Positions 1 through 42,245 of a stretch of DNA of 42,245 nucleotides are shown here, in pieces (within the stretch, counting starts at the first letter, position 1; every line of letters starts with the position of its first letter). The DNA comes from Sulfolobus islandicus Y.N.15.51 (lineage in GTDB: Archaea > Thermoproteota > Thermoprotei_A > Sulfolobales > Sulfolobaceae). The stretch covers positions 1-42,245 of the forward strand of contig NC_012624.1 in assembly GCF_000022485.1 (NCBI RefSeq), in the 5' to 3' direction. A model generated the notes under the pieces. The model made no database searches and was not told where the DNA came from. It was given only the letters and a program-made list of their open reading frames with translations. A program made the position numbers and the translations under genes.

Positions 1-10
1 TTTTTAAAAA
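1..10. promoter_or_regulatory. Symmetric TATA promoter at window edge
   Basis: TTTTTAAAAA followed by CCCT. If the window is circular, the last five bases (AGGGG) precede it and give a self-complementary BRE/TATA block that can fire rightward into the gene at 23 and leftward into the gene ending at 40222. The same block occurs at 1002-1011, 26352-26361 and 30121-30130. Confidence 0.6.
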
Positions 11-22
11 CCCTGCATAGTG

Positions 23-985
23 ATGATCTCCAAAAAAGAGTTTTTACCTATTCTTGCATACTCTATTCCAACATATGTACTAGTGTATCCATCATTTTTT
101 GTTAACACTCTAGCAAGGGAATTCCCATACTGGGAGGCATTCCTACTACTCTCCCTACCCTTTCTAGGGAGAGTAGTAGGATCCCTAATTTACCAATTCT
201 TCAAATCCTACATCATACCGCTCCTAACCCTTAGCATACTCACGCTCCTACAAATCGATTTAAACATAATATTTCCCGTCAGATTCTTGATCGGCATAAT
301 CTTCGGACTAATGACCAGCTACGCAGTTGACAATGCTGTTAAAACGAACAACTTAGTGTTAGGTTTAACCACAGCGGGCTGGAGTATAGGATGGATACTA
401 TCATATATAGCATATACAACAATCCATAATTGGAATCAAATATGCATAATCAGCAGCATAATAATAGTATCCATAGCACTCCTAGACAGAAGAGTAAGCC
501 TAGATAAAATCAAAATCAATATAAGCTTACCAAAAACGTCATCCATAATAGTCTACTTCTCAGCGTTAACCCCGGCATTCACACTACAAATAATTCCGAG
601 CATATTCGAAAAAGCACACACAACATGGCTAATACTCCCTTCGTATCTACTTTCCATAGCTGCGTATACTATACTACCAATAATAGCAAGCAAAATAGGA
701 CTAAAGAGATGCATCATAATAACAACCCTAGGAATACTAATTAGTGGAATAACAACATTCCTAATAACACCCTACACCCTATTACCATATACCTCACTAG
801 GACTAGGAATACTTTCACTAATACCGAAATACTTAACAACGAAAAACGAAAAAGCCAACACTCTGGGAATAGCCCTAAATATAGGATCAATAGGAGGACT
901 AATAATACCAACGCTATACACAATAATACCGACAAGCCCAGAATCAATACTCATAATAACTTCAATAATATTGTTAACAATCTAA
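23..985 (+). CDS. Polytopic membrane protein, MFS-transporter-like
   Basis: A protein of about 320 residues that is almost entirely hydrophobic, with roughly ten membrane segments and short charged loops (for example DRRVSLDKIK in the middle). The layout resembles a shortened major facilitator protein, but I see no diagnostic loop signature, so substrate and activity are unknown. ATG at 23 is preferred over the in-frame GTG at 20; the TATA box at 1-10 implies an almost leaderless transcript. It would be divergent from the large surface protein gene at the other window end if the molecule is circular. A role in the conjugation envelope is inferred only from promoter type and position. Confidence 0.6.
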   Translation: MISKKEFLPILAYSIPTYVLVYPSFFVNTLAREFPYWEAFLLLSLPFLGRVVGSLIYQFFKSYIIPLLTLSILTLLQIDLNIIFPVRFLIGIIFGLMTSYAVDNAVKTNNLVLGLTTAGWSIGWILSYIAYTTIHNWNQICIISSIIIVSIALLDRRVSLDKIKINISLPKTSSIIVYFSALTPAFTLQIIPSIFEKAHTTWLILPSYLLSIAAYTILPIIASKIGLKRCIIITTLGILISGITTFLITPYTLLPYTSLGLGILSLIPKYLTTKNEKANTLGIALNIGSIGGLIIPTLYTIIPTSPESILIITSIILLTI

Positions 986-1001
986 AAAATTGTAATGAGG
1001 G

Positions 1002-1011
1002 TTTTTAAAAA
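1002..1011 (+). promoter_or_regulatory. TATA box of the small-gene operon
   Basis: GGG-TTTTTAAAAA-CCCC, centred 28 bases before the ATG at 1034. It matches the promoter type found before other conjugation genes in the window. Confidence 0.55.
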
Positions 1012-1033
1012 CCCCAAAAGTGAAGGTGGTGAA

Positions 1034-1225
1034 ATGATTTCGCCTGACTTAGCAATAAAAATTCTTCTATTAGTTCCTTCAGTAATATTCTTCTTCTACA
1101 GTGCAGTATATTTAATGTTATTTGAGCTAAATGTACAACCTAAACTGAGCAAATTCTACAGAAATACTAGTCTAGTTTTAGCTGGAGGTGGTATACTATT
1201 ATTGACAATTTATTTAATGATTTAG
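1034..1225 (+). CDS. Small protein with two membrane segments
   Basis: 63 residues. Two hydrophobic segments (about residues 7-27 and 42-62) are separated by a basic, Asn-containing loop. An upstream in-frame ATG at 995 runs straight through the TATA box, so I reject it; the ATG at 1034 follows a purine-rich GGTGGTGA. It is the first gene of a tight operon with the next three genes. No family is recognised. By size and context it could be an accessory subunit of the mating apparatus. Confidence 0.6.
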   Translation: MISPDLAIKILLLVPSVIFFFYSAVYLMLFELNVQPKLSKFYRNTSLVLAGGGILLLTIYLMI

Positions 1226-1254
1226 ATAGCATAGATGATATAATTTTAATAATA

Positions 1255-1452
1255 TTGGCAAATGCTAACGGAACTGTTAAAGAAATGGCAGAGAAAACGG
1301 GAATAAAAGAAGAAGCTGTATATCATCTTTTAGAATTTCTAACAATAGCTGGGATTGTGAAGAAAGAGAATGATAGATATTCTATAGATAAAACAATGAG
1401 AACTATAGCTCAACTTTTGATAGATTTTAAAGACGGAGATGACGTGAATTGA
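1255..1452 (+). CDS. Small winged-helix DNA-binding protein
   Basis: A wHTH domain: the recognition region VKEMAEKTGIKEEAVYHLLE is followed by a wing (IVKKENDRYSID). TTG at 1255 is the first standard start codon, but it would cut off helix 1. The frame is open back to 1171, and the residues encoded just upstream (DDIILIILANANG) complete the fold. A GGAGGTG sequence at 1184-1190 precedes in-frame ATT codons at 1198 and 1201, so a non-standard ATT start is possible. The stop overlaps the next gene. Probably a local transcription regulator. Confidence 0.6.
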   Translation: MANANGTVKEMAEKTGIKEEAVYHLLEFLTIAGIVKKENDRYSIDKTMRTIAQLLIDFKDGDDVN

Positions 1453-1823
1453 AGAAAATAGTAATAAAAACAGAACTTCCTTATAATTATAGAAAGCTTA
1501 AGGGATTTTTCATTTCACCTGGGGTGCTCAGATTATTTTATGACGTAAAGAGTGTAGAAGTTGCAGGGAATTTATCATATATTATTAACAACAAGTACAA
1601 TGCAATAATGTATTTCAGTAATGTTGATATTGTATGGGAGATTTATAATGGTAGATTAAAGGATAAGATCTCAGTATGGTTATATCCAATTGGTGATAAT
1701 ACAGGATTACACTTGAAATTCGAAACTAATAGAATACTCCCGCTAAAGAAACCTCTAGAAAATGAAGTCAAAGCAGGAGTAGAATTGCTAAAAAGTTTGT
1801 TAGATGCTTTGAGGAGGTTCTGA
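1449..1823 (+). CDS. Hypothetical protein, alternating strands with C-terminal helix
   Basis: 124 residues with a TTG start overlapping the stop of the preceding wHTH gene. The pattern of alternating strands ending in a long amphipathic helix (EVKAGVELLKSLLDALRRF) is reminiscent of small START/SRPBCC-like folds, but no diagnostic motif is visible and I assign no function. Its stop TGA overlaps the ATG of the next gene (TGATG), so the two are translationally coupled. Membership of the 1034-2377 operon is clear from spacing. Confidence 0.55.
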   Translation: MKKIVIKTELPYNYRKLKGFFISPGVLRLFYDVKSVEVAGNLSYIINNKYNAIMYFSNVDIVWEIYNGRLKDKISVWLYPIGDNTGLHLKFETNRILPLKKPLENEVKAGVELLKSLLDALRRF

Positions 1824-2377
1824 TGAAGTTAAGAACCCATTACATCTTCTCAACCGGTTTATTGACGCTTCTGGACTCTGTACTCTTTCATGAATATTTT
1901 TACTACGCTTTAATCTTGAGCGGAATAGTTTCGGTAATAGGTAATTCCTTGATTGATAGGATTGGCCATAAGGAGATTGCCACTAGGTATGGGTATATCC
2001 CGGTAAGGACACCTTTAACCCATACAATTCCTAGAAGTGTAGTTTGGGGTATTGTCTCCGTAGTCCCGGTCTTTATTCTCTTATTGATTTATTATTATGG
2101 GTTTAGCTATCACGAGTACTATTTCTCCCTTAGCAATAAGGTGGTGTTGTTAATATTGTTAAATGGTGTAGTTGTTGGGCCCTCTCATTTGTTCCTGGAC
2201 GTATTTACGGAAAGGGGAATATATCATAAAGTAAATGGTAAGTGGAGGAGATTCGCATTGGCACACTTCTCCTATGATAACCCCTTAGTAAATGGATTAG
2301 CAATCTTACTAGGAATTATAATGCTGCTAGCAGCACTTTATCTACATAACTACCATTATTACAACTATTATTTCTAA
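1823..2377 (+). CDS. DUF1286-like membrane protein, putative metal-dependent hydrolase
   Basis: 184 residues with four or five membrane segments and conserved polar positions: RTHY at the start, DRIGHKEIATR near residue 46, TPLTHTIPRS near residue 63 and SHLFLDVFTERG near residue 121. This His/Asp set resembles the YdjM/DUF1286 membrane metal-dependent hydrolase group, which is common in Sulfolobales and their plasmids. Metal binding is inferred and the substrate unknown. Last gene of the 1034-2377 operon, before the structured RNA. The C-terminus is unusually His/Tyr/Asn-rich. Confidence 0.7.
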   Translation: MKLRTHYIFSTGLLTLLDSVLFHEYFYYALILSGIVSVIGNSLIDRIGHKEIATRYGYIPVRTPLTHTIPRSVVWGIVSVVPVFILLLIYYYGFSYHEYYFSLSNKVVLLILLNGVVVGPSHLFLDVFTERGIYHKVNGKWRRFALAHFSYDNPLVNGLAILLGIIMLLAALYLHNYHYYNYYF

Positions 2378-2412
2378 CGAGATAATAATAGTATAAAGAT
2401 AAAAACAAAAAA

Positions 2413-2422
2413 GTTTTTAAAT
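2413..2422 (+). promoter_or_regulatory. TATA box for the structured RNA
   Basis: GTTTTTAAAT, centred about 26 bases before the G-rich 5' side of the stem at 2445-2457; this is the normal crenarchaeal TATA to start-site distance. Confidence 0.55.
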
Positions 2423-2443
2423 CTGTTTTTACAGAAGTAGAAA

Positions 2444-2524
2444 TGGGGGATGAGGGGATGATGAGTAGGGTCAGAATTGACCTATGATAGGACACTCGGC
2501 AGCTGACCTGACCCCCTCATCCCT
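2444..2524 (+). ncRNA. Structured small RNA, C/D-box-like
   Basis: A perfect 11-bp terminal stem (GGGATGAGGGG 2447-2457 with CCCCTCATCCC 2513-2523) encloses a box C-like ATGATGA (2458-2464) directly after the stem and a box D-like CTGA (2508-2511) next to the other strand, as in a kink-turn. A C'-like ATGATAG (2484-2490) and a weak D' (TTGA 2477-2480) lie inside. A second CTGA (2503-2506) and GGGTCAG (2468-2474), which can pair with CTGACC, offer an alternative hairpin fold. It has its own TATA box and an AT-rich downstream end. Guides would be 2465-2476 and 2491-2507; the target is unknown. A plasmid antisense RNA is the alternative. Confidence 0.5.
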
Positions 2525-2549
2525 AATTTATTCTTACCTTATCTAACTA

Positions 2550-2939
2550 TTAAGCTTTTCTTCTCATTGAATTTTGAAAAATTGAGCAAAGAATGAGGTT
2601 GGATCCTAACGTTAAATTTACGACGTGAGAAAAATTCAATAAACTCCCCAGTTTGCTAAGAAAAATTCTTTCTTCTAATTTCTTAATCTCATCTAATTTT
2701 GTATTATTAGCTAATAATGTACAATAAATGCAGCTGAGGAGTGATATGATGCAACATAGATACGCTAAACATTCTCTATAATAAACTGAAATATGATAAT
2801 GTATTCGAATTGAATTAAGCATCTTTATAATTAGGCAAATTTGTATAACACAAATATAAGTGTGCGTAATTATTGCAGAAATAGTTATCAAGACACTTGT
2901 TAAAATAAAAGAAATGATGAGAAGAGTTTTATTTCTCAT
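2550..2939 (-). CDS. Small membrane protein, partly assembled by a recombination motif
   Basis: 129 residues with a hydrophobic N-terminus (MRNKTLLIISFILTS) and further membrane segments, Cys-rich in the middle. A TATA box (2955-2963, minus-strand TTTTTAAAT) lies 17 bases upstream. The promoter and the following 40 bases are a diverged copy of the block before the TrbL-like gene at 30099, which also begins MRKALTILL. The palindrome at 2640-2655 lies within the C-terminal part and encodes KLGSLL. The gene may be a product of motif-driven rearrangement; function unknown and expression uncertain. Confidence 0.4.
   Translation of the reverse strand: MRNKTLLIISFILTSVLITISAIITHTYICVIQICLIIKMLNSIRIHYHISVYYRECLAYLCCIISLLSCIYCTLLANNTKLDEIKKLEERIFLSKLGSLLNFSHVVNLTLGSNLILCSIFQNSMRRKA
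2640..2655. repeat. Recombination motif copy, inside gene 2550-2939
   Basis: TAAACTCCCCAGTTTG, one mismatch from the 16-bp palindrome. Read on the minus strand it contributes KLGSLL to the membrane protein. Confidence 0.8.
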
Positions 2940-2954
2940 AATATTATAAATTTT

Positions 2955-3000
2955 ATTTAAAAAGCTCAGTTGAATTAACTCCAGTTTACTCTACAAAAAT
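2955..3000 (-). repeat. Diverged copy of the 30121-30170 promoter block
   Basis: TATA box, then AAGCTCAGTTGAA, a degraded recombination motif (TTAACTCCAGTTTA, two Cs lost) and AAAAATTCAA, in the same order as at 30121-30170. It suggests duplication of a promoter plus motif unit. Confidence 0.6.
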
Positions 3001-3078
3001 TCAAAGTAGTTAATCCTGCACGGATCTCAAATTTTTTAGTTAAAAGAGCAAGGTAATGCGATAATGACCATAAATACT

Positions 3079-3158
3079 ACACTTTGTTAACCCTACTATT
3101 CCCAGTTTGGGAACTCATTTTCAGCCCCCTTCTAAGGAGGTAACACTTTGTTAACCCT
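3079..3158 (+). promoter_or_regulatory. Two direct repeats before the wHTH-HEPN pair
   Basis: ACACTTTGTTAACCCT occurs at 3079-3094 and again at 3143-3158, start to start 64 bp (about six helical turns). The second copy lies just before the probable TATA box TTTATTAA (about 3166-3173). A natural reading is an operator pair for the wHTH protein encoded immediately downstream. The rest of 2950-3197 shows no gene. Confidence 0.45.
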
Positions 3159-3197
3159 AGTTAAGGTTTATTAAGGGAAATTTCTCAATACAATTTT

Positions 3198-3449
3198 ATG
3201 GAAGTTAAGATAGAGAAACATAAGTCAAGGTTTACCATTACACAATTAATTTTAATGGCTATGGCTAAAGCTCCTGGGAGCTGCTGTAGTTTGGAATATT
3301 TACATGAGAAAACTGGTGTTGATAAGAAGGAGCTGCTAGTATATCTAACAAGGTTAGCCAAAAGAGGAATAATAGAAAGGAAATGGCATAAAAGTAGGGC
3401 AGGGAAAGAGAGAATGTATTGTCTGAAGTATAAGGAGGATATACTATGA
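3198..3449 (+). CDS. Winged-helix regulator of the HEPN operon
   Basis: 83 residues. The domain is a compact wHTH: FTITQLILMAMAKAPGSC (helix 1), LEYLHEKTGVDKKELLVYLT (helices 2-3), then a basic wing (KRGIIERKWHKSRAGKERMY). ATG at 3198 lies about 28 bases after the centre of a TATTAA-type box, so the mRNA is probably leaderless. The stop overlaps the next start by four bases (ATGA). The paired operator-like repeats upstream suggest autoregulation. Together with the HEPN gene it forms a two-gene unit of toxin-antitoxin shape; this is inference. Confidence 0.65.
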   Translation: MEVKIEKHKSRFTITQLILMAMAKAPGSCCSLEYLHEKTGVDKKELLVYLTRLAKRGIIERKWHKSRAGKERMYCLKYKEDIL

Positions 3450-4588
3450 GCCCGCCAAATGATAAATTTTTAGAATACGCTAAAGCGCTTTTAGAAACTG
3501 CAGAATCTGATTTAGATGCAAGTAAATTTCTTTGGGATTGTAATTATCAAGCTCAGTCAGTGTTTTATCTTCAGCAATCAACCGAGAAGATATTTAAAGC
3601 GTTTAGGAGCATGTATCAGTACCTCTTTGTAGAATTTCCCGAATTTATTACAGAGGAACTGATAGCTTCAAGTAATAGTAGAGTTACTAACTTGATGCCC
3701 TATCTTACACTGTTAAATTTAAGGTTAAAAGAGAGAAAACTGAATATTAAAGGCCTGGAAGATTTACTGAAAAAGGAATACTCTCATGGCTTAAAGAAAG
3801 GATTAAAGGGCGAAATAGATGAGTTAAAAAAGGAACTTGAATATGATAAAGTTATTTTAAAGGGTATATTTTCTCAACTACAGTATACTAATATAACAAA
3901 TAATATTGATTCTGCAATATACTCGCTTATAAATAATTTATTATCACCTCAAGGTAACCAACAGAATATCGAGAAAGAATTAAAAGATATAGAGGGAATC
4001 ATTGAGAGTATTAATAATGTAACTTCGTTCCTTCAAAAATTCGTGGGAGAAATTAAAAAACAACCATCAAGTATACCCTTACAAAGTTCATCCAGGAATA
4101 GTAGTAATTTAGTAGATATTATTTTAGACGAAGTTTTACCTTCTATACTTACCGTTTTAATATTACCATTTAAACTATATAATATAGCGTCTTATCTTGC
4201 TCAGTTTGAAGAGAATTCAAGATATCCGCAAATAAATAACGGAAACATTGAAATTCCACAAGATATAATTCGCAATTGGTCTAATAATTATTCTAGTATT
4301 TACGGTAATTTATATGAGGTAATAAAAGAGATTCTAAATAACTTTAAGAAAACTGACCAATTTCTGCTAGATATTCATTATAGAGTTATTCAGAGAAACT
4401 ATTCTATGGATAGTATACTTAATGATATTCTTGGTTTCATAGACTTTATAAACAATATTTTTCCAATATTACTACAAAAAAATATATTACAGAAAATAAT
4501 AAATATTATAAATAAAGATAAAATAGATGAAAATGATATTGAACAATTAGCAAATGAATTAATCAAAACACTGGAAAAAGTGATCTAA
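3446..4588 (+). CDS. HEPN-domain protein with long helical C-terminus
   Basis: 380 residues. Residues about 8-55 match the HEPN core (AKALLETAESDLDASKFLW, then a Gln-rich helix and QQSTEKIFKAF). The remainder is Asn/Ile/Lys-rich, largely helical, with possible membrane-associating segments around residues 228-250. HEPN proteins are often RNases or nucleotidyltransferase partners, but I do not see a clear R-X4-6-H catalytic motif, so it may be inactive or work with a partner. Coupled to the wHTH gene by ATGA overlap. Very AT-rich compared with neighbours. Candidate defence or maintenance factor; not demonstrated. Confidence 0.55.
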   Translation: MSPPNDKFLEYAKALLETAESDLDASKFLWDCNYQAQSVFYLQQSTEKIFKAFRSMYQYLFVEFPEFITEELIASSNSRVTNLMPYLTLLNLRLKERKLNIKGLEDLLKKEYSHGLKKGLKGEIDELKKELEYDKVILKGIFSQLQYTNITNNIDSAIYSLINNLLSPQGNQQNIEKELKDIEGIIESINNVTSFLQKFVGEIKKQPSSIPLQSSSRNSSNLVDIILDEVLPSILTVLILPFKLYNIASYLAQFEENSRYPQINNGNIEIPQDIIRNWSNNYSSIYGNLYEVIKEILNNFKKTDQFLLDIHYRVIQRNYSMDSILNDILGFIDFINNIFPILLQKNILQKIINIINKDKIDENDIEQLANELIKTLEKVI

Positions 4589-4907
4589 AAGGAAATTAAG
4601 CCTAACATAAACTGTGGGATTCGATAGTTTGGAACGTTTTACGTATTCTACTACTATTTTATTCTACTTTTCTTTCATAACATAATTCTACTTCTACTTC
4701 AACGTGCAACAGAAAACGTTTCTTTTCAACGTTTTACTGAAACGTTATCTAGCCTGTCGAGCCCCTGACCCGGGTTCAAATCCCGGCCGCGGCGTTAATT
4801 TTCCCTTAAATTGAAAGAGAGCTACGTTCTCTTTATAAAGGCGTAAATGGAACAGTAATCCTTATTTTTGGAACAGCGTCACTTTCTTATAAGTAGGGTA
4901 GAAATAT
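4589..4907. other. Non-coding att/integrase control region
   Basis: About 320 bases without a gene. Left of the tRNA fragment AACGTT-type words recur (AACGTTTTACG 4633-4643, AAAACGTTTC about 4713-4722, AACGTTTTAC 4728-4737, GAAACGTT 4739-4746). Right of it are an inverted repeat (AAAGAGA 4814-4820, TCTCTTT 4828-4834) and a direct repeat TGGAACAG (4848-4855, 4869-4876; 21 bp apart, two turns). These are plausible integrase arm sites or operators; no protein data support this. Confidence 0.45.
4752..4794 (+). other. attP: attachment site: 3' fragment of tRNA-Asp(GTC)
   Basis: The sequence from the anticodon loop CTGTCGA through anticodon-stem strand GCCCC, T arm (CCGGG-TTCAAAT-CCCGG), acceptor strand CCGCGGC and discriminator G is a textbook tRNA 3' half; anticodon GTC means Asp. 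The bases to its left (AACGTTATCTA) do not pair with it, so it is not a working tRNA. It lies 114 bases before the integrase start, as expected for the plasmid attachment site. No second copy or intact tRNA is seen in the window, consistent with a free plasmid. Confidence 0.8.
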
Positions 4908-6167
4908 ATGCTAATTGATATTTCTAAACTGGACGAGCAACAAAGGAAGAGAATTATTAAGAAGTTAGTAGAGAAGTTGGGGTTATCTCAAGCTGCAAAA
5001 ATGCTGGATGTCGGTAGGAGTACTTTATATAGATACGTTAACAGTGATCAGAGTATTCCTTTAGACATTGTGAGGAAAGCTGCAGAAATGTTAGCTTCAG
5101 ACGAACTTTCGGACGCAATATACGGGCTGAAAGTAGTTGACGTTGATTTTACTACTGCATTATCTGTAGTTGTTAAAGCTATGAAAGATGAGAAGTTCCG
5201 GAACTTTTTCGTTTCGATACTTTATCAATATCTAGGAGACTATTTGAAGAACGTATCATCAACATACATTGTTACTGAAGAAGACGTGAAGAAGTTTGAA
5301 AAATTGCTCCAGGGTAAGAGTAAAAGCACTATTGTCATGAGGATGAGGTATCTTAGGATAGCGCTTACAAAGTTGGGATATGAGTTAAGCCCGGACAGTA
5401 TCAGAGACTTAATAGCGGAGTTATCTGAAGATAGCAGCAATGTAGCCAGACATACCGCGAATTCCTTGAAACTATTTATCAAAACAGTAGTAAAGGAGAA
5501 GAACTTGCAGTTAGCACAGCTGTTATATAATTCGTTCAAAGTTCCTAAGTCTAAGTATAAATACAAACCCCAACCGCTTAGTTTAGAGACGTTAAGAAGA
5601 ATCTTTGATAATATAGAACACTTAGGTGCTAAAGCTTTCTTCTTATTGCTATCAGAATCAGGGCTCAGGGTAGGAGAAGTATACTCGCTTAAGATGGACC
5701 AACTAGATCTGGAAAACCGCATAATAAAAGTGATGAAAGAATCAGAAACCAAGAGGGCCTATATTTCCTTTATCCATACAGAAACTAGGAAGTGGTTACA
5801 AGAAGTTTATTTCCCATATAGGGAAGAGTTTATAAGGACGTATGAACACGTTGTAGGTCATATAGGAGCTGATGTAGAAGCGTGGAAGCAGAAACTGTTC
5901 CCTTTTCAGTTAGCGGACTTAAGATCTTCAATAAAAGAAGGGATGAGGAAGGTTCTGGGAAAGGAGTTCAGACTTTACGACTTGAGGAGCTTCTTTGCCA
6001 GCTATTTAATCAAAAACGGAGTATCGCCGATGATAGTTAACATCTTACAAGGACGTGCTCCCCCTGCTCAATTCCAGATACTACAAAACCATTATTTCGT
6101 GATGAGCGAGATAGAGCTGAAGAAGATATTTGATGAAAAAGGGCCTAAGCTGCTTTCTCCAAAATAA
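4908..6167 (+). CDS. int: Site-specific tyrosine recombinase (integrase), non-partitioned archaeal plasmid type
   Basis: 419 residues. The N-terminus has a helix-turn-helix (LSQAAKMLDVGRSTLYRYV), followed by a SAM-like core-binding region and the catalytic domain: Arg in SGLRVGEVYSLK (about residue 254), YDLRSFFASYL (about 357-367; the usual His of H-x-x-R is Tyr) and the nucleophile in QNHYFVMSE (Tyr about 396). It would insert the plasmid at the tRNA-Asp 3' end. The gene is complete and the att site lies outside it, so integration would not split it. A TTATAAG box sits about 20 bases before the ATG. The 3' end overlaps the convergent gene at 6145 by 23 bases. Confidence 0.9.
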   Translation: MLIDISKLDEQQRKRIIKKLVEKLGLSQAAKMLDVGRSTLYRYVNSDQSIPLDIVRKAAEMLASDELSDAIYGLKVVDVDFTTALSVVVKAMKDEKFRNFFVSILYQYLGDYLKNVSSTYIVTEEDVKKFEKLLQGKSKSTIVMRMRYLRIALTKLGYELSPDSIRDLIAELSEDSSNVARHTANSLKLFIKTVVKEKNLQLAQLLYNSFKVPKSKYKYKPQPLSLETLRRIFDNIEHLGAKAFFLLLSESGLRVGEVYSLKMDQLDLENRIIKVMKESETKRAYISFIHTETRKWLQEVYFPYREEFIRTYEHVVGHIGADVEAWKQKLFPFQLADLRSSIKEGMRKVLGKEFRLYDLRSFFASYLIKNGVSPMIVNILQGRAPPAQFQILQNHYFVMSEIELKKIFDEKGPKLLSPK

Positions 6168-6441
6168 GGTCTATTTCTTTACCTAAATACTGCTCCCAGA
6201 TCTGTTTCAATGAAATGGGTAGGGTAAGTATAAAGTAGTTTCCGTGCTTATATAGGCTCCTTAGGCCTATTAGTATTTCACGCTGATCAGTTATAGCTGT
6301 GACGCTCCATTTTCCATGGCTTAAATACTTATCGAAACGCAGAGGTAAATAAACGTAATAAATCTCCTTCTTTCCGCTCCTCATTTTTGATACCGTAACT
6401 CCAGGTATCAATAACTTACTCACTTCGGCCATTAGATTCAC
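6145..6441 (-). CDS. Small beta-rich protein, possibly swapped-hairpin DNA-binding
   Basis: 98 residues, last gene of the ten-gene operon, overlapping its upstream neighbour by four bases. The second half (NYFILTLPISLKQIW, then LGKEIDLILE) has the strand-proline-helix-strand pattern of AbrB-like swapped-hairpin proteins and is matched by the tail of the protein at 13406 (YFSISIPKEIGEKL). A DNA-binding role is an inference from that pattern. The start could also be ATG at 6432 (MAEV). Convergent overlap with the integrase gene. Confidence 0.55.
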   Translation of the reverse strand: MNLMAEVSKLLIPGVTVSKMRSGKKEIYYVYLPLRFDKYLSHGKWSVTAITDQREILIGLRSLYKHGNYFILTLPISLKQIWEQYLGKEIDLILEKAA

Positions 6442-6734
6442 CCCTTAAACTCCCCAGTTTCTTCCTTAATCTTCTGTAAAACTGCCTTCAGATGTAGGTC
6501 TTGTTTTTCTCTATCTCGTATAGTCAGTGCAATCTCTATAGCCCTCATTAGAATATTATTTTGTCTTCTCAGTTTCATATTTTCATCTTTTAATGAAATG
6601 TTCTCTTTCTGCAATCTTTCATTCTCTCTTTCTAACTTTTGCAGCTTCCTCTCTAAAGCTGCTATAGTATTCAATGCTTTACTATACTGAATTTGCAGCT
6701 CTTCGTTTTCTTCAATGATCTCATTTATTGTCAT
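6438..6734 (-). CDS. Coiled-coil protein of the replication/regulation operon
   Basis: 98 residues; about residues 5-70 form one long heptad-rich coiled coil (LERKLQKLERENERLQKEN and on), ending in a short basic-acidic tail. The last residues (TGEFKG) are encoded by the recombination motif at 6446-6461, so the C-terminus may have been set by recombination. ATGA overlap with the gene below; the start lies inside the end of the PIP-box gene. Probably an oligomerising scaffold; no specific function is recognised. Confidence 0.6.
   Translation of the reverse strand: MTINEIIEENEELQIQYSKALNTIAALERKLQKLERENERLQKENISLKDENMKLRRQNNILMRAIEIALTIRDREKQDLHLKAVLQKIKEETGEFKG
6446..6461. repeat. Recombination motif copy at the end of gene 6438-6734
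   Basis: TAAACTCCCCAGTTTC; forms the codons for TGEFKG at the C-terminus of the coiled-coil protein. Confidence 0.85.
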
Positions 6735-6957
6735 GTCTTATCGCCCAATCGTCCAGGGTAGTTTGTCTCATCTTTTTCTCCTTATTCTTTTTAGTCCATT
6801 TTTCTGCATAAGGGCAAGAAAGACGATGGGGTCTCCAATCTGGGTCAACTGGAATTTTATAGCCCTTAACATGCCTAACCCAGTAGATTTTCTTATGGCA
6901 ATATTCGCACTCTGATTCCTCAAATGCCTCTACCCAGTCGGGTATGTCTGAAGTCAT
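6721..6957 (-). CDS. Zinc-finger protein with C-terminal PIP-box-like motif
   Basis: 78 residues. C17-x-x-C20 with H44 and C48 could bind one zinc. A Lys-rich linker leads to QTTLDDW (residues 65-71), which closely resembles an archaeal PCNA-interacting (PIP) box, Q-x-T-L-D/E-x-W/F, although the second aromatic is missing (WA instead of WF). A protein joining DNA or another subunit to the host sliding clamp would suit an operon implicated in plasmid replication. Clamp binding is inferred from the motif only. Coupled by four-base overlap to the CopG-like gene upstream and overlapping the next by 14 bases. Confidence 0.65.
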   Translation of the reverse strand: MTSDIPDWVEAFEESECEYCHKKIYWVRHVKGYKIPVDPDWRPHRLSCPYAEKWTKKNKEKKMRQTTLDDWAIRHDNK

Positions 6958-7148
6958 ATTTCCCTCACCCTAACTCCATTGTTTTTCTCTTCAAAGGAAT
7001 TTAGTCTGTAAACTCTGCCTTTCCTGCAGCTTAAGTAAAACTTTATTGCGGTCCTAATTACCTCGCTTCTCTCCTTAGCGTTATTAATGCAGTATAAGTC
7101 TAGCTGCTGTAACAATTCCTCCTCTAGTTTAAATGTAACAACCCTCAT
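6954..7148 (-). CDS. Ribbon-helix-helix (CopG-like) DNA-binding protein
   Basis: 64 residues. VVTFKLEEELLQQLDLYCIN followed by ERSEVIRTAIKFYLS is the strand-helix-helix pattern of CopG/MetJ-type regulators, with the strand residues contacting DNA as a dimer. Family members on Sulfolobus plasmids repress replication or copy-control operons; here the same role is plausible, since the gene lies in the middle of the coupled operon. Four-base overlaps on both sides. The tail after residue 45 is basic. Confidence 0.8.
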   Translation of the reverse strand: MRVVTFKLEEELLQQLDLYCINNAKERSEVIRTAIKFYLSCRKGRVYRLNSFEEKNNGVRVREI

Positions 7149-7489
7149 TCCTTTTCACTCTCGATCTCTTCCCAGTCTACTTCCTCTCCTTCTTCTTGGT
7201 TCTTTTTCTGCTGATTCTTACTTTGCCTGGTTTTTGCAGCTTTTTCATCTGCCTCTATGTATTGTTTAGCTAAGAGTGCTAGAATGTAATCTAATCTCTC
7301 TTTAAGTAGAGCAGCTTCAGCTGTTGAGAGATGGAAGAAGGTCTTTTGATTCTCAGAGTGTATAGACAATAATAAACTCCCTTCTTCGGCGAAATCTTTA
7401 GAATTTATTTCAACATCATCAAATCCTAATTCGAGAACTTTCACTTTCTTATTTTTATCAAAGTGGGCTAACCGTAGGGCTTTTCTCAT
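7145..7489 (-). CDS. Hypothetical operon protein with acidic tail
   Basis: 114 residues. The first part (about 1-50) is predicted mainly as strands (KVKVLELGFDDVEINSKDF, SLLLSIHSENQ), followed by a helix (STAEAALLKERLDYILALLA) and a charged Lys/Gln/Glu-rich tail ending EEIESEKE. An N-terminal small beta domain with an acidic tail recalls single-strand-binding or chaperone-like proteins, but no signature is present and I assign none. Both ends overlap neighbours by four bases, so it is part of the coupled operon. Confidence 0.6.
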   Translation of the reverse strand: MRKALRLAHFDKNKKVKVLELGFDDVEINSKDFAEEGSLLLSIHSENQKTFFHLSTAEAALLKERLDYILALLAKQYIEADEKAAKTRQSKNQQKKNQEEGEEVDWEEIESEKE

Positions 7490-7698
7490 TGAATAACACC
7501 TGGAATCAATACTTTTCTTTCGAATTTCCTACAATAGCTTACGTCTTCTTCTAAGTCTTCAGTAAAGCTAGGATCATCATTAGCAATAGCATTGAAGAAT
7601 TTGCAAATAAGCTGCTGACAATCTCCTTCTAATTGCTGAATGTTGTCTACTCTTCTGAACTTTAACCAACAATTAATGAATCTGTCAAAATCATTCAT
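7486..7698 (-). CDS. Small helical operon protein, unknown
   Basis: 70 residues from ATG at 7698 (an in-frame GTG at 7707 would add three). Short helices with three or four Cys (NCWLKF, GDCQQLICKFF, SYCRKF), not spaced like a zinc ribbon. The sequence MNDFDRFINCWLKFRR suggests a basic surface. No family recognised. It overlaps the end of the gene above by eight bases and the gene below by four, so it is translated as part of the operon. Confidence 0.55.
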   Translation of the reverse strand: MNDFDRFINCWLKFRRVDNIQQLEGDCQQLICKFFNAIANDDPSFTEDLEEDVSYCRKFERKVLIPGVIQ

Positions 7699-7981
7699 TC
7701 TTCTCACTCTCGACCTCTTCTATGAAGTTCTCAATGGCCTTCTCTGGATAGAATATATGGCCAATACTAGGAATCCATAATGTAAGCTCAGTTTTCTCGT
7801 TGAAAGAGGCATAGAATGGAATATGTTTTTTGCCTATCCTCAGAAATCCCTTTAACGTCTTTCCATCTCTGACCGCCCACACTACCTTAAGTTCCTCTAT
7901 GTTTACTAACATAAGATCGTTAGAATTGATAAATTCTTCAAATCTAGCAAATATCTTATCTATAATTTCCTTCTCACTCAT
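7691..7981 (-). CDS. Hypothetical alpha/beta operon protein
   Basis: 96 residues: an N-terminal helix (EKEIIDKIFARFEEFIN), four or five strands (LKVVWAVRDG, LKGFLRIGKKHIPFYASF, ELTLWIPSIGHIFY), then a terminal helix ending EVESEKNE. The middle looks like a small antiparallel sheet domain. No catalytic residues or family signature recognised. It overlaps the preceding gene by eight bases and its end (SEKNE) resembles the end of the gene at 7145 (IESEKE), perhaps through local duplication. Confidence 0.55.
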   Translation of the reverse strand: MSEKEIIDKIFARFEEFINSNDLMLVNIEELKVVWAVRDGKTLKGFLRIGKKHIPFYASFNEKTELTLWIPSIGHIFYPEKAIENFIEEVESEKNE

Positions 7982-8465
7982 TCTTCCTCACCTTTAGACA
8001 CCAAATATCCAATCCGCTGCCCAGGGGATCTTCAACTTCTTCAACTGCAGCTTCTGCTCCTATCTCATCTAACCTTCTAAGAGCCTCTACCTTAGAATAG
8101 TAACATTCTTCATATCCCTTTTCCTTCATCCAATTAATGAAGTATTTCTCTTCATCTAGATTTTGCGGTAAACTCCCCAGTTTATCGTCAGATTTTGATA
8201 CCATTTGCCTAAAACTTCTCAATAACATAGAATCTCTTTTCTCTTCAATTAATTGTAACTGCTTTTCATAATAGCATAATTTTGTTCCAACTTCTGCTTC
8301 ATCATAGTCTAAGCCGTATAGCTGAAACTCTTCCATTGCACTTATCAACTCGTTAATTTCATGTAATATCCTCCTTGCAGCTCTATCTGCAGTTAGTTTC
8401 TGAGCTTTGCCGAATAACATGTAAGCTTTCTCTAAGTGCTGCTGCAAAGTAGTAGCTTCAGTCAT
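7974..8465 (-). CDS. Two-module operon protein joined at a recombination motif
   Basis: 163 residues. Residues 1-95 are all-helical (LEKAYMLFGKAQKLTADRAA and on), resembling small four-helix proteins. The motif at 8169-8184 encodes KLGSL at about residues 95-99. After it comes a separate alpha/beta module (WMKEKGYEECYYSKVEALRR through LDIWCLKVRKNE). The motif at the exact domain junction suggests assembly or swapping of modules by recombination. Function unknown. Four-base overlap with the small gene upstream. Confidence 0.6.
   Translation of the reverse strand: MTEATTLQQHLEKAYMLFGKAQKLTADRAARRILHEINELISAMEEFQLYGLDYDEAEVGTKLCYYEKQLQLIEEKRDSMLLRSFRQMVSKSDDKLGSLPQNLDEEKYFINWMKEKGYEECYYSKVEALRRLDEIGAEAAVEEVEDPLGSGLDIWCLKVRKNE
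8169..8184. repeat. Recombination motif copy, inside gene 7974-8465
   Basis: Exact TAAACTCCCCAGTTTA, located at the boundary of the helical and alpha/beta modules of the protein. Confidence 0.9.
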
Positions 8466-8629
8466 TCTCCCACCTCAGCAGCATCTATAGCAAAGCACAT
8501 TCCATCAGAAGCTTCCTTTTTTGCCTCCTCCTCGCTGTCCGCGTACACGTATGCAAAACTTAATTCATCTGGTCCTCCTGCGACAACGTTTAAACATTGC
8601 AACCTTACTAAGTAGAGCTTTCCAGTCAT
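8462..8629 (-). CDS. Small hypothetical protein of the coupled operon
   Basis: 55 residues, beginning MTGKLYLVRLQCLNVV and continuing with an acidic helix (ADSEEEAKKEASDGM). Its ATG overlaps the stop of the HTH gene upstream and its TGA overlaps the ATG of the gene downstream, each by four bases, and it fills what would otherwise be the only gap in the operon; this makes it convincing despite its size. The strand-loop-strand-helix order is like half of a small ferredoxin-like fold. No family recognised. Confidence 0.75.
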   Translation of the reverse strand: MTGKLYLVRLQCLNVVAGGPDELSFAYVYADSEEEAKKEASDGMCFAIDAAEVGE

Positions 8630-8958
8630 TCCTCCTCAGCCTCCATTCTTTCAATTATTTGTAGAGCTCTCTTTGCCTTCTCCCTGACTCTTTCAATTAG
8701 CCATCTTCTTGCTTCTTCATCGGCTTCCACTATCTGTAATATTCTTTCGTCACTGGGCGCATAGCCGTTGAGAAACTTATAGTATGCAGTTTTGCTCAGC
8801 TTCTTTTCTTCTATCTGCTGTTCGAAATCTTCTCTGAATTCCTTTACGAATTCTATCTTATCTTCTCTGTCCAATAAACTAATTAAAAAAAGAAGATCTT
8901 TCTCCCCATCAACTGGGGAGTTTTTTTGAGCCATTTCAACTAAACTCATTTTCTTCAT
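8626..8958 (-). CDS. HTH protein, first gene of the ten-gene operon
   Basis: 110 residues. The centre (EKKLSKTAYYKFLNGYAPSD) is a Cro/CI-like helix-turn-helix, followed by a long helical, charged C-terminus (RRWLIERVREKAKRALQIIE), likely for dimerisation. Residues about 12-16 (NSPVD) are encoded by a diverged recombination motif at 8909-8924. ATG at 8958 follows a TATA box at about 8979-8988 flanked by two direct repeats, so the protein is a good candidate to bind them and control its own operon. Function in replication control is inferred from family knowledge. Confidence 0.65.
   Translation of the reverse strand: MKKMSLVEMAQKNSPVDGEKDLLFLISLLDREDKIEFVKEFREDFEQQIEEKKLSKTAYYKFLNGYAPSDERILQIVEADEEARRWLIERVREKAKRALQIIERMEAEEE
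8909..8924. repeat. Recombination motif copy, inside gene 8626-8958
   Basis: TCAACTGGGGAGTTTT, two mismatches; encodes NSPVD near the N-terminus of the HTH protein. Confidence 0.65.
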
Positions 8959-8959
8959 T

Positions 8960-9015
8960 CTACATAGTATGCAGAGAGATATTTAAACTTTTGCATTCAA
9001 CATAGAGTGCAGAGA
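8960..9015 (-). promoter_or_regulatory. Operon promoter with two operator-like repeats
   Basis: A TATA box (ATATTTAAAC at 8979-8988, read on the minus strand) lies between two direct repeats: CATAGTATGCAGAGA at 8963-8977 and CATAGAGTGCAGAGA at 9001-9015. The first copy is part of the palindrome CTACATAGTATGCAG (8960-8974). A related word precedes the wHTH gene at 11394. Occupancy would block both TBP and the start site. Confidence 0.6.
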
Positions 9016-9033
9016 ATCTCAAATAAAAAAATG

Positions 9034-9204
9034 TTATTTACCAATCTCTTTTAGAGTATCGTTTAATTCTAATAATTTTTCAACTACAACCTTGCCAGTC
9101 TCCGTTAACTTCACTACCTTCTTAGCAGTTCCTACTGAAGTTTTTTCTTCTCTCACCACTATTAACCCATTCTCTTCTAAAATCGGTATCCATTTCTGGA
9201 TTGT
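9034..9204 (-). pseudogene. wHTH repressor, C-terminal fragment (split by IS607)
   Basis: Fifty-six codons to a TAA stop, beginning TIQKWIPILEENGLIVVREE and ending NDTLKEIGK: recognition helix, wing and C-terminal helix of a winged-helix regulator. The N-terminal part lies beyond the mobile element at 11142-11273, and the two parts rejoin in frame (about 100 residues). It was once divergent from the wHTH gene at 11394, so the two may have formed a regulatory switch. It has no start of its own and is presumably inactive. Confidence 0.75.
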
Positions 9205-9270
9205 ATGCCGTCGTCAACAGTTTCCGATAAACCGTGAAGTTTATATACTTTGTATGTAAGTTTAACTACA

Positions 9271-9855
9271 ATGCTGAAACCTAAGGAAGTGTGCCAAAAA
9301 CTAGGAATATCATACCGCACACTACAGAGCTATGTTAAGAAGGGTTACATAAAACCCGTGATACTACAGAGTGGAAAATGGAGGTTTAAAGAAGAGGATG
9401 TCGAAAGACTCATGGGGGTTGTTAGGAAGAGGAAAGTAGTATTATACGCTAGGGTATCATCAAACACACAGAAAGACGACTTAATAAACCAAGTTAAGTA
9501 CCTGGAGGAGAACGTTAAGGACTACGACCAAGTAATAACAGACATTGGTTCTGGGTTGAACATGAAGAGAAAAGGATTCCTCAAGCTATTGAGAATGATA
9601 CTAAACAACGAAGTATCGAAAGTTGTCATAGCCTACCCAGACAGACTAGTTAGGTTCGGCTTTGAAATAATAGAGGAGGCATGCAAAGCACACAACTGCG
9701 AGCTCGTGGTATTAAATAAGGAGGACAAAACACCAGAGCAGGAACTAATCGAAGATTTGATCTCTATACTGGTATCATTTAGCGGAAAGTTGTATGGTAT
9801 GAGGAGCCATAAATATGAGAAGGTGAAGAAGTGTGTCGAAGAGCTTAAGGCTTAA
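9271..9855 (+). CDS. tnpA: IS607-type serine recombinase (transposase TnpA)
   Basis: 194 residues from ATG at 9271, which lies about 28 bases after TTTATATA (9239-9246), giving a leaderless mRNA; an in-frame TTG at 9250 is less likely. N-terminus: MerR-like HTH (LKPKEVCQKLGISYRTLQSY). Then the resolvase fold with VVLYARVSSNTQKDDL (nucleophile Ser about residue 63) and YPDRLVRFGFEIIE. It cuts and rejoins DNA through a 5' phosphoserine link during transposition. Overlaps tnpB by 23 bases. Confidence 0.92.
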   Translation: MLKPKEVCQKLGISYRTLQSYVKKGYIKPVILQSGKWRFKEEDVERLMGVVRKRKVVLYARVSSNTQKDDLINQVKYLEENVKDYDQVITDIGSGLNMKRKGFLKLLRMILNNEVSKVVIAYPDRLVRFGFEIIEEACKAHNCELVVLNKEDKTPEQELIEDLISILVSFSGKLYGMRSHKYEKVKKCVEELKA

Positions 9856-11134
9856 ATCATTCCAACCGGAGGAGGAATACGTTTACCTAACTTACTCCCT
9901 GAAGAATAATAAGAAGGTGAAGAGCAAGATATTACTAGAGAACTATAAACACCTACTACAGAAGGCTTTAGACTGGTTATGGGAGAGGACTAAGATAGAG
10001 AGGAAGGAGGTCAAGAAGGGCAAGAAAATTTTCGCTAAGGTTAAAGTAACCTTGCCAAAGAAAAAGGAAGTTTACAAGGTGTTGAGGGATGAGTTAGAGA
10101 AGGTTAACAATCTAGCTTCACATTACGTTGACAAAGCAATAAATGATGCTTACTCAATCTTGAATAGTTGGAGGAGGAGGGCTGAAAAAGGACAAGCGTC
10201 ATTAAGGAAACCTAGATTGAAGAAGGTTTACGTTAGGGTAAAGTCGACACTTAGAAAGGTTGAGGGTGAGAGTGTAAGGATTACAGTAAGACCTTACGAA
10301 TACGTCACCTTCTCATGGTCTCACAAATGGTTTTCAAGGAGGGTTGAAGGGCTTGAGTTGGGTGAGCCAGTAATAAAGGAGGATAAAGTTCACCTACCAT
10401 TTCGTTATAAGTTACCTTGGTTTACTCCCCTTGACTTTCTATCTATTGATAGTAACTTGTACACATTAGACGCTTACGATGGGGAGAAGTTCGTCACATT
10501 TTCTTTGAAGGAGTTGTATAGTTTGAAGTTCGGTATGGAGTTGAAGAGGAGTAAAATACAGTCCTTCGCTTCTAAACACGGTAGGAAGGGGAAGGTATTG
10601 TTGAGGAAGTACTCCCACCGTGAAAGGAACCGCGTGCTTGATTATGTTCACAAGTTTGTGAACAAACTGTTGGGAATGTATCCTCTCACTATGTTTGCTG
10701 TCGAGAAGTTGAATAAGCAGTCAATGTTCCAAGACGCTGATGATAAGCTGTCTAAGAAGGTTTCAAGGACTGTATGGAGGACTATACACCGCGTGCTTAA
10801 ATACAAGGCTCCCCTTTATGGTTCTTTCGTTAAGGAGGTGAACCCACACCTCACATCTAAGTCCTGCCCCAGATGTGGATGGGTTTCCCGAAAGGTCGGC
10901 AGGATTTTCAAGTGTGAGAGGTGTGGGTTCACTCTAGATAGGCAACTAAACGCATCTCTCAATATTTACCTCAAGATGTGCGGGTTTCCCCACCTCTTTC
11001 TTACTCCCACTGGGAGTAGGTGGATTGGGGTTATCCCGCTAAAGGGGCGGAGGGGTATGAACGGGGCGTTGCCCCGCGACTCTGGTGAAGCCCAAGGGCT
11101 GAGGATTGGATACAAATTCATGAAAATTCAATGA
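9833..11134 (+). CDS. tnpB: TnpB, RNA-guided transposon endonuclease
   Basis: 433 residues with a GTG start inside tnpA. RuvC residues are all present: Asp in LSIDSNLYTLDAY (about 205), Glu in FAVEKLN (about 291) and Asp in FTLDRQLNASLNIY (about 369). A four-Cys zinc finger (CPRCG...CERCG) lies between the last two. The N-terminal region is long and basic, as expected for RNA and TAM recognition. TnpB uses a transposon-derived guide RNA to cut DNA and so favours retention of the element. All key residues are intact, so it is probably active. Confidence 0.9.
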   Translation: MSKSLRLKSFQPEEEYVYLTYSLKNNKKVKSKILLENYKHLLQKALDWLWERTKIERKEVKKGKKIFAKVKVTLPKKKEVYKVLRDELEKVNNLASHYVDKAINDAYSILNSWRRRAEKGQASLRKPRLKKVYVRVKSTLRKVEGESVRITVRPYEYVTFSWSHKWFSRRVEGLELGEPVIKEDKVHLPFRYKLPWFTPLDFLSIDSNLYTLDAYDGEKFVTFSLKELYSLKFGMELKRSKIQSFASKHGRKGKVLLRKYSHRERNRVLDYVHKFVNKLLGMYPLTMFAVEKLNKQSMFQDADDKLSKKVSRTVWRTIHRVLKYKAPLYGSFVKEVNPHLTSKSCPRCGWVSRKVGRIFKCERCGFTLDRQLNASLNIYLKMCGFPHLFLTPTGSRWIGVIPLKGRRGMNGALPRDSGEAQGLRIGYKFMKIQ

Positions 11135-11141
11135 AGCCCAA
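11000..11141 (+). ncRNA. Putative omega (re)RNA scaffold at the IS607 right end
   Basis: The tnpB 3' end and the element end are rich in hairpins: ACTCCC-ACT-GGGAGT (11003-11017) and CGGGGC-GTT-GCCCCG (11062-11076), in a locally GC-rich stretch. In this family the guide RNA is transcribed from this position and its guide is the flanking sequence; here that would be 11142 to about 11161, part of the broken wHTH gene. The 5' boundary is unknown and function is inferred from family knowledge. Confidence 0.45.
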
Positions 11142-11273
11142 ACCCCAACTCATTTGGCTAATTTTTACCAGATCCATTAAGGATCCCTCACCCATCATGT
11201 TAATATATAGTAATATTTGCATAGGAGTTGACAAAATATCGAGAAGCTTTTTATTTATAACAAGTTCACTCAT
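11142..11273 (-). pseudogene. wHTH repressor, N-terminal fragment (split by IS607)
   Basis: Forty-four codons from ATG at 11273, MSELVINKKLLDILSTPMQI through SQMSWG, followed by the insertion. Joined to 9204-9034 it gives a complete wHTH (SWG-TIQKW across the joint). It reads toward the IS607 element and now runs into a stop after a few IS-encoded residues (LGFIEFS). It starts 120 bases from the divergent gene at 11394. Confidence 0.75.
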
Positions 11274-11393
11274 TCTACTCTCACTACATAATATAGAGAG
11301 TAAAATTTTAATAGTTTCGCTTACCAGTGCCCTCTGTTCTGCAGTCTACACAGAAAGCAAACTTTTAATACTTTCTGCACATAGTATAGAGTG
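11274..11393. promoter_or_regulatory. Divergent promoter region between two wHTH genes
   Basis: Contains ACTTTTAATA (about 11361-11370), the TATA box for the gene at 11394, and operator-like words CTACATAATATAGAGAG (about 11285-11301) and CTGCACATAGTATAGAGTG (11375-11393), related to the repeats at 8960-9015. The latter overlaps the start of the leaderless gene, suggesting repression by a factor that also controls the ten-gene operon. Confidence 0.5.
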
Positions 11394-11675
11394 ATGAAAG
11401 TCTACCCTATCAACGCTAAATACAAGGTACTTATAGTGTTATTGAAACTTGGAGGAAGCGGAAAGTATAGTGATATAGACAGAATGATGCGTAATTCTAA
11501 CTTACGCTTCTTCATAGAACAATTAAGACAAGAAGGTTTTATTGAAGACAGATATGAGGGAAATAAACATATAATAAAGTTAACAGAGGATGGAGAAAAA
11601 CTCGCTAAGAGATTAATGGAAGCTGAAGAGTTCGTAATGATGAAAATAGCTCAAGCGAGAGGCCAGATTCAATGA
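11394..11675 (+). CDS. Winged-helix transcriptional regulator
   Basis: 93 residues from ATG at 11394 (GTG at 11391 also possible). It has the order helix (NAKYKVLIVLLKLGG), HTH (KYSDIDRMMRNSNLRFFIEQ), wing (GFIEDRYEGNKHIIKLTEDG) and a C-terminal dimer helix (EKLAKRLMEAEEFVMMKI). It resembles small PadR/MarR-like archaeal regulators. The C-terminal part (KLTEDGEKLAKRLME) parallels the broken wHTH next door (KLTETGKVVVEKLLE), so the two are probably paralogues. Its stop overlaps the ATG of the next small gene. Confidence 0.75.
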   Translation: MKVYPINAKYKVLIVLLKLGGSGKYSDIDRMMRNSNLRFFIEQLRQEGFIEDRYEGNKHIIKLTEDGEKLAKRLMEAEEFVMMKIAQARGQIQ

Positions 11676-11761
11676 AATCCTTCTTTTTCATTTTTATTAT
11701 AGTTATTCTCTATTTCGTTCTTCTTCAATTAGAATTCTCTATTGATAGAAGAGAACGGTAA
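11672..11761 (+). CDS. 29-residue single-span membrane peptide
   Basis: Starts at ATG 11672 overlapping the stop of the wHTH gene (ATGA). It begins MKSFFFIFIIVILYFVLLQL, one hydrophobic span, and ends in a charged tail (DRRER). The stop codon TAA is the first part of the motif at 11759-11774, so recombination there could have truncated a longer protein. Its small size limits confidence, but the translational coupling supports it. Function unknown; tiny membrane peptides next to regulators can be toxins. Confidence 0.4.
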   Translation: MKSFFFIFIIVILYFVLLQLEFSIDRRER

Positions 11762-11774
11762 ACTGAGGAGTTTA
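11759..11774. repeat. Recombination motif copy between 11672-11761 and 11785
   Basis: TAAACTGAGGAGTTTA, one mismatch; supplies the stop codon of the small membrane peptide and a GGAG element before the next ATG. Confidence 0.8.
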
Positions 11775-11784
11775 AGGTGAGAAA

Positions 11785-12426
11785 ATGATTATCGGTATGG
11801 GAAAAAGTCCAGTAACTGCAATTCTGCAGCAATACAGCTATATCTGTGCATATCCTTGCTTCTTTGATAACAAAGTATTGCTGACTGAGAATAGAAGCAG
11901 GGCTTATATCCAGTACATTAAATTATTAGTAAGGCATTATGCAAAATACGGCAGGGCTCTTAAAATCGCAATATGGCCCGACTATACTCCATTATATAAG
12001 GTAGAGAAAATAGCAAACATATACTTGTTTAATAATATAAGCTTCATAGTTCCTATACACGATTTATCAGAACTAGAGATTGTAGATGAACTAGTAGAGA
12101 ATGGGTTCAGGGTTTTCGCGGGTTATGCTTCCGATAAGAAGCTTAGAAAATATGAACTTGATGACTTCAAAGAAGTAGCAAATTACGACCGGTGGTATCT
12201 AGGAGTATCATCTAAGCATGAGGTAAGAGAGGCAGTACTATATAATTTCCAGGGTTTTGACATAACAACATTTCTCTTTGGAAGACATGAGGATAGAAAG
12301 GACAGCAAAAAACTTGCATCAAATATACTGAATTTCGTTAAAGAGATCAGTAAGGTCAAAGGCAAACAAACTATTCTTTACGATTTCTGCGGTAAACTGG
12401 GGAGTTTAACGGGTGAAAGACGGTGA
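11785..12426 (+). CDS. Putative TIM-barrel protein, remotely TGT/DpdA-like
   Basis: 213 residues. Short strands alternate with helices in a barrel-like order: LKIAIWPDYTPLYK, NISFIVPIHDLSE, GFRVFAGYASDKK, DRWYLGVSSKHEVRE and FQGFDITTFLFGRHED. Asp/His at strand ends and the W-Y-L-G strand recall tRNA-guanine transglycosylase-like proteins such as DpdA, which insert modified bases, but the resemblance is weak and zinc ligands are not evident. The motif at 12393-12408 encodes GKLGSLTG near the C-terminus, so the tail may be acquired. The stop overlaps the next gene. Confidence 0.4.
   Translation: MIIGMGKSPVTAILQQYSYICAYPCFFDNKVLLTENRSRAYIQYIKLLVRHYAKYGRALKIAIWPDYTPLYKVEKIANIYLFNNISFIVPIHDLSELEIVDELVENGFRVFAGYASDKKLRKYELDDFKEVANYDRWYLGVSSKHEVREAVLYNFQGFDITTFLFGRHEDRKDSKKLASNILNFVKEISKVKGKQTILYDFCGKLGSLTGERR
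12393..12408. repeat. Recombination motif copy, inside gene 11785-12426
   Basis: Exact TAAACTGGGGAGTTTA; encodes GKLGSL a few residues before the stop. Confidence 0.9.
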
Positions 12427-12968
12427 TAGGCGTTGAAATAACTCCTAAATCCTCCAGGGTTATCAACACCTTGGCCTTTCTGCTGGAGAACGGGAGCTCC
12501 TTCGCTCACCAACTATCTCAAATCATGAACATGGACTCCAGAGAAGTATACCCCATGCTGAAGACCTGGATCCTAAAGGGAGTTGTAACGGTATCAAAAC
12601 AGGGTAGGAGGAACGTCTATTCGATCTCCCAGAAATTCAAATCTTTAATCAGCAGTGTCGTAAAGAAGTATTCTTATAAGGGCAGGGAATTCATAATAGC
12701 TAAGGCTAAGGAGAGGTATAAGAGGTTCTTAGGGAGGGATCCGGACCCGGAAGTATTAGCAGTAATAGAGTACTTTGTAGATAAAGCACTCTCTGGAAAC
12801 CCCTACGTCCAAGGATCTCAAAACGAAAGCGTTGCAGAGTTGTTGGCCAGGGTACTGAACATTTCCTTATATGATATTAATGAAATACTGAGGGAACTAG
12901 TCCAGGCTAACATCTTATATGTTTGGAGGAACAGAAAGGCAAGGTTAGACTCTTCCCTTACGGCCTAA
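12423..12968 (+). CDS. Two-domain winged-helix protein
   Basis: 181 residues with a GTG start overlapping the preceding stop. N-terminal wHTH: RVINTLAFLLENGSS, HQLSQIMNMDSREVYPMLKT, then a basic wing (VSKQGRRNVYSIS). The middle is basic and helical (YKGREFIIAKAKERYKRFLG). A second helix-turn-helix lies near the C-terminus (VAELLARVLNISLYDINEIL). Two DNA-binding modules in one chain fit a replication initiator or partition-type regulator of archaeal plasmids, but nothing specific identifies it. Higher GC than its neighbours suggests separate ancestry. Confidence 0.55.
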   Translation: MIGVEITPKSSRVINTLAFLLENGSSFAHQLSQIMNMDSREVYPMLKTWILKGVVTVSKQGRRNVYSISQKFKSLISSVVKKYSYKGREFIIAKAKERYKRFLGRDPDPEVLAVIEYFVDKALSGNPYVQGSQNESVAELLARVLNISLYDINEILRELVQANILYVWRNRKARLDSSLTA

Positions 12969-13029
12969 CTGCCTTACCTAAAACTATGAGTAATTTTTCT
13001 CAGTCTCGTAATAAAAGTTCTAACTAGCG

Positions 13030-13045
13030 TAAACTCCCCAGTTTA
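13030..13045. repeat. Recombination motif copy, intergenic
   Basis: Exact TAAACTCCCCAGTTTA in non-coding DNA. Confidence 0.9.
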
Positions 13046-13086
13046 ATTTGTAAAAACTCAAAGTAAAAACAAACTAATTCTTTGAA

Positions 13087-13102
13087 TAAACTCCCCAGTT
13101 TA
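13087..13102. repeat. Recombination motif copy, intergenic
   Basis: Exact copy, 57 bases after the previous one in the same orientation of flanks (both followed by A/T-rich DNA with GAGAAAAA or TTTGTAAAAA). Confidence 0.9.
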
Positions 13103-13405
13103 TTGAGAAAAATAGAAACCTCTCTAAAAAGAGACTTGCTATTTATTACTACTACTCAAACTTTCACAAAAAATAAAAACAAAAACAAACGTTCTTACAC
13201 TACTTTCAATTTTACAACTTTTTACTTAGGCTAATTTTACGCTAAATTATAGCTAATTGAATTTTTTGTTTTATTTTTAGAAAAATTTTATGAAAAGAAA
13301 GAAGGCCTTACATACTTCTTTTTACTGGGCCTAAGCTTTTTCACTCTTCTGTTTTTCATTCTCAGAACTCTTAGTAGTAGTTATTACCAGTAGTCGAATT
13401 TTTCT

Positions 13406-13744
13406 TCAGTAAACTGGGGAGTTTAATTCTATCTCAGCTATTACTAAAACTTTCTTACCTATTAATTTCTCCCCTATCTCTTTAGGAATAGAAATACTAA
13501 AGTAAGGAATATTTTCTTCTCCTTTTCTGTAATATTCCAAAGAAAATATCTTCACATTACTTAACTCTATTTTCTCTTCATTGGTAACTATTGTTACGTT
13601 TTTTAATATTTTTCTCTCCTTAAGTATGTTAGAATACTCTATAGGAAAAGTAACTATATAATAAGGATACTTAACCTTCTCTCCCTGACTGTTAATCTTT
13701 ACGTTATACTTTACCCTTACTTTTAACTCCTCTTTAATTATCAT
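13406..13744 (-). CDS. Small beta-rich protein with motif-encoded C-terminus
   Basis: 112 residues, mostly strands (LKVRVKYNVKINSQG, KYPYYIVTFPIEYSN, KNVTIVTNEEKIELS) followed by YFSISIPKEIGEKLIGKKV, the strand-proline-helix-strand pattern also seen in the protein at 6145, so the two may share a swapped-hairpin DNA-binding fold. The last residues (LNSPVY) are encoded by the recombination motif at 13410-13425. A minus-strand TTTATAAGG box about 30 bases upstream of the ATG supports expression. Function unknown. Confidence 0.55.
   Translation of the reverse strand: MIIKEELKVRVKYNVKINSQGEKVKYPYYIVTFPIEYSNILKERKILKNVTIVTNEEKIELSNVKIFSLEYYRKGEENIPYFSISIPKEIGEKLIGKKVLVIAEIELNSPVY
13410..13425. repeat. 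Recombination motif copy at the end of gene 13406-13744
   Basis: Exact TAAACTGGGGAGTTTA; read on the minus strand in its third frame it gives the terminal LNSPVY and stop. Confidence 0.9.
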
Positions 13745-13877
13745 ATGTATGGATATTTTTAATTTTCCCTTATAAATCTTTCTTTATTTTAAGAGAGATT
13801 CCCTTCTAAATTATAGAAGAATCTAAGAGAGAAATATTTAAATACTAGAAAGTAATAACTATACTTGTGAAAGAAAA

Positions 13878-14015
13878 ATGGCAAAAAGAACAAATAAGAC
13901 AAGAAAAAGCAAAAAAGAAGAAGATGAAATGATAGACGAAGTACAAGAAAAATTTGGGGAATATTGCTCTGACCCAGAGAACTACACTGATGAGGCTTGT
14001 GAAAAGTTATTTTAA
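13878..14015 (+). CDS. Small charged protein, 45 residues
   Basis: The protein begins with a Lys/Arg-rich stretch (MAKRTNKTRKSKKEED) and continues with an acidic helix (MIDEVQEKFGEYC) and CSDPENYTDEACEKLF. A TTTAAATA box (13836-13843) and a purine-rich GTGAAAGAAAA precede the ATG. About 45 upstream bases, including AGAGAGAAATATTTA and AGAAAGTA, recur before the gene at 14143, so both belong to a small regulon. A T-rich run (14016-14026) follows the stop and could terminate transcription. Function unknown. Confidence 0.55.
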   Translation: MAKRTNKTRKSKKEEDEMIDEVQEKFGEYCSDPENYTDEACEKLF

Positions 14016-14142
14016 TTTTTTTTTTTAAAAAAACTTTCTAAGAATATAGCATATAATTTTCTTATTGTTATAATTCTCTCTTAGTACAGTAGTTTATTTA
14101 GGAGAGAAATATTTATATATTAGTTTAAAGAAAGTATAATTG

Positions 14143-14298
14143 ATGACGGAAAACAAAAAGAACAAAAAAGAAGTAAACATGACATTCATATCATTTCCTA
14201 GCAAAGAAATTTTTGAACAAATATATAATGAGCTAAGTGAAGACGGTAAAAAAGAATTAGATAGAATGATGAAAGAAGGTAGAGTAAAGATATACTAA
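14143..14298 (+). CDS. Small charged protein, 51 residues
   Basis: Starts MTENKKNKKEVNMTFISFPS, then an amphipathic helical part (KEIFEQIYNELSEDGKKELD) and a basic end. It carries the same upstream block as the gene at 13878: GGAGAGAAATATTTATATATT with AGAAAGTA before the ATG, so the spacing supports a leaderless or short-leader mRNA. The short strand then two helices is compatible with a ribbon-helix-helix-like fold, but this is not clear enough to name. Function unknown. Confidence 0.55.
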   Translation: MTENKKNKKEVNMTFISFPSKEIFEQIYNELSEDGKKELDRMMKEGRVKIY

Positions 14299-14608
14299 TT
14301 TTTCATTTAATATTTTAAACTTTTTCCTCAATTTGCTAGCATTTTCTCAATTTCTTCTCCTATCTTGTCGTCTAATTTCTGAATCCCTGGCATTGGCTTG
14401 AAATTAAACTTCTCCTTCAATACTCAAAATTGGGAGAAAGAGAAGAGATAGAAAAGAAGAATTTACCACAGAATTGTGAGAAATTAAGGCAAAAAAGTAG
14501 TTTAACTCAAGATTGTGAGAAAAAAGATAAAATGAATAGGGGGTTTTACCACAAAAATGGGTAAAATTTCATTCTCACTAAAAATATATTCAAGTTATAA
14601 TAAAAAGA
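14299..14608. other. Non-coding interval with a possible gene remnant
   Basis: About 310 bases. On the minus strand a coding-like stretch (about 14333-14425; EKFNFKPMPGIQKLDDKIG and an amphipathic end to a stop) has no good start and may be the tail of a lost gene. Between about 14425 and 14560 the plus strand is purine-rich with repeated TTGTGAGAAA words. I see no RNA gene. The end holds the downstream region of hsdS. Confidence 0.4.
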
Positions 14609-16345
14609 TTATTTTAAAAATTCATCTAAATTTAATTCGGATTTTACAGTATATTCTGGATATTTCTTATACACATAGGATAACAACTCCTTAAGGTCCT
14701 TATTCCCAAATCTATTTATTAAATCGTTTACCGCGTTGGCGATATCTTGATTTACCTGCGGTAACTCCTTAGATGTGATTAAACTCTTATCTACGTTATC
14801 TTTAACTTCCTTAACCTCTATCCTATCCTTAAGCTCCTCAAGATCCTTATAAAGTTGGGGAGTAAAAGGACCATATTTGTATGGTTCAAAATTGTAAGCT
14901 AGATTAATGTTATATTCCTTTTGAAGGAGGAATAGATACTTCATTAACTCTGTCATATAGACTGGCCTACCTTTAATCTTAGACGCTTGATAGACTAAAT
15001 ATGGTATTACTACAGATCTAAGTAGGATAATTTGCCTCCTCCAATCCTCAGTTAATTTCCCTGTTAATGCTAACCTAAGAATAGACTTATATAGAGTATT
15101 TGCCTCATCTTCTAAGTTCTGTAGGAAATCATTAAATCGAATAATAAGTTCATCAACCTTTTGAAGTAGTTCTACGATCTTCTTTTGTTCCTCTAGGGGA
15201 GGTAAAGGAATTAGTAAATTTCTTATTGTATCTAAGTTAAGATTCCACTTCCCTGCTTGGTTTTTAACCACTTTCTTAAAAGATCCGTTTAGATGATACC
15301 ATGAGAGTAAATAATATATATAATATGGTTCCACATCCTTTGATACAATCCGTATTGCCGTTAGATGATTACTAAAGGTTATCTTTTGATTTAAAGGCAT
15401 ATCAATAATACCAAGTTTCCCTATATGATCAATACTACCATTAGTATTGACCAATACGATATCCAAATGCCTGAGCAAATACCTCTCAATTTTTGGAGAT
15501 TCAGGTATATATACAATTCTATGAAAAACAATCCTATCCGTTTCATTATCAATATTATCTGGTCTTAAATGGATTACTTTACTATTCTCATCTCTTTTCC
15601 TCTCTGAAAAACCAGAACGTATAATAGCAATTTCATTAAGTCTTCTTACTTCCCAATCCTTAGGAAATTCGCCAATATCAGTCTCAACATAATCTCTATG
15701 CCCTATACCTTTAGTCAATAATTCCTTTCTTATTACTTTCGTTATAGTTTCTGTAGAATTTCTAATTTGAATAATATAATCCTTTAAGGTGTAATAAATA
15801 TCAGTGGCCTTTTGAAGTAGTTCTACGATCTTCTTTTGTTCTTCTAGGGGAAGTATAGGAACTGAGCTATTTAAAACTATTTCAAGTGTAAGATTGGGTT
15901 GAGTACCCTTTTTAATAAATTTACTCCAATAAGGTTTGAAGTATAGATACCAATAATATAAAAATTCTGTATCTATAATATTCTTATTAGGTATTATTCC
16001 TATAATTGCTTGATTTGTCGCTACTGGTATTTTATTAATTGCAACAAATCCTAAAGAACCATAAATTGTTAATAGTAAAGAATCCTTTGGAACTATCCAA
16101 GCATTAGAATTTTCTAATCCTTTTTCAGTAATAAATTCCTCAGTATTGTATAGATACTTACCAGATTTCGTTATATCTTGTATCTTTGCAAATGGAATGT
16201 TTCCGTTCCAATATTCAGGAACATTTCTTCTGGGTGTTCCTCCAGATTTTGCTTTTATTATAACATCTTTTAATTTTCTTACATCCCAATCCTTAGGAAA
16301 TTCACCAATATCAATCTCAACATAATCACTCATTTTCATCGCCAA
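14609..16345 (-). CDS. hsdS: Type I restriction specificity subunit with YwgA-like C-terminal domain
   Basis: 578 residues, longer than usual (about 400-450). Two target-recognition halves begin with near-identical words, DIGEFPKDWDVRKL (about residue 12) and DIGEFPKDWEVRRL (about 223), each ending in the conserved helix with PLEEQKKIVELLQKA. After residue about 430 there is an additional domain: ILLRSVVIPYLVYQASKIKG, then MKYLFLLQKEYNIN and YKYGPFTPQLYKDLEEL, which matches the YwgA family. The start overlaps hsdM by up to 20 bases (ATG at 16333 gives a smaller overlap). Directs the complex to DNA sites; the extra domain is unexplained. Confidence 0.9.
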   Translation of the reverse strand: MAMKMSDYVEIDIGEFPKDWDVRKLKDVIIKAKSGGTPRRNVPEYWNGNIPFAKIQDITKSGKYLYNTEEFITEKGLENSNAWIVPKDSLLLTIYGSLGFVAINKIPVATNQAIIGIIPNKNIIDTEFLYYWYLYFKPYWSKFIKKGTQPNLTLEIVLNSSVPILPLEEQKKIVELLQKATDIYYTLKDYIIQIRNSTETITKVIRKELLTKGIGHRDYVETDIGEFPKDWEVRRLNEIAIIRSGFSERKRDENSKVIHLRPDNIDNETDRIVFHRIVYIPESPKIERYLLRHLDIVLVNTNGSIDHIGKLGIIDMPLNQKITFSNHLTAIRIVSKDVEPYYIYYLLSWYHLNGSFKKVVKNQAGKWNLNLDTIRNLLIPLPPLEEQKKIVELLQKVDELIIRFNDFLQNLEDEANTLYKSILRLALTGKLTEDWRRQIILLRSVVIPYLVYQASKIKGRPVYMTELMKYLFLLQKEYNINLAYNFEPYKYGPFTPQLYKDLEELKDRIEVKEVKDNVDKSLITSKELPQVNQDIANAVNDLINRFGNKDLKELLSYVYKKYPEYTVKSELNLDEFLK

Positions 16346-17891
16346 TGCCTAAGATCTTCTTTAACTCATTCAACCTTTTCATAGCGTCACTTAAGTTAGT
16401 CTCCATTAATTCTATAAGTTGTTTGGGATCTGCATTTTCTTCCTCTAACCTGACTTTCCTATATACGTTAATATCTAATCTATAATCATGTTTCCTTATC
16501 TCTTCAACATCTACTACGAAGTACTGTTCAGTTTGAGGTATTTCCTCTCCTCTCTTAAATTTCTGATAAATTTCTAGAGCTAAAGGCAAGTCTCCGCATC
16601 CATCTATATCCCCCTTCTTATCACAATCCCCTATAGGTTTCCTAGTCGGTTTAAGTTCATAGCCGTCGCTTTCTATGTTAAAGAAAAGTACCTTATCTGT
16701 AGTCTTTTCTCCCTTGTTAGGCCTTCTAAAGACTAATATATCTGTTTTAGCAGCTGAGTAAGGCAAGAAAACCCCTGCGGGTAATGAAAACACAGCTTCA
16801 ATCTTGAATTTATCAACTAAATCTCTCCTAATACCTTCATAGTTCTCGTTAAAGAGGAGGCCTTCCAGCATTACTGTAGCTACCCTCCCTCCAGGTTTGA
16901 CCATGTCCATTATAGCTTGAATGAAATAAGTTTCAAATCTCTTGAACTTATACTTAAAGTTACCAGTAGGTTCACCACTAAATGGACCAAAAGGCGGGTT
17001 AGTGGTTATAACGTCTGCCTTCTCCTTATATGCACCTTGGACTGAGCCAGAGAGAGCATCTAGGTTCTCAAAGTTCGATGAGCCGTCTCCATGAAGCCTT
17101 AAATTCATTAGCCCTAACTTAAAGACATCTGGAGCTTTTTCTATACCGTAAAGGTTATGCTTTAATTCCCTTATTTTTATTTCCTTATCAGCTTCATTGG
17201 TAATTTGTCTCTCTATTTTTTGTTTAACATATTCAAAAGCCTTAACTAAAAATCCTCCAGTTCCAGCAGCTGGATCTAATATAACTTCACCTGGGTTGGG
17301 ATCGATAATTCTGACCATAAAGGAAACTATATTCCTAGGCGTAAAGAACTGTCCGTAATTACCTTGTTGCCCAAGTTTATACATCAAAAATTCGTACCCT
17401 CTACCTAAAGCATCAAATTTTCTTCCTTCGTCTCCAGGTAATTTCAGTAGCCTAAGCCTATCTATAACCTGGATTACCGTATTATCGTTTTGCATTCTCC
17501 TGGTTTTGTTGGAGAATATTTTCTTGATTATACTTCTATCTTCATCTATTTTTGGATCTCCGGTATCTGGTAAATTAGCCAAATCGAGAAACATTTTATC
17601 CAAAAATTCTGTTACTGTTTTGAACCCCTTACTTCTAGCATAATTTCTAGGATCACATGCCCAGTTAAAGAATCTGTACTCACTTGGTATAGTGGACTTA
17701 TAGTCTTCACCCAACTCTTTAGCTATGTTTTCCTGGTAAATTTCCTGCTCATCAAACAACCTCAGGAAAAACAGATACGAGAATTCCTCTAAATATTCCG
17801 TTGGTTTTACTATATCGCTTCTAAATATATTAGCAATATTCCATAACTCATCTCCAAAGGAGTTCCAATCAACTTCTTTACTCTGTTTCAT
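16326..17891 (-). CDS. hsdM: Type I restriction-modification DNA adenine methyltransferase
   Basis: 521 residues, the normal family size. N-terminal helical domain (about 10-170; FLRLFDEQE near 42), then the SAM-dependent fold: QFFTPRNIVSFMVRIIDP, motif I DPAAGTGGFL (206-215) and catalytic NPPF (298-301, in TTNPPFGPFSG), followed by the GGRVATVMLEG strand. It methylates adenine in the site chosen by HsdS and forms the core of the complex. It lies 19 bases after hsdR and overlaps hsdS, so R, M and S form one operon. No damage visible. Confidence 0.95.
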   Translation of the reverse strand: MKQSKEVDWNSFGDELWNIANIFRSDIVKPTEYLEEFSYLFFLRLFDEQEIYQENIAKELGEDYKSTIPSEYRFFNWACDPRNYARSKGFKTVTEFLDKMFLDLANLPDTGDPKIDEDRSIIKKIFSNKTRRMQNDNTVIQVIDRLRLLKLPGDEGRKFDALGRGYEFLMYKLGQQGNYGQFFTPRNIVSFMVRIIDPNPGEVILDPAAGTGGFLVKAFEYVKQKIERQITNEADKEIKIRELKHNLYGIEKAPDVFKLGLMNLRLHGDGSSNFENLDALSGSVQGAYKEKADVITTNPPFGPFSGEPTGNFKYKFKRFETYFIQAIMDMVKPGGRVATVMLEGLLFNENYEGIRRDLVDKFKIEAVFSLPAGVFLPYSAAKTDILVFRRPNKGEKTTDKVLFFNIESDGYELKPTRKPIGDCDKKGDIDGCGDLPLALEIYQKFKRGEEIPQTEQYFVVDVEEIRKHDYRLDINVYRKVRLEEENADPKQLIELMETNLSDAMKRLNELKKILGIGDENE

Positions 17892-17910
17892 CGAGTTTTC
17901 GTAACACGAA

Positions 17911-20202
17911 TTAGCCAGTTTCCATCACCGCCTCATCATATAGTTTCCAGAATGAGTTTATATCTTCAAAGCACCCTTTTACCTTAGAAAATCCTCCAGC
18001 TTGCTTAACCACCTCAGCGTTGAAAAACGCCTTCTTATCTATATTTGGGTTTCTCTTTCTAAAGTCATAGAGTGCCATGAATAATCTTTCACATTCTTTA
18101 GGATATCCTTTCTTGTTATACCATTCCTTGATAAGATTCCTTTTCCTTTCCTCTGGAGTCGGGAAAGTTTTCAATCCCAAAGCCACTTCTACGAAGTCTT
18201 TTAGGGTAGCGTCGGGTTCTCCATAAGTATCCTTTAAAACATCCTCTGTTATGCCTTGTTCATTAAGGAAAGCTTCAAGCTCCTTTAAATAATTCTCGTT
18301 TAACGTTTTACCTCCATTTTTCCTATAAAAATAGTCGAAGGATCTGACTGCGGTTTCAAATTGTGTCTTCTTTATTTGTACTTCTTCTTGTGCTTGTAAA
18401 TAAGCCTTTACTTGTCTTACTACTTGTTCACTTATTCCTTTTAATTCATTCTTAAAATTCTCAGGAGTAATTACTTCAGCATAAACTATACTTACTGGAA
18501 TATCTAAGATTACCATCTCTTCTCTCTTTTGTTCTCTCTTCACTTCCTTCTTGGCAGTAGTCCTTTGCGGTTCTTCTGTGGAACCCATAAGCTCGCTTAT
18601 TTCCTTCTCTTCTTCCTCTTCTTCTTTCACGATGTCCTCATTCGTTATCGGCTTGTCTTCTTCATTTTCTAATCTCCATGTGTCCACAAAATCAATAAGA
18701 TAGAATTTGTCCTTTACTTTATTTCCCTCTTTATATATTCTAGTCCCTCTACCTTTCATTTGTAAATATAATACTCTGGATTTTGTAGGCCTTGCCATAA
18801 CTATTACTTCTACGTCAGGGGCATCAACACCAGTGGATAGTAAATCTACAGTAAAAGCAACTTTGATCCTAGAGTTAGGACTTTGGAATTCTCTAACTAA
18901 TTCCTCATGATTAGGAATAGCGGAATGAATAGAGCGGAAAATTTCTTCAGCCTCAGCATTATCAGGAGAGTATCCCATTAATTCATTATATTTCCTAATA
19001 AAAGCTAGCCTGAGATTTTCTGCATGCTTAATACTAGCTGCAAAAACAATAGCTTTCTTCAGCTCTTTAGTTTCTTTAAAGTTTATTGCTTCGAAGTATT
19101 TTTCAGCTATTAATTCATTCCTCATTGGTATATCTACTTTTTTACCTAAATCGTTAGGATCAAAATCATAACCTAAATCATGAATTCCATAAATATCTAC
19201 ATTTGTAAGGAACTTATAGTAAATTGTATCTGCTAAATAGCCGTCTTTTACTCCCCTACTATATGTATATCTAAAAATAGGATATCCGAAATACGCAAAA
19301 TTATCAACATCCTTATCAATTTTAGGGGTTGCAGTAAGCCCTAACACTGCTGCTTTATTAAAGTATTGCACAACTTTATGCCAATCTCCATAATACGATC
19401 TATGTGCCTCATCTAAAACTATCAATTGGAAATGATCTGAATTAAATAGTTTGAATTTCTCATCTACATACAGCATTTGTACTGTTGAAATGATTATATC
19501 TGCAGATAAGTCATTAATATCACCACTTAATTTTCTTATATTATACTTGTCTCCTAACCTAGCATTAAATCTCTGATAAGTTTGGGTTGCTAGGGAATCC
19601 CTATCAACTAAATACAAGACATTTTTTACCTTGCCCTCATCAAGGAGTTTCGCTATTGCTGCCATTACAACCTCTGTTTTCCCTGTTCCAGTAGCCATTT
19701 CTACTAACATTCTCTTTTTACCGCTGAGAAAAGACGTAATTATTTGCTGTACTGCAATCTTCTGATAATTTCTTAAATCAAGGGCATTAATCGAACTGGA
19801 AACCGGATTTAATGTTACTGAAACTTCTTCAGGCTTTAGAAACCTCTCTACTTGGGTTTCTACTGTATTTGCATCTAGGTTTTGCATGTACCATTTTTGA
19901 CCATCACACGCATAGATATAAGGTACGTTAACTCCATATTTTCTTAGAATTTTAGCACTCTCTCTAGCCTCTGCTATTGCAGCTCTTAAATCAACACCCT
20001 TTTTCTTCGCCTCAATTAGAATTACCTTATCTCCTAAAATTAAAGTATAATCTGGTCTATGTTTTCCTTCATTTTCTGTAAACGATATGTTTGGGAAGAG
20101 ATCCTTTAGGGTGTGGTTTTTCTTAAATTTCTCGAGATTCCATCCCAACTTCCTAAGATGTTCATCGCATAACGTTATCGCATCAGCTTCGGTATTTGGC
20201 AT
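17911..20202 (-). CDS. hsdR: Type I restriction endonuclease / translocase subunit
   Basis: 763 residues. PD-(D/E)XK nuclease at the N-terminus: RPDYTL (Asp51) and LIEAKKKG (Glu64, Lys66). Helicase motifs: Walker A ATGTGKT (170-176), DEAH (264-267), GLTATP, then STGVDAPDVEVIVMARPTKS and QMKGRGTR in the second RecA domain, and an EcoEI-like helical C-terminus. All active residues are present. It cuts unmethylated DNA after ATP-driven translocation. First gene of the operon; TTAAAAAATTTTT (about 20224-20236) upstream may be the promoter. On a conjugative plasmid it could exclude competitors or stabilise the plasmid. Confidence 0.95.
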   Translation of the reverse strand: MPNTEADAITLCDEHLRKLGWNLEKFKKNHTLKDLFPNISFTENEGKHRPDYTLILGDKVILIEAKKKGVDLRAAIAEARESAKILRKYGVNVPYIYACDGQKWYMQNLDANTVETQVERFLKPEEVSVTLNPVSSSINALDLRNYQKIAVQQIITSFLSGKKRMLVEMATGTGKTEVVMAAIAKLLDEGKVKNVLYLVDRDSLATQTYQRFNARLGDKYNIRKLSGDINDLSADIIISTVQMLYVDEKFKLFNSDHFQLIVLDEAHRSYYGDWHKVVQYFNKAAVLGLTATPKIDKDVDNFAYFGYPIFRYTYSRGVKDGYLADTIYYKFLTNVDIYGIHDLGYDFDPNDLGKKVDIPMRNELIAEKYFEAINFKETKELKKAIVFAASIKHAENLRLAFIRKYNELMGYSPDNAEAEEIFRSIHSAIPNHEELVREFQSPNSRIKVAFTVDLLSTGVDAPDVEVIVMARPTKSRVLYLQMKGRGTRIYKEGNKVKDKFYLIDFVDTWRLENEEDKPITNEDIVKEEEEEEKEISELMGSTEEPQRTTAKKEVKREQKREEMVILDIPVSIVYAEVITPENFKNELKGISEQVVRQVKAYLQAQEEVQIKKTQFETAVRSFDYFYRKNGGKTLNENYLKELEAFLNEQGITEDVLKDTYGEPDATLKDFVEVALGLKTFPTPEERKRNLIKEWYNKKGYPKECERLFMALYDFRKRNPNIDKKAFFNAEVVKQAGGFSKVKGCFEDINSFWKLYDEAVMETG

Positions 20203-20244
20203 GATAATAAATATGCAGAAAAATTTTTTAACCTTTCGGGGGTT

Positions 20245-20264
20245 AAGGGGTGGGAGCCCCTTAT
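20245..20264 (+). repeat. Hairpin at the left end of the origin-like region
   Basis: TAAGGGG (20245-20251) pairs with CCCCTTA (20258-20264) around loop TGGGAG. It is followed by TACT, as in the hairpin at 20480. It may end hsd-proximal transcription or belong to the origin. Confidence 0.5.
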
Positions 20265-20361
20265 ACTAATTTTAGAAGAGAACAGCCCCCAGTTTTTTGA
20301 AGTTAGAAAAGCAGTTTAGCAGTATCTGAGACAGGTTAAGCAGTCCTGGAATAAGCAGGGT

Positions 20362-20374
20362 TTTAGGCCCTAAA
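20362..20374. repeat. Short palindrome in the iteron cluster
   Basis: TTTAG-GCC-CTAAA lies between TWAGCAG copies three and four. Confidence 0.4.
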
Positions 20375-20479
20375 TTAGCAGCTAAGGCTATAGGACCTTG
20401 TAAAGCAGTTTTTCTAAAAACATAGTTAGTAGAAAACTCCGGAGCTAGTAGGGATTAGCAGTTTTAGGTTTTGGGTTAT

Positions 20480-20498
20480 AGGGCGTTAGCCCTTATAC
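20480..20498 (+). repeat. Second GGGC hairpin, same type as 20245
   Basis: AGGGC-GTTA-GCCCT (20480-20493) followed by TATACT, echoing the CCCCTTATACT of the first hairpin about 235 bases away. Confidence 0.5.
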
Positions 20499-21215
20499 TG
20501 TGATAAATTCTATTTGAAGAGAAGGGAATTAAGGTTTAGAGAATAGGAAAGAATAAGGATTAGCGCAGTTGTATTTAGAAAAGAATAGTTTAGAATTATT
20601 TATATAGAGAATTGCAAGGTAAGGGATTATAATAATAGATGAAAGCCGTTATGAATAAGATAATGGGCTAAAACGAAAAGACCTGGAGTAGTTAGTGTTG
20701 GGAAAATGGTTATTGAGCTTAGGATCCTGGAAGGGTATTAAGTAAAATAGTTAGTTAGAATGGGATATAGCAAAGAAGGAATGAGACCCTAAGATGTTAA
20801 ATTAGAGGGTATTAGGTTATAGGGTTATTTAAGGCTAAGTTATAAGAGTAAGTAGGTTTGTGTTAGTAAGCAGCTTAGAAGAATAGTATAAGCAGAAAGA
20901 GAGTAGAGGTGCTAAGCAGAGAATAGTTAGTAAAGATAGTAAAGTTTAGAGGCAGAGGAGTAAGCAAAAAGTAGAGAAGAGAGGTTGTTGTTTGTTAGAG
21001 TAAGAAAAGCTGCTAAAGAGTAAGCAGTTTAGAAGCAAGGAAGATAGTAAGTAAAGTTTAGCAAATAGATCAGATTTGAGTTAGACAGAAGTAAAAAGAG
21101 AAGAAGCAAAAGTAGAAAAGAAGAGACAGTAAAACAAAGCTAGAGTTAGAAAGAGTAAGAATAGAGTTTGATAGTTAAAAGCAAAAGAGTAAGAAAGTTT
21201 GAGAATTAAAGGAAG

Positions 21216-21230
21216 CGGGCGCAAAGCCCG
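21216..21230 (+). repeat. Stable hairpin in the distal origin-like region
   Basis: CGGGC-GCAAA-GCCCG, a GC-rich stem in AT-rich DNA with a GCAAA loop. A second small inverted repeat, TGCA-CGAAGT-TGCA, follows at 21303-21316. Local GC content rises from 21211 to 21330, unlike the rest of the region; a nick or recognition site is possible. Confidence 0.5.
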
Positions 21231-21435
21231 AAAATTGGGTATAGAATTTTGTTTAGATTATAAGTAAAAATTAGAGAATGGGGGTATAGAGATGAAATGC
21301 GGTGCACGAAGTTGCATAGCCGAAGCACAAAGTAAAATATCCACAGCATAAAGTCATATAATAACTGCATTAATTCTAATGTTGAATAATTCTTTCTACT
21401 GAGGTATAAAATTTGCATAGTTAGGATATGAGGGG

Positions 21436-21444
21436 TTTTTAAAT
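21436..21444 (+). promoter_or_regulatory. TATA box before gene 21471
   Basis: AGGGG-TTTTTAAAT, the conjugation-type promoter, centred about 31 bases before the ATG. Confidence 0.6.
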
Positions 21445-21470
21445 ATTTACTATTATTAGGATGAGGAAAG

Positions 21471-21953
21471 ATGGGAGAAGAAGTAAATAATCAGTCAATT
21501 CAAAACCAACCTCAGTTAAATCAAAATAATTTAAACAAGGGAGATAATATCTCTTCTAATGAAGAGAATGTAAATGAAAAGAAGAAAGAAGAAAAGAAAA
21601 GTAAGAAGCAGAAAGTAGAGAAGAAGAAAAGTGATGATTACTTATTATTAGTATATCCAGAAAAAGCAAAGTCTTTCAGAGCCAAAGTACAAAATTGTAT
21701 TATCGAAATATTAAAGAAAAACGAGTTAATGAACGAGAAAGACTTAGTTTTGCAGTTGATTTTTGAATGCGAAGCTGCTAAAGAGTACTATAAAGTAACT
21801 CACGAGACTCAGTACCTGAGGAGAATTATATGGAAGATGGCGAAGGATAAGACGATTTTGAGGGCGAAAATAGTTGGAGATGAGAGGTATACATGGTATT
21901 TATTACCAGAGAACTTAGAAAAAGTAAAGGATAAGTTATTACGTAGGGCCTAA
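21471..21953 (+). CDS. Lysine-rich protein next to traG, putative DNA-binding
   Basis: 160 residues. Residues 1-30 are Asn/Gln-rich and low complexity, 30-60 are Lys/Glu repeats (EKKKEEKKSKKQKVEKKKSD), and 60-160 form a compact helical/winged domain (FRAKVQNCIIEILKKNELMN, DERYTWYLLPENLEKV). The C-terminal part has the order helix-helix-helix-hairpin of a wHTH. It sits between the origin-like region and the convergent traG-like gene, overlapping the latter by 15 bases. A role in DNA processing for transfer or replication is possible from position only. Confidence 0.6.
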   Translation: MGEEVNNQSIQNQPQLNQNNLNKGDNISSNEENVNEKKKEEKKSKKQKVEKKKSDDYLLLVYPEKAKSFRAKVQNCIIEILKKNELMNEKDLVLQLIFECEAAKEYYKVTHETQYLRRIIWKMAKDKTILRAKIVGDERYTWYLLPENLEKVKDKLLRRA

Positions 21954-24900
21954 AAGGATAGTTTTCTTAGTTCCAGCTGCTTGGATTAAGATCTTATTTT
22001 CTTTTAGTTTTACGTCTTCCAGTAGCTCCGGATCCTTTGCTGCTGCTTTAAGCAGTTCTAAGTCTGTCTTAAGTACCCTGTACTGCTTATCTCCTATCTT
22101 TATTATTGCATAATCGGTATCCTCTTTGAGGACCTCTATCGTTACTTCTTTCAGCGTTAAACTCCCCAGTTTACTGTTAGCATTATTGGCAGCAGCTCCC
22201 TGGGCTGCTTGTTGAGCTATACTTTCAGCCTTCTCTTCTCTTTTGCCGTTAAACTCCCCAGTTAACTGTTCTTGTTTCTGTTCTTCTTTACTTTGTTGTT
22301 CTATCTCTTTCTTTAACTTTATTGAGAATATCTTAACTTTGTTTTTCTCTACATCAGAAAGTTGATTATATAGCTGCTGCAGCTTATCAAAACATTCTTC
22401 GTATGCCCATGAATGTACTTCTGCAAAGTCCTTAGTGCTTTCCTTTCTGAAATTATGCATTACTTGCTCCGGATGTACACTAAGCTCATTGCAGCTTTCT
22501 ATTTCAATTGCAATAGATCTATCATAAATGGGCCTCAATGTTGATTTGTCGATAGGTATAGCTACTATATCAGGTCTAGACGTCAAGCTCTGGTCTTGTT
22601 TGGCTGGAGTTACGTAATAACCTTGCTTCATGTACCTGAGCATTACCTTCATGGCCAGTTTTCTACCTTCAACAGAAGGAGCTACTGCTTTAACATTTCC
22701 AAACAGTCCCTTACCGTAGTAGAGAACCTTTTTGTTTCCTTCCTTTTCAACGTCTATATAACCTAGTTTCTCCAATCTGTTTACCACATCATTCACCTTA
22801 TCCCTGTCCAATCCTAGCTCCTTTAATAGATCAACTAAATACATCTTCTTCCCATTTTTGAACACGTGATATAGAACCAGTTGTTCTAATACGTTAGGTT
22901 TCTCTATATATTTCATAATTGGGTTAACTATACTCTCTATGTCTTCGCTCTTAGGTATCTCTCCGGTTATATATATCTGCATTCTGTCTATGACTTTCTT
23001 CAGCTTCTCTGGGTTCTTTTTCACAGGGACGTAGTTTACTTTAACCCTCACTGGGACAACCTTATCTCCCTCTTTTCTCGGTGTGATTATGGCTACAGTT
23101 TCGCCTACTCCTAGGCTGGGTAGGATTTTTTGTAGCTCTGAGCCGAACTCTGGAAATATTTCCGCAAACGCTTTAGCGTCATCTCCTTGTTCCTTCATCA
23201 ACAGCTTCACCCCAGTATTGCTCATTATTGATTTAATGAGGGGTTTGTCTAACTGTCCAGTGTGTTGATGAGCCATGATAATATGCATACCGTACTTCCT
23301 GGCTTCGCTTAGAATATCATCTATAACGCTCAATGATGCAATATTCTGGAACTCGTCCATAAATGCAATAATAGGAATCCTTTCCATGCCTAATGCAGCC
23401 CTCGCTAATGCATAGTACCATGTCTTGAAGATCCAACCAGCTAAAATCAGGAATGCCGCATCATTTCCTACTGCAGCTTTTGATGCGTTTATTACTATTA
23501 TGTTCCCGGGCTTGAATAGTTCCTTATCATCTATCTTACTCCTACTGAATATCTTTAGGAGAAGAGGGTTTGTCCCTAACATCTCAAGCCTCGACACAGC
23601 TGAGAGGAAGCTCTGTTCCTGCATGTTTTGGAACATCCCTAATTTATTTTCCCAAGTAGGATCATCAACTGGGAGATCTATCTCACCTGTCCTCAGTTTG
23701 TAAATAATTCTGTATAGATCTCTAAATGTAGGTTCTGGAGTTTTAGAATAAAGTAGCTGCATTGATACTTGAATGATATATTTTACGTAAACTGCGGTAT
23801 CCTTAAGTCCAAATAGTTTCTCGAATATTTCCATAACATTGCTGAACCCTAGTAGCAAGGCTTGTTCTTTATTTGGGATGTTTGGCAGTGCTAATGGGTT
23901 GATTGAAATCCCTGATTCTACAGGGTGGAAGTAGATTAGTTTTTCGTCATCTGCAAAATATGAAGCAACCTCTTCAGCCATGTCTCCGTGCGGGTCAAAA
24001 ATCATGATTATCGTGTTATTGTAAGCTTTCTTTATAGCAGTTATCAAGGAAATAATTGTTGTAGTCTTCCCAGCACCAGTGCCACCTATGACATATCCGT
24101 GTCGATAAAGATCTTCTAACTCTAACATGTAAGATTTACCAGATTGGATAGTTTTGCCTATTTCGAAACCATTCCTGTTAGGAGGAAGTTCCGGAAGTAT
24201 CCCCCCGGTTACGAAGTTCACTGGGATTATTGATGGATTGGGAATTACAGCTACTTTATTTATTTTCTCTTCATCAACCCAGAGCCATCTCTTAATTTTT
24301 AATGAATGAAATCTAGGCACCCTGGGGATATTATCTTCCCATCCCTTAGTTTTCCTAATTTCTAGTCTTAATTTTCTAGACCTAGTTAAAATAAATTGCT
24401 GAAGCTCCTTAGTCAATTCTTTTATTCTTTTTTTATCATCTGAAAGAATGTATGGTTGTAAATAGTATATGTTATCTTTCGCAAATTGCTCTAATCTCGA
24501 AGCTAGGACTTCCCTCTGTCTTTTGCCTATTATAGATTGGTTCCTTTTCAATTTATCAGAATATTTGAGAAATATCTCGTTGAGCCGTGGCTCAAGGACT
24601 ATCCAGAGCCTTAGTTGTTCCCTTGGCCGCAATTTAGTAAGAAAACTGTTGAAATCGTTGAACTCGGCACCCCAGTAGAAATCTTTCTCGTTTTTGAACA
24701 AAATACGACCTACGAATTTAGGGACTGGAATGTTAACATTTTCGTTAACACCGAAGTCCTTCCTTAAAACTTCTAGTTGTGTATTTGTGTAAGCATAGAG
24801 GTGCATTAAATCTTTGTCTTTAAAATATATGATCTCGAAGACATGTCCTAGAGAATTTAGGATGTTGAATGTCTTATCGTACTCGACTTTTGGGAATAAT

Positions 24901-24983
24901 TCGTAGTATTTGATTACTTCTTTTTTGCCCCACATCAGAAGAATATTATTTAAAAAGGGCTCAGTGTGGCAGTCTTTCCTCAT
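21939..24983 (-). CDS. traG: TraG/VirD4-like coupling ATPase with wHTH and nuclease-like domains
   Basis: 1014 residues. Walker A GGTGAGKTTT (about 299-308) and Walker B IIAFMDEFQN (about 536-545) with MAHQHTGQLDKP downstream define an archaeal VirD4/HerA-type ATPase. After it come a wHTH (about 690-745; LVDLLKELGLDRDKVNDVVN), a PD-(D/E)XK-like segment (SRPDIVAIPID near 802, IAIEIES near 825), a Gln/Lys linker containing two recombination motifs and a small terminal domain. It would couple DNA to the membrane channel. An internal TATA (24948-24956) suggests a start at 24935 (MWGKK) instead of 24983. Confidence 0.88.
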   Translation of the reverse strand: MRKDCHTEPFLNNILLMWGKKEVIKYYELFPKVEYDKTFNILNSLGHVFEIIYFKDKDLMHLYAYTNTQLEVLRKDFGVNENVNIPVPKFVGRILFKNEKDFYWGAEFNDFNSFLTKLRPREQLRLWIVLEPRLNEIFLKYSDKLKRNQSIIGKRQREVLASRLEQFAKDNIYYLQPYILSDDKKRIKELTKELQQFILTRSRKLRLEIRKTKGWEDNIPRVPRFHSLKIKRWLWVDEEKINKVAVIPNPSIIPVNFVTGGILPELPPNRNGFEIGKTIQSGKSYMLELEDLYRHGYVIGGTGAGKTTTIISLITAIKKAYNNTIIMIFDPHGDMAEEVASYFADDEKLIYFHPVESGISINPLALPNIPNKEQALLLGFSNVMEIFEKLFGLKDTAVYVKYIIQVSMQLLYSKTPEPTFRDLYRIIYKLRTGEIDLPVDDPTWENKLGMFQNMQEQSFLSAVSRLEMLGTNPLLLKIFSRSKIDDKELFKPGNIIVINASKAAVGNDAAFLILAGWIFKTWYYALARAALGMERIPIIAFMDEFQNIASLSVIDDILSEARKYGMHIIMAHQHTGQLDKPLIKSIMSNTGVKLLMKEQGDDAKAFAEIFPEFGSELQKILPSLGVGETVAIITPRKEGDKVVPVRVKVNYVPVKKNPEKLKKVIDRMQIYITGEIPKSEDIESIVNPIMKYIEKPNVLEQLVLYHVFKNGKKMYLVDLLKELGLDRDKVNDVVNRLEKLGYIDVEKEGNKKVLYYGKGLFGNVKAVAPSVEGRKLAMKVMLRYMKQGYYVTPAKQDQSLTSRPDIVAIPIDKSTLRPIYDRSIAIEIESCNELSVHPEQVMHNFRKESTKDFAEVHSWAYEECFDKLQQLYNQLSDVEKNKVKIFSIKLKKEIEQQSKEEQKQEQLTGEFNGKREEKAESIAQQAAQGAAANNANSKLGSLTLKEVTIEVLKEDTDYAIIKIGDKQYRVLKTDLELLKAAAKDPELLEDVKLKENKILIQAAGTKKTILLGPT
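22158..22173. repeat. Recombination motif copy, inside traG
   Basis: Exact copy encoding SKLGSLT at the start of the terminal domain. Confidence 0.9.
22250..22265. repeat. Recombination motif copy, inside traG
   Basis: TAAACTCCCCAGTTAA, one mismatch; encodes QLTGEFNG in a different frame from the copy at 22158. The pair brackets a 92-base linker that could be exchanged. Confidence 0.85.
24948..24956 (-). promoter_or_regulatory. Possible internal promoter of traG
   Basis: Minus-strand CTTTTTAAAT followed after 12 bases by ATG (24935). The spacing equals that at window position 1 and at 25504, favouring the shorter start. A second box (TTTATAAA, about 25039-25046) could serve the longer start. 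Confidence 0.45.
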
Positions 24984-25054
24984 ACTCTCAGCATGTCATC
25001 TCTTCATCATTGCCCTAAATTTCTATATGTAGAGAAAGTTTTATAAACTTTGAA

Positions 25055-25070
25055 TAAACTCCCCAGTTTA
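25055..25070. repeat. Recombination motif copy, between traG and gene 25092
   Basis: Exact copy in the intergenic region between traG and the small secreted protein. Confidence 0.9.
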
Positions 25071-25091
25071 ATGAGAAAAAATGAAATAACT

Positions 25092-25484
25092 TTAGTGAGC
25101 TAGGAAGAGTACTACTATTAAAAATAGCCAACCAGCTACTAATATGTAGCCTAATATTTTCTTAGCAACCTCAGCAAAAACTAATAAAATGTAAATAGCA
25201 GTTAGCGGGATTAACCATGCTATAATATTAGCATATGTTGAAGCTAAGCCTGGGTCTTGCTTTAACAATGTGTTCTGCAATATACCCTGAATAATCCCCA
25301 CTAACCAATTATATCCCTGAGCTACAAGATTAAGAATTCCCTGGAAGAAATTTGAAGGAGGAGCTGGGATTTTCTGAGCATAGCTCTGAATCTGTGTCGA
25401 ATTGATAATACTGTTGTTTGTAGTTGTTGCAGTCACAGTTACTCCTAATACTATTATAACGAATAGAGCTAATAGAGTCCTCAT
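25092..25484 (-). CDS. Secreted/membrane protein of the conjugation module
   Basis: 130 residues. A signal peptide or first membrane span (MRTLLALFVIIVLGVTVTA) is followed by an Asn/Thr/Ser-rich stretch, an amphipathic segment (NLVAQGYNWLVGIIQGIL) and two spans (ANIIAWLIPLTAIYILLVF, GYILVAGWLFLIVVLF). The length and two-span core recall small VirB2/VirB3-class channel or pilin-like proteins, but there is no proof. Divergent from the M48-like gene through the shared promoter at 25504-25512. Confidence 0.65.
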   Translation of the reverse strand: MRTLLALFVIIVLGVTVTATTTNNSIINSTQIQSYAQKIPAPPSNFFQGILNLVAQGYNWLVGIIQGILQNTLLKQDPGLASTYANIIAWLIPLTAIYILLVFAEVAKKILGYILVAGWLFLIVVLFLAH

Positions 25485-25503
25485 TTTTGCCCAGAATAAA
25501 GTA

Positions 25504-25512
25504 TTTTAAAAA
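25504..25512. promoter_or_regulatory. Divergent promoter of 25092-25484 and 25524-26078
   Basis: TTTTAAAAA in a 39-base gap; readable as a TATA box on both strands, 11 bases before ATG 25524 on the right and about 20 before ATG 25484 on the left. Confidence 0.6.
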
Positions 25513-25523
25513 GCTATTAGGTG

Positions 25524-26078
25524 ATGGACTGGTTTCTGTCATTATTTAACATTATATTAGTTTTAGTATTCTATGAGGTGTTTCATGGGATACTTTACTA
25601 CAAAAGTAGGGAAGTGAAAAGGGAAGGAAGGATAAGCGTGAGAGTTTTAAATATTAACGAAGAAAACGCGGTAACACTTAACAGTATATTCTTTAGAAAC
25701 ACTATAGTTTTTCTCTCTAACAAGATAGATGAGAAAATCTTAACACATGAAGAAGGACATACTAAACAATTCAATTACATTTATGCTTTTCTGATAGCAG
25801 TAGCTGCTTTGTTATCAATTAGTACTTTGTTAGCAATCCCAGCTATTCTGGTAGGGAAATTCTTATTATGGAAAATGGAAAGGGATGCGGATCTTTACGC
25901 ATATACTAAATATAATATAAAATACGAAAGCGTTGCTGAGAGGCCTAAATCTAAAATTGATAGAATAAAAGCTTGGGTCTTTGATACTCATCCACCTGAC
26001 TGGGTAAGAGAAAAAGAAGAATATTATGAAAAAAAGATTAGTTTGATCAAATTATTTATTCAAGATCTGACTTCTTAA
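25524..26078 (+). CDS. Membrane zinc metalloprotease, M48-like
   Basis: 184 residues from ATG at 25524. An N-terminal span (WFLSLFNIILVLVFYEVFH) is followed by HEEGH (residues about 75-79), two further spans, then MERDADLYA with the third zinc ligand Glu, and DTHPPDWVRE, the typical C-terminal word of M48 peptidases. It is about 100 residues shorter than HtpX. It would act at the membrane, perhaps trimming pilin-like or channel subunits during assembly of the mating apparatus. The 3' end overlaps the convergent gene at 26052 by 27 bases. Confidence 0.8.
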   Translation: MDWFLSLFNIILVLVFYEVFHGILYYKSREVKREGRISVRVLNINEENAVTLNSIFFRNTIVFLSNKIDEKILTHEEGHTKQFNYIYAFLIAVAALLSISTLLAIPAILVGKFLLWKMERDADLYAYTKYNIKYESVAERPKSKIDRIKAWVFDTHPPDWVREKEEYYEKKISLIKLFIQDLTS

Positions 26079-26333
26079 TCTCCTATACTCAACTATGCCT
26101 CCGATCAGACTTACGAACCCAATTAACGCCAGAAAGTCCGTTATGTAGCTAGCATCGCTCCCCAGTAAGCTGCTAAAGCTGCTGTCGAAAGTACTAGCTA
26201 TAGCTCCTCCTAACAGCGCTAACCCGGCTATGAAACCTCCCACTGCAGCCTCATGGTTGCCCTTCCTATACTTCGTTACTGGCATCTTCACTACTGCTTT
26301 TGCCTTACATTTTATCACTTGTAGCCTTTTCAT
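26052..26333 (-). CDS. Small two-span membrane protein, possible pilin/VirB2-like
   Basis: 93 residues. A basic N-terminus (MKRLQVIKCKAKAVVKMPVT) leads to two hydrophobic segments: a Gly/Ala-rich one (AAVGGFIAGLALLGGAIAST) and one around YITDFLALIGFVSLIGGIV, ending in a basic tail. A basic leader plus two spans is the general layout of VirB2-like pilins, but no processing site is certain. It is divergent from 26376 through the shared TTTTTAAAAA box. The M48-like protease next door is a possible processing partner; this is inference. Confidence 0.6.
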   Translation of the reverse strand: MKRLQVIKCKAKAVVKMPVTKYRKGNHEAAVGGFIAGLALLGGAIASTFDSSFSSLLGSDASYITDFLALIGFVSLIGGIVEYRRLRSQILNK

Positions 26334-26351
26334 TGCGCCTCATCTTATCTC

Positions 26352-26361
26352 TTTTTAAAAA
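26352..26361. promoter_or_regulatory. Divergent conjugation promoter
   Basis: TTTTTAAAAA followed by CCCCC, between divergent ATGs at 26333 and 26376 (19 and 15 bases away from the box ends). Confidence 0.65.
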
Positions 26362-26375
26362 CCCCCTATCTTAGA

Positions 26376-26891
26376 ATGAAGCTAAGAGAATTAACAGTAG
26401 GTTGGCTATACACGACAAGTGGAATAGATGAGAAAAGTTTCCCTATCGGAATAAAGAACGTGAATATGAAAGAATTACTAGTAATATTTCCACTGCTAAT
26501 ACTGACTATCAGTTTTGCTTTTAAGAATATAATGATAGCAATGGCATTTATAGCACCAGTGTTCTTCTTCGTATTTTATGAAGAGAAGTCCATGGATGAA
26601 TTTCAGTACATATATCATTTCCTCAGGTTCTATCTCAACGACTTCCTGGCGCCTAAAGAAGAGAAAAATAAGAAAGAGAGTAAGAAGAAAGTAAAAACTT
26701 TTGACATAAAGAAGTTTAAAGATGAAATAATAATTACTGCATCGGCGTTATTAGCATTAACAAACGTAAATGCGTTCATAAATACGTTTCAGTTGAAGTT
26801 TTACTACCCAACCTCATTGAGTCAAGATCTACTCTTCGCCGTTGGAACTGGTGTAGCAATAGGATTTATTATATCGAAAATTAGAAAGTAA
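26376..26891 (+). CDS. PrgI/VirB3-like membrane protein
   Basis: 171 residues. After about 30 cytoplasmic residues come two adjacent spans (LLVIFPLLILTISFAFKN, IMIAMAFIAPVFFFVFY) followed by EEKSMDEFQYIYHFLRFYLN, the same arrangement as PrgI/VirB3 proteins that anchor VirB4 in type IV systems. A Lys-rich linker and two more hydrophobic segments complete the chain. It fits with the VirB4-like ATPase at 37373. Assignment rests on topology and context rather than strong sequence identity. Confidence 0.6.
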   Translation: MKLRELTVGWLYTTSGIDEKSFPIGIKNVNMKELLVIFPLLILTISFAFKNIMIAMAFIAPVFFFVFYEEKSMDEFQYIYHFLRFYLNDFLAPKEEKNKKESKKKVKTFDIKKFKDEIIITASALLALTNVNAFINTFQLKFYYPTSLSQDLLFAVGTGVAIGFIISKIRK

Positions 26892-26899
26892 AAAATAAG

Positions 26900-27055
26900 T
26901 TAATCTATTTTTATCACATCAACTTTTCTTTTGCTTTTTAGTCCTGCAACTATTTTAGGGTCATTGATATACAGCGTAAGTTCCATAGGAAATGCCCTAT
27001 ACTTTTTTGCTAGTTCTATTATCTCTTCTGGATCCTTACTTCTTATTGCCAGCAT
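26900..27055 (-). CDS. Small hypothetical protein, 51 residues
   Basis: MLAIRSKDPEEIIELAKKYR is followed by FPMELTLYINDPKIVAGLKS and a basic strand. Helix and two strands with well-spaced charges look like a real small domain, and the gene occupies most of a 298-base gap. It is convergent with 26376-26891 and stops nine bases away. An AT-rich TATA candidate (about 27059-27066) lies very near the ATG; TTTAATTTATTA further upstream is another. No family recognised. Confidence 0.5.
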   Translation of the reverse strand: MLAIRSKDPEEIIELAKKYRAFPMELTLYINDPKIVAGLKSKRKVDVIKID

Positions 27056-27189
27056 CAAATATAATTATATCTACAGGCTAATAAATTAAACAAAACGATT
27101 GCTTTCCCTAAAATTACGTTAAGCCGAAGATCAGTTTAAACTAGTTGCTTAAGAGAAAATAAGGAAAAACGGAACTGCTGTTAAAGTTT

Positions 27190-27801
27190 TCAACTCAACT
27201 TGTTTATTTCTTCATTTATCTTCTTCTGCACTTCACCTATCAAGTCGTTCAAACTGACTACCTCATACCTTACTTTTCCGTTCCTTATTGCATCCCTAAC
27301 TTTTCTTTCTCTCTCAGTTAGAGAACTAGATTTCCCGCTCTTAACTTCAATGAAGATTACCTCTGGGTGTACATTATCGTCAGAAAGTCCTTTGAAAGCA
27401 ATGTAATCCACTGGACTACCTAAATGCCTGAAGTCCTTAGGATTAACTTGATATTTGTCTGCCAGAAGTAGAGGAGCAAATTCTTCCCCTATTCTTCCTA
27501 AAAGAGTATTAACTGATCTAGCTATAGCGTCCTTTCTTATCATTTGTTCATTCTGTTGTTTCCACATTTCCAACTGCGCTTCATATTGCTGTTTTATTGA
27601 TTGTTCTAATTGCTTCTGTAATTGTTGTGAGTGTTGATTAACCCAGTTATTGAACATCTGTTGAGCTATTTGTTGCGAATTAAGCTGAACTTCTGTTATC
27701 TTCTTATTTAGTTGCGAAACCTTCCTTGAATAATATGCGATAACTATTATTAGGACTATTAGAAGTAGAGCTGATACCCCACCTAAAATTTCCACTAACA
27801 T
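27190..27801 (-). CDS. Membrane-anchored Holliday-junction-resolvase-related nuclease
   Basis: 203 residues from ATG at 27801, about 25 bases after the centre of TTATAATT (27823-27830); a longer start at 27840 would include that box. Order: one membrane span (VSALLLIVLIIVIAYYSR), a Gln-rich coiled coil to about residue 85, then a nuclease domain: GRIGEEFAPLL, FRHLGSPVDYIAFKG and VIFIEVKSGKSSSLTERERK. The E...D...EVK set is that of the endonuclease-related Holliday resolvase family (PF10107-like). Anchoring a DNA-cleaving domain at the membrane within the conjugation module suggests a role in DNA processing at the pore; inference. Confidence 0.75.
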   Translation of the reverse strand: MLVEILGGVSALLLIVLIIVIAYYSRKVSQLNKKITEVQLNSQQIAQQMFNNWVNQHSQQLQKQLEQSIKQQYEAQLEMWKQQNEQMIRKDAIARSVNTLLGRIGEEFAPLLLADKYQVNPKDFRHLGSPVDYIAFKGLSDDNVHPEVIFIEVKSGKSSSLTERERKVRDAIRNGKVRYEVVSLNDLIGEVQKKINEEINKLS

Positions 27802-27862
27802 ATTTTCTAAATCGAAAGAGAGAATTATAACTTTTAGCACTTGTAAAGTTTGCCCTTATTTT

Positions 27863-27902
27863 ACCTTAAGCACCTAGTATAAACATCCCTTTTGCTTAAG
27901 GT
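27863..27902. repeat. 9-bp inverted repeat in a divergent intergenic region
   Basis: ACCTTAAGC (27863-27871) and GCTTAAGGT (27894-27902), a perfect match with a 22-base spacer, between divergent genes at 27801 and 27987. It could be an operator; no T-run suggests a terminator. Confidence 0.5.
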
Positions 27903-27980
27903 GGTTTTAGGACTAACTCCCGTAGAGTTTAAAGTTAAAACAGAAAAGTATTTAGCTATAGAAGGAGAATAAAAAAGTGA

Positions 27981-28589
27981 ATGACGATGAGGAAGTTTAA
28001 CTATAACGAAATAGTAATCCTCAACCCATTGCAGACTAGGTACCAAATGATGTCTTCTAGGGTATTCATCTCTCTCCATGCTGCAGCAAACGACGGAATT
28101 TACAGAATGAATAGAAGAAAGTTTGTGACAAAGTACGGTCCAAAGACTATAGGAATATATATGCTAGGAGCTTTCGGCGCTCTCATTTTACTTATAGGTA
28201 TAGGTATGGCAGCTTATCCGTTCACTCAGACTACTGGGATGACTAGTGCTGATGGTCTAATTGCTATAGTCATAGGAGGGCTTATGTTATATTTTGCTAT
28301 AAAGAATGCAAAGAAAACGGTTCAGAAAATAAATGAAGAGAAAGGGATTGAAGGGGAACTTGTAGTCCCATGGAATCAAGTTAAGACTATAACTGTCATG
28401 AATGTGAGGCAAGAAAACGTAGCTAATAGGCCTAGCTTAGTTCTCAATACTATAGCTCCTACTTACAAGGAAATAGGTGACTGGCATGTACTTACCATAG
28501 ACGGGAGGGACATAACAATACCTAACGTAGATGATCCTTATAATAAGCTAAATTACGTAAAAAATAGATTTAATTTAAATTTTAGTTGA
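27981..28589 (+). CDS. Two-span membrane protein with cytosolic domains
   Basis: About 200 residues (ATG at 27981; ATG at 27987 also possible). An N-terminal soluble part (KFNYNEIVILNPLQTRYQMM and on) is followed by two spans (IGIYMLGAFGALILLIGIGM, GLIAIVIGGLMLYFAI) and a C-terminal beta-rich domain (GELVVPWNQVKTITVMNV, WHVLTIDGRDITIPN), like PH-like domains of some membrane proteins. No specific family recognised. Divergent from the nuclease gene and convergent with the TrbL-like gene, which ends five bases away. Probably a mating-apparatus component. Confidence 0.6.
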   Translation: MTMRKFNYNEIVILNPLQTRYQMMSSRVFISLHAAANDGIYRMNRRKFVTKYGPKTIGIYMLGAFGALILLIGIGMAAYPFTQTTGMTSADGLIAIVIGGLMLYFAIKNAKKTVQKINEEKGIEGELVVPWNQVKTITVMNVRQENVANRPSLVLNTIAPTYKEIGDWHVLTIDGRDITIPNVDDPYNKLNYVKNRFNLNFS

Positions 28590-28593
28590 TTTT

Positions 28594-30099
28594 TTACATA
28601 TATCTTCCAGGTGGTGGTTCTGAGGACGTAGATCCGCCACTATTATTTTCTACTACTACGGTATTTCCGGATCCTCCTCCGTTTTTCTTTCTGAATGCTC
28701 CCATCATATGTTCTCCTGGTCTTAGTCCGAAGACAAAGAAAGCTAGAGTGAACAAAAATTCCCCATCCATAGCTATAGGGTCGATAGCAAACATTAACGC
28801 TCCCAATGGCAGTGTTGCCAATATAGCGAATGTTACTGCAGCTATCAGCCCAGCAACCATAAGTCCTATCAATAAGTCTATGACCACCATAGCAATTTTT
28901 CTTGTCCATTCGAATATCCATAGAGTAGCCCATAAGGGAATTGTGTCTACTATCGCTAGCATTACAGCGTACTTAATCGTTGCTATTGCTAAAGTAATAG
29001 CTAATAAGAACATAACGAGGGACAAGAACATCGACAACGCATCACCAAACCCAAACGGGATGCCATTCATTAAGGCAAATAATGCAGTAAACAATGTAGC
29101 TCCCCCTGTATATTCAACTGTTGCGATCCCTAAGTAAGGTCCTGCAACAGAATATATTATAGAATTAATGAAATTCGCAGCGTAAGTATAAATTGTTAGG
29201 CCACCCGCGAAGAACAGTCCCCAAACAGATAATTTGTACATTACGTCTCCAGCAAGATCCACGAGATCGGCATACTCTCCCCTTATAGCGTTATAGGCGA
29301 TTGAGAAAGCTATGAAAAGCATTGCGAGCCCAACGCTAAAGTCTTTCATTTGGTTGTAAATTGATTGTGACGCTGGTGACATGGTAGGAGTAGGAGAATA
29401 TGTCATCCATTCCAGAGGTGCTCCAAAAATCTGTAGTAATGTTGTTAGGAATCCTGTAAACGCATTAGCGACAGAGTTAATTAATCCAGAAATTGCGCCT
29501 GTGATTGCTCCTTCTATCCACCCAAGAGGTGAAGGGGGGTTTGTAACTGTAACCAGAACTGCCCCAGAACCTCCAGCAAAATTCTGTTGATTAATTACAC
29601 TTGCTGCAACTATGTATTTACCTGGATCATTAAAAGTATAGGTAAAAGAAGTACCTCCAGTAGCGTTGTACACTATACTTCCATTATATAGAACAGTCCA
29701 TATTACAGTTCCAGACATGGAAGGACTCCATGAGACTGTATAAGTTTCAGTATTGCCTGTGTACGCTGAAGTAGGACCAGAAACTTTTACCTGTAGTTGC
29801 ACTAGCGTAATTTGTACATTTCCTCCTATCTTACCTCCTGTAGCAGCTGCAAGAAATATCGCTGATGCCATAGCAGCAGCAAACAACACTAACGCATAAC
29901 GCTGGTCGTATCTGTTAGCTAATATTGCTAAGAGTATGAGAGCTGCTGGTATCAGTGTCTGCAGTGTAGCTATAAACTGGCCTAAGCCACCTGGACTTCC
30001 TCCTCCACCTCCTTGTGCCGTTGCTATAATATTTCCTGCTCCTGAAAGCAGTGATGGAAGTACTAATATTATTAATAGGATAGTTAATGCTTTCCTCAT
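28594..30099 (-). CDS. TrbL/VirB6-like channel protein with PKD-like external domain
   Basis: 501 residues. Signal-like N-terminus (MRKALTILLIILVLPSLLSG), two spans to about residue 90, an immunoglobulin/PKD-like domain (about 107-190; VSGPTSAYTGNTETYTVSWS, FTYTFNDPGKYIVAA), then seven or so hydrophobic segments to about 470 and a Gly/Asn/Ser-rich cytosolic tail. The polytopic C-terminal half is typical of TrbL/VirB6 channel proteins and of conserved section A of Sulfolobus conjugative plasmids. It should form part of the DNA transfer pore. Promoter TTTTTAAAAA at 30121-30130. Confidence 0.75.
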   Translation of the reverse strand: MRKALTILLIILVLPSLLSGAGNIIATAQGGGGGSPGGLGQFIATLQTLIPAALILLAILANRYDQRYALVLFAAAMASAIFLAAATGGKIGGNVQITLVQLQVKVSGPTSAYTGNTETYTVSWSPSMSGTVIWTVLYNGSIVYNATGGTSFTYTFNDPGKYIVAASVINQQNFAGGSGAVLVTVTNPPSPLGWIEGAITGAISGLINSVANAFTGFLTTLLQIFGAPLEWMTYSPTPTMSPASQSIYNQMKDFSVGLAMLFIAFSIAYNAIRGEYADLVDLAGDVMYKLSVWGLFFAGGLTIYTYAANFINSIIYSVAGPYLGIATVEYTGGATLFTALFALMNGIPFGFGDALSMFLSLVMFLLAITLAIATIKYAVMLAIVDTIPLWATLWIFEWTRKIAMVVIDLLIGLMVAGLIAAVTFAILATLPLGALMFAIDPIAMDGEFLFTLAFFVFGLRPGEHMMGAFRKKNGGGSGNTVVVENNSGGSTSSEPPPGRYM

Positions 30100-30120
30100 T
30101 TTCCACTCCTAATCAAGCTC

Positions 30121-30130
30121 TTTTTAAAAA
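30121..30130 (-). promoter_or_regulatory. Promoter of the TrbL-like gene
   Basis: TTTTTAAAAA centred about 26 bases before ATG 30099. The block through 30170 is repeated, degraded, at 2955-3000. Confidence 0.65.
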
Positions 30131-30141
30131 GCTCAGTTGAA

Positions 30142-30157
30142 TAAACTCCCCAGTTTA
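30142..30157. repeat. Recombination motif copy, downstream of the nuclease remnant
   Basis: Exact TAAACTCCCCAGTTTA between the TrbL promoter and the end of the broken gene at 30176. Confidence 0.9.
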
Positions 30158-30175
30158 CTGAAGAAAAATTCAAGC

Positions 30176-30336
30176 CTAATCTCTTTTTTCAAACTCCTTA
30201 ACAAACCTACTAACTAGTCCTAACACTTCCTTAATCTTAGGTAAAAAAGCGGATAAGGGAATATAGTAAGCATTCTCCAAGCTTATGTCTGGTTCCCTTG
30301 AGGCGATAACTATTAAATAACTTTTATCACACGACC
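30176..30336 (-). pseudogene. C-terminal fragment of a PD-(D/E)XK-like gene split by an IS
   Basis: Reads SCDKSYLIVIASREPDISLE and ends VKEFEKRD before a TAG stop. The reading frame continues from 31394-31703 once the IS (30337-31393) and one copy of the 9-bp target duplication are removed. It supplies the last strand and helices of the nuclease-like fold. No start codon of its own. Confidence 0.75.
30328..30336. repeat. Left target duplication of the IS5-like element
   Basis: CACACGACC, repeated exactly at 31394-31402 on the other side of the IS. Confidence 0.8.
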
Positions 30337-31393
30337 TGCTTTGTGGGTTACTTCAGAATTATACAAAAATTTATAAATAATTATACCGAGTATTACTCAT
30401 GGGAAAGAGTAAGTACAAGAGGGATTGGAGCAAGTACGACGAGAACGTTATAACTAGATACGAGCTAATGTTCCCCTTCTACGTCTTCCAACACTGGTGG
30501 GAATTACTAGCAGAAGAGAATAGGAATGCCAAGAAAACCTACAAGGCGCCAAAGGAGTTCAACGACTTCCTAGCGTTCCTGCACTTGTTCCTACCTTATA
30601 GGGCCATAGAAGGAGTATTGAGAGCATTAGAAAGACTGAAAATCATCCCAACAAGCCTAGACTACTCAACAATATGGGAAAGAGTAAGAAACATGAACAT
30701 AAAATTCCCAGAGGCAAATGACCAACTTGAAGTAATAGCAGACGCAACGGGAATAAGCACAAACAAGGGAGGACAATACATTATAGCAAAATGGGGAAAA
30801 ACCAAGGACTCAAAATTCCTCAAGATCGAAATAGTAATGGATAAGGACCAATTCAACGTAATAAACGCTGAAGTAACCAGCAACGAGGTTCAGACTGCAG
30901 TTAAGACGGTTAAGGATTTACAAGATAAGGGAAAGAAGGTCAAGAAGTTTTATGGAGATAAAGCTTATGATGCTAATGAGGTTTACAAGACTGGGGTTGA
31001 GGTTGTTGTTCCACCTAGGGAGAACGCCTCCACTAGACGCGGTCATCCTGCTAGGAGAAAGGCTGTAAGGGAGTTCAAGAGGTTGGGTTATAATCGTTGG
31101 AGGGAGGAGAGGGGTTACGGTGTTAGGTGGAGGATTGAGTCCTTATTCTCTGCTGTGAAGCGTACTTTTGGGGAATCTGTTAGGGCTACAAGTTTTTTAG
31201 GACAAGTGGTTGAGGCTAAGCTCAAGTTCTGGGCTTATGCATGGATGGTCCACTTGGCTAATTCTTTAGTTGGTAGAGCTCCGGGTATTAGGGTGTGAGC
31301 TTGCGAATAACGTTGAAATAAATATTAATTACTGAAAAATTCTCAGTGCATCATATCATGCTTATGAAATAAATTGAAGAGATCAACAAAGCA
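30337..31393 (+). mobile_element. IS5-family insertion sequence, ISC1058-like
   Basis: 1057 bp, in keeping with the length of ISC1058. Imperfect terminal inverted repeats: left TGCTTTGTGGGTTACTTCA, right end (reverse complement) TGCTTTGTTGATCTCTTCA. Flanked by 9-bp direct repeats CACACGACC. One transposase gene. It interrupts the gene after parA. Confidence 0.85.
30399..31298 (+). CDS. IS5-family transposase
   Basis: 299 residues with the DDE residues of the family: Asp115 (EVIADATGIS), Asp187 (FYGDKAYD) and Glu247 (RIESLFSAVKRTFGE). The ATG follows TTTATAAATAA (about 30370-30380) at a leaderless distance. The frame is complete and no catalytic residue is missing, so the element may still move. 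Codon use in the first third is visibly different from the last third, with more A-rich codons, but the frame is continuous. Confidence 0.9.
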   Translation: MGKSKYKRDWSKYDENVITRYELMFPFYVFQHWWELLAEENRNAKKTYKAPKEFNDFLAFLHLFLPYRAIEGVLRALERLKIIPTSLDYSTIWERVRNMNIKFPEANDQLEVIADATGISTNKGGQYIIAKWGKTKDSKFLKIEIVMDKDQFNVINAEVTSNEVQTAVKTVKDLQDKGKKVKKFYGDKAYDANEVYKTGVEVVVPPRENASTRRGHPARRKAVREFKRLGYNRWREERGYGVRWRIESLFSAVKRTFGESVRATSFLGQVVEAKLKFWAYAWMVHLANSLVGRAPGIRV

Positions 31394-31703
31394 CACACGA
31401 CCTTAATTCCCTCAAACCTTCCAGTTCTTCCGTAAGTTGGTCTTTGTCTATACCGTTACCGCTCTTGACCTCAAAGCCTATGCATAAGCTCTTCAATTCG
31501 GCATCCGTAGCTATATATAACGCATCTATAGCCCTATCGTTGGGCAGTTTAACCTCCTTAGAGGAGTACTTTATGCCGATAATTTTCCTAGCCCAATCGT
31601 CGGCATTAGCTTGTAAAAGCGTCATTACGAAGTTAGGGTTGTAAACTATTATCGTCTGTATTATGTCGTGTACATATACAAGGTTAGAATAGTTGGCTAC
31701 CAT
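31394..31703 (-). pseudogene. N-terminal part of a PD-(D/E)XK-like gene downstream of parA
   Basis: About 103 native codons, starting MVANYSNLVYVHDIIQTIIV, with the core RAIDALYIATDAE and LCIGFEVKSGNGIDKDQL, where Asp and the E-V-K triad fit a PD-(D/E)XK nuclease. The IS then adds four foreign residues and a stop (31383). Rejoined with 30176-30336 it encodes about 150 residues. The start overlaps the end of parA by seven bases, so it belonged to the aspA-parB-parA operon and may have served plasmid maintenance. Confidence 0.7.
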
Positions 31704-32416
31704 TCCCTAACCCTCCTTACTACCTCTGAAGGCAATCTGTAGAATACTTTATAGAAGTAGGAGTAGAGGTCTGGTTGGAGTTTCTCGCTAACTAAGAAGA
31801 GCTTGTCAAATACTTCACCTATGGGCGGTATACTTTCGTTCCTCCATATTAGGTCACTCAAATACTCCTTATTTGATGAAAGTATGAAGTCCTCTGGGTG
31901 GTCGTCGTTAGCTCCGAAGTAAGGCGGGTCGTAGATATGGCTCATCACTTCCGTGTTCTCTGAGATTTCGTTAAGCAATAACTTGTTATGTTCTAACAAT
32001 AGTTTAGTTGAATTCCTCCTAACCTTAGTGAGGACAGATCCCAATACTCTAGGATTATCGAAACTGCTCCATATGTATTTAGGCAAAGCCTCCTTAAGGA
32101 ATATGAGCATTGCGTTAAAGGCCTCAATGGTACCATCTTCTGGGATTATTAAATAGTCCGAAGCCCTCAGAACAGGCTTTATTGTGACTACGTCAGAAGG
32201 TGAGGTATCTATCAGTATGAAGTCATATTTTTCTCTGAAGTTCTCTAACTCTTTCTTAACTGCAAACTCATCGAACATTGGGAAGTAGCCTTTGAACATT
32301 GCGTGGAAAGTAGATACGTAGGATCCCGGGATTATGTCTAATGAAACTTTTACTTCTCCCTTAGAAGTCTTGGAGACGTGGAGAAAGTTCTCTACAATTA
32401 CGTCCGATATCTCCCT
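31697..32416 (-). pseudogene. parA: ParA partition ATPase, C-terminal fragment
   Basis: Continues the ParA frame from the N-terminal part at 33643-33867: IREISDVIVENFLHV..., then YDFILIDTSPSDVVTIKPVL (Walker A'/B region with Asp), DYLIIPEDGTIEAFNAMLIF and a C-terminal helical part. The reading frame is intact from 32416 downward, but it is separated from its P-loop by a 1.2-kb IS. An internal ATG at 32299 could give a 200-residue product lacking the P-loop, which would be inactive for partition. The rejoined protein is about 314 residues, close to ParA of pNOB8. Confidence 0.85.
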
Positions 32417-32420
32417 TATT
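32417..32420. repeat. Left target duplication (TATT) of the IS in parA
   Basis: TATT at 32417-32420 and again at 33643-33646; removal of the IS and one copy restores ALIREISDV in frame. Confidence 0.7.
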
Positions 32421-33642
32421 CGGTAGACCCAAAATCACCTCCTTGAAAATAAATCTATATTATTAATAAGCGGTTCTATTGATTTAAATAGAAAATCTTT
32501 TAGATAGAATAAATCATCAGAAAACAAGAGTATTAGGAGTATCCTGAACTGCTCCCTCCTCACCTCCCCCTTGAACACGGTGTACAGGGAGTAGAAGGCC
32601 ACGGCCAGCACGAAGATCAACGTGCGGAAAACAAACTTAGTAGAACTAGTAAATGGAAGAAAAGCCTTAATGTTCCTATAAGAGGTCTCTATGGGACCCC
32701 TTACCTTATTGTACAAATCCAACACCTCCCCCTTCGGTAGGTCTAGATTAGTAGCCCTAGCAAAATAAACAACACTCTTCTTCTTTCTCCTCACTTTTTC
32801 CTTGCTGTACACGAGAAGCCTGAACTTGACCTGCTCATCCCTCCTATGCCTCTTACTATTAGTTGCGTAATCCCCGTCAAACTCCTCATAAACCTTAACA
32901 TCCCCAACAGGCACAGCAACTATATACTTAAACTGTGAAATGAAGTTGAGCACATCAACAGTATAGAAACCTGCGTCAAGAGTTATCAACCTTATCTTGA
33001 ACCCCATCGCGACGACTTGCTCCACGAGGGCCTTCACGATCTCTTCCTTAGTCATCCCCTTGACTTGAGTGACGAAGGCCAGTAGGAGCACTTTCCCATT
33101 AAACTTTGTCGTCGCAGTTGCGTAGTTCCAAGAGTTTCCCTCCTCCGAACTCCCGAGCCCTCCCACCGGTCTCCCGTACCAGGTCTTGGTTGTCCAGTCT
33201 ATTGAGACGTCTATCTCCTTGACTCCCTTCAGTACCTTCAAGGATATCTTCCTGGCGCTTTCCAAGAGTTTCTCAATAACTTCCATCCCTTGCTCCTCCA
33301 CGTAATTCCTCACGGTCTGTGGGGACACGCCATACGCCCTCGACTTGCTTTCCACCGAATCGTTCCATAAACACGCTGAGATGAGGGTTCTCGCCACCTC
33401 TTCCCCTTTCTTTCCCTTGAAGTTCAGCATGGAAAGTAATTTATATCCTATTTGTTGAATGTTATTTTGGTGAGGGAGTACCGGTGTTACCATCTCACTT
33501 ACTCACGTGGTAATACCACATCTCCCTCAGCTTAAACCTTTCTTCAACTGAATTCTTAATACTCATATAAATCCTGTTATCTATCATGAATCGATATTAT
33601 TCTGTCAGAATTATTTTTCATAATACGATTTTGGGTCTACCG
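32421..33642 (-). mobile_element. ISH3-family insertion sequence, ISC1225-like
   Basis: 1222 bp. Perfect 16-base terminal inverted repeats CGGTAGACCCAAAATC at the left, with the reverse complement ending at 33642, and a 4-bp target duplication TATT. One transposase gene on the minus strand. Inserted in parA after codon 75 or so. Confidence 0.85.
32435..33493 (-). CDS. DDE transposase, ISH3/ISC1225-like
   Basis: 352 residues. DDE candidates: Asp99 (VSIDWTTKTWYG), Asp173 (LITLDAGFYTV) and Glu269 (RGPIETSYRNIK), with an N-terminal HTH (ESKSRAYGVSPQTVRNYVEE). It is complete. Its 3' end is 14 bases from the inverted repeat and its start is 150 bases from the other. GC content is higher than in the plasmid genes around it. 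Family placement depends on remembered features of ISC1225 (length, short target duplication) and should be checked. Confidence 0.85.
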   Translation of the reverse strand: MVTPVLPHQNNIQQIGYKLLSMLNFKGKKGEEVARTLISACLWNDSVESKSRAYGVSPQTVRNYVEEQGMEVIEKLLESARKISLKVLKGVKEIDVSIDWTTKTWYGRPVGGLGSSEEGNSWNYATATTKFNGKVLLLAFVTQVKGMTKEEIVKALVEQVVAMGFKIRLITLDAGFYTVDVLNFISQFKYIVAVPVGDVKVYEEFDGDYATNSKRHRRDEQVKFRLLVYSKEKVRRKKKSVVYFARATNLDLPKGEVLDLYNKVRGPIETSYRNIKAFLPFTSSTKFVFRTLIFVLAVAFYSLYTVFKGEVRREQFRILLILLFSDDLFYLKDFLFKSIEPLINNIDLFSRR

Positions 33643-33867
33643 TATTAGGGCGTAAGCACTCCTATCCGATTCCGGTCTTATAGACTGTTGTAGGATTTCC
33701 TTCCTTCTCTCCTCCTTAACGAATATCTGTGTTAAGGACATTTGTGGGTCGAAGTCTATCAGCAATACTCTGTGGTTTACTGCTAAGCCCATTCCAAGAA
33801 CTGCCGTTAGCGTAGTCTTACCTACACCGCCCTTGAAGTTATGTATAGCTATAACTTTACCGTTCAT
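33643..33867 (-). pseudogene. parA: ParA partition ATPase, N-terminal fragment with P-loop
   Basis: Begins [20 protein letters not shown], the deviant Walker A of ParA/MinD proteins (KGGVGKTT), then VLLIDFDPQMSLTQIF. It runs about 75 codons to ALI, then meets a stop created by the IS end (33637). Its ATG overlaps the parB stop (ATGA). In pNOB8 ParA, ParB and AspA together partition the plasmid; here ParA cannot be made as one chain. Confidence 0.9.
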
Positions 33868-35174
33868 TTCACCACCCCGAATTCCTCCTTTGGGTAAAGC
33901 CTCATGTTTCCTTTAACGAACTTGTAGAAGAGTTCCTCCAGCTGTTGTCTGTTTAAATGAGAAGATAGTAGGGGTTCTGCTACATTATGCCAGTTTATTG
34001 ATAGGTTTTTGAAGGCTATCTGGAAGTTCCTCCAAACTTCTACCATGGTAAGAATGGCCTCTTCATCCAGTTTCTTCTCTTCATAGAGTTGTTTAATTTC
34101 TGGGCAATTGGATAACATCTCCTCCTTTAGTTTGGCTACAGTCTGTAACCATTTTTCATGGTTTATTCTGGTTATCTCTTCTGCAGGCGAGTGAACTTCA
34201 GTATTAAACTGGGGAGTTAACTGTTGTTTAGCCTCTTCCTCCTTCTGAGCCCATTCCTCTACGAAAGAATACTCATCACTTTCAGCCTCCTCTCCCTCAT
34301 CAGTTTCGACTTCCTCTCCTTCGTCTTCTTTCTCTTCTTTTACCTTGGATTTCTTCTTAGACCTTTGCAGTTTCTCTTCGGTCTTCAGCTTATTAATTGC
34401 TTGAGAAACTGCCATCCTATGGTTTACTATCTCCTCAAGTAGATCCTTCCTCTCATCCAAAATTATCTTTCTTCCATCGGTAAGTAATGTATTTCTTTCG
34501 TAAGGAGGTAACTTAGCTACAGCTTCTAGTAAGCCCATTTCTTGTAGTTTAGTATAGATACTGTAGGCAGGATAGATTCCCAGTTTTCCTTTTAGTATAT
34601 AATCGGTTAGCCATGGTGCATTTTCCTTAATCCTAATATAGTAGTCTAGTGCTCTATCATCAACCTTTACATTATACTTCTTTAGCTCTTCTTTTACTGC
34701 ATTCCTTAAATCAGTGAGGCTTTGAATTTTTTTATTTTGACTTTCACTAAGTTGAACGGGTACCCGTTCAACTTTCGTCTCTTTAGGATTATTTTCACTA
34801 TTTTGGTTCTTTTTTAATATCTTAGTCTTCTCTTCTACTGCTTTCTCTATTAACGCTAGGGCTTGAGCTTTACTCAGTTGCCTCTGTGTTAAATTTGTAG
34901 ATACTAATAGATCGTATTCATCAGCTCTGTCAGTCGTTTCATATACCGCAACTGGAACCTTTTTTATTCCTAATTCCTTAGCTATCTTCAGCCTAGTGTA
35001 TCCGTTAATTAACTCGTAGTTTTGATTAACGATAAGCGGTACCTTTATTCCATTTTTAGCTATATCTTCTTTGATTTTATCATACATGTTATTTTCAGGG
35101 ATGAAGGTTCTGAATTCATCAACTTCCTTAATTTCTTCGATAGAAATTTCTTTGTACTCTTTCAGCTTACTCAT
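33864..35174 (-). CDS. parB: ParB-type partition adaptor
   Basis: 436 residues. N-terminal ParB/sulfiredoxin-like domain: [40 protein letters not shown] and [21 protein letters not shown] basic helical middle follows, then a Glu-rich acidic linker (about 275-305) and a helical C-terminal domain (about 325-430), as in the pNOB8 ParB, whose C-terminus is CenpA-like. The motif at 34205-34220 lies in the linker ([10 protein letters not shown]), so the two domains could have been exchanged. Coupled to aspA and parA by four-base overlaps. ParB bridges AspA-coated DNA and ParA. Confidence 0.88.
34205..34220. repeat. Recombination motif copy, inside parB
   Basis: TAAACTGGGGAGTTAA, one mismatch; encodes LTPQFN in the linker between the N- and C-terminal domains. 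Confidence 0.85.
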
Positions 35175-35452
35175 TGAACCACCTCAATCAATTTTCTAAT
35201 TTTTTCAAGTTCTGTCGTTGCTAAATGTCTCCCTTTATCCGTTAAGACGTAATAGATTTCTTCACCTTCTTGTTCCTTTATTACATATCCCTCTGCTAAT
35301 AACCACCTAATATTCTGTATTACGGTCTGGTATGGGATTTGTGTACTTTCGGCTATTTCACTTGCTTTTGCCTTACCTACCTTTAGGAGGTAAATAACGA
35401 TATATGCCCTGGGAGTTAGGAAGATGTATTTATCTGTGGATATTTTTCCCAT
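35171..35452 (-). CDS. aspA: AspA, centromere-binding wHTH partition protein
   Basis: 93 residues, the same length and gene order as AspA of pNOB8. PadR-like w[43 protein letters not shown], wing ([20 protein letters not shown]) and a C-terminal dimer helix. AspA binds a 23-bp palindrome and spreads along DNA, where it recruits ParB. A fitting palindrome (35456-35478) overlaps its predicted transcription start, so it is probably autoregulated. First gene of the partition operon; it looks intact. Confidence 0.88.
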
Positions 35453-35455
35453 GTT

Positions 35456-35478
35456 TGCTCTATGTTAATCATAGAGCA
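35456..35478. promoter_or_regulatory. AspA-type operator/centromere palindrome at aspA
   Basis: A 23-bp palindrome with arms TGCTCTATG and CATAGAGCA around TTAAT. The minus-strand TATA box (about 35482-35491) lies just upstream, so the site covers the start of transcription. Two related 23-bp sites precede the SWIM gene. Confidence 0.75.
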
Positions 35479-35539
35479 TAATAATATTTAAATCTTCTCT
35501 TTACATATCGCATAAACCATAGATTACTCTTTTCATTGT

Positions 35540-35839
35540 ATGTATAACATCAACCATATGAAAGAAAATTATCGCGTTCTCAGTGAGACCGAGCAGTATA
35601 TCCTATTATATTTAATTAGTATAAAGGAAGGGGTGGCGGTAAAGGAAATTTATGAGGAAATGAAACTAAGTCCTAACGCTGTTACCCAAGCTGTTAATAA
35701 ACTATTAAATGAGGGACTTTTAACAGAGAAAAGGGAGGAAGTATTCCCTAGAAGAAGATTAATATATTTAAGTGAGAAAGGGAGGAAAATAGCTCAATTA
35801 CTTCTTCAGATGCAGGAAATTATAAAGGTAAATCAATAG
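35540..35839 (+). CDS. MarR-like winged-helix regulator
   Basis: 99 residues (ATG 35540; ATG 35558 is an alternative). Classic order: helix (LSETEQYILLYLISIKEG), HTH (VKEIYEEMKLSPNAVTQAVN), wing (GLLTEKREEVFPRRRLIYLS) and dimer helix (GRKIAQLLLQMQEII). Divergent from aspA with 87 bases between the starts, so the two may share control elements. Related in overall layout to AspA and to the wHTH at 11394, all of which may derive from one family. Confidence 0.75.
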   Translation: MYNINHMKENYRVLSETEQYILLYLISIKEGVAVKEIYEEMKLSPNAVTQAVNKLLNEGLLTEKREEVFPRRRLIYLSEKGRKIAQLLLQMQEIIKVNQ

Positions 35840-35897
35840 CGTGTTAAGTGGAAAGTATTAAAGTGAGAGTTGAAGAATATTAGATTAGTGAAAAGAG

Positions 35898-36047
35898 ATG
35901 GCTAAAGTTGAGGAAGGAGAAATAATTCTAGATACTGAGGAGGAAGTTAACAACTTAATTGAGGCTATAAGGAAAGAGAAGGTTGATGAAGAATTAATTA
36001 AAAAAGCGTTATTGTTAAGCAAGAAAAGCCTTGTATCTAACCTCTAA
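35898..36047 (+). CDS. Small acidic protein convergent with a GNAT gene
   Basis: 49 residues: MAKVEEGEIILDTEEEVNNL, then IEAIRKEKVDEELIKKALLL and a basic end. A strand followed by two helices is compatible with a small antitoxin or ribbon-helix-helix-like protein, but this is not certain. A purine-rich GTGAAAAGAG precedes the ATG. Its 3' end overlaps the convergent GNAT gene by 33 bases, which could allow antisense interplay between the two mRNAs. Confidence 0.45.
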   Translation: MAKVEEGEIILDTEEEVNNLIEAIRKEKVDEELIKKALLLSKKSLVSNL

Positions 36048-36632
36048 CACGTTTTTATATAATGAGTAAAAGTAATTCGCACCTCCGCTCTTATCTTCAT
36101 AAATTAGCTGGAAACCGAGTTTTTCATAAAATTCCTTAGCTGTCTTTGTATAAACTAAAATTCCTATACAACTATTATTAATACAATAGCCTAACGAATA
36201 GGGAATTATGAAATTCTTAACAAAAACACTCCCTACCCCTTTGCCTTGATATCTTTTATCTATACCTAGCTGTCCTAAAAGGATTACGGGTAGTTTCTTG
36301 AAACTTATATTGAACTCATGAGGTAAACCTCTTCTGTTAAACTCCTCCTTCATTACCTCCCTAATCTTACCTATAAAACCTTCAGCGAACGCATAAGAAT
36401 AACTGGAAAATGAAACAAAGCCCGCCAAATCATTATCACAAATTAGTAGAAAAGTATGGTTTATTCCAGCTAGATAATGCCCTACAGCAAGCCTTCTTAT
36501 AAACTCGTTTTGTTCCTTCTCTCCACAATCAAAACTACCTAACCTATTTATGAAAGATGAGTGAATAGTATAAACATAACAATTGCCTAAAGGAGTAGAA
36601 ATAGTATCGAAAGGTTGAATATTAGTACTCAA
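36015..36632 (-). CDS. GNAT acetyltransferase, TacT-like
   Basis: 205 residues. The acetyl-CoA-binding motif A is LPVILLGQLGIDKRYQGKGV with the RYQGKGVG loop, and the C-terminal AKEFYEKLGFQLIYED completes the fold. The phrase L-P-V-I-L-L-G-x-L is characteristic of the TacT/AtaT group of toxins that acetylate aminoacyl-tRNA, so a toxin role is possible; the extended N-terminus (about 60 residues) differs. The usual upstream RHH antitoxin is absent. Transcribed alone, from a start about 75 bases left of the first AspA-type site. Confidence 0.75.
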   Translation of the reverse strand: MSTNIQPFDTISTPLGNCYVYTIHSSFINRLGSFDCGEKEQNEFIRRLAVGHYLAGINHTFLLICDNDLAGFVSFSSYSYAFAEGFIGKIREVMKEEFNRRGLPHEFNISFKKLPVILLGQLGIDKRYQGKGVGSVFVKNFIIPYSLGYCINNSCIGILVYTKTAKEFYEKLGFQLIYEDKSGGANYFYSLYKNVLEVRYKAFLA

Positions 36633-36706
36633 CTCCTTATCGATATAAGATAGTCAATTCGACAGATAAAAATTACTTCCAATGCTATAACTTTGCCCTT
36701 ATATTA

Positions 36707-36729
36707 TGCTCTATTGTTTATGTAAAGCA
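36707..36729. promoter_or_regulatory. AspA-type operator-like site 1 before the SWIM gene
   Basis: 23 bp with arms TGCTCTAT and ATGTAAAGCA, an imperfect version of the aspA palindrome, 43 bp (about four turns) before site 2 and upstream of the TATA box. Confidence 0.55.
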
Positions 36730-36734
36730 TAAAG

Positions 36735-36742
36735 TTTATATA
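36735..36742 (+). promoter_or_regulatory. TATA box of the SWIM gene
   Basis: TTTATATA between the two AspA-type sites, about 37 bases before the ATG. Confidence 0.55.
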
Positions 36743-36749
36743 CTATCTA

Positions 36750-36772
36750 TGCTTTATGATTAACATAGAGCA
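36750..36772. promoter_or_regulatory. AspA-type operator-like site 2 before the SWIM gene
   Basis: 23 bp with arms TGCTTTATG and CATAGAGCA; it differs by one base from the reverse complement of the aspA site. It covers the predicted start of transcription. Confidence 0.7.
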
Positions 36773-36775
36773 AAC

Positions 36776-37099
36776 ATGATTTCCACACAAACCCCCAAAA
36801 ATCCGATTAAAAGGTTAGATGTTTTTTACGTATTATCTGAAGGTGTAGTAGTAGCTGGAGACGTAGAGAGTAAGAGTAGGAAGGGATTATTGCATTATAC
36901 TAGGATTGTTCTGGATCCTCTAACAATGAAGATTACTAAGGCTTCCTGCGACTGCGAGGGTTATACTTTCAGGCACAATTGCTGGCACATCAAGACTTTA
37001 GAGCAGATGATTAAGGAGGACAGGGAGTTAAGGGAAAGGATAGAGAAGGCAAGGCAGGAAATGATGCAAATAGAAGAAGACATAGCAAGCTGGGGATGA
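36776..37099 (+). CDS. SWIM zinc-finger protein
   Basis: 107 residues. A strand-rich N-terminus (VFYVLSEGVVVAGDVESKS, HYTRIVLDPLTMKITKAS) leads to the SWIM motif Cys58-x-Cys60 ... Cys69-x-His71 (CDCEGYTFRHNCWH), followed by a charged helix. SWIM domains bind zinc and take part in DNA or protein interactions, for example in archaeal recombination and helicase partners. Two AspA-type sites flank its TATA box, so it is probably under partition-protein control. Followed after three bases by the gene at 37103. Confidence 0.8.
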   Translation: MISTQTPKNPIKRLDVFYVLSEGVVVAGDVESKSRKGLLHYTRIVLDPLTMKITKASCDCEGYTFRHNCWHIKTLEQMIKEDRELRERIEKARQEMMQIEEDIASWG

Positions 37100-37102
37100 G
37101 CT

Positions 37103-37285
37103 ATGAGTGAGGTACTGCAGACTCAGAGAAACTTAGAAGAGTTAGTAAAGCTATTGAGGATATACTTTCAACTTGATGAGATTCTCAGTTTCGCAATGGA
37201 AGAGTTAGGAGGCGATGAAATAGTAGTTGAAATATCAGCAGTTAAGGACAGAGTTAGAAAAGTGATTGAGAGAATGATAAGTTAG
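37103..37285 (+). CDS. Small helical protein downstream of the SWIM gene
   Basis: 60 residues, almost all helical (LEELVKLLRIYFQLDEILSF, then a strand IVVEISAV and a basic helix RVRKVIERMIS). It starts three bases after the SWIM stop and is surely cotranscribed. No family recognised. The gene ends 12 bases before a diverged recombination motif (37298), after which the next promoter begins, so it is the last gene of the AspA-controlled unit. Confidence 0.6.
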   Translation: MSEVLQTQRNLEELVKLLRIYFQLDEILSFAMEELGGDEIVVEISAVKDRVRKVIERMIS

Positions 37286-37297
37286 AATTTTTCTTAT

Positions 37298-37313
37298 TAA
37301 ACTAGGGAGTTTA
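37298..37313. repeat. Recombination motif copy before virB4
   Basis: TAAACTAGGGAGTTTA, one mismatch, marking the boundary between the regulatory block and the conjugation genes. Confidence 0.8.
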
Positions 37314-37346
37314 TTCTAATTTTTCTAACTATTTGTGCTACATGGG

Positions 37347-37355
37347 TTTTTAAAA
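37347..37355 (+). promoter_or_regulatory. Promoter of the VirB4-like gene
   Basis: GGG-TTTTTAAAA, 17 bases before ATG 37373. Between box and start lies CTCTTTTTGAGAG, a small inverted repeat (CTCTTT / GAGAG) that may influence the start. Confidence 0.6.
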
Positions 37356-37372
37356 CGGCTCTTTTTGAGAGC

Positions 37373-39247
37373 ATGAGTTTCCTTAACTTATTCAAAAAAC
37401 CAAGTCAGCAAGCAGTAAAGAAGGATAAAACTAAATACTACAAGCTGGAAGGGATCCCGTTCTTCCTTCTAGCGCCAGAAGATAGAGATATGAAAATGAA
37501 GGAATTAAGTGCTCTTTTAAGTCAAGCTGAAAAGGGCTATATTTACATCAGTCGTAAGCCAGATACCTACGAGTTTGAGGGGACTAAGTTCCCTATTATT
37601 ACGTCTTCTTTCAATTTGATAACAGAGAAAGAACTAGACTTAGAGACAGCCGAACCTCCGCAGAGGCCTAAGATTGTTAAAGAATATGCAAAATATTTAC
37701 AAACTACAGAGGGTTACGCTAGAGTTCTGGTTAGTTATGCATACTCGACTAAAATTTACGAAGGTGCGCTTGGCAGAATAGACTTCAAATCTTTACGCCC
37801 TGAGCTCTTTGAGTTAGTTGTTCAGTTCCAGAAAATTTCACCACTTTCTGTAAGAAATTACCTCAACAGCCTAGAAGTGAAGAAACAGAAGATGGCCAGG
37901 TATGCCTCTTCATCAGTTCAAGTTGAGGAAATGTTGGTAAGAGGGGCTCAATTGAAGAAAGACCTTGATGAGGAGGCTGCAGATCCCCTCAAGTTCAGAT
38001 TCGTATTCATTATACACAGTAAGACAGTTCAAGAACTTGAATCTTTGACAAGAGAACTCACTCAAACTGCCCAGGAAAATGGTATACTATTAGATGTTCC
38101 TTGTTGTGCTCAAAAGGAGTTATATAGTTTTGAAGGGAGCGTAGGTTACAGAATAAGCAGTAACATCAGTCTTAGCAAGTTCTATCCGATCATAGGTTTT
38201 AGTCTAATTGAGCCTGGCGGGATATTTCTAGGTACCGATGACAAAGGTGCTCCAATTGCTATCAATCCCTACTTGTCGGTCAACGGGCGCCAGAACCCAC
38301 ATTGGGCCATCACTGGTACAACCGGTGCAGGTAAAACAACAACTGGCGCTGTTCTCATTGATAGACTGAGAAAAGCTCACGACGATGTTTACGTAATAGT
38401 CATAGACCCTATGAGTAACTATAACAGATTCTTTGAAAATGAAGCAGATCTTAACATCGTTTTCGGAGATAATGATTATTTAGGATTGGATCCTGTTAGT
38501 TTAGCTAACGAAGGAGTAGTAAGCTCTGGTGACATTGCTGATTTCTTAATAGAATCATATGGAATTCCAGCTGAGCTTCGAGGCATTTTAGTAAGCCAGC
38601 TCGAGCAAAATAAATCGTTAAAAGAGCTCATGGACAATTTAGAAGACTTAGCAAGCAAGAAATTTGCTACTGAATACAGAAAATTAGAGAACTTCCTATT
38701 GAATATGACAACGGGTTCTGATAAGTATGTCTTTCAAGGATCTCCGCCTAGTCTAAAGAATAAGAAATTCGTCATTTTGGGATTGAAAACTGAGGACACT
38801 AGGAAGAAGCGTTTGGCAGCAACTATGCTAATGCTTTATGCATATTCACTAATTAATAAACTCCCCAAGGATGTCGAGAAATTAATCCTCATCGACGAAG
38901 CCCACTTCCTCTTCGAGTATCAGTCAGTAGCTAAGATCATTGCGATCATTTACCGAACAGCCAGGGCTTTACGGACTTCAATGATCACTATGACACAACT
39001 GATACAACATTATAATATGAACAACTATAGTAGAGAAGCCTGGCAATTGGCTAACAACAAACTAATATTAAAACAAGAGAAGGAGGCAAAAGACGACCTA
39101 GTTAATTTAGCTCATCTTTCTGAAGAAGAGATTGACTATATCCTGAAATCTTCACGTGGAAGGGGAATTCTGAGGACTGGCGCAATTACTACACACATTC
39201 AAATCCAACTCACTGACGAAGAAAAAGAACATTGGAGGACTGAGTGA
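37373..39247 (+). CDS. virB4: VirB4/TraE-like conjugation ATPase
   Basis: 624 residues. An N-terminal part of about 290 residues with the mixed alpha/beta layout of VirB4/TraC (for example FRFVFIIHSKTVQELESLTR) is followed by the ATPase core: Walker A ITGTTGAGKTTTGAV (about 313-327), the strand VYVIVIDPMSNYNRFF and Walker B LILIDEAHFLFEY (about 503-515), then MITMTQLIQHYNMNN and a C-terminal lid. It powers assembly of the mating channel and works with the TraG-like coupling protein. Complete and intact. Two bases separate it from the next gene. Confidence 0.9.
   Translation: MSFLNLFKKPSQQAVKKDKTKYYKLEGIPFFLLAPEDRDMKMKELSALLSQAEKGYIYISRKPDTYEFEGTKFPIITSSFNLITEKELDLETAEPPQRPKIVKEYAKYLQTTEGYARVLVSYAYSTKIYEGALGRIDFKSLRPELFELVVQFQKISPLSVRNYLNSLEVKKQKMARYASSSVQVEEMLVRGAQLKKDLDEEAADPLKFRFVFIIHSKTVQELESLTRELTQTAQENGILLDVPCCAQKELYSFEGSVGYRISSNISLSKFYPIIGFSLIEPGGIFLGTDDKGAPIAINPYLSVNGRQNPHWAITGTTGAGKTTTGAVLIDRLRKAHDDVYVIVIDPMSNYNRFFENEADLNIVFGDNDYLGLDPVSLANEGVVSSGDIADFLIESYGIPAELRGILVSQLEQNKSLKELMDNLEDLASKKFATEYRKLENFLLNMTTGSDKYVFQGSPPSLKNKKFVILGLKTEDTRKKRLAATMLMLYAYSLINKLPKDVEKLILIDEAHFLFEYQSVAKIIAIIYRTARALRTSMITMTQLIQHYNMNNYSREAWQLANNKLILKQEKEAKDDLVNLAHLSEEEIDYILKSSRGRGILRTGAITTHIQIQLTDEEKEHWRTE
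38857..38870. repeat. Half recombination motif inside virB4
   Basis: TAAACTCCCCAAGG retains only the left 11 bases of the palindrome and encodes NKLPKD; it may be chance. Confidence 0.3.
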
Positions 39248-39248
39248 A

Positions 39249-39506
39249 ATGAGCTTAGTTCAGCTCATTGAAAAAGCTGCGAAGAAATATAATATCAAAA
39301 TAAATTCTCTCCCTAATGGTGTGATAATTCTTGTAAAAAATGACATAGGCTATGTGCAAATAGCTGCAGTTAGAAATGTTTACTATGTCAGATACTTAAC
39401 GAAAAATGAAGCGTATATTATACGTAACTTAAACGAAAAGATCATAGAGCTTATACTGGAAGAAAAGTTAGAAGAAACTGAAGCTATCAAAATCCCTGAT
39501 GTTTAA
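39249..39506 (+). CDS. Small protein following VirB4
   Basis: 85 residues. LVQLIEKAAKKYNIKINSLP, then strands (GVIILVKNDIGYVQIAAVRN, YYVRYL) and an ending helix (KIIELILEEKLEE). A helix-strand-strand-strand-helix chain suggests a compact dimerising domain. Starts two bases after virB4 and is probably cotranscribed and translationally coupled. No family recognised; an accessory to the ATPase is possible. The 3' end overlaps the convergent gene at 39468 by 39 bases. Confidence 0.6.
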   Translation: MSLVQLIEKAAKKYNIKINSLPNGVIILVKNDIGYVQIAAVRNVYYVRYLTKNEAYIIRNLNEKIIELILEEKLEETEAIKIPDV

Positions 39507-40130
39507 TAAAAGTAAAGTTCTTTCAATTTCTTTCATTCTCTCTTCTTCAAATAATTTTTCTTTCAATTTCTGGTCAGATAAATACTTTAGTAATATCTTC
39601 TTTCTCGTCTCAGCTTTTCCATACATAATCCCTTTCTTTTTCAACAACTCATATATTCTCAATGCCTCTTCCTTGTCACCACTATATTCATATATATAAT
39701 GTATAATAGGATCCTCCCTAACCACGTGCCTCAGAAGTTTCTTCTTCTGCCTAATCGCGTGTCTGCCTAGTCCTTTCATTTTTAAGAATTTGATATAGTC
39801 TCTGGTTACCACTTTTCCTTCTCTTTCTAGAATATATTCGTAAATCGCTAAGTAAAAAGACGCGTCCAATTTTTTCTCATCAATCTTTTGCAAAATTTTA
39901 TAGAACATCTCTTTCTCTTTTTCTGTCATAACGCTCTGAAGATAATTCAGTACTATTTTCTTCATATCTTTGATTTCTTTCTCAGTTTCTCTCTTTTGAG
40001 AACTTGCTCTTTCGTAATACTCTAGATTTGAATAATCTTGATATGTATAATTATCAAAGTCTACTACTTCTCCCGTACACGAGTCCACCAGAAACCCTTC
40101 GCTGTTCCTTACTTTGTAGCACTCTTGCAT
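39468..40130 (-). CDS. Basic helical protein, remotely TFB-like
   Basis: 220 residues. The N-terminus (ECYKVRNSEGFLVDSCTGEV) looks like a degenerate zinc ribbon with a C-T-G-E-V-V second knuckle, followed by a linker and two helical repeats, of which LDASFYLAIYEYILEREGKV with a following HAIRQKKKLLRHVV resembles a TFIIB/TFB cyclin fold. Ribbon, linker and two cyclin-like repeats is the TFB order, but conserved residues are too few for certainty. A TTTTAAAA box (40146-40153) precedes ATG 40130. It could be a plasmid-borne transcription factor for TTTTTAAAA promoters; speculative. Confidence 0.4.
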   Translation of the reverse strand: MQECYKVRNSEGFLVDSCTGEVVDFDNYTYQDYSNLEYYERASSQKRETEKEIKDMKKIVLNYLQSVMTEKEKEMFYKILQKIDEKKLDASFYLAIYEYILEREGKVVTRDYIKFLKMKGLGRHAIRQKKKLLRHVVREDPIIHYIYEYSGDKEEALRIYELLKKKGIMYGKAETRKKILLKYLSDQKLKEKLFEEERMKEIERTLLLLNIRDFDSFSFF

Positions 40131-40145
40131 CAGAAAATAGAAGTA

Positions 40146-40153
40146 TTTTAAAA
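40146..40153 (-). promoter_or_regulatory. Promoter of the TFB-like gene
   Basis: TTTTAAAA, read on the minus strand, about 16 bases before ATG 40130. Confidence 0.5.
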
Positions 40154-40191
40154 GCCTGTAAGGATTTTGATGGGGAAATCAGTATTACCAG

Positions 40192-40207
40192 TAAACTCCC
40201 CAGTTTA
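40192..40207. repeat. Recombination motif copy, downstream of the surface protein gene
   Basis: Exact copy immediately after the stop of the gene at 40222 (on the minus strand). Confidence 0.9.
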
Positions 40208-40221
40208 CTAAGAAAAAAGAC

Positions 40222-42228
40222 TTAACTTACCCAAACTGTCCCGTTCCAGATCGCTATTATTTCTGTTTTGACTGCTGCAGTGTATTGAAATGTAGCATAG
40301 AATATGTTAGGTATGTAATTCGCTGACGTGAAGCATAGAGTTTCATGTAAATATGGAATATGTTGTCCAGTAGTATTAAGATAGAAGTAAGTCGTCTCAT
40401 TGTTAAGTGGATTAAAATAGTAGTATATGTTGCCAAACGGGACTTTATTGAACCCACTGTAATATAATGCATTGTAAATATCGACAAGATATATTTCATA
40501 ATTTCCAGTGATATTCATAAATATTGTATTATTGTAAATCTGTGGGATTCTGCTTATGTTAAAGAACATTATCTGATAGTTGAAATATTGCAATTTAGGC
40601 CATGCAGACAAATTTAGGATATTAGCAGTTACTAAGCTCCAGTTCTCGTAGAAAGATTCAAGCTCTAGAAGATTAGTAAAAACAGAAGATGTAGTATTGA
40701 AAGTATACATAACAAATTGTGATGCGAGAACGAAATACTCAAACTTCCAATATTGAAAGTCTGTTTTATTAATTGTTTTCATGATATAATTATACAATGT
40801 GTGTGCTAACGTAGCGTTTTGCTCTAAATAGAACCACGAAATCGCTGCAGACTTGCTATAAATCATTTTTTGAGAGATCCAGTAAGGAGGCTGTACTGTA
40901 TTATCCTGAACGTTGAAAGTAAGATAGTAGTTTATTGTGTTCCAGTCTTGTTGTGTGTTTAATAGTGGAATAATTTCTATATTACCAGCGTGCCAAATTC
41001 TTTCAATAGTATAATTTGCTATCTGTATGTGATCGTAAGTAACTATCGTAGTACTATTCGCAATCGGATCTGAGCTCCACGTAGTATACGTAAAGTAAGC
41101 TGTAATATTTCTAGAATTGTAGATTTTATTATTAATAAGTGTCTGTGGATCTGAACCGTTGTAGACTATTACCATTATTGGTAATGTCACGTTATACTCA
41201 TACCAGTTGAAATTATAACTTGTAGTAGATAAATAAGGCCCTGTAGGGTAGTATATATAATAAATATATGTTGTATTATTAACAGTACGTTGATAATGTT
41301 TATATCCAGCTCCAGCACTTATACTATAGCTTCCATAAACTTCTTGTGTACTTTCTGGAGGTACTGTAATCGTTCCATAGATGTAATTAGGCCCATATTC
41401 CCCTCCATACCAATAGAAAGTTGTCGCGAAACTCTGAGAATTTATCAGCTGATTATTTGCATACAGATAGGCTGTACCCCAAACTTTCATCGCGTAATAC
41501 TCATAAACATAAGTAACGTTACCTTGATTGTGCGTATATTTATTATATAAATATGTATATTCGTTATATTGAACGTTTACGCTAGTTTTTACAGAAGTTT
41601 CATTAATTATTTTGTAAACTGGGGGGTTTACTGAAATTAGATCTGACGGAGGATAGCTCCAGCCAGACTGAAATCCATTAGGCGCCTCGAGTGTTTTCCC
41701 ATATTTTACTATTATATCCCATTTTGAATAGTTTTCTGTATCATTTTCATTTAATGGGAACGGCTGGAGTGAAGTATTCTTATAATTGGTAATATTGACA
41801 TAGGCACTGCTAGCTATAGATAATAGAGCACCGTATGGCCCTGGAGCAATTTCACTTGCGTTTCTAGCCAATGCATCAAATAAGAGATTTAACATATTGT
41901 TGTCAGGCTTTGAGAAGTTGAATAAGATATATGCTTCTGGAGAAATATTGTAATAAGGTGCTGGTAGATTACTGTAGCTTCCCCTAACATATTGTAGATC
42001 TTGTAACGAAGGGCTTAATGTTACTGTTTTATTATAAATGTACTTAGGCCCTGGGACGCTGTAAGACCCAGAACTTCCTCCTCCACTTCCTATTTGTATT
42101 GAAGAATTCTGTTGAGGTACTTTTAGATTTGCAAAACTCGCTATAAATGCCAGAATTATTATTATTGCTATAAATAAAACAGAGAATCTTCTAATATCCA
42201 TTCCGAATATATTATCTCCCATTTTCAC
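40222..42228 (-). CDS. Large exported surface protein of the conjugation module
   Basis: 668 residues (GTG 42228; ATG 42222 equally possible). One N-terminal span (FSVLFIAIIIILAFIASFA), a Gly/Ser-rich stretch, and then about 600 residues rich in Tyr, Asn, Thr and Ile with numerous N-x-T/S sites, typical of heavily glycosylated Sulfolobales surface proteins. No second clear anchor. Such a protein could form mating-pair contacts or a pilus-tip/adhesin. The motif at 41615-41630 encodes NPPVYK. If the window is circular its promoter is the box at 1-10. Confidence 0.65.
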   Translation of the reverse strand: MKMGDNIFGMDIRRFSVLFIAIIIILAFIASFANLKVPQQNSSIQIGSGGGSSGSYSVPGPKYIYNKTVTLSPSLQDLQYVRGSYSNLPAPYYNISPEAYILFNFSKPDNNMLNLLFDALARNASEIAPGPYGALLSIASSAYVNITNYKNTSLQPFPLNENDTENYSKWDIIVKYGKTLEAPNGFQSGWSYPPSDLISVNPPVYKIINETSVKTSVNVQYNEYTYLYNKYTHNQGNVTYVYEYYAMKVWGTAYLYANNQLINSQSFATTFYWYGGEYGPNYIYGTITVPPESTQEVYGSYSISAGAGYKHYQRTVNNTTYIYYIYYPTGPYLSTTSYNFNWYEYNVTLPIMVIVYNGSDPQTLINNKIYNSRNITAYFTYTTWSSDPIANSTTIVTYDHIQIANYTIERIWHAGNIEIIPLLNTQQDWNTINYYLTFNVQDNTVQPPYWISQKMIYSKSAAISWFYLEQNATLAHTLYNYIMKTINKTDFQYWKFEYFVLASQFVMYTFNTTSSVFTNLLELESFYENWSLVTANILNLSAWPKLQYFNYQIMFFNISRIPQIYNNTIFMNITGNYEIYLVDIYNALYYSGFNKVPFGNIYYYFNPLNNETTYFYLNTTGQHIPYLHETLCFTSANYIPNIFYATFQYTAAVKTEIIAIWNGTVWVS
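41615..41630. repeat. Recombination motif copy, inside the surface protein gene
   Basis: TAAACTGGGGGGTTTA, one mismatch; encodes NPPVY, the same frame as at 13410 (NSPVY). Confidence 0.8.
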
Positions 42229-42245
42229 TTCCCTACCTTTAGGGG

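Follow-up and report, generated by a model that had tools for sequence, protein, structure and literature searches.

A complete box C/D sRNA gene, with predicted targets in 23S rRNA, on a Sulfolobus conjugative plasmid

The closest described relatives of the locus reported here are the archaeal box C/D sRNAs, including the sR9 (RF01312) and sR28 (RF01136) families, with which it shares C, D', C' and D boxes, 12-nt guides, kink-turns and a terminal stem, as well as predicted double-guide targeting within 100 nt of rRNA and, in its own family, predicted tRNA anticodon targets. It differs from them in being encoded on a conjugative plasmid, under a promoter common to a plasmid family, and in its long G/C-rich terminal stem. 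Furthermore, the guides of this family turn over, and in many members D' is TTGA and C' is ATGATAG, which swaps the kink-turn pair to U-A. A 2021 review described the mobile features of archaeal C/D sRNA genes as still undiscovered (PMC7994747), and no earlier report of a plasmid-borne archaeal C/D RNA was found in the open-access literature.

Three other systems associate C/D-like RNAs with mobility. The v-snoRNA1 of Epstein-Barr virus (PMC2718842) is likewise a C/D RNA of an infectious element that relies on host C/D proteins, but it is a single RNA of a eukaryotic virus, with neither conjugative transfer nor a diversified guide family. TIGR-Tas systems (PMC12045711) also have RNAs, encoded on elements, that bear paired guides and motifs resembling box C/D, and they involve Nop-domain proteins; their RNAs, however, form arrays beside their own Nop-domain Tas protein and target DNA, whereas the genes described here are single, carry canonical C/D boxes and have predicted RNA targets. 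A scan of the plasmids revealed no array, and the neighbouring genes encode DUF1286, PlrA, integrase and type IV secretion (T4SS) proteins, with no Tas-like neighbour. Mammalian retroposed snoRNAs (Weber 2006, cited in PMC7994747) are, in the account given there, mobile C/D genes that can change the modification repertoire; as described in that account they move by retroposition within a genome, not by conjugation between cells.

The stretch of DNA analysed, hereafter the window, is 42,245 bp in length and is separate from the 2,812,165-bp chromosome in a two-contig genome. Its genes encode TrwB/TraG-like ATPases, a tyrosine integrase, a PlrA/pRN-type regulator and DUF1286, and by this gene content it is a 42-kb Sulfolobus-type conjugative plasmid. 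The window also contains a type I restriction-modification set on the minus strand (14609-20202), consisting of an HsdS-like gene (14609-16345, with a weak SocA/Panacea-like match at its C-terminal end), HsdM (16326-17891) and HsdR (17911-20202), and an IS607-like unit on the plus strand (9250-11134), in which a serine-resolvase/MerR-type protein is followed by TnpB with a Cas12f1-like TNB domain. The sequence TAAACTGGGGAGTTTA occurs in nine exact copies on either strand of the window (at 12393, 13410, 40192, 30142, 25055, 22158, 13087, 13030 and 8169); it is repeated in most plasmids of the group and is absent from pTC.

Positions 2445-2527 of the plus strand form a complete box C/D sRNA gene, with a TATA box, terminal stem, C, D', C' and D boxes and two guides, arranged as follows:

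2403-2422, plus strand: promoter, an A-rich upstream stretch with the TATA box TTTAAAT (2416-2422); TTTAAA is nearly invariant in 25 aligned homologues
2445-2527, plus strand: predicted transcript of the C/D box sRNA gene, terminal stem included; fold z -3.2, Rfam sR9/sR28 matches, homologues in 24 of 31 family genomes
2446-2457, plus strand: 5' arm of the terminal stem, GGGGATGAGGGG; pairs with 2513-2524
2458-2464, plus strand: box C, ATGATGA; T-G-A invariant in an alignment of 23 relatives
2465-2476, plus strand: D' guide, GTAGGGTCAGAA, 12 nt; complementary to 23S rRNA
2477-2480, plus strand: box D', TTGA; D'1 covaries with C'6
2484-2490, plus strand: box C', ATGATAG; conservation and kink-turn pair in relatives
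2491-2502, plus strand: D guide, GACACTCGGCAG, 12 nt; 23S complementarity, weak by itself
2503-2506, plus strand: box D, CTGA; invariant in 23 of 23 aligned relatives
2513-2524, plus strand: 3' arm of the terminal stem; MFE fold and stem covariation

The TATA-like element lies ~26 nt upstream of 2445, and transcription would be expected to start at approximately that position. The original prediction, made from the letters of this DNA, had described a TATA box, ATGATGA directly after the stem, CTGA beside the other stem strand and an internal ATGATAG, and these are present as the element at 2416-2422 and boxes C, D and C', respectively. It had also described a terminal stem of 11 bp; the stem stands, and its length is 12 bp in the MFE fold. 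The second guide had been placed at 2491-2507, but because 2503-2506 is box D its true extent is 2491-2502, and box D' had not been named. The boxes have the canonical 12-3-12 spacing of two 12-nt guides and a 3-nt D'-C' spacer; relatives do not keep the further CTGA at 2508-2511 as a box. The region folds at -39.8 kcal/mol (z -3.2), and none of 200 dinucleotide shuffles folded as well.

A strict C/D pattern (C, 9-13 nt, D', 3 nt, C', 9-13 nt, D) matched six times in the 2,854,410-bp genome, at five chromosomal positions and at 2458-2506 of the window, and the reversed pattern had no match. These counts, together with homologues of the promoter and element (profile R1, below) in 24 of 31 genomes, indicate that the arrangement is not due to chance. 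A covariance search across related plasmids had been proposed in the original prediction as a check. The best Rfam candidates over 2380-2600 were two archaeal C/D families, sR9 (29.4 bits, E 2e-4) and sR28 (22.2 bits, E 5e-4), both matching exactly 2454-2508; their scores lie below the respective gathering cut-offs of 36 and 39 bits, and at the gathering threshold there was no match in the window and no C/D match in relatives. By these cut-offs the gene is outside the sR9 and sR28 groups. Because each Rfam sR model represents one narrow orthologue group, the gathering test concerns membership of sR9 or sR28 and not the C/D class.

The region was found by BLAST in 12 plasmid records and by DNA search in 20 of 31 Sulfolobaceae genomes. 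The R1 profile, which comprises the promoter and the element, matched in 24 of the 31, and in a 200-genome sample of the phylum its matches were confined to Sulfolobaceae, except that a single genome from a different family had two matches lacking the promoter. Whether on Sulfolobus conjugative plasmids or in copies that have integrated or decayed, homologues retain the promoter, boxes and stem with changed guides. In the alignment, the promoter block (TTTAAAT and its flanks) is almost invariant, with TTTAAA at a fixed distance from the stem in the 25 aligned homologues; the C and D boxes are invariant, and the variable blocks are the two guides. Strong chromosomal R1 matches lie mostly among plasmid genes, in integrated or decayed plasmids, and weaker ones occur in stretches lacking plasmid genes, a distribution that fits exchange between plasmids and chromosomes in either direction. 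One genome (G027) has 11 R1 matches, with four family C/D genes within 0.8 kb of its chromosome (L151, 2951-3739). In another (G013), the plasmid pB12E5 (37,840 bp) is apparently both free and integrated, and the same element occurs again on the other contig at 2641148-2641269. Just 3' of the C/D gene of the window, a 28-base stretch (2557-2584, plus strand) recurs exactly in several Sulfolobaceae genomes, at positions with no match to the C/D gene itself.

The comparison of relatives supports the RNA structure. Divergent relatives have replaced both arms of the terminal stem and still pair, as in GGGGAAAGGGG/CCCCTTTCCCC and AGGGAGTGGGG/CCCCACTCCCT; for these two stems, 27 swapped 3' arms were tried and all paired less well. 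For the majority of divergent members, none or few of the 27 swapped arms pair as well as the native one, with the exceptions of L001, L002 and L031. RNAalifold recovered only six pairs from the full alignment because the stem arms vary in length among members, and the stems were instead tested sequence by sequence. The kink-turn pair D'1-C'6 is Watson-Crick in 54 of 54 parsed relatives (36 C-G, 17 U-A and 1 A-U), which are related by descent and, like the other family counts given here, do not represent independent events. This result was not forced by the parser, since the parser scores both boxes independently.

The original prediction had also noted an alternative hairpin. This structure (2466-2474 with 2503-2511, plus an inner helix) forms in silico, but no more than 3-14 of 23 relatives can make the majority of its outer pairs; for this lack of conservation it was rejected as the functional structure. 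The original prediction had held that homologues keeping the hairpins and losing the C and D boxes would speak against a C/D RNA. The opposite was found: the C and D boxes and their spacing are kept and the internal hairpin is lost, which supports its central claim of a C/D RNA on a conjugative plasmid.

These observations also bear on whether the transcript might be an antisense or structural RNA of plasmid replication, involved in copy control or forming an origin hairpin. The gene does lie in a conserved non-coding part of the plasmid, and the origins of these plasmids have been placed in large intergenic regions with repeats (PMC4390865). Its location, however, differs by plasmid, being in the section B region of pAH1 and beside DUF1286/PlrA in others, and it is the guides that differ between plasmids and not the boxes. 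For both reasons a primary function at the origin or as an antisense RNA is disfavoured, and with the internal hairpin not conserved we regard this reading as extremely improbable.

The structure is not confined to one plasmid. A scan of the window and 11 plasmid records (380 kb), using box, spacing and stem criteria, identified 15 C/D genes among 12 conjugative plasmids, compared with none in five dinucleotide-shuffled sets and none in reversed sequences. Eleven of the 12 yielded C/D genes, three of them in pB12E5 and two in pTC. The twelfth, pARN3, has a divergent version at the same locus, and if this variant is counted no Sulfolobus conjugative plasmid examined is without one. The two genes of pTC (L192, 19018-19063 and 19181-19229) lie ~120 bp apart in the large intergenic region described as containing the replication origin (PMC4390865). 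In IMG/VR, a C/D pattern built on the element's own box types had no match; a looser C/D pattern had three matches, which look like coding repeats or lack archaeal context, and a promoter-plus-C pattern without box D had 24, only one of which (L209) has the C/D motif and stem.

The window itself contains a second, previously unreported C/D gene:

24961-25010, minus strand: second C/D box sRNA gene; R1 match (E 1.4e-4) and strict scan

This gene has the stem AGGGC/GCCCT, C ATGATGA, D' CTGA, C' ATGAGGA and D CTGA, with a TATA box upstream. Its guides, AGAGATGACATG and AAGACTGCCACA, had no confident target in rRNA or tRNA and are nearly the same in its homologue on pBEU9E1 (17483-17532). It is located at the 5' edge of a TraG/TrwB-like gene, the ORF of which, as called (21939-24983), starts inside box C'. 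The TAAACTGGGGAGTTTA copy at 25055 flanks this second C/D gene, and a shortened core of the repeat occurs 3' of the first, at 2642.

The occurrence of a C/D gene on every plasmid examined (the pARN3 variant included), the invariance of the boxes and the compensation within stems point to selection on the RNA, and this weighs against the view that a captured host C/D gene persists as a neutral passenger whose guides duplicate host modifications or decay with no benefit to the plasmid. Degenerate copies do exist (pARN3-type, L152 and L153), relatives with the same promoter are found in chromosomal stretches lacking plasmid genes, and many guides have no confident target, all of which such a passenger would explain. 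The guides that do have targets, on the other hand, fit host sites rather than showing random decay. We consider the passenger view a real possibility, well short of even.

Targets were predicted by requiring at least nine consecutive Watson-Crick pairs over the +5 nucleotide (PMC4644070), using the tRNAs of the same genome, the 16S and 23S rRNAs of a genome of the same genus (G015) as a stand-in for host rRNA, the rRNA operon of the host genome being masked, and E. coli numbering obtained by alignment to K-12 rrnB. The complementarity search proposed in the original prediction gave, at the level of the family, matches far above those of shuffles. Among 102 unique guides, 32 formed at least nine pairs including +5, compared with a mean of 8.9 and a maximum of 16 over 100 shuffled sets, and 12 formed at least ten (shuffles: mean 1.8, maximum 7); approximately two thirds of the unique guides have no target by the nine-pair rule. 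When both guides were scored together within 100 nt of rRNA, 16 of 56 sRNAs reached p <= 0.05, against 2.8 expected. The recurrent site pairs were 23S 1918 with 1947, 16S 1073 with 1102, and 16S 1406 with 1498; other predicted targets of relatives were 16S 518, the anticodon loops of tRNA-Gly (UCC, CCC and GCC) and tRNA-Val (CAC), and tRNA-Ser GCU. By plasmid, the predicted sites are 23S 1918 (and 1947) for the window and pAH1 types, 16S 1073 (and 1102) for the pNOB8 type, 16S 1406 (and 1498) for pKEF9, and nucleotide 36 of tRNA-Gly(UCC) for pHVE14. Five C/D RNAs from the host chromosome, scored in the same way, gave single-guide p values of 0.02-0.46, and the plasmid guides are thus not weaker than these.

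The original prediction had listed no known target for the guide that it placed at 2491-2507. The D' guide GTAGGGTCAGAA forms nine consecutive Watson-Crick pairs with 23S rRNA (CTCTGACCCTCT / TCTGACCCT), which places +5 at E. coli 1918 in the H69 loop; the single-guide p is ~0.1, and the target is identical in five Sulfolobaceae rRNAs. The D guide GACACTCGGCAG forms nine consecutive pairs, two of them G-U, with 23S rRNA (TTGCCGGGTAAG / TTGCCGGGT), which places +5 at E. coli 1947, and qualifies only under the relaxed double-guide criterion. The two predicted sites are 29 nt apart (paired-site p = 0.03). Judged on complementarity, the pairing predicted for the window's own guides is modest and that of the D guide alone weak, and the assignment gains weight only because relatives have the same site pair. 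In the G027 copy, guides for 1918 and 1947 occur in swapped order with 12 and 10 pairs, which argues that both are real targets of this sub-family; this copy may be a pseudogene, because its D' and D boxes are degenerate. The arrangement that addresses the 1918 site, a C box followed by GGGTCAGA and D', was limited to R1-type copies in 3 of the 31 family genomes, a distribution that also counts against a passenger duplicating host guides. In published archaeal C/D sets, however, predicted sites are densely concentrated in helix 69 (PMC4644070), in favour of the passenger view.

The retention of both guides likewise bears on whether the RNA could serve as an L7Ae-binding regulator or decoy, or as a cis-acting leader, and not as a guide. 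L7Ae binds kink-turns outside sRNAs and has been proposed as a translation regulator in archaea (PMC5539422), and the second C/D element of the window lies just before the TraG/TrwB-like gene. A decoy, however, needs only one kink-turn, whereas this family retains C', D' and two 12-nt guides, whose target complementarity is far above that of shuffles. A purely regulatory role, which explains the target-matching guides less well, is in our judgement very unlikely.

The concentration of predicted targets on the decoding apparatus is striking, although host C/D RNAs favour such centres too (PMC4644070). A further, speculative alternative is that methylation at the decoding centre, H69 or anticodon loops would guard host translation from ribonuclease or ribosome-targeting toxins, whether these come from the host, a rival element or the plasmid, as counter-defence or addiction. 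The recurrent targets (16S 518 and 1406/1498, 23S 1918 and the tRNA-Gly and tRNA-Val anticodon loops named above) are consistent with such protection, as are RelE/ParE-type toxin genes on pB12E5 and pBEU9E1 and a diversification of guides between plasmids of the kind expected of arms-race components. No toxin acting on these sites was identified, however, and the site bias may be generic, given the preferences of host C/D RNAs. Moreover, in the tRNA cases nucleotide 32 is the partner of the guide base adjoining the box, so that, as deduced from the loop, +5 falls on nucleotide 36, which is no obvious site of cleavage. A protective role of this type seems to us unlikely, if still worth considering. 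It shares C/D identity with the passenger view and with the explanation preferred below, and the three differ in purpose only, so that the confidence attached to each overlaps with that of the others.

Plasmids also carry a distinct C/D type, represented on pKEF9 (L186, 26463-26510) and at L150, L154, L162, L163 and L168. Its two guides are complementary to the two strands of helix 44 of 16S rRNA, in the decoding site (E. coli 1406 and 1498), and the pKEF9 D' guide forms 11 consecutive pairs.

The explanation that we prefer, and hold to be highly probable, is that 2445-2527 is a functional box C/D sRNA gene of a conjugative plasmid, acting through the host ribonucleoprotein (RNP) on host 23S rRNA. 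It is based on anatomy, conservation, covariation, distribution among plasmids and target complementarity above that of shuffles. The testable features of the C/D class were found, namely boxes and stem, a kink-turn-capable C'/D', 12-nt guides, +5 complementarity and a host fibrillarin, which is encoded on the chromosome (E 3e-103). From these we infer transcription, RNP assembly, methylation and benefit to the plasmid, in the following sequence. The plasmid-family promoter would produce a short RNA of ~83 nt, on which host L7Ae would bind the two kink-turns (C/D and C'/D') and host Nop5 and fibrillarin would complete the RNP, so that only host machinery would be needed. On host 23S rRNA, the D' guide would then base-pair in H69 and the D guide in H71, ~29 nt further downstream, and 2'-O-methylation would be expected five positions in, at E. 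coli-equivalent 1918 and 1947. In related plasmids the same chassis would be kept and the guides exchanged, redirecting it to 16S 518, 1073/1102 and 1406/1498 and to the tRNA-Gly and tRNA-Val anticodon loops. If so, cells of one host would be expected to differ at the predicted nucleotides according to whether they carry a plasmid.

The C/D genes described here are present on transmissible plasmids, as a family with guides that change between plasmids. More tentatively, and as a view we would not put at even likelihood, the conjugative plasmids of Sulfolobales may constitute a mobile guide-RNA library that borrows the host C/D RNP, marks the decoding centre and anticodon loops and changes the modification map of the host, probably protecting or tuning translation for the plasmid. 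If the methylation is real, orphan and strain-specific chromosomal C/D genes would gain a source in decayed integrated plasmids, and the modification of rRNA and tRNA would be a transferable trait in archaea.
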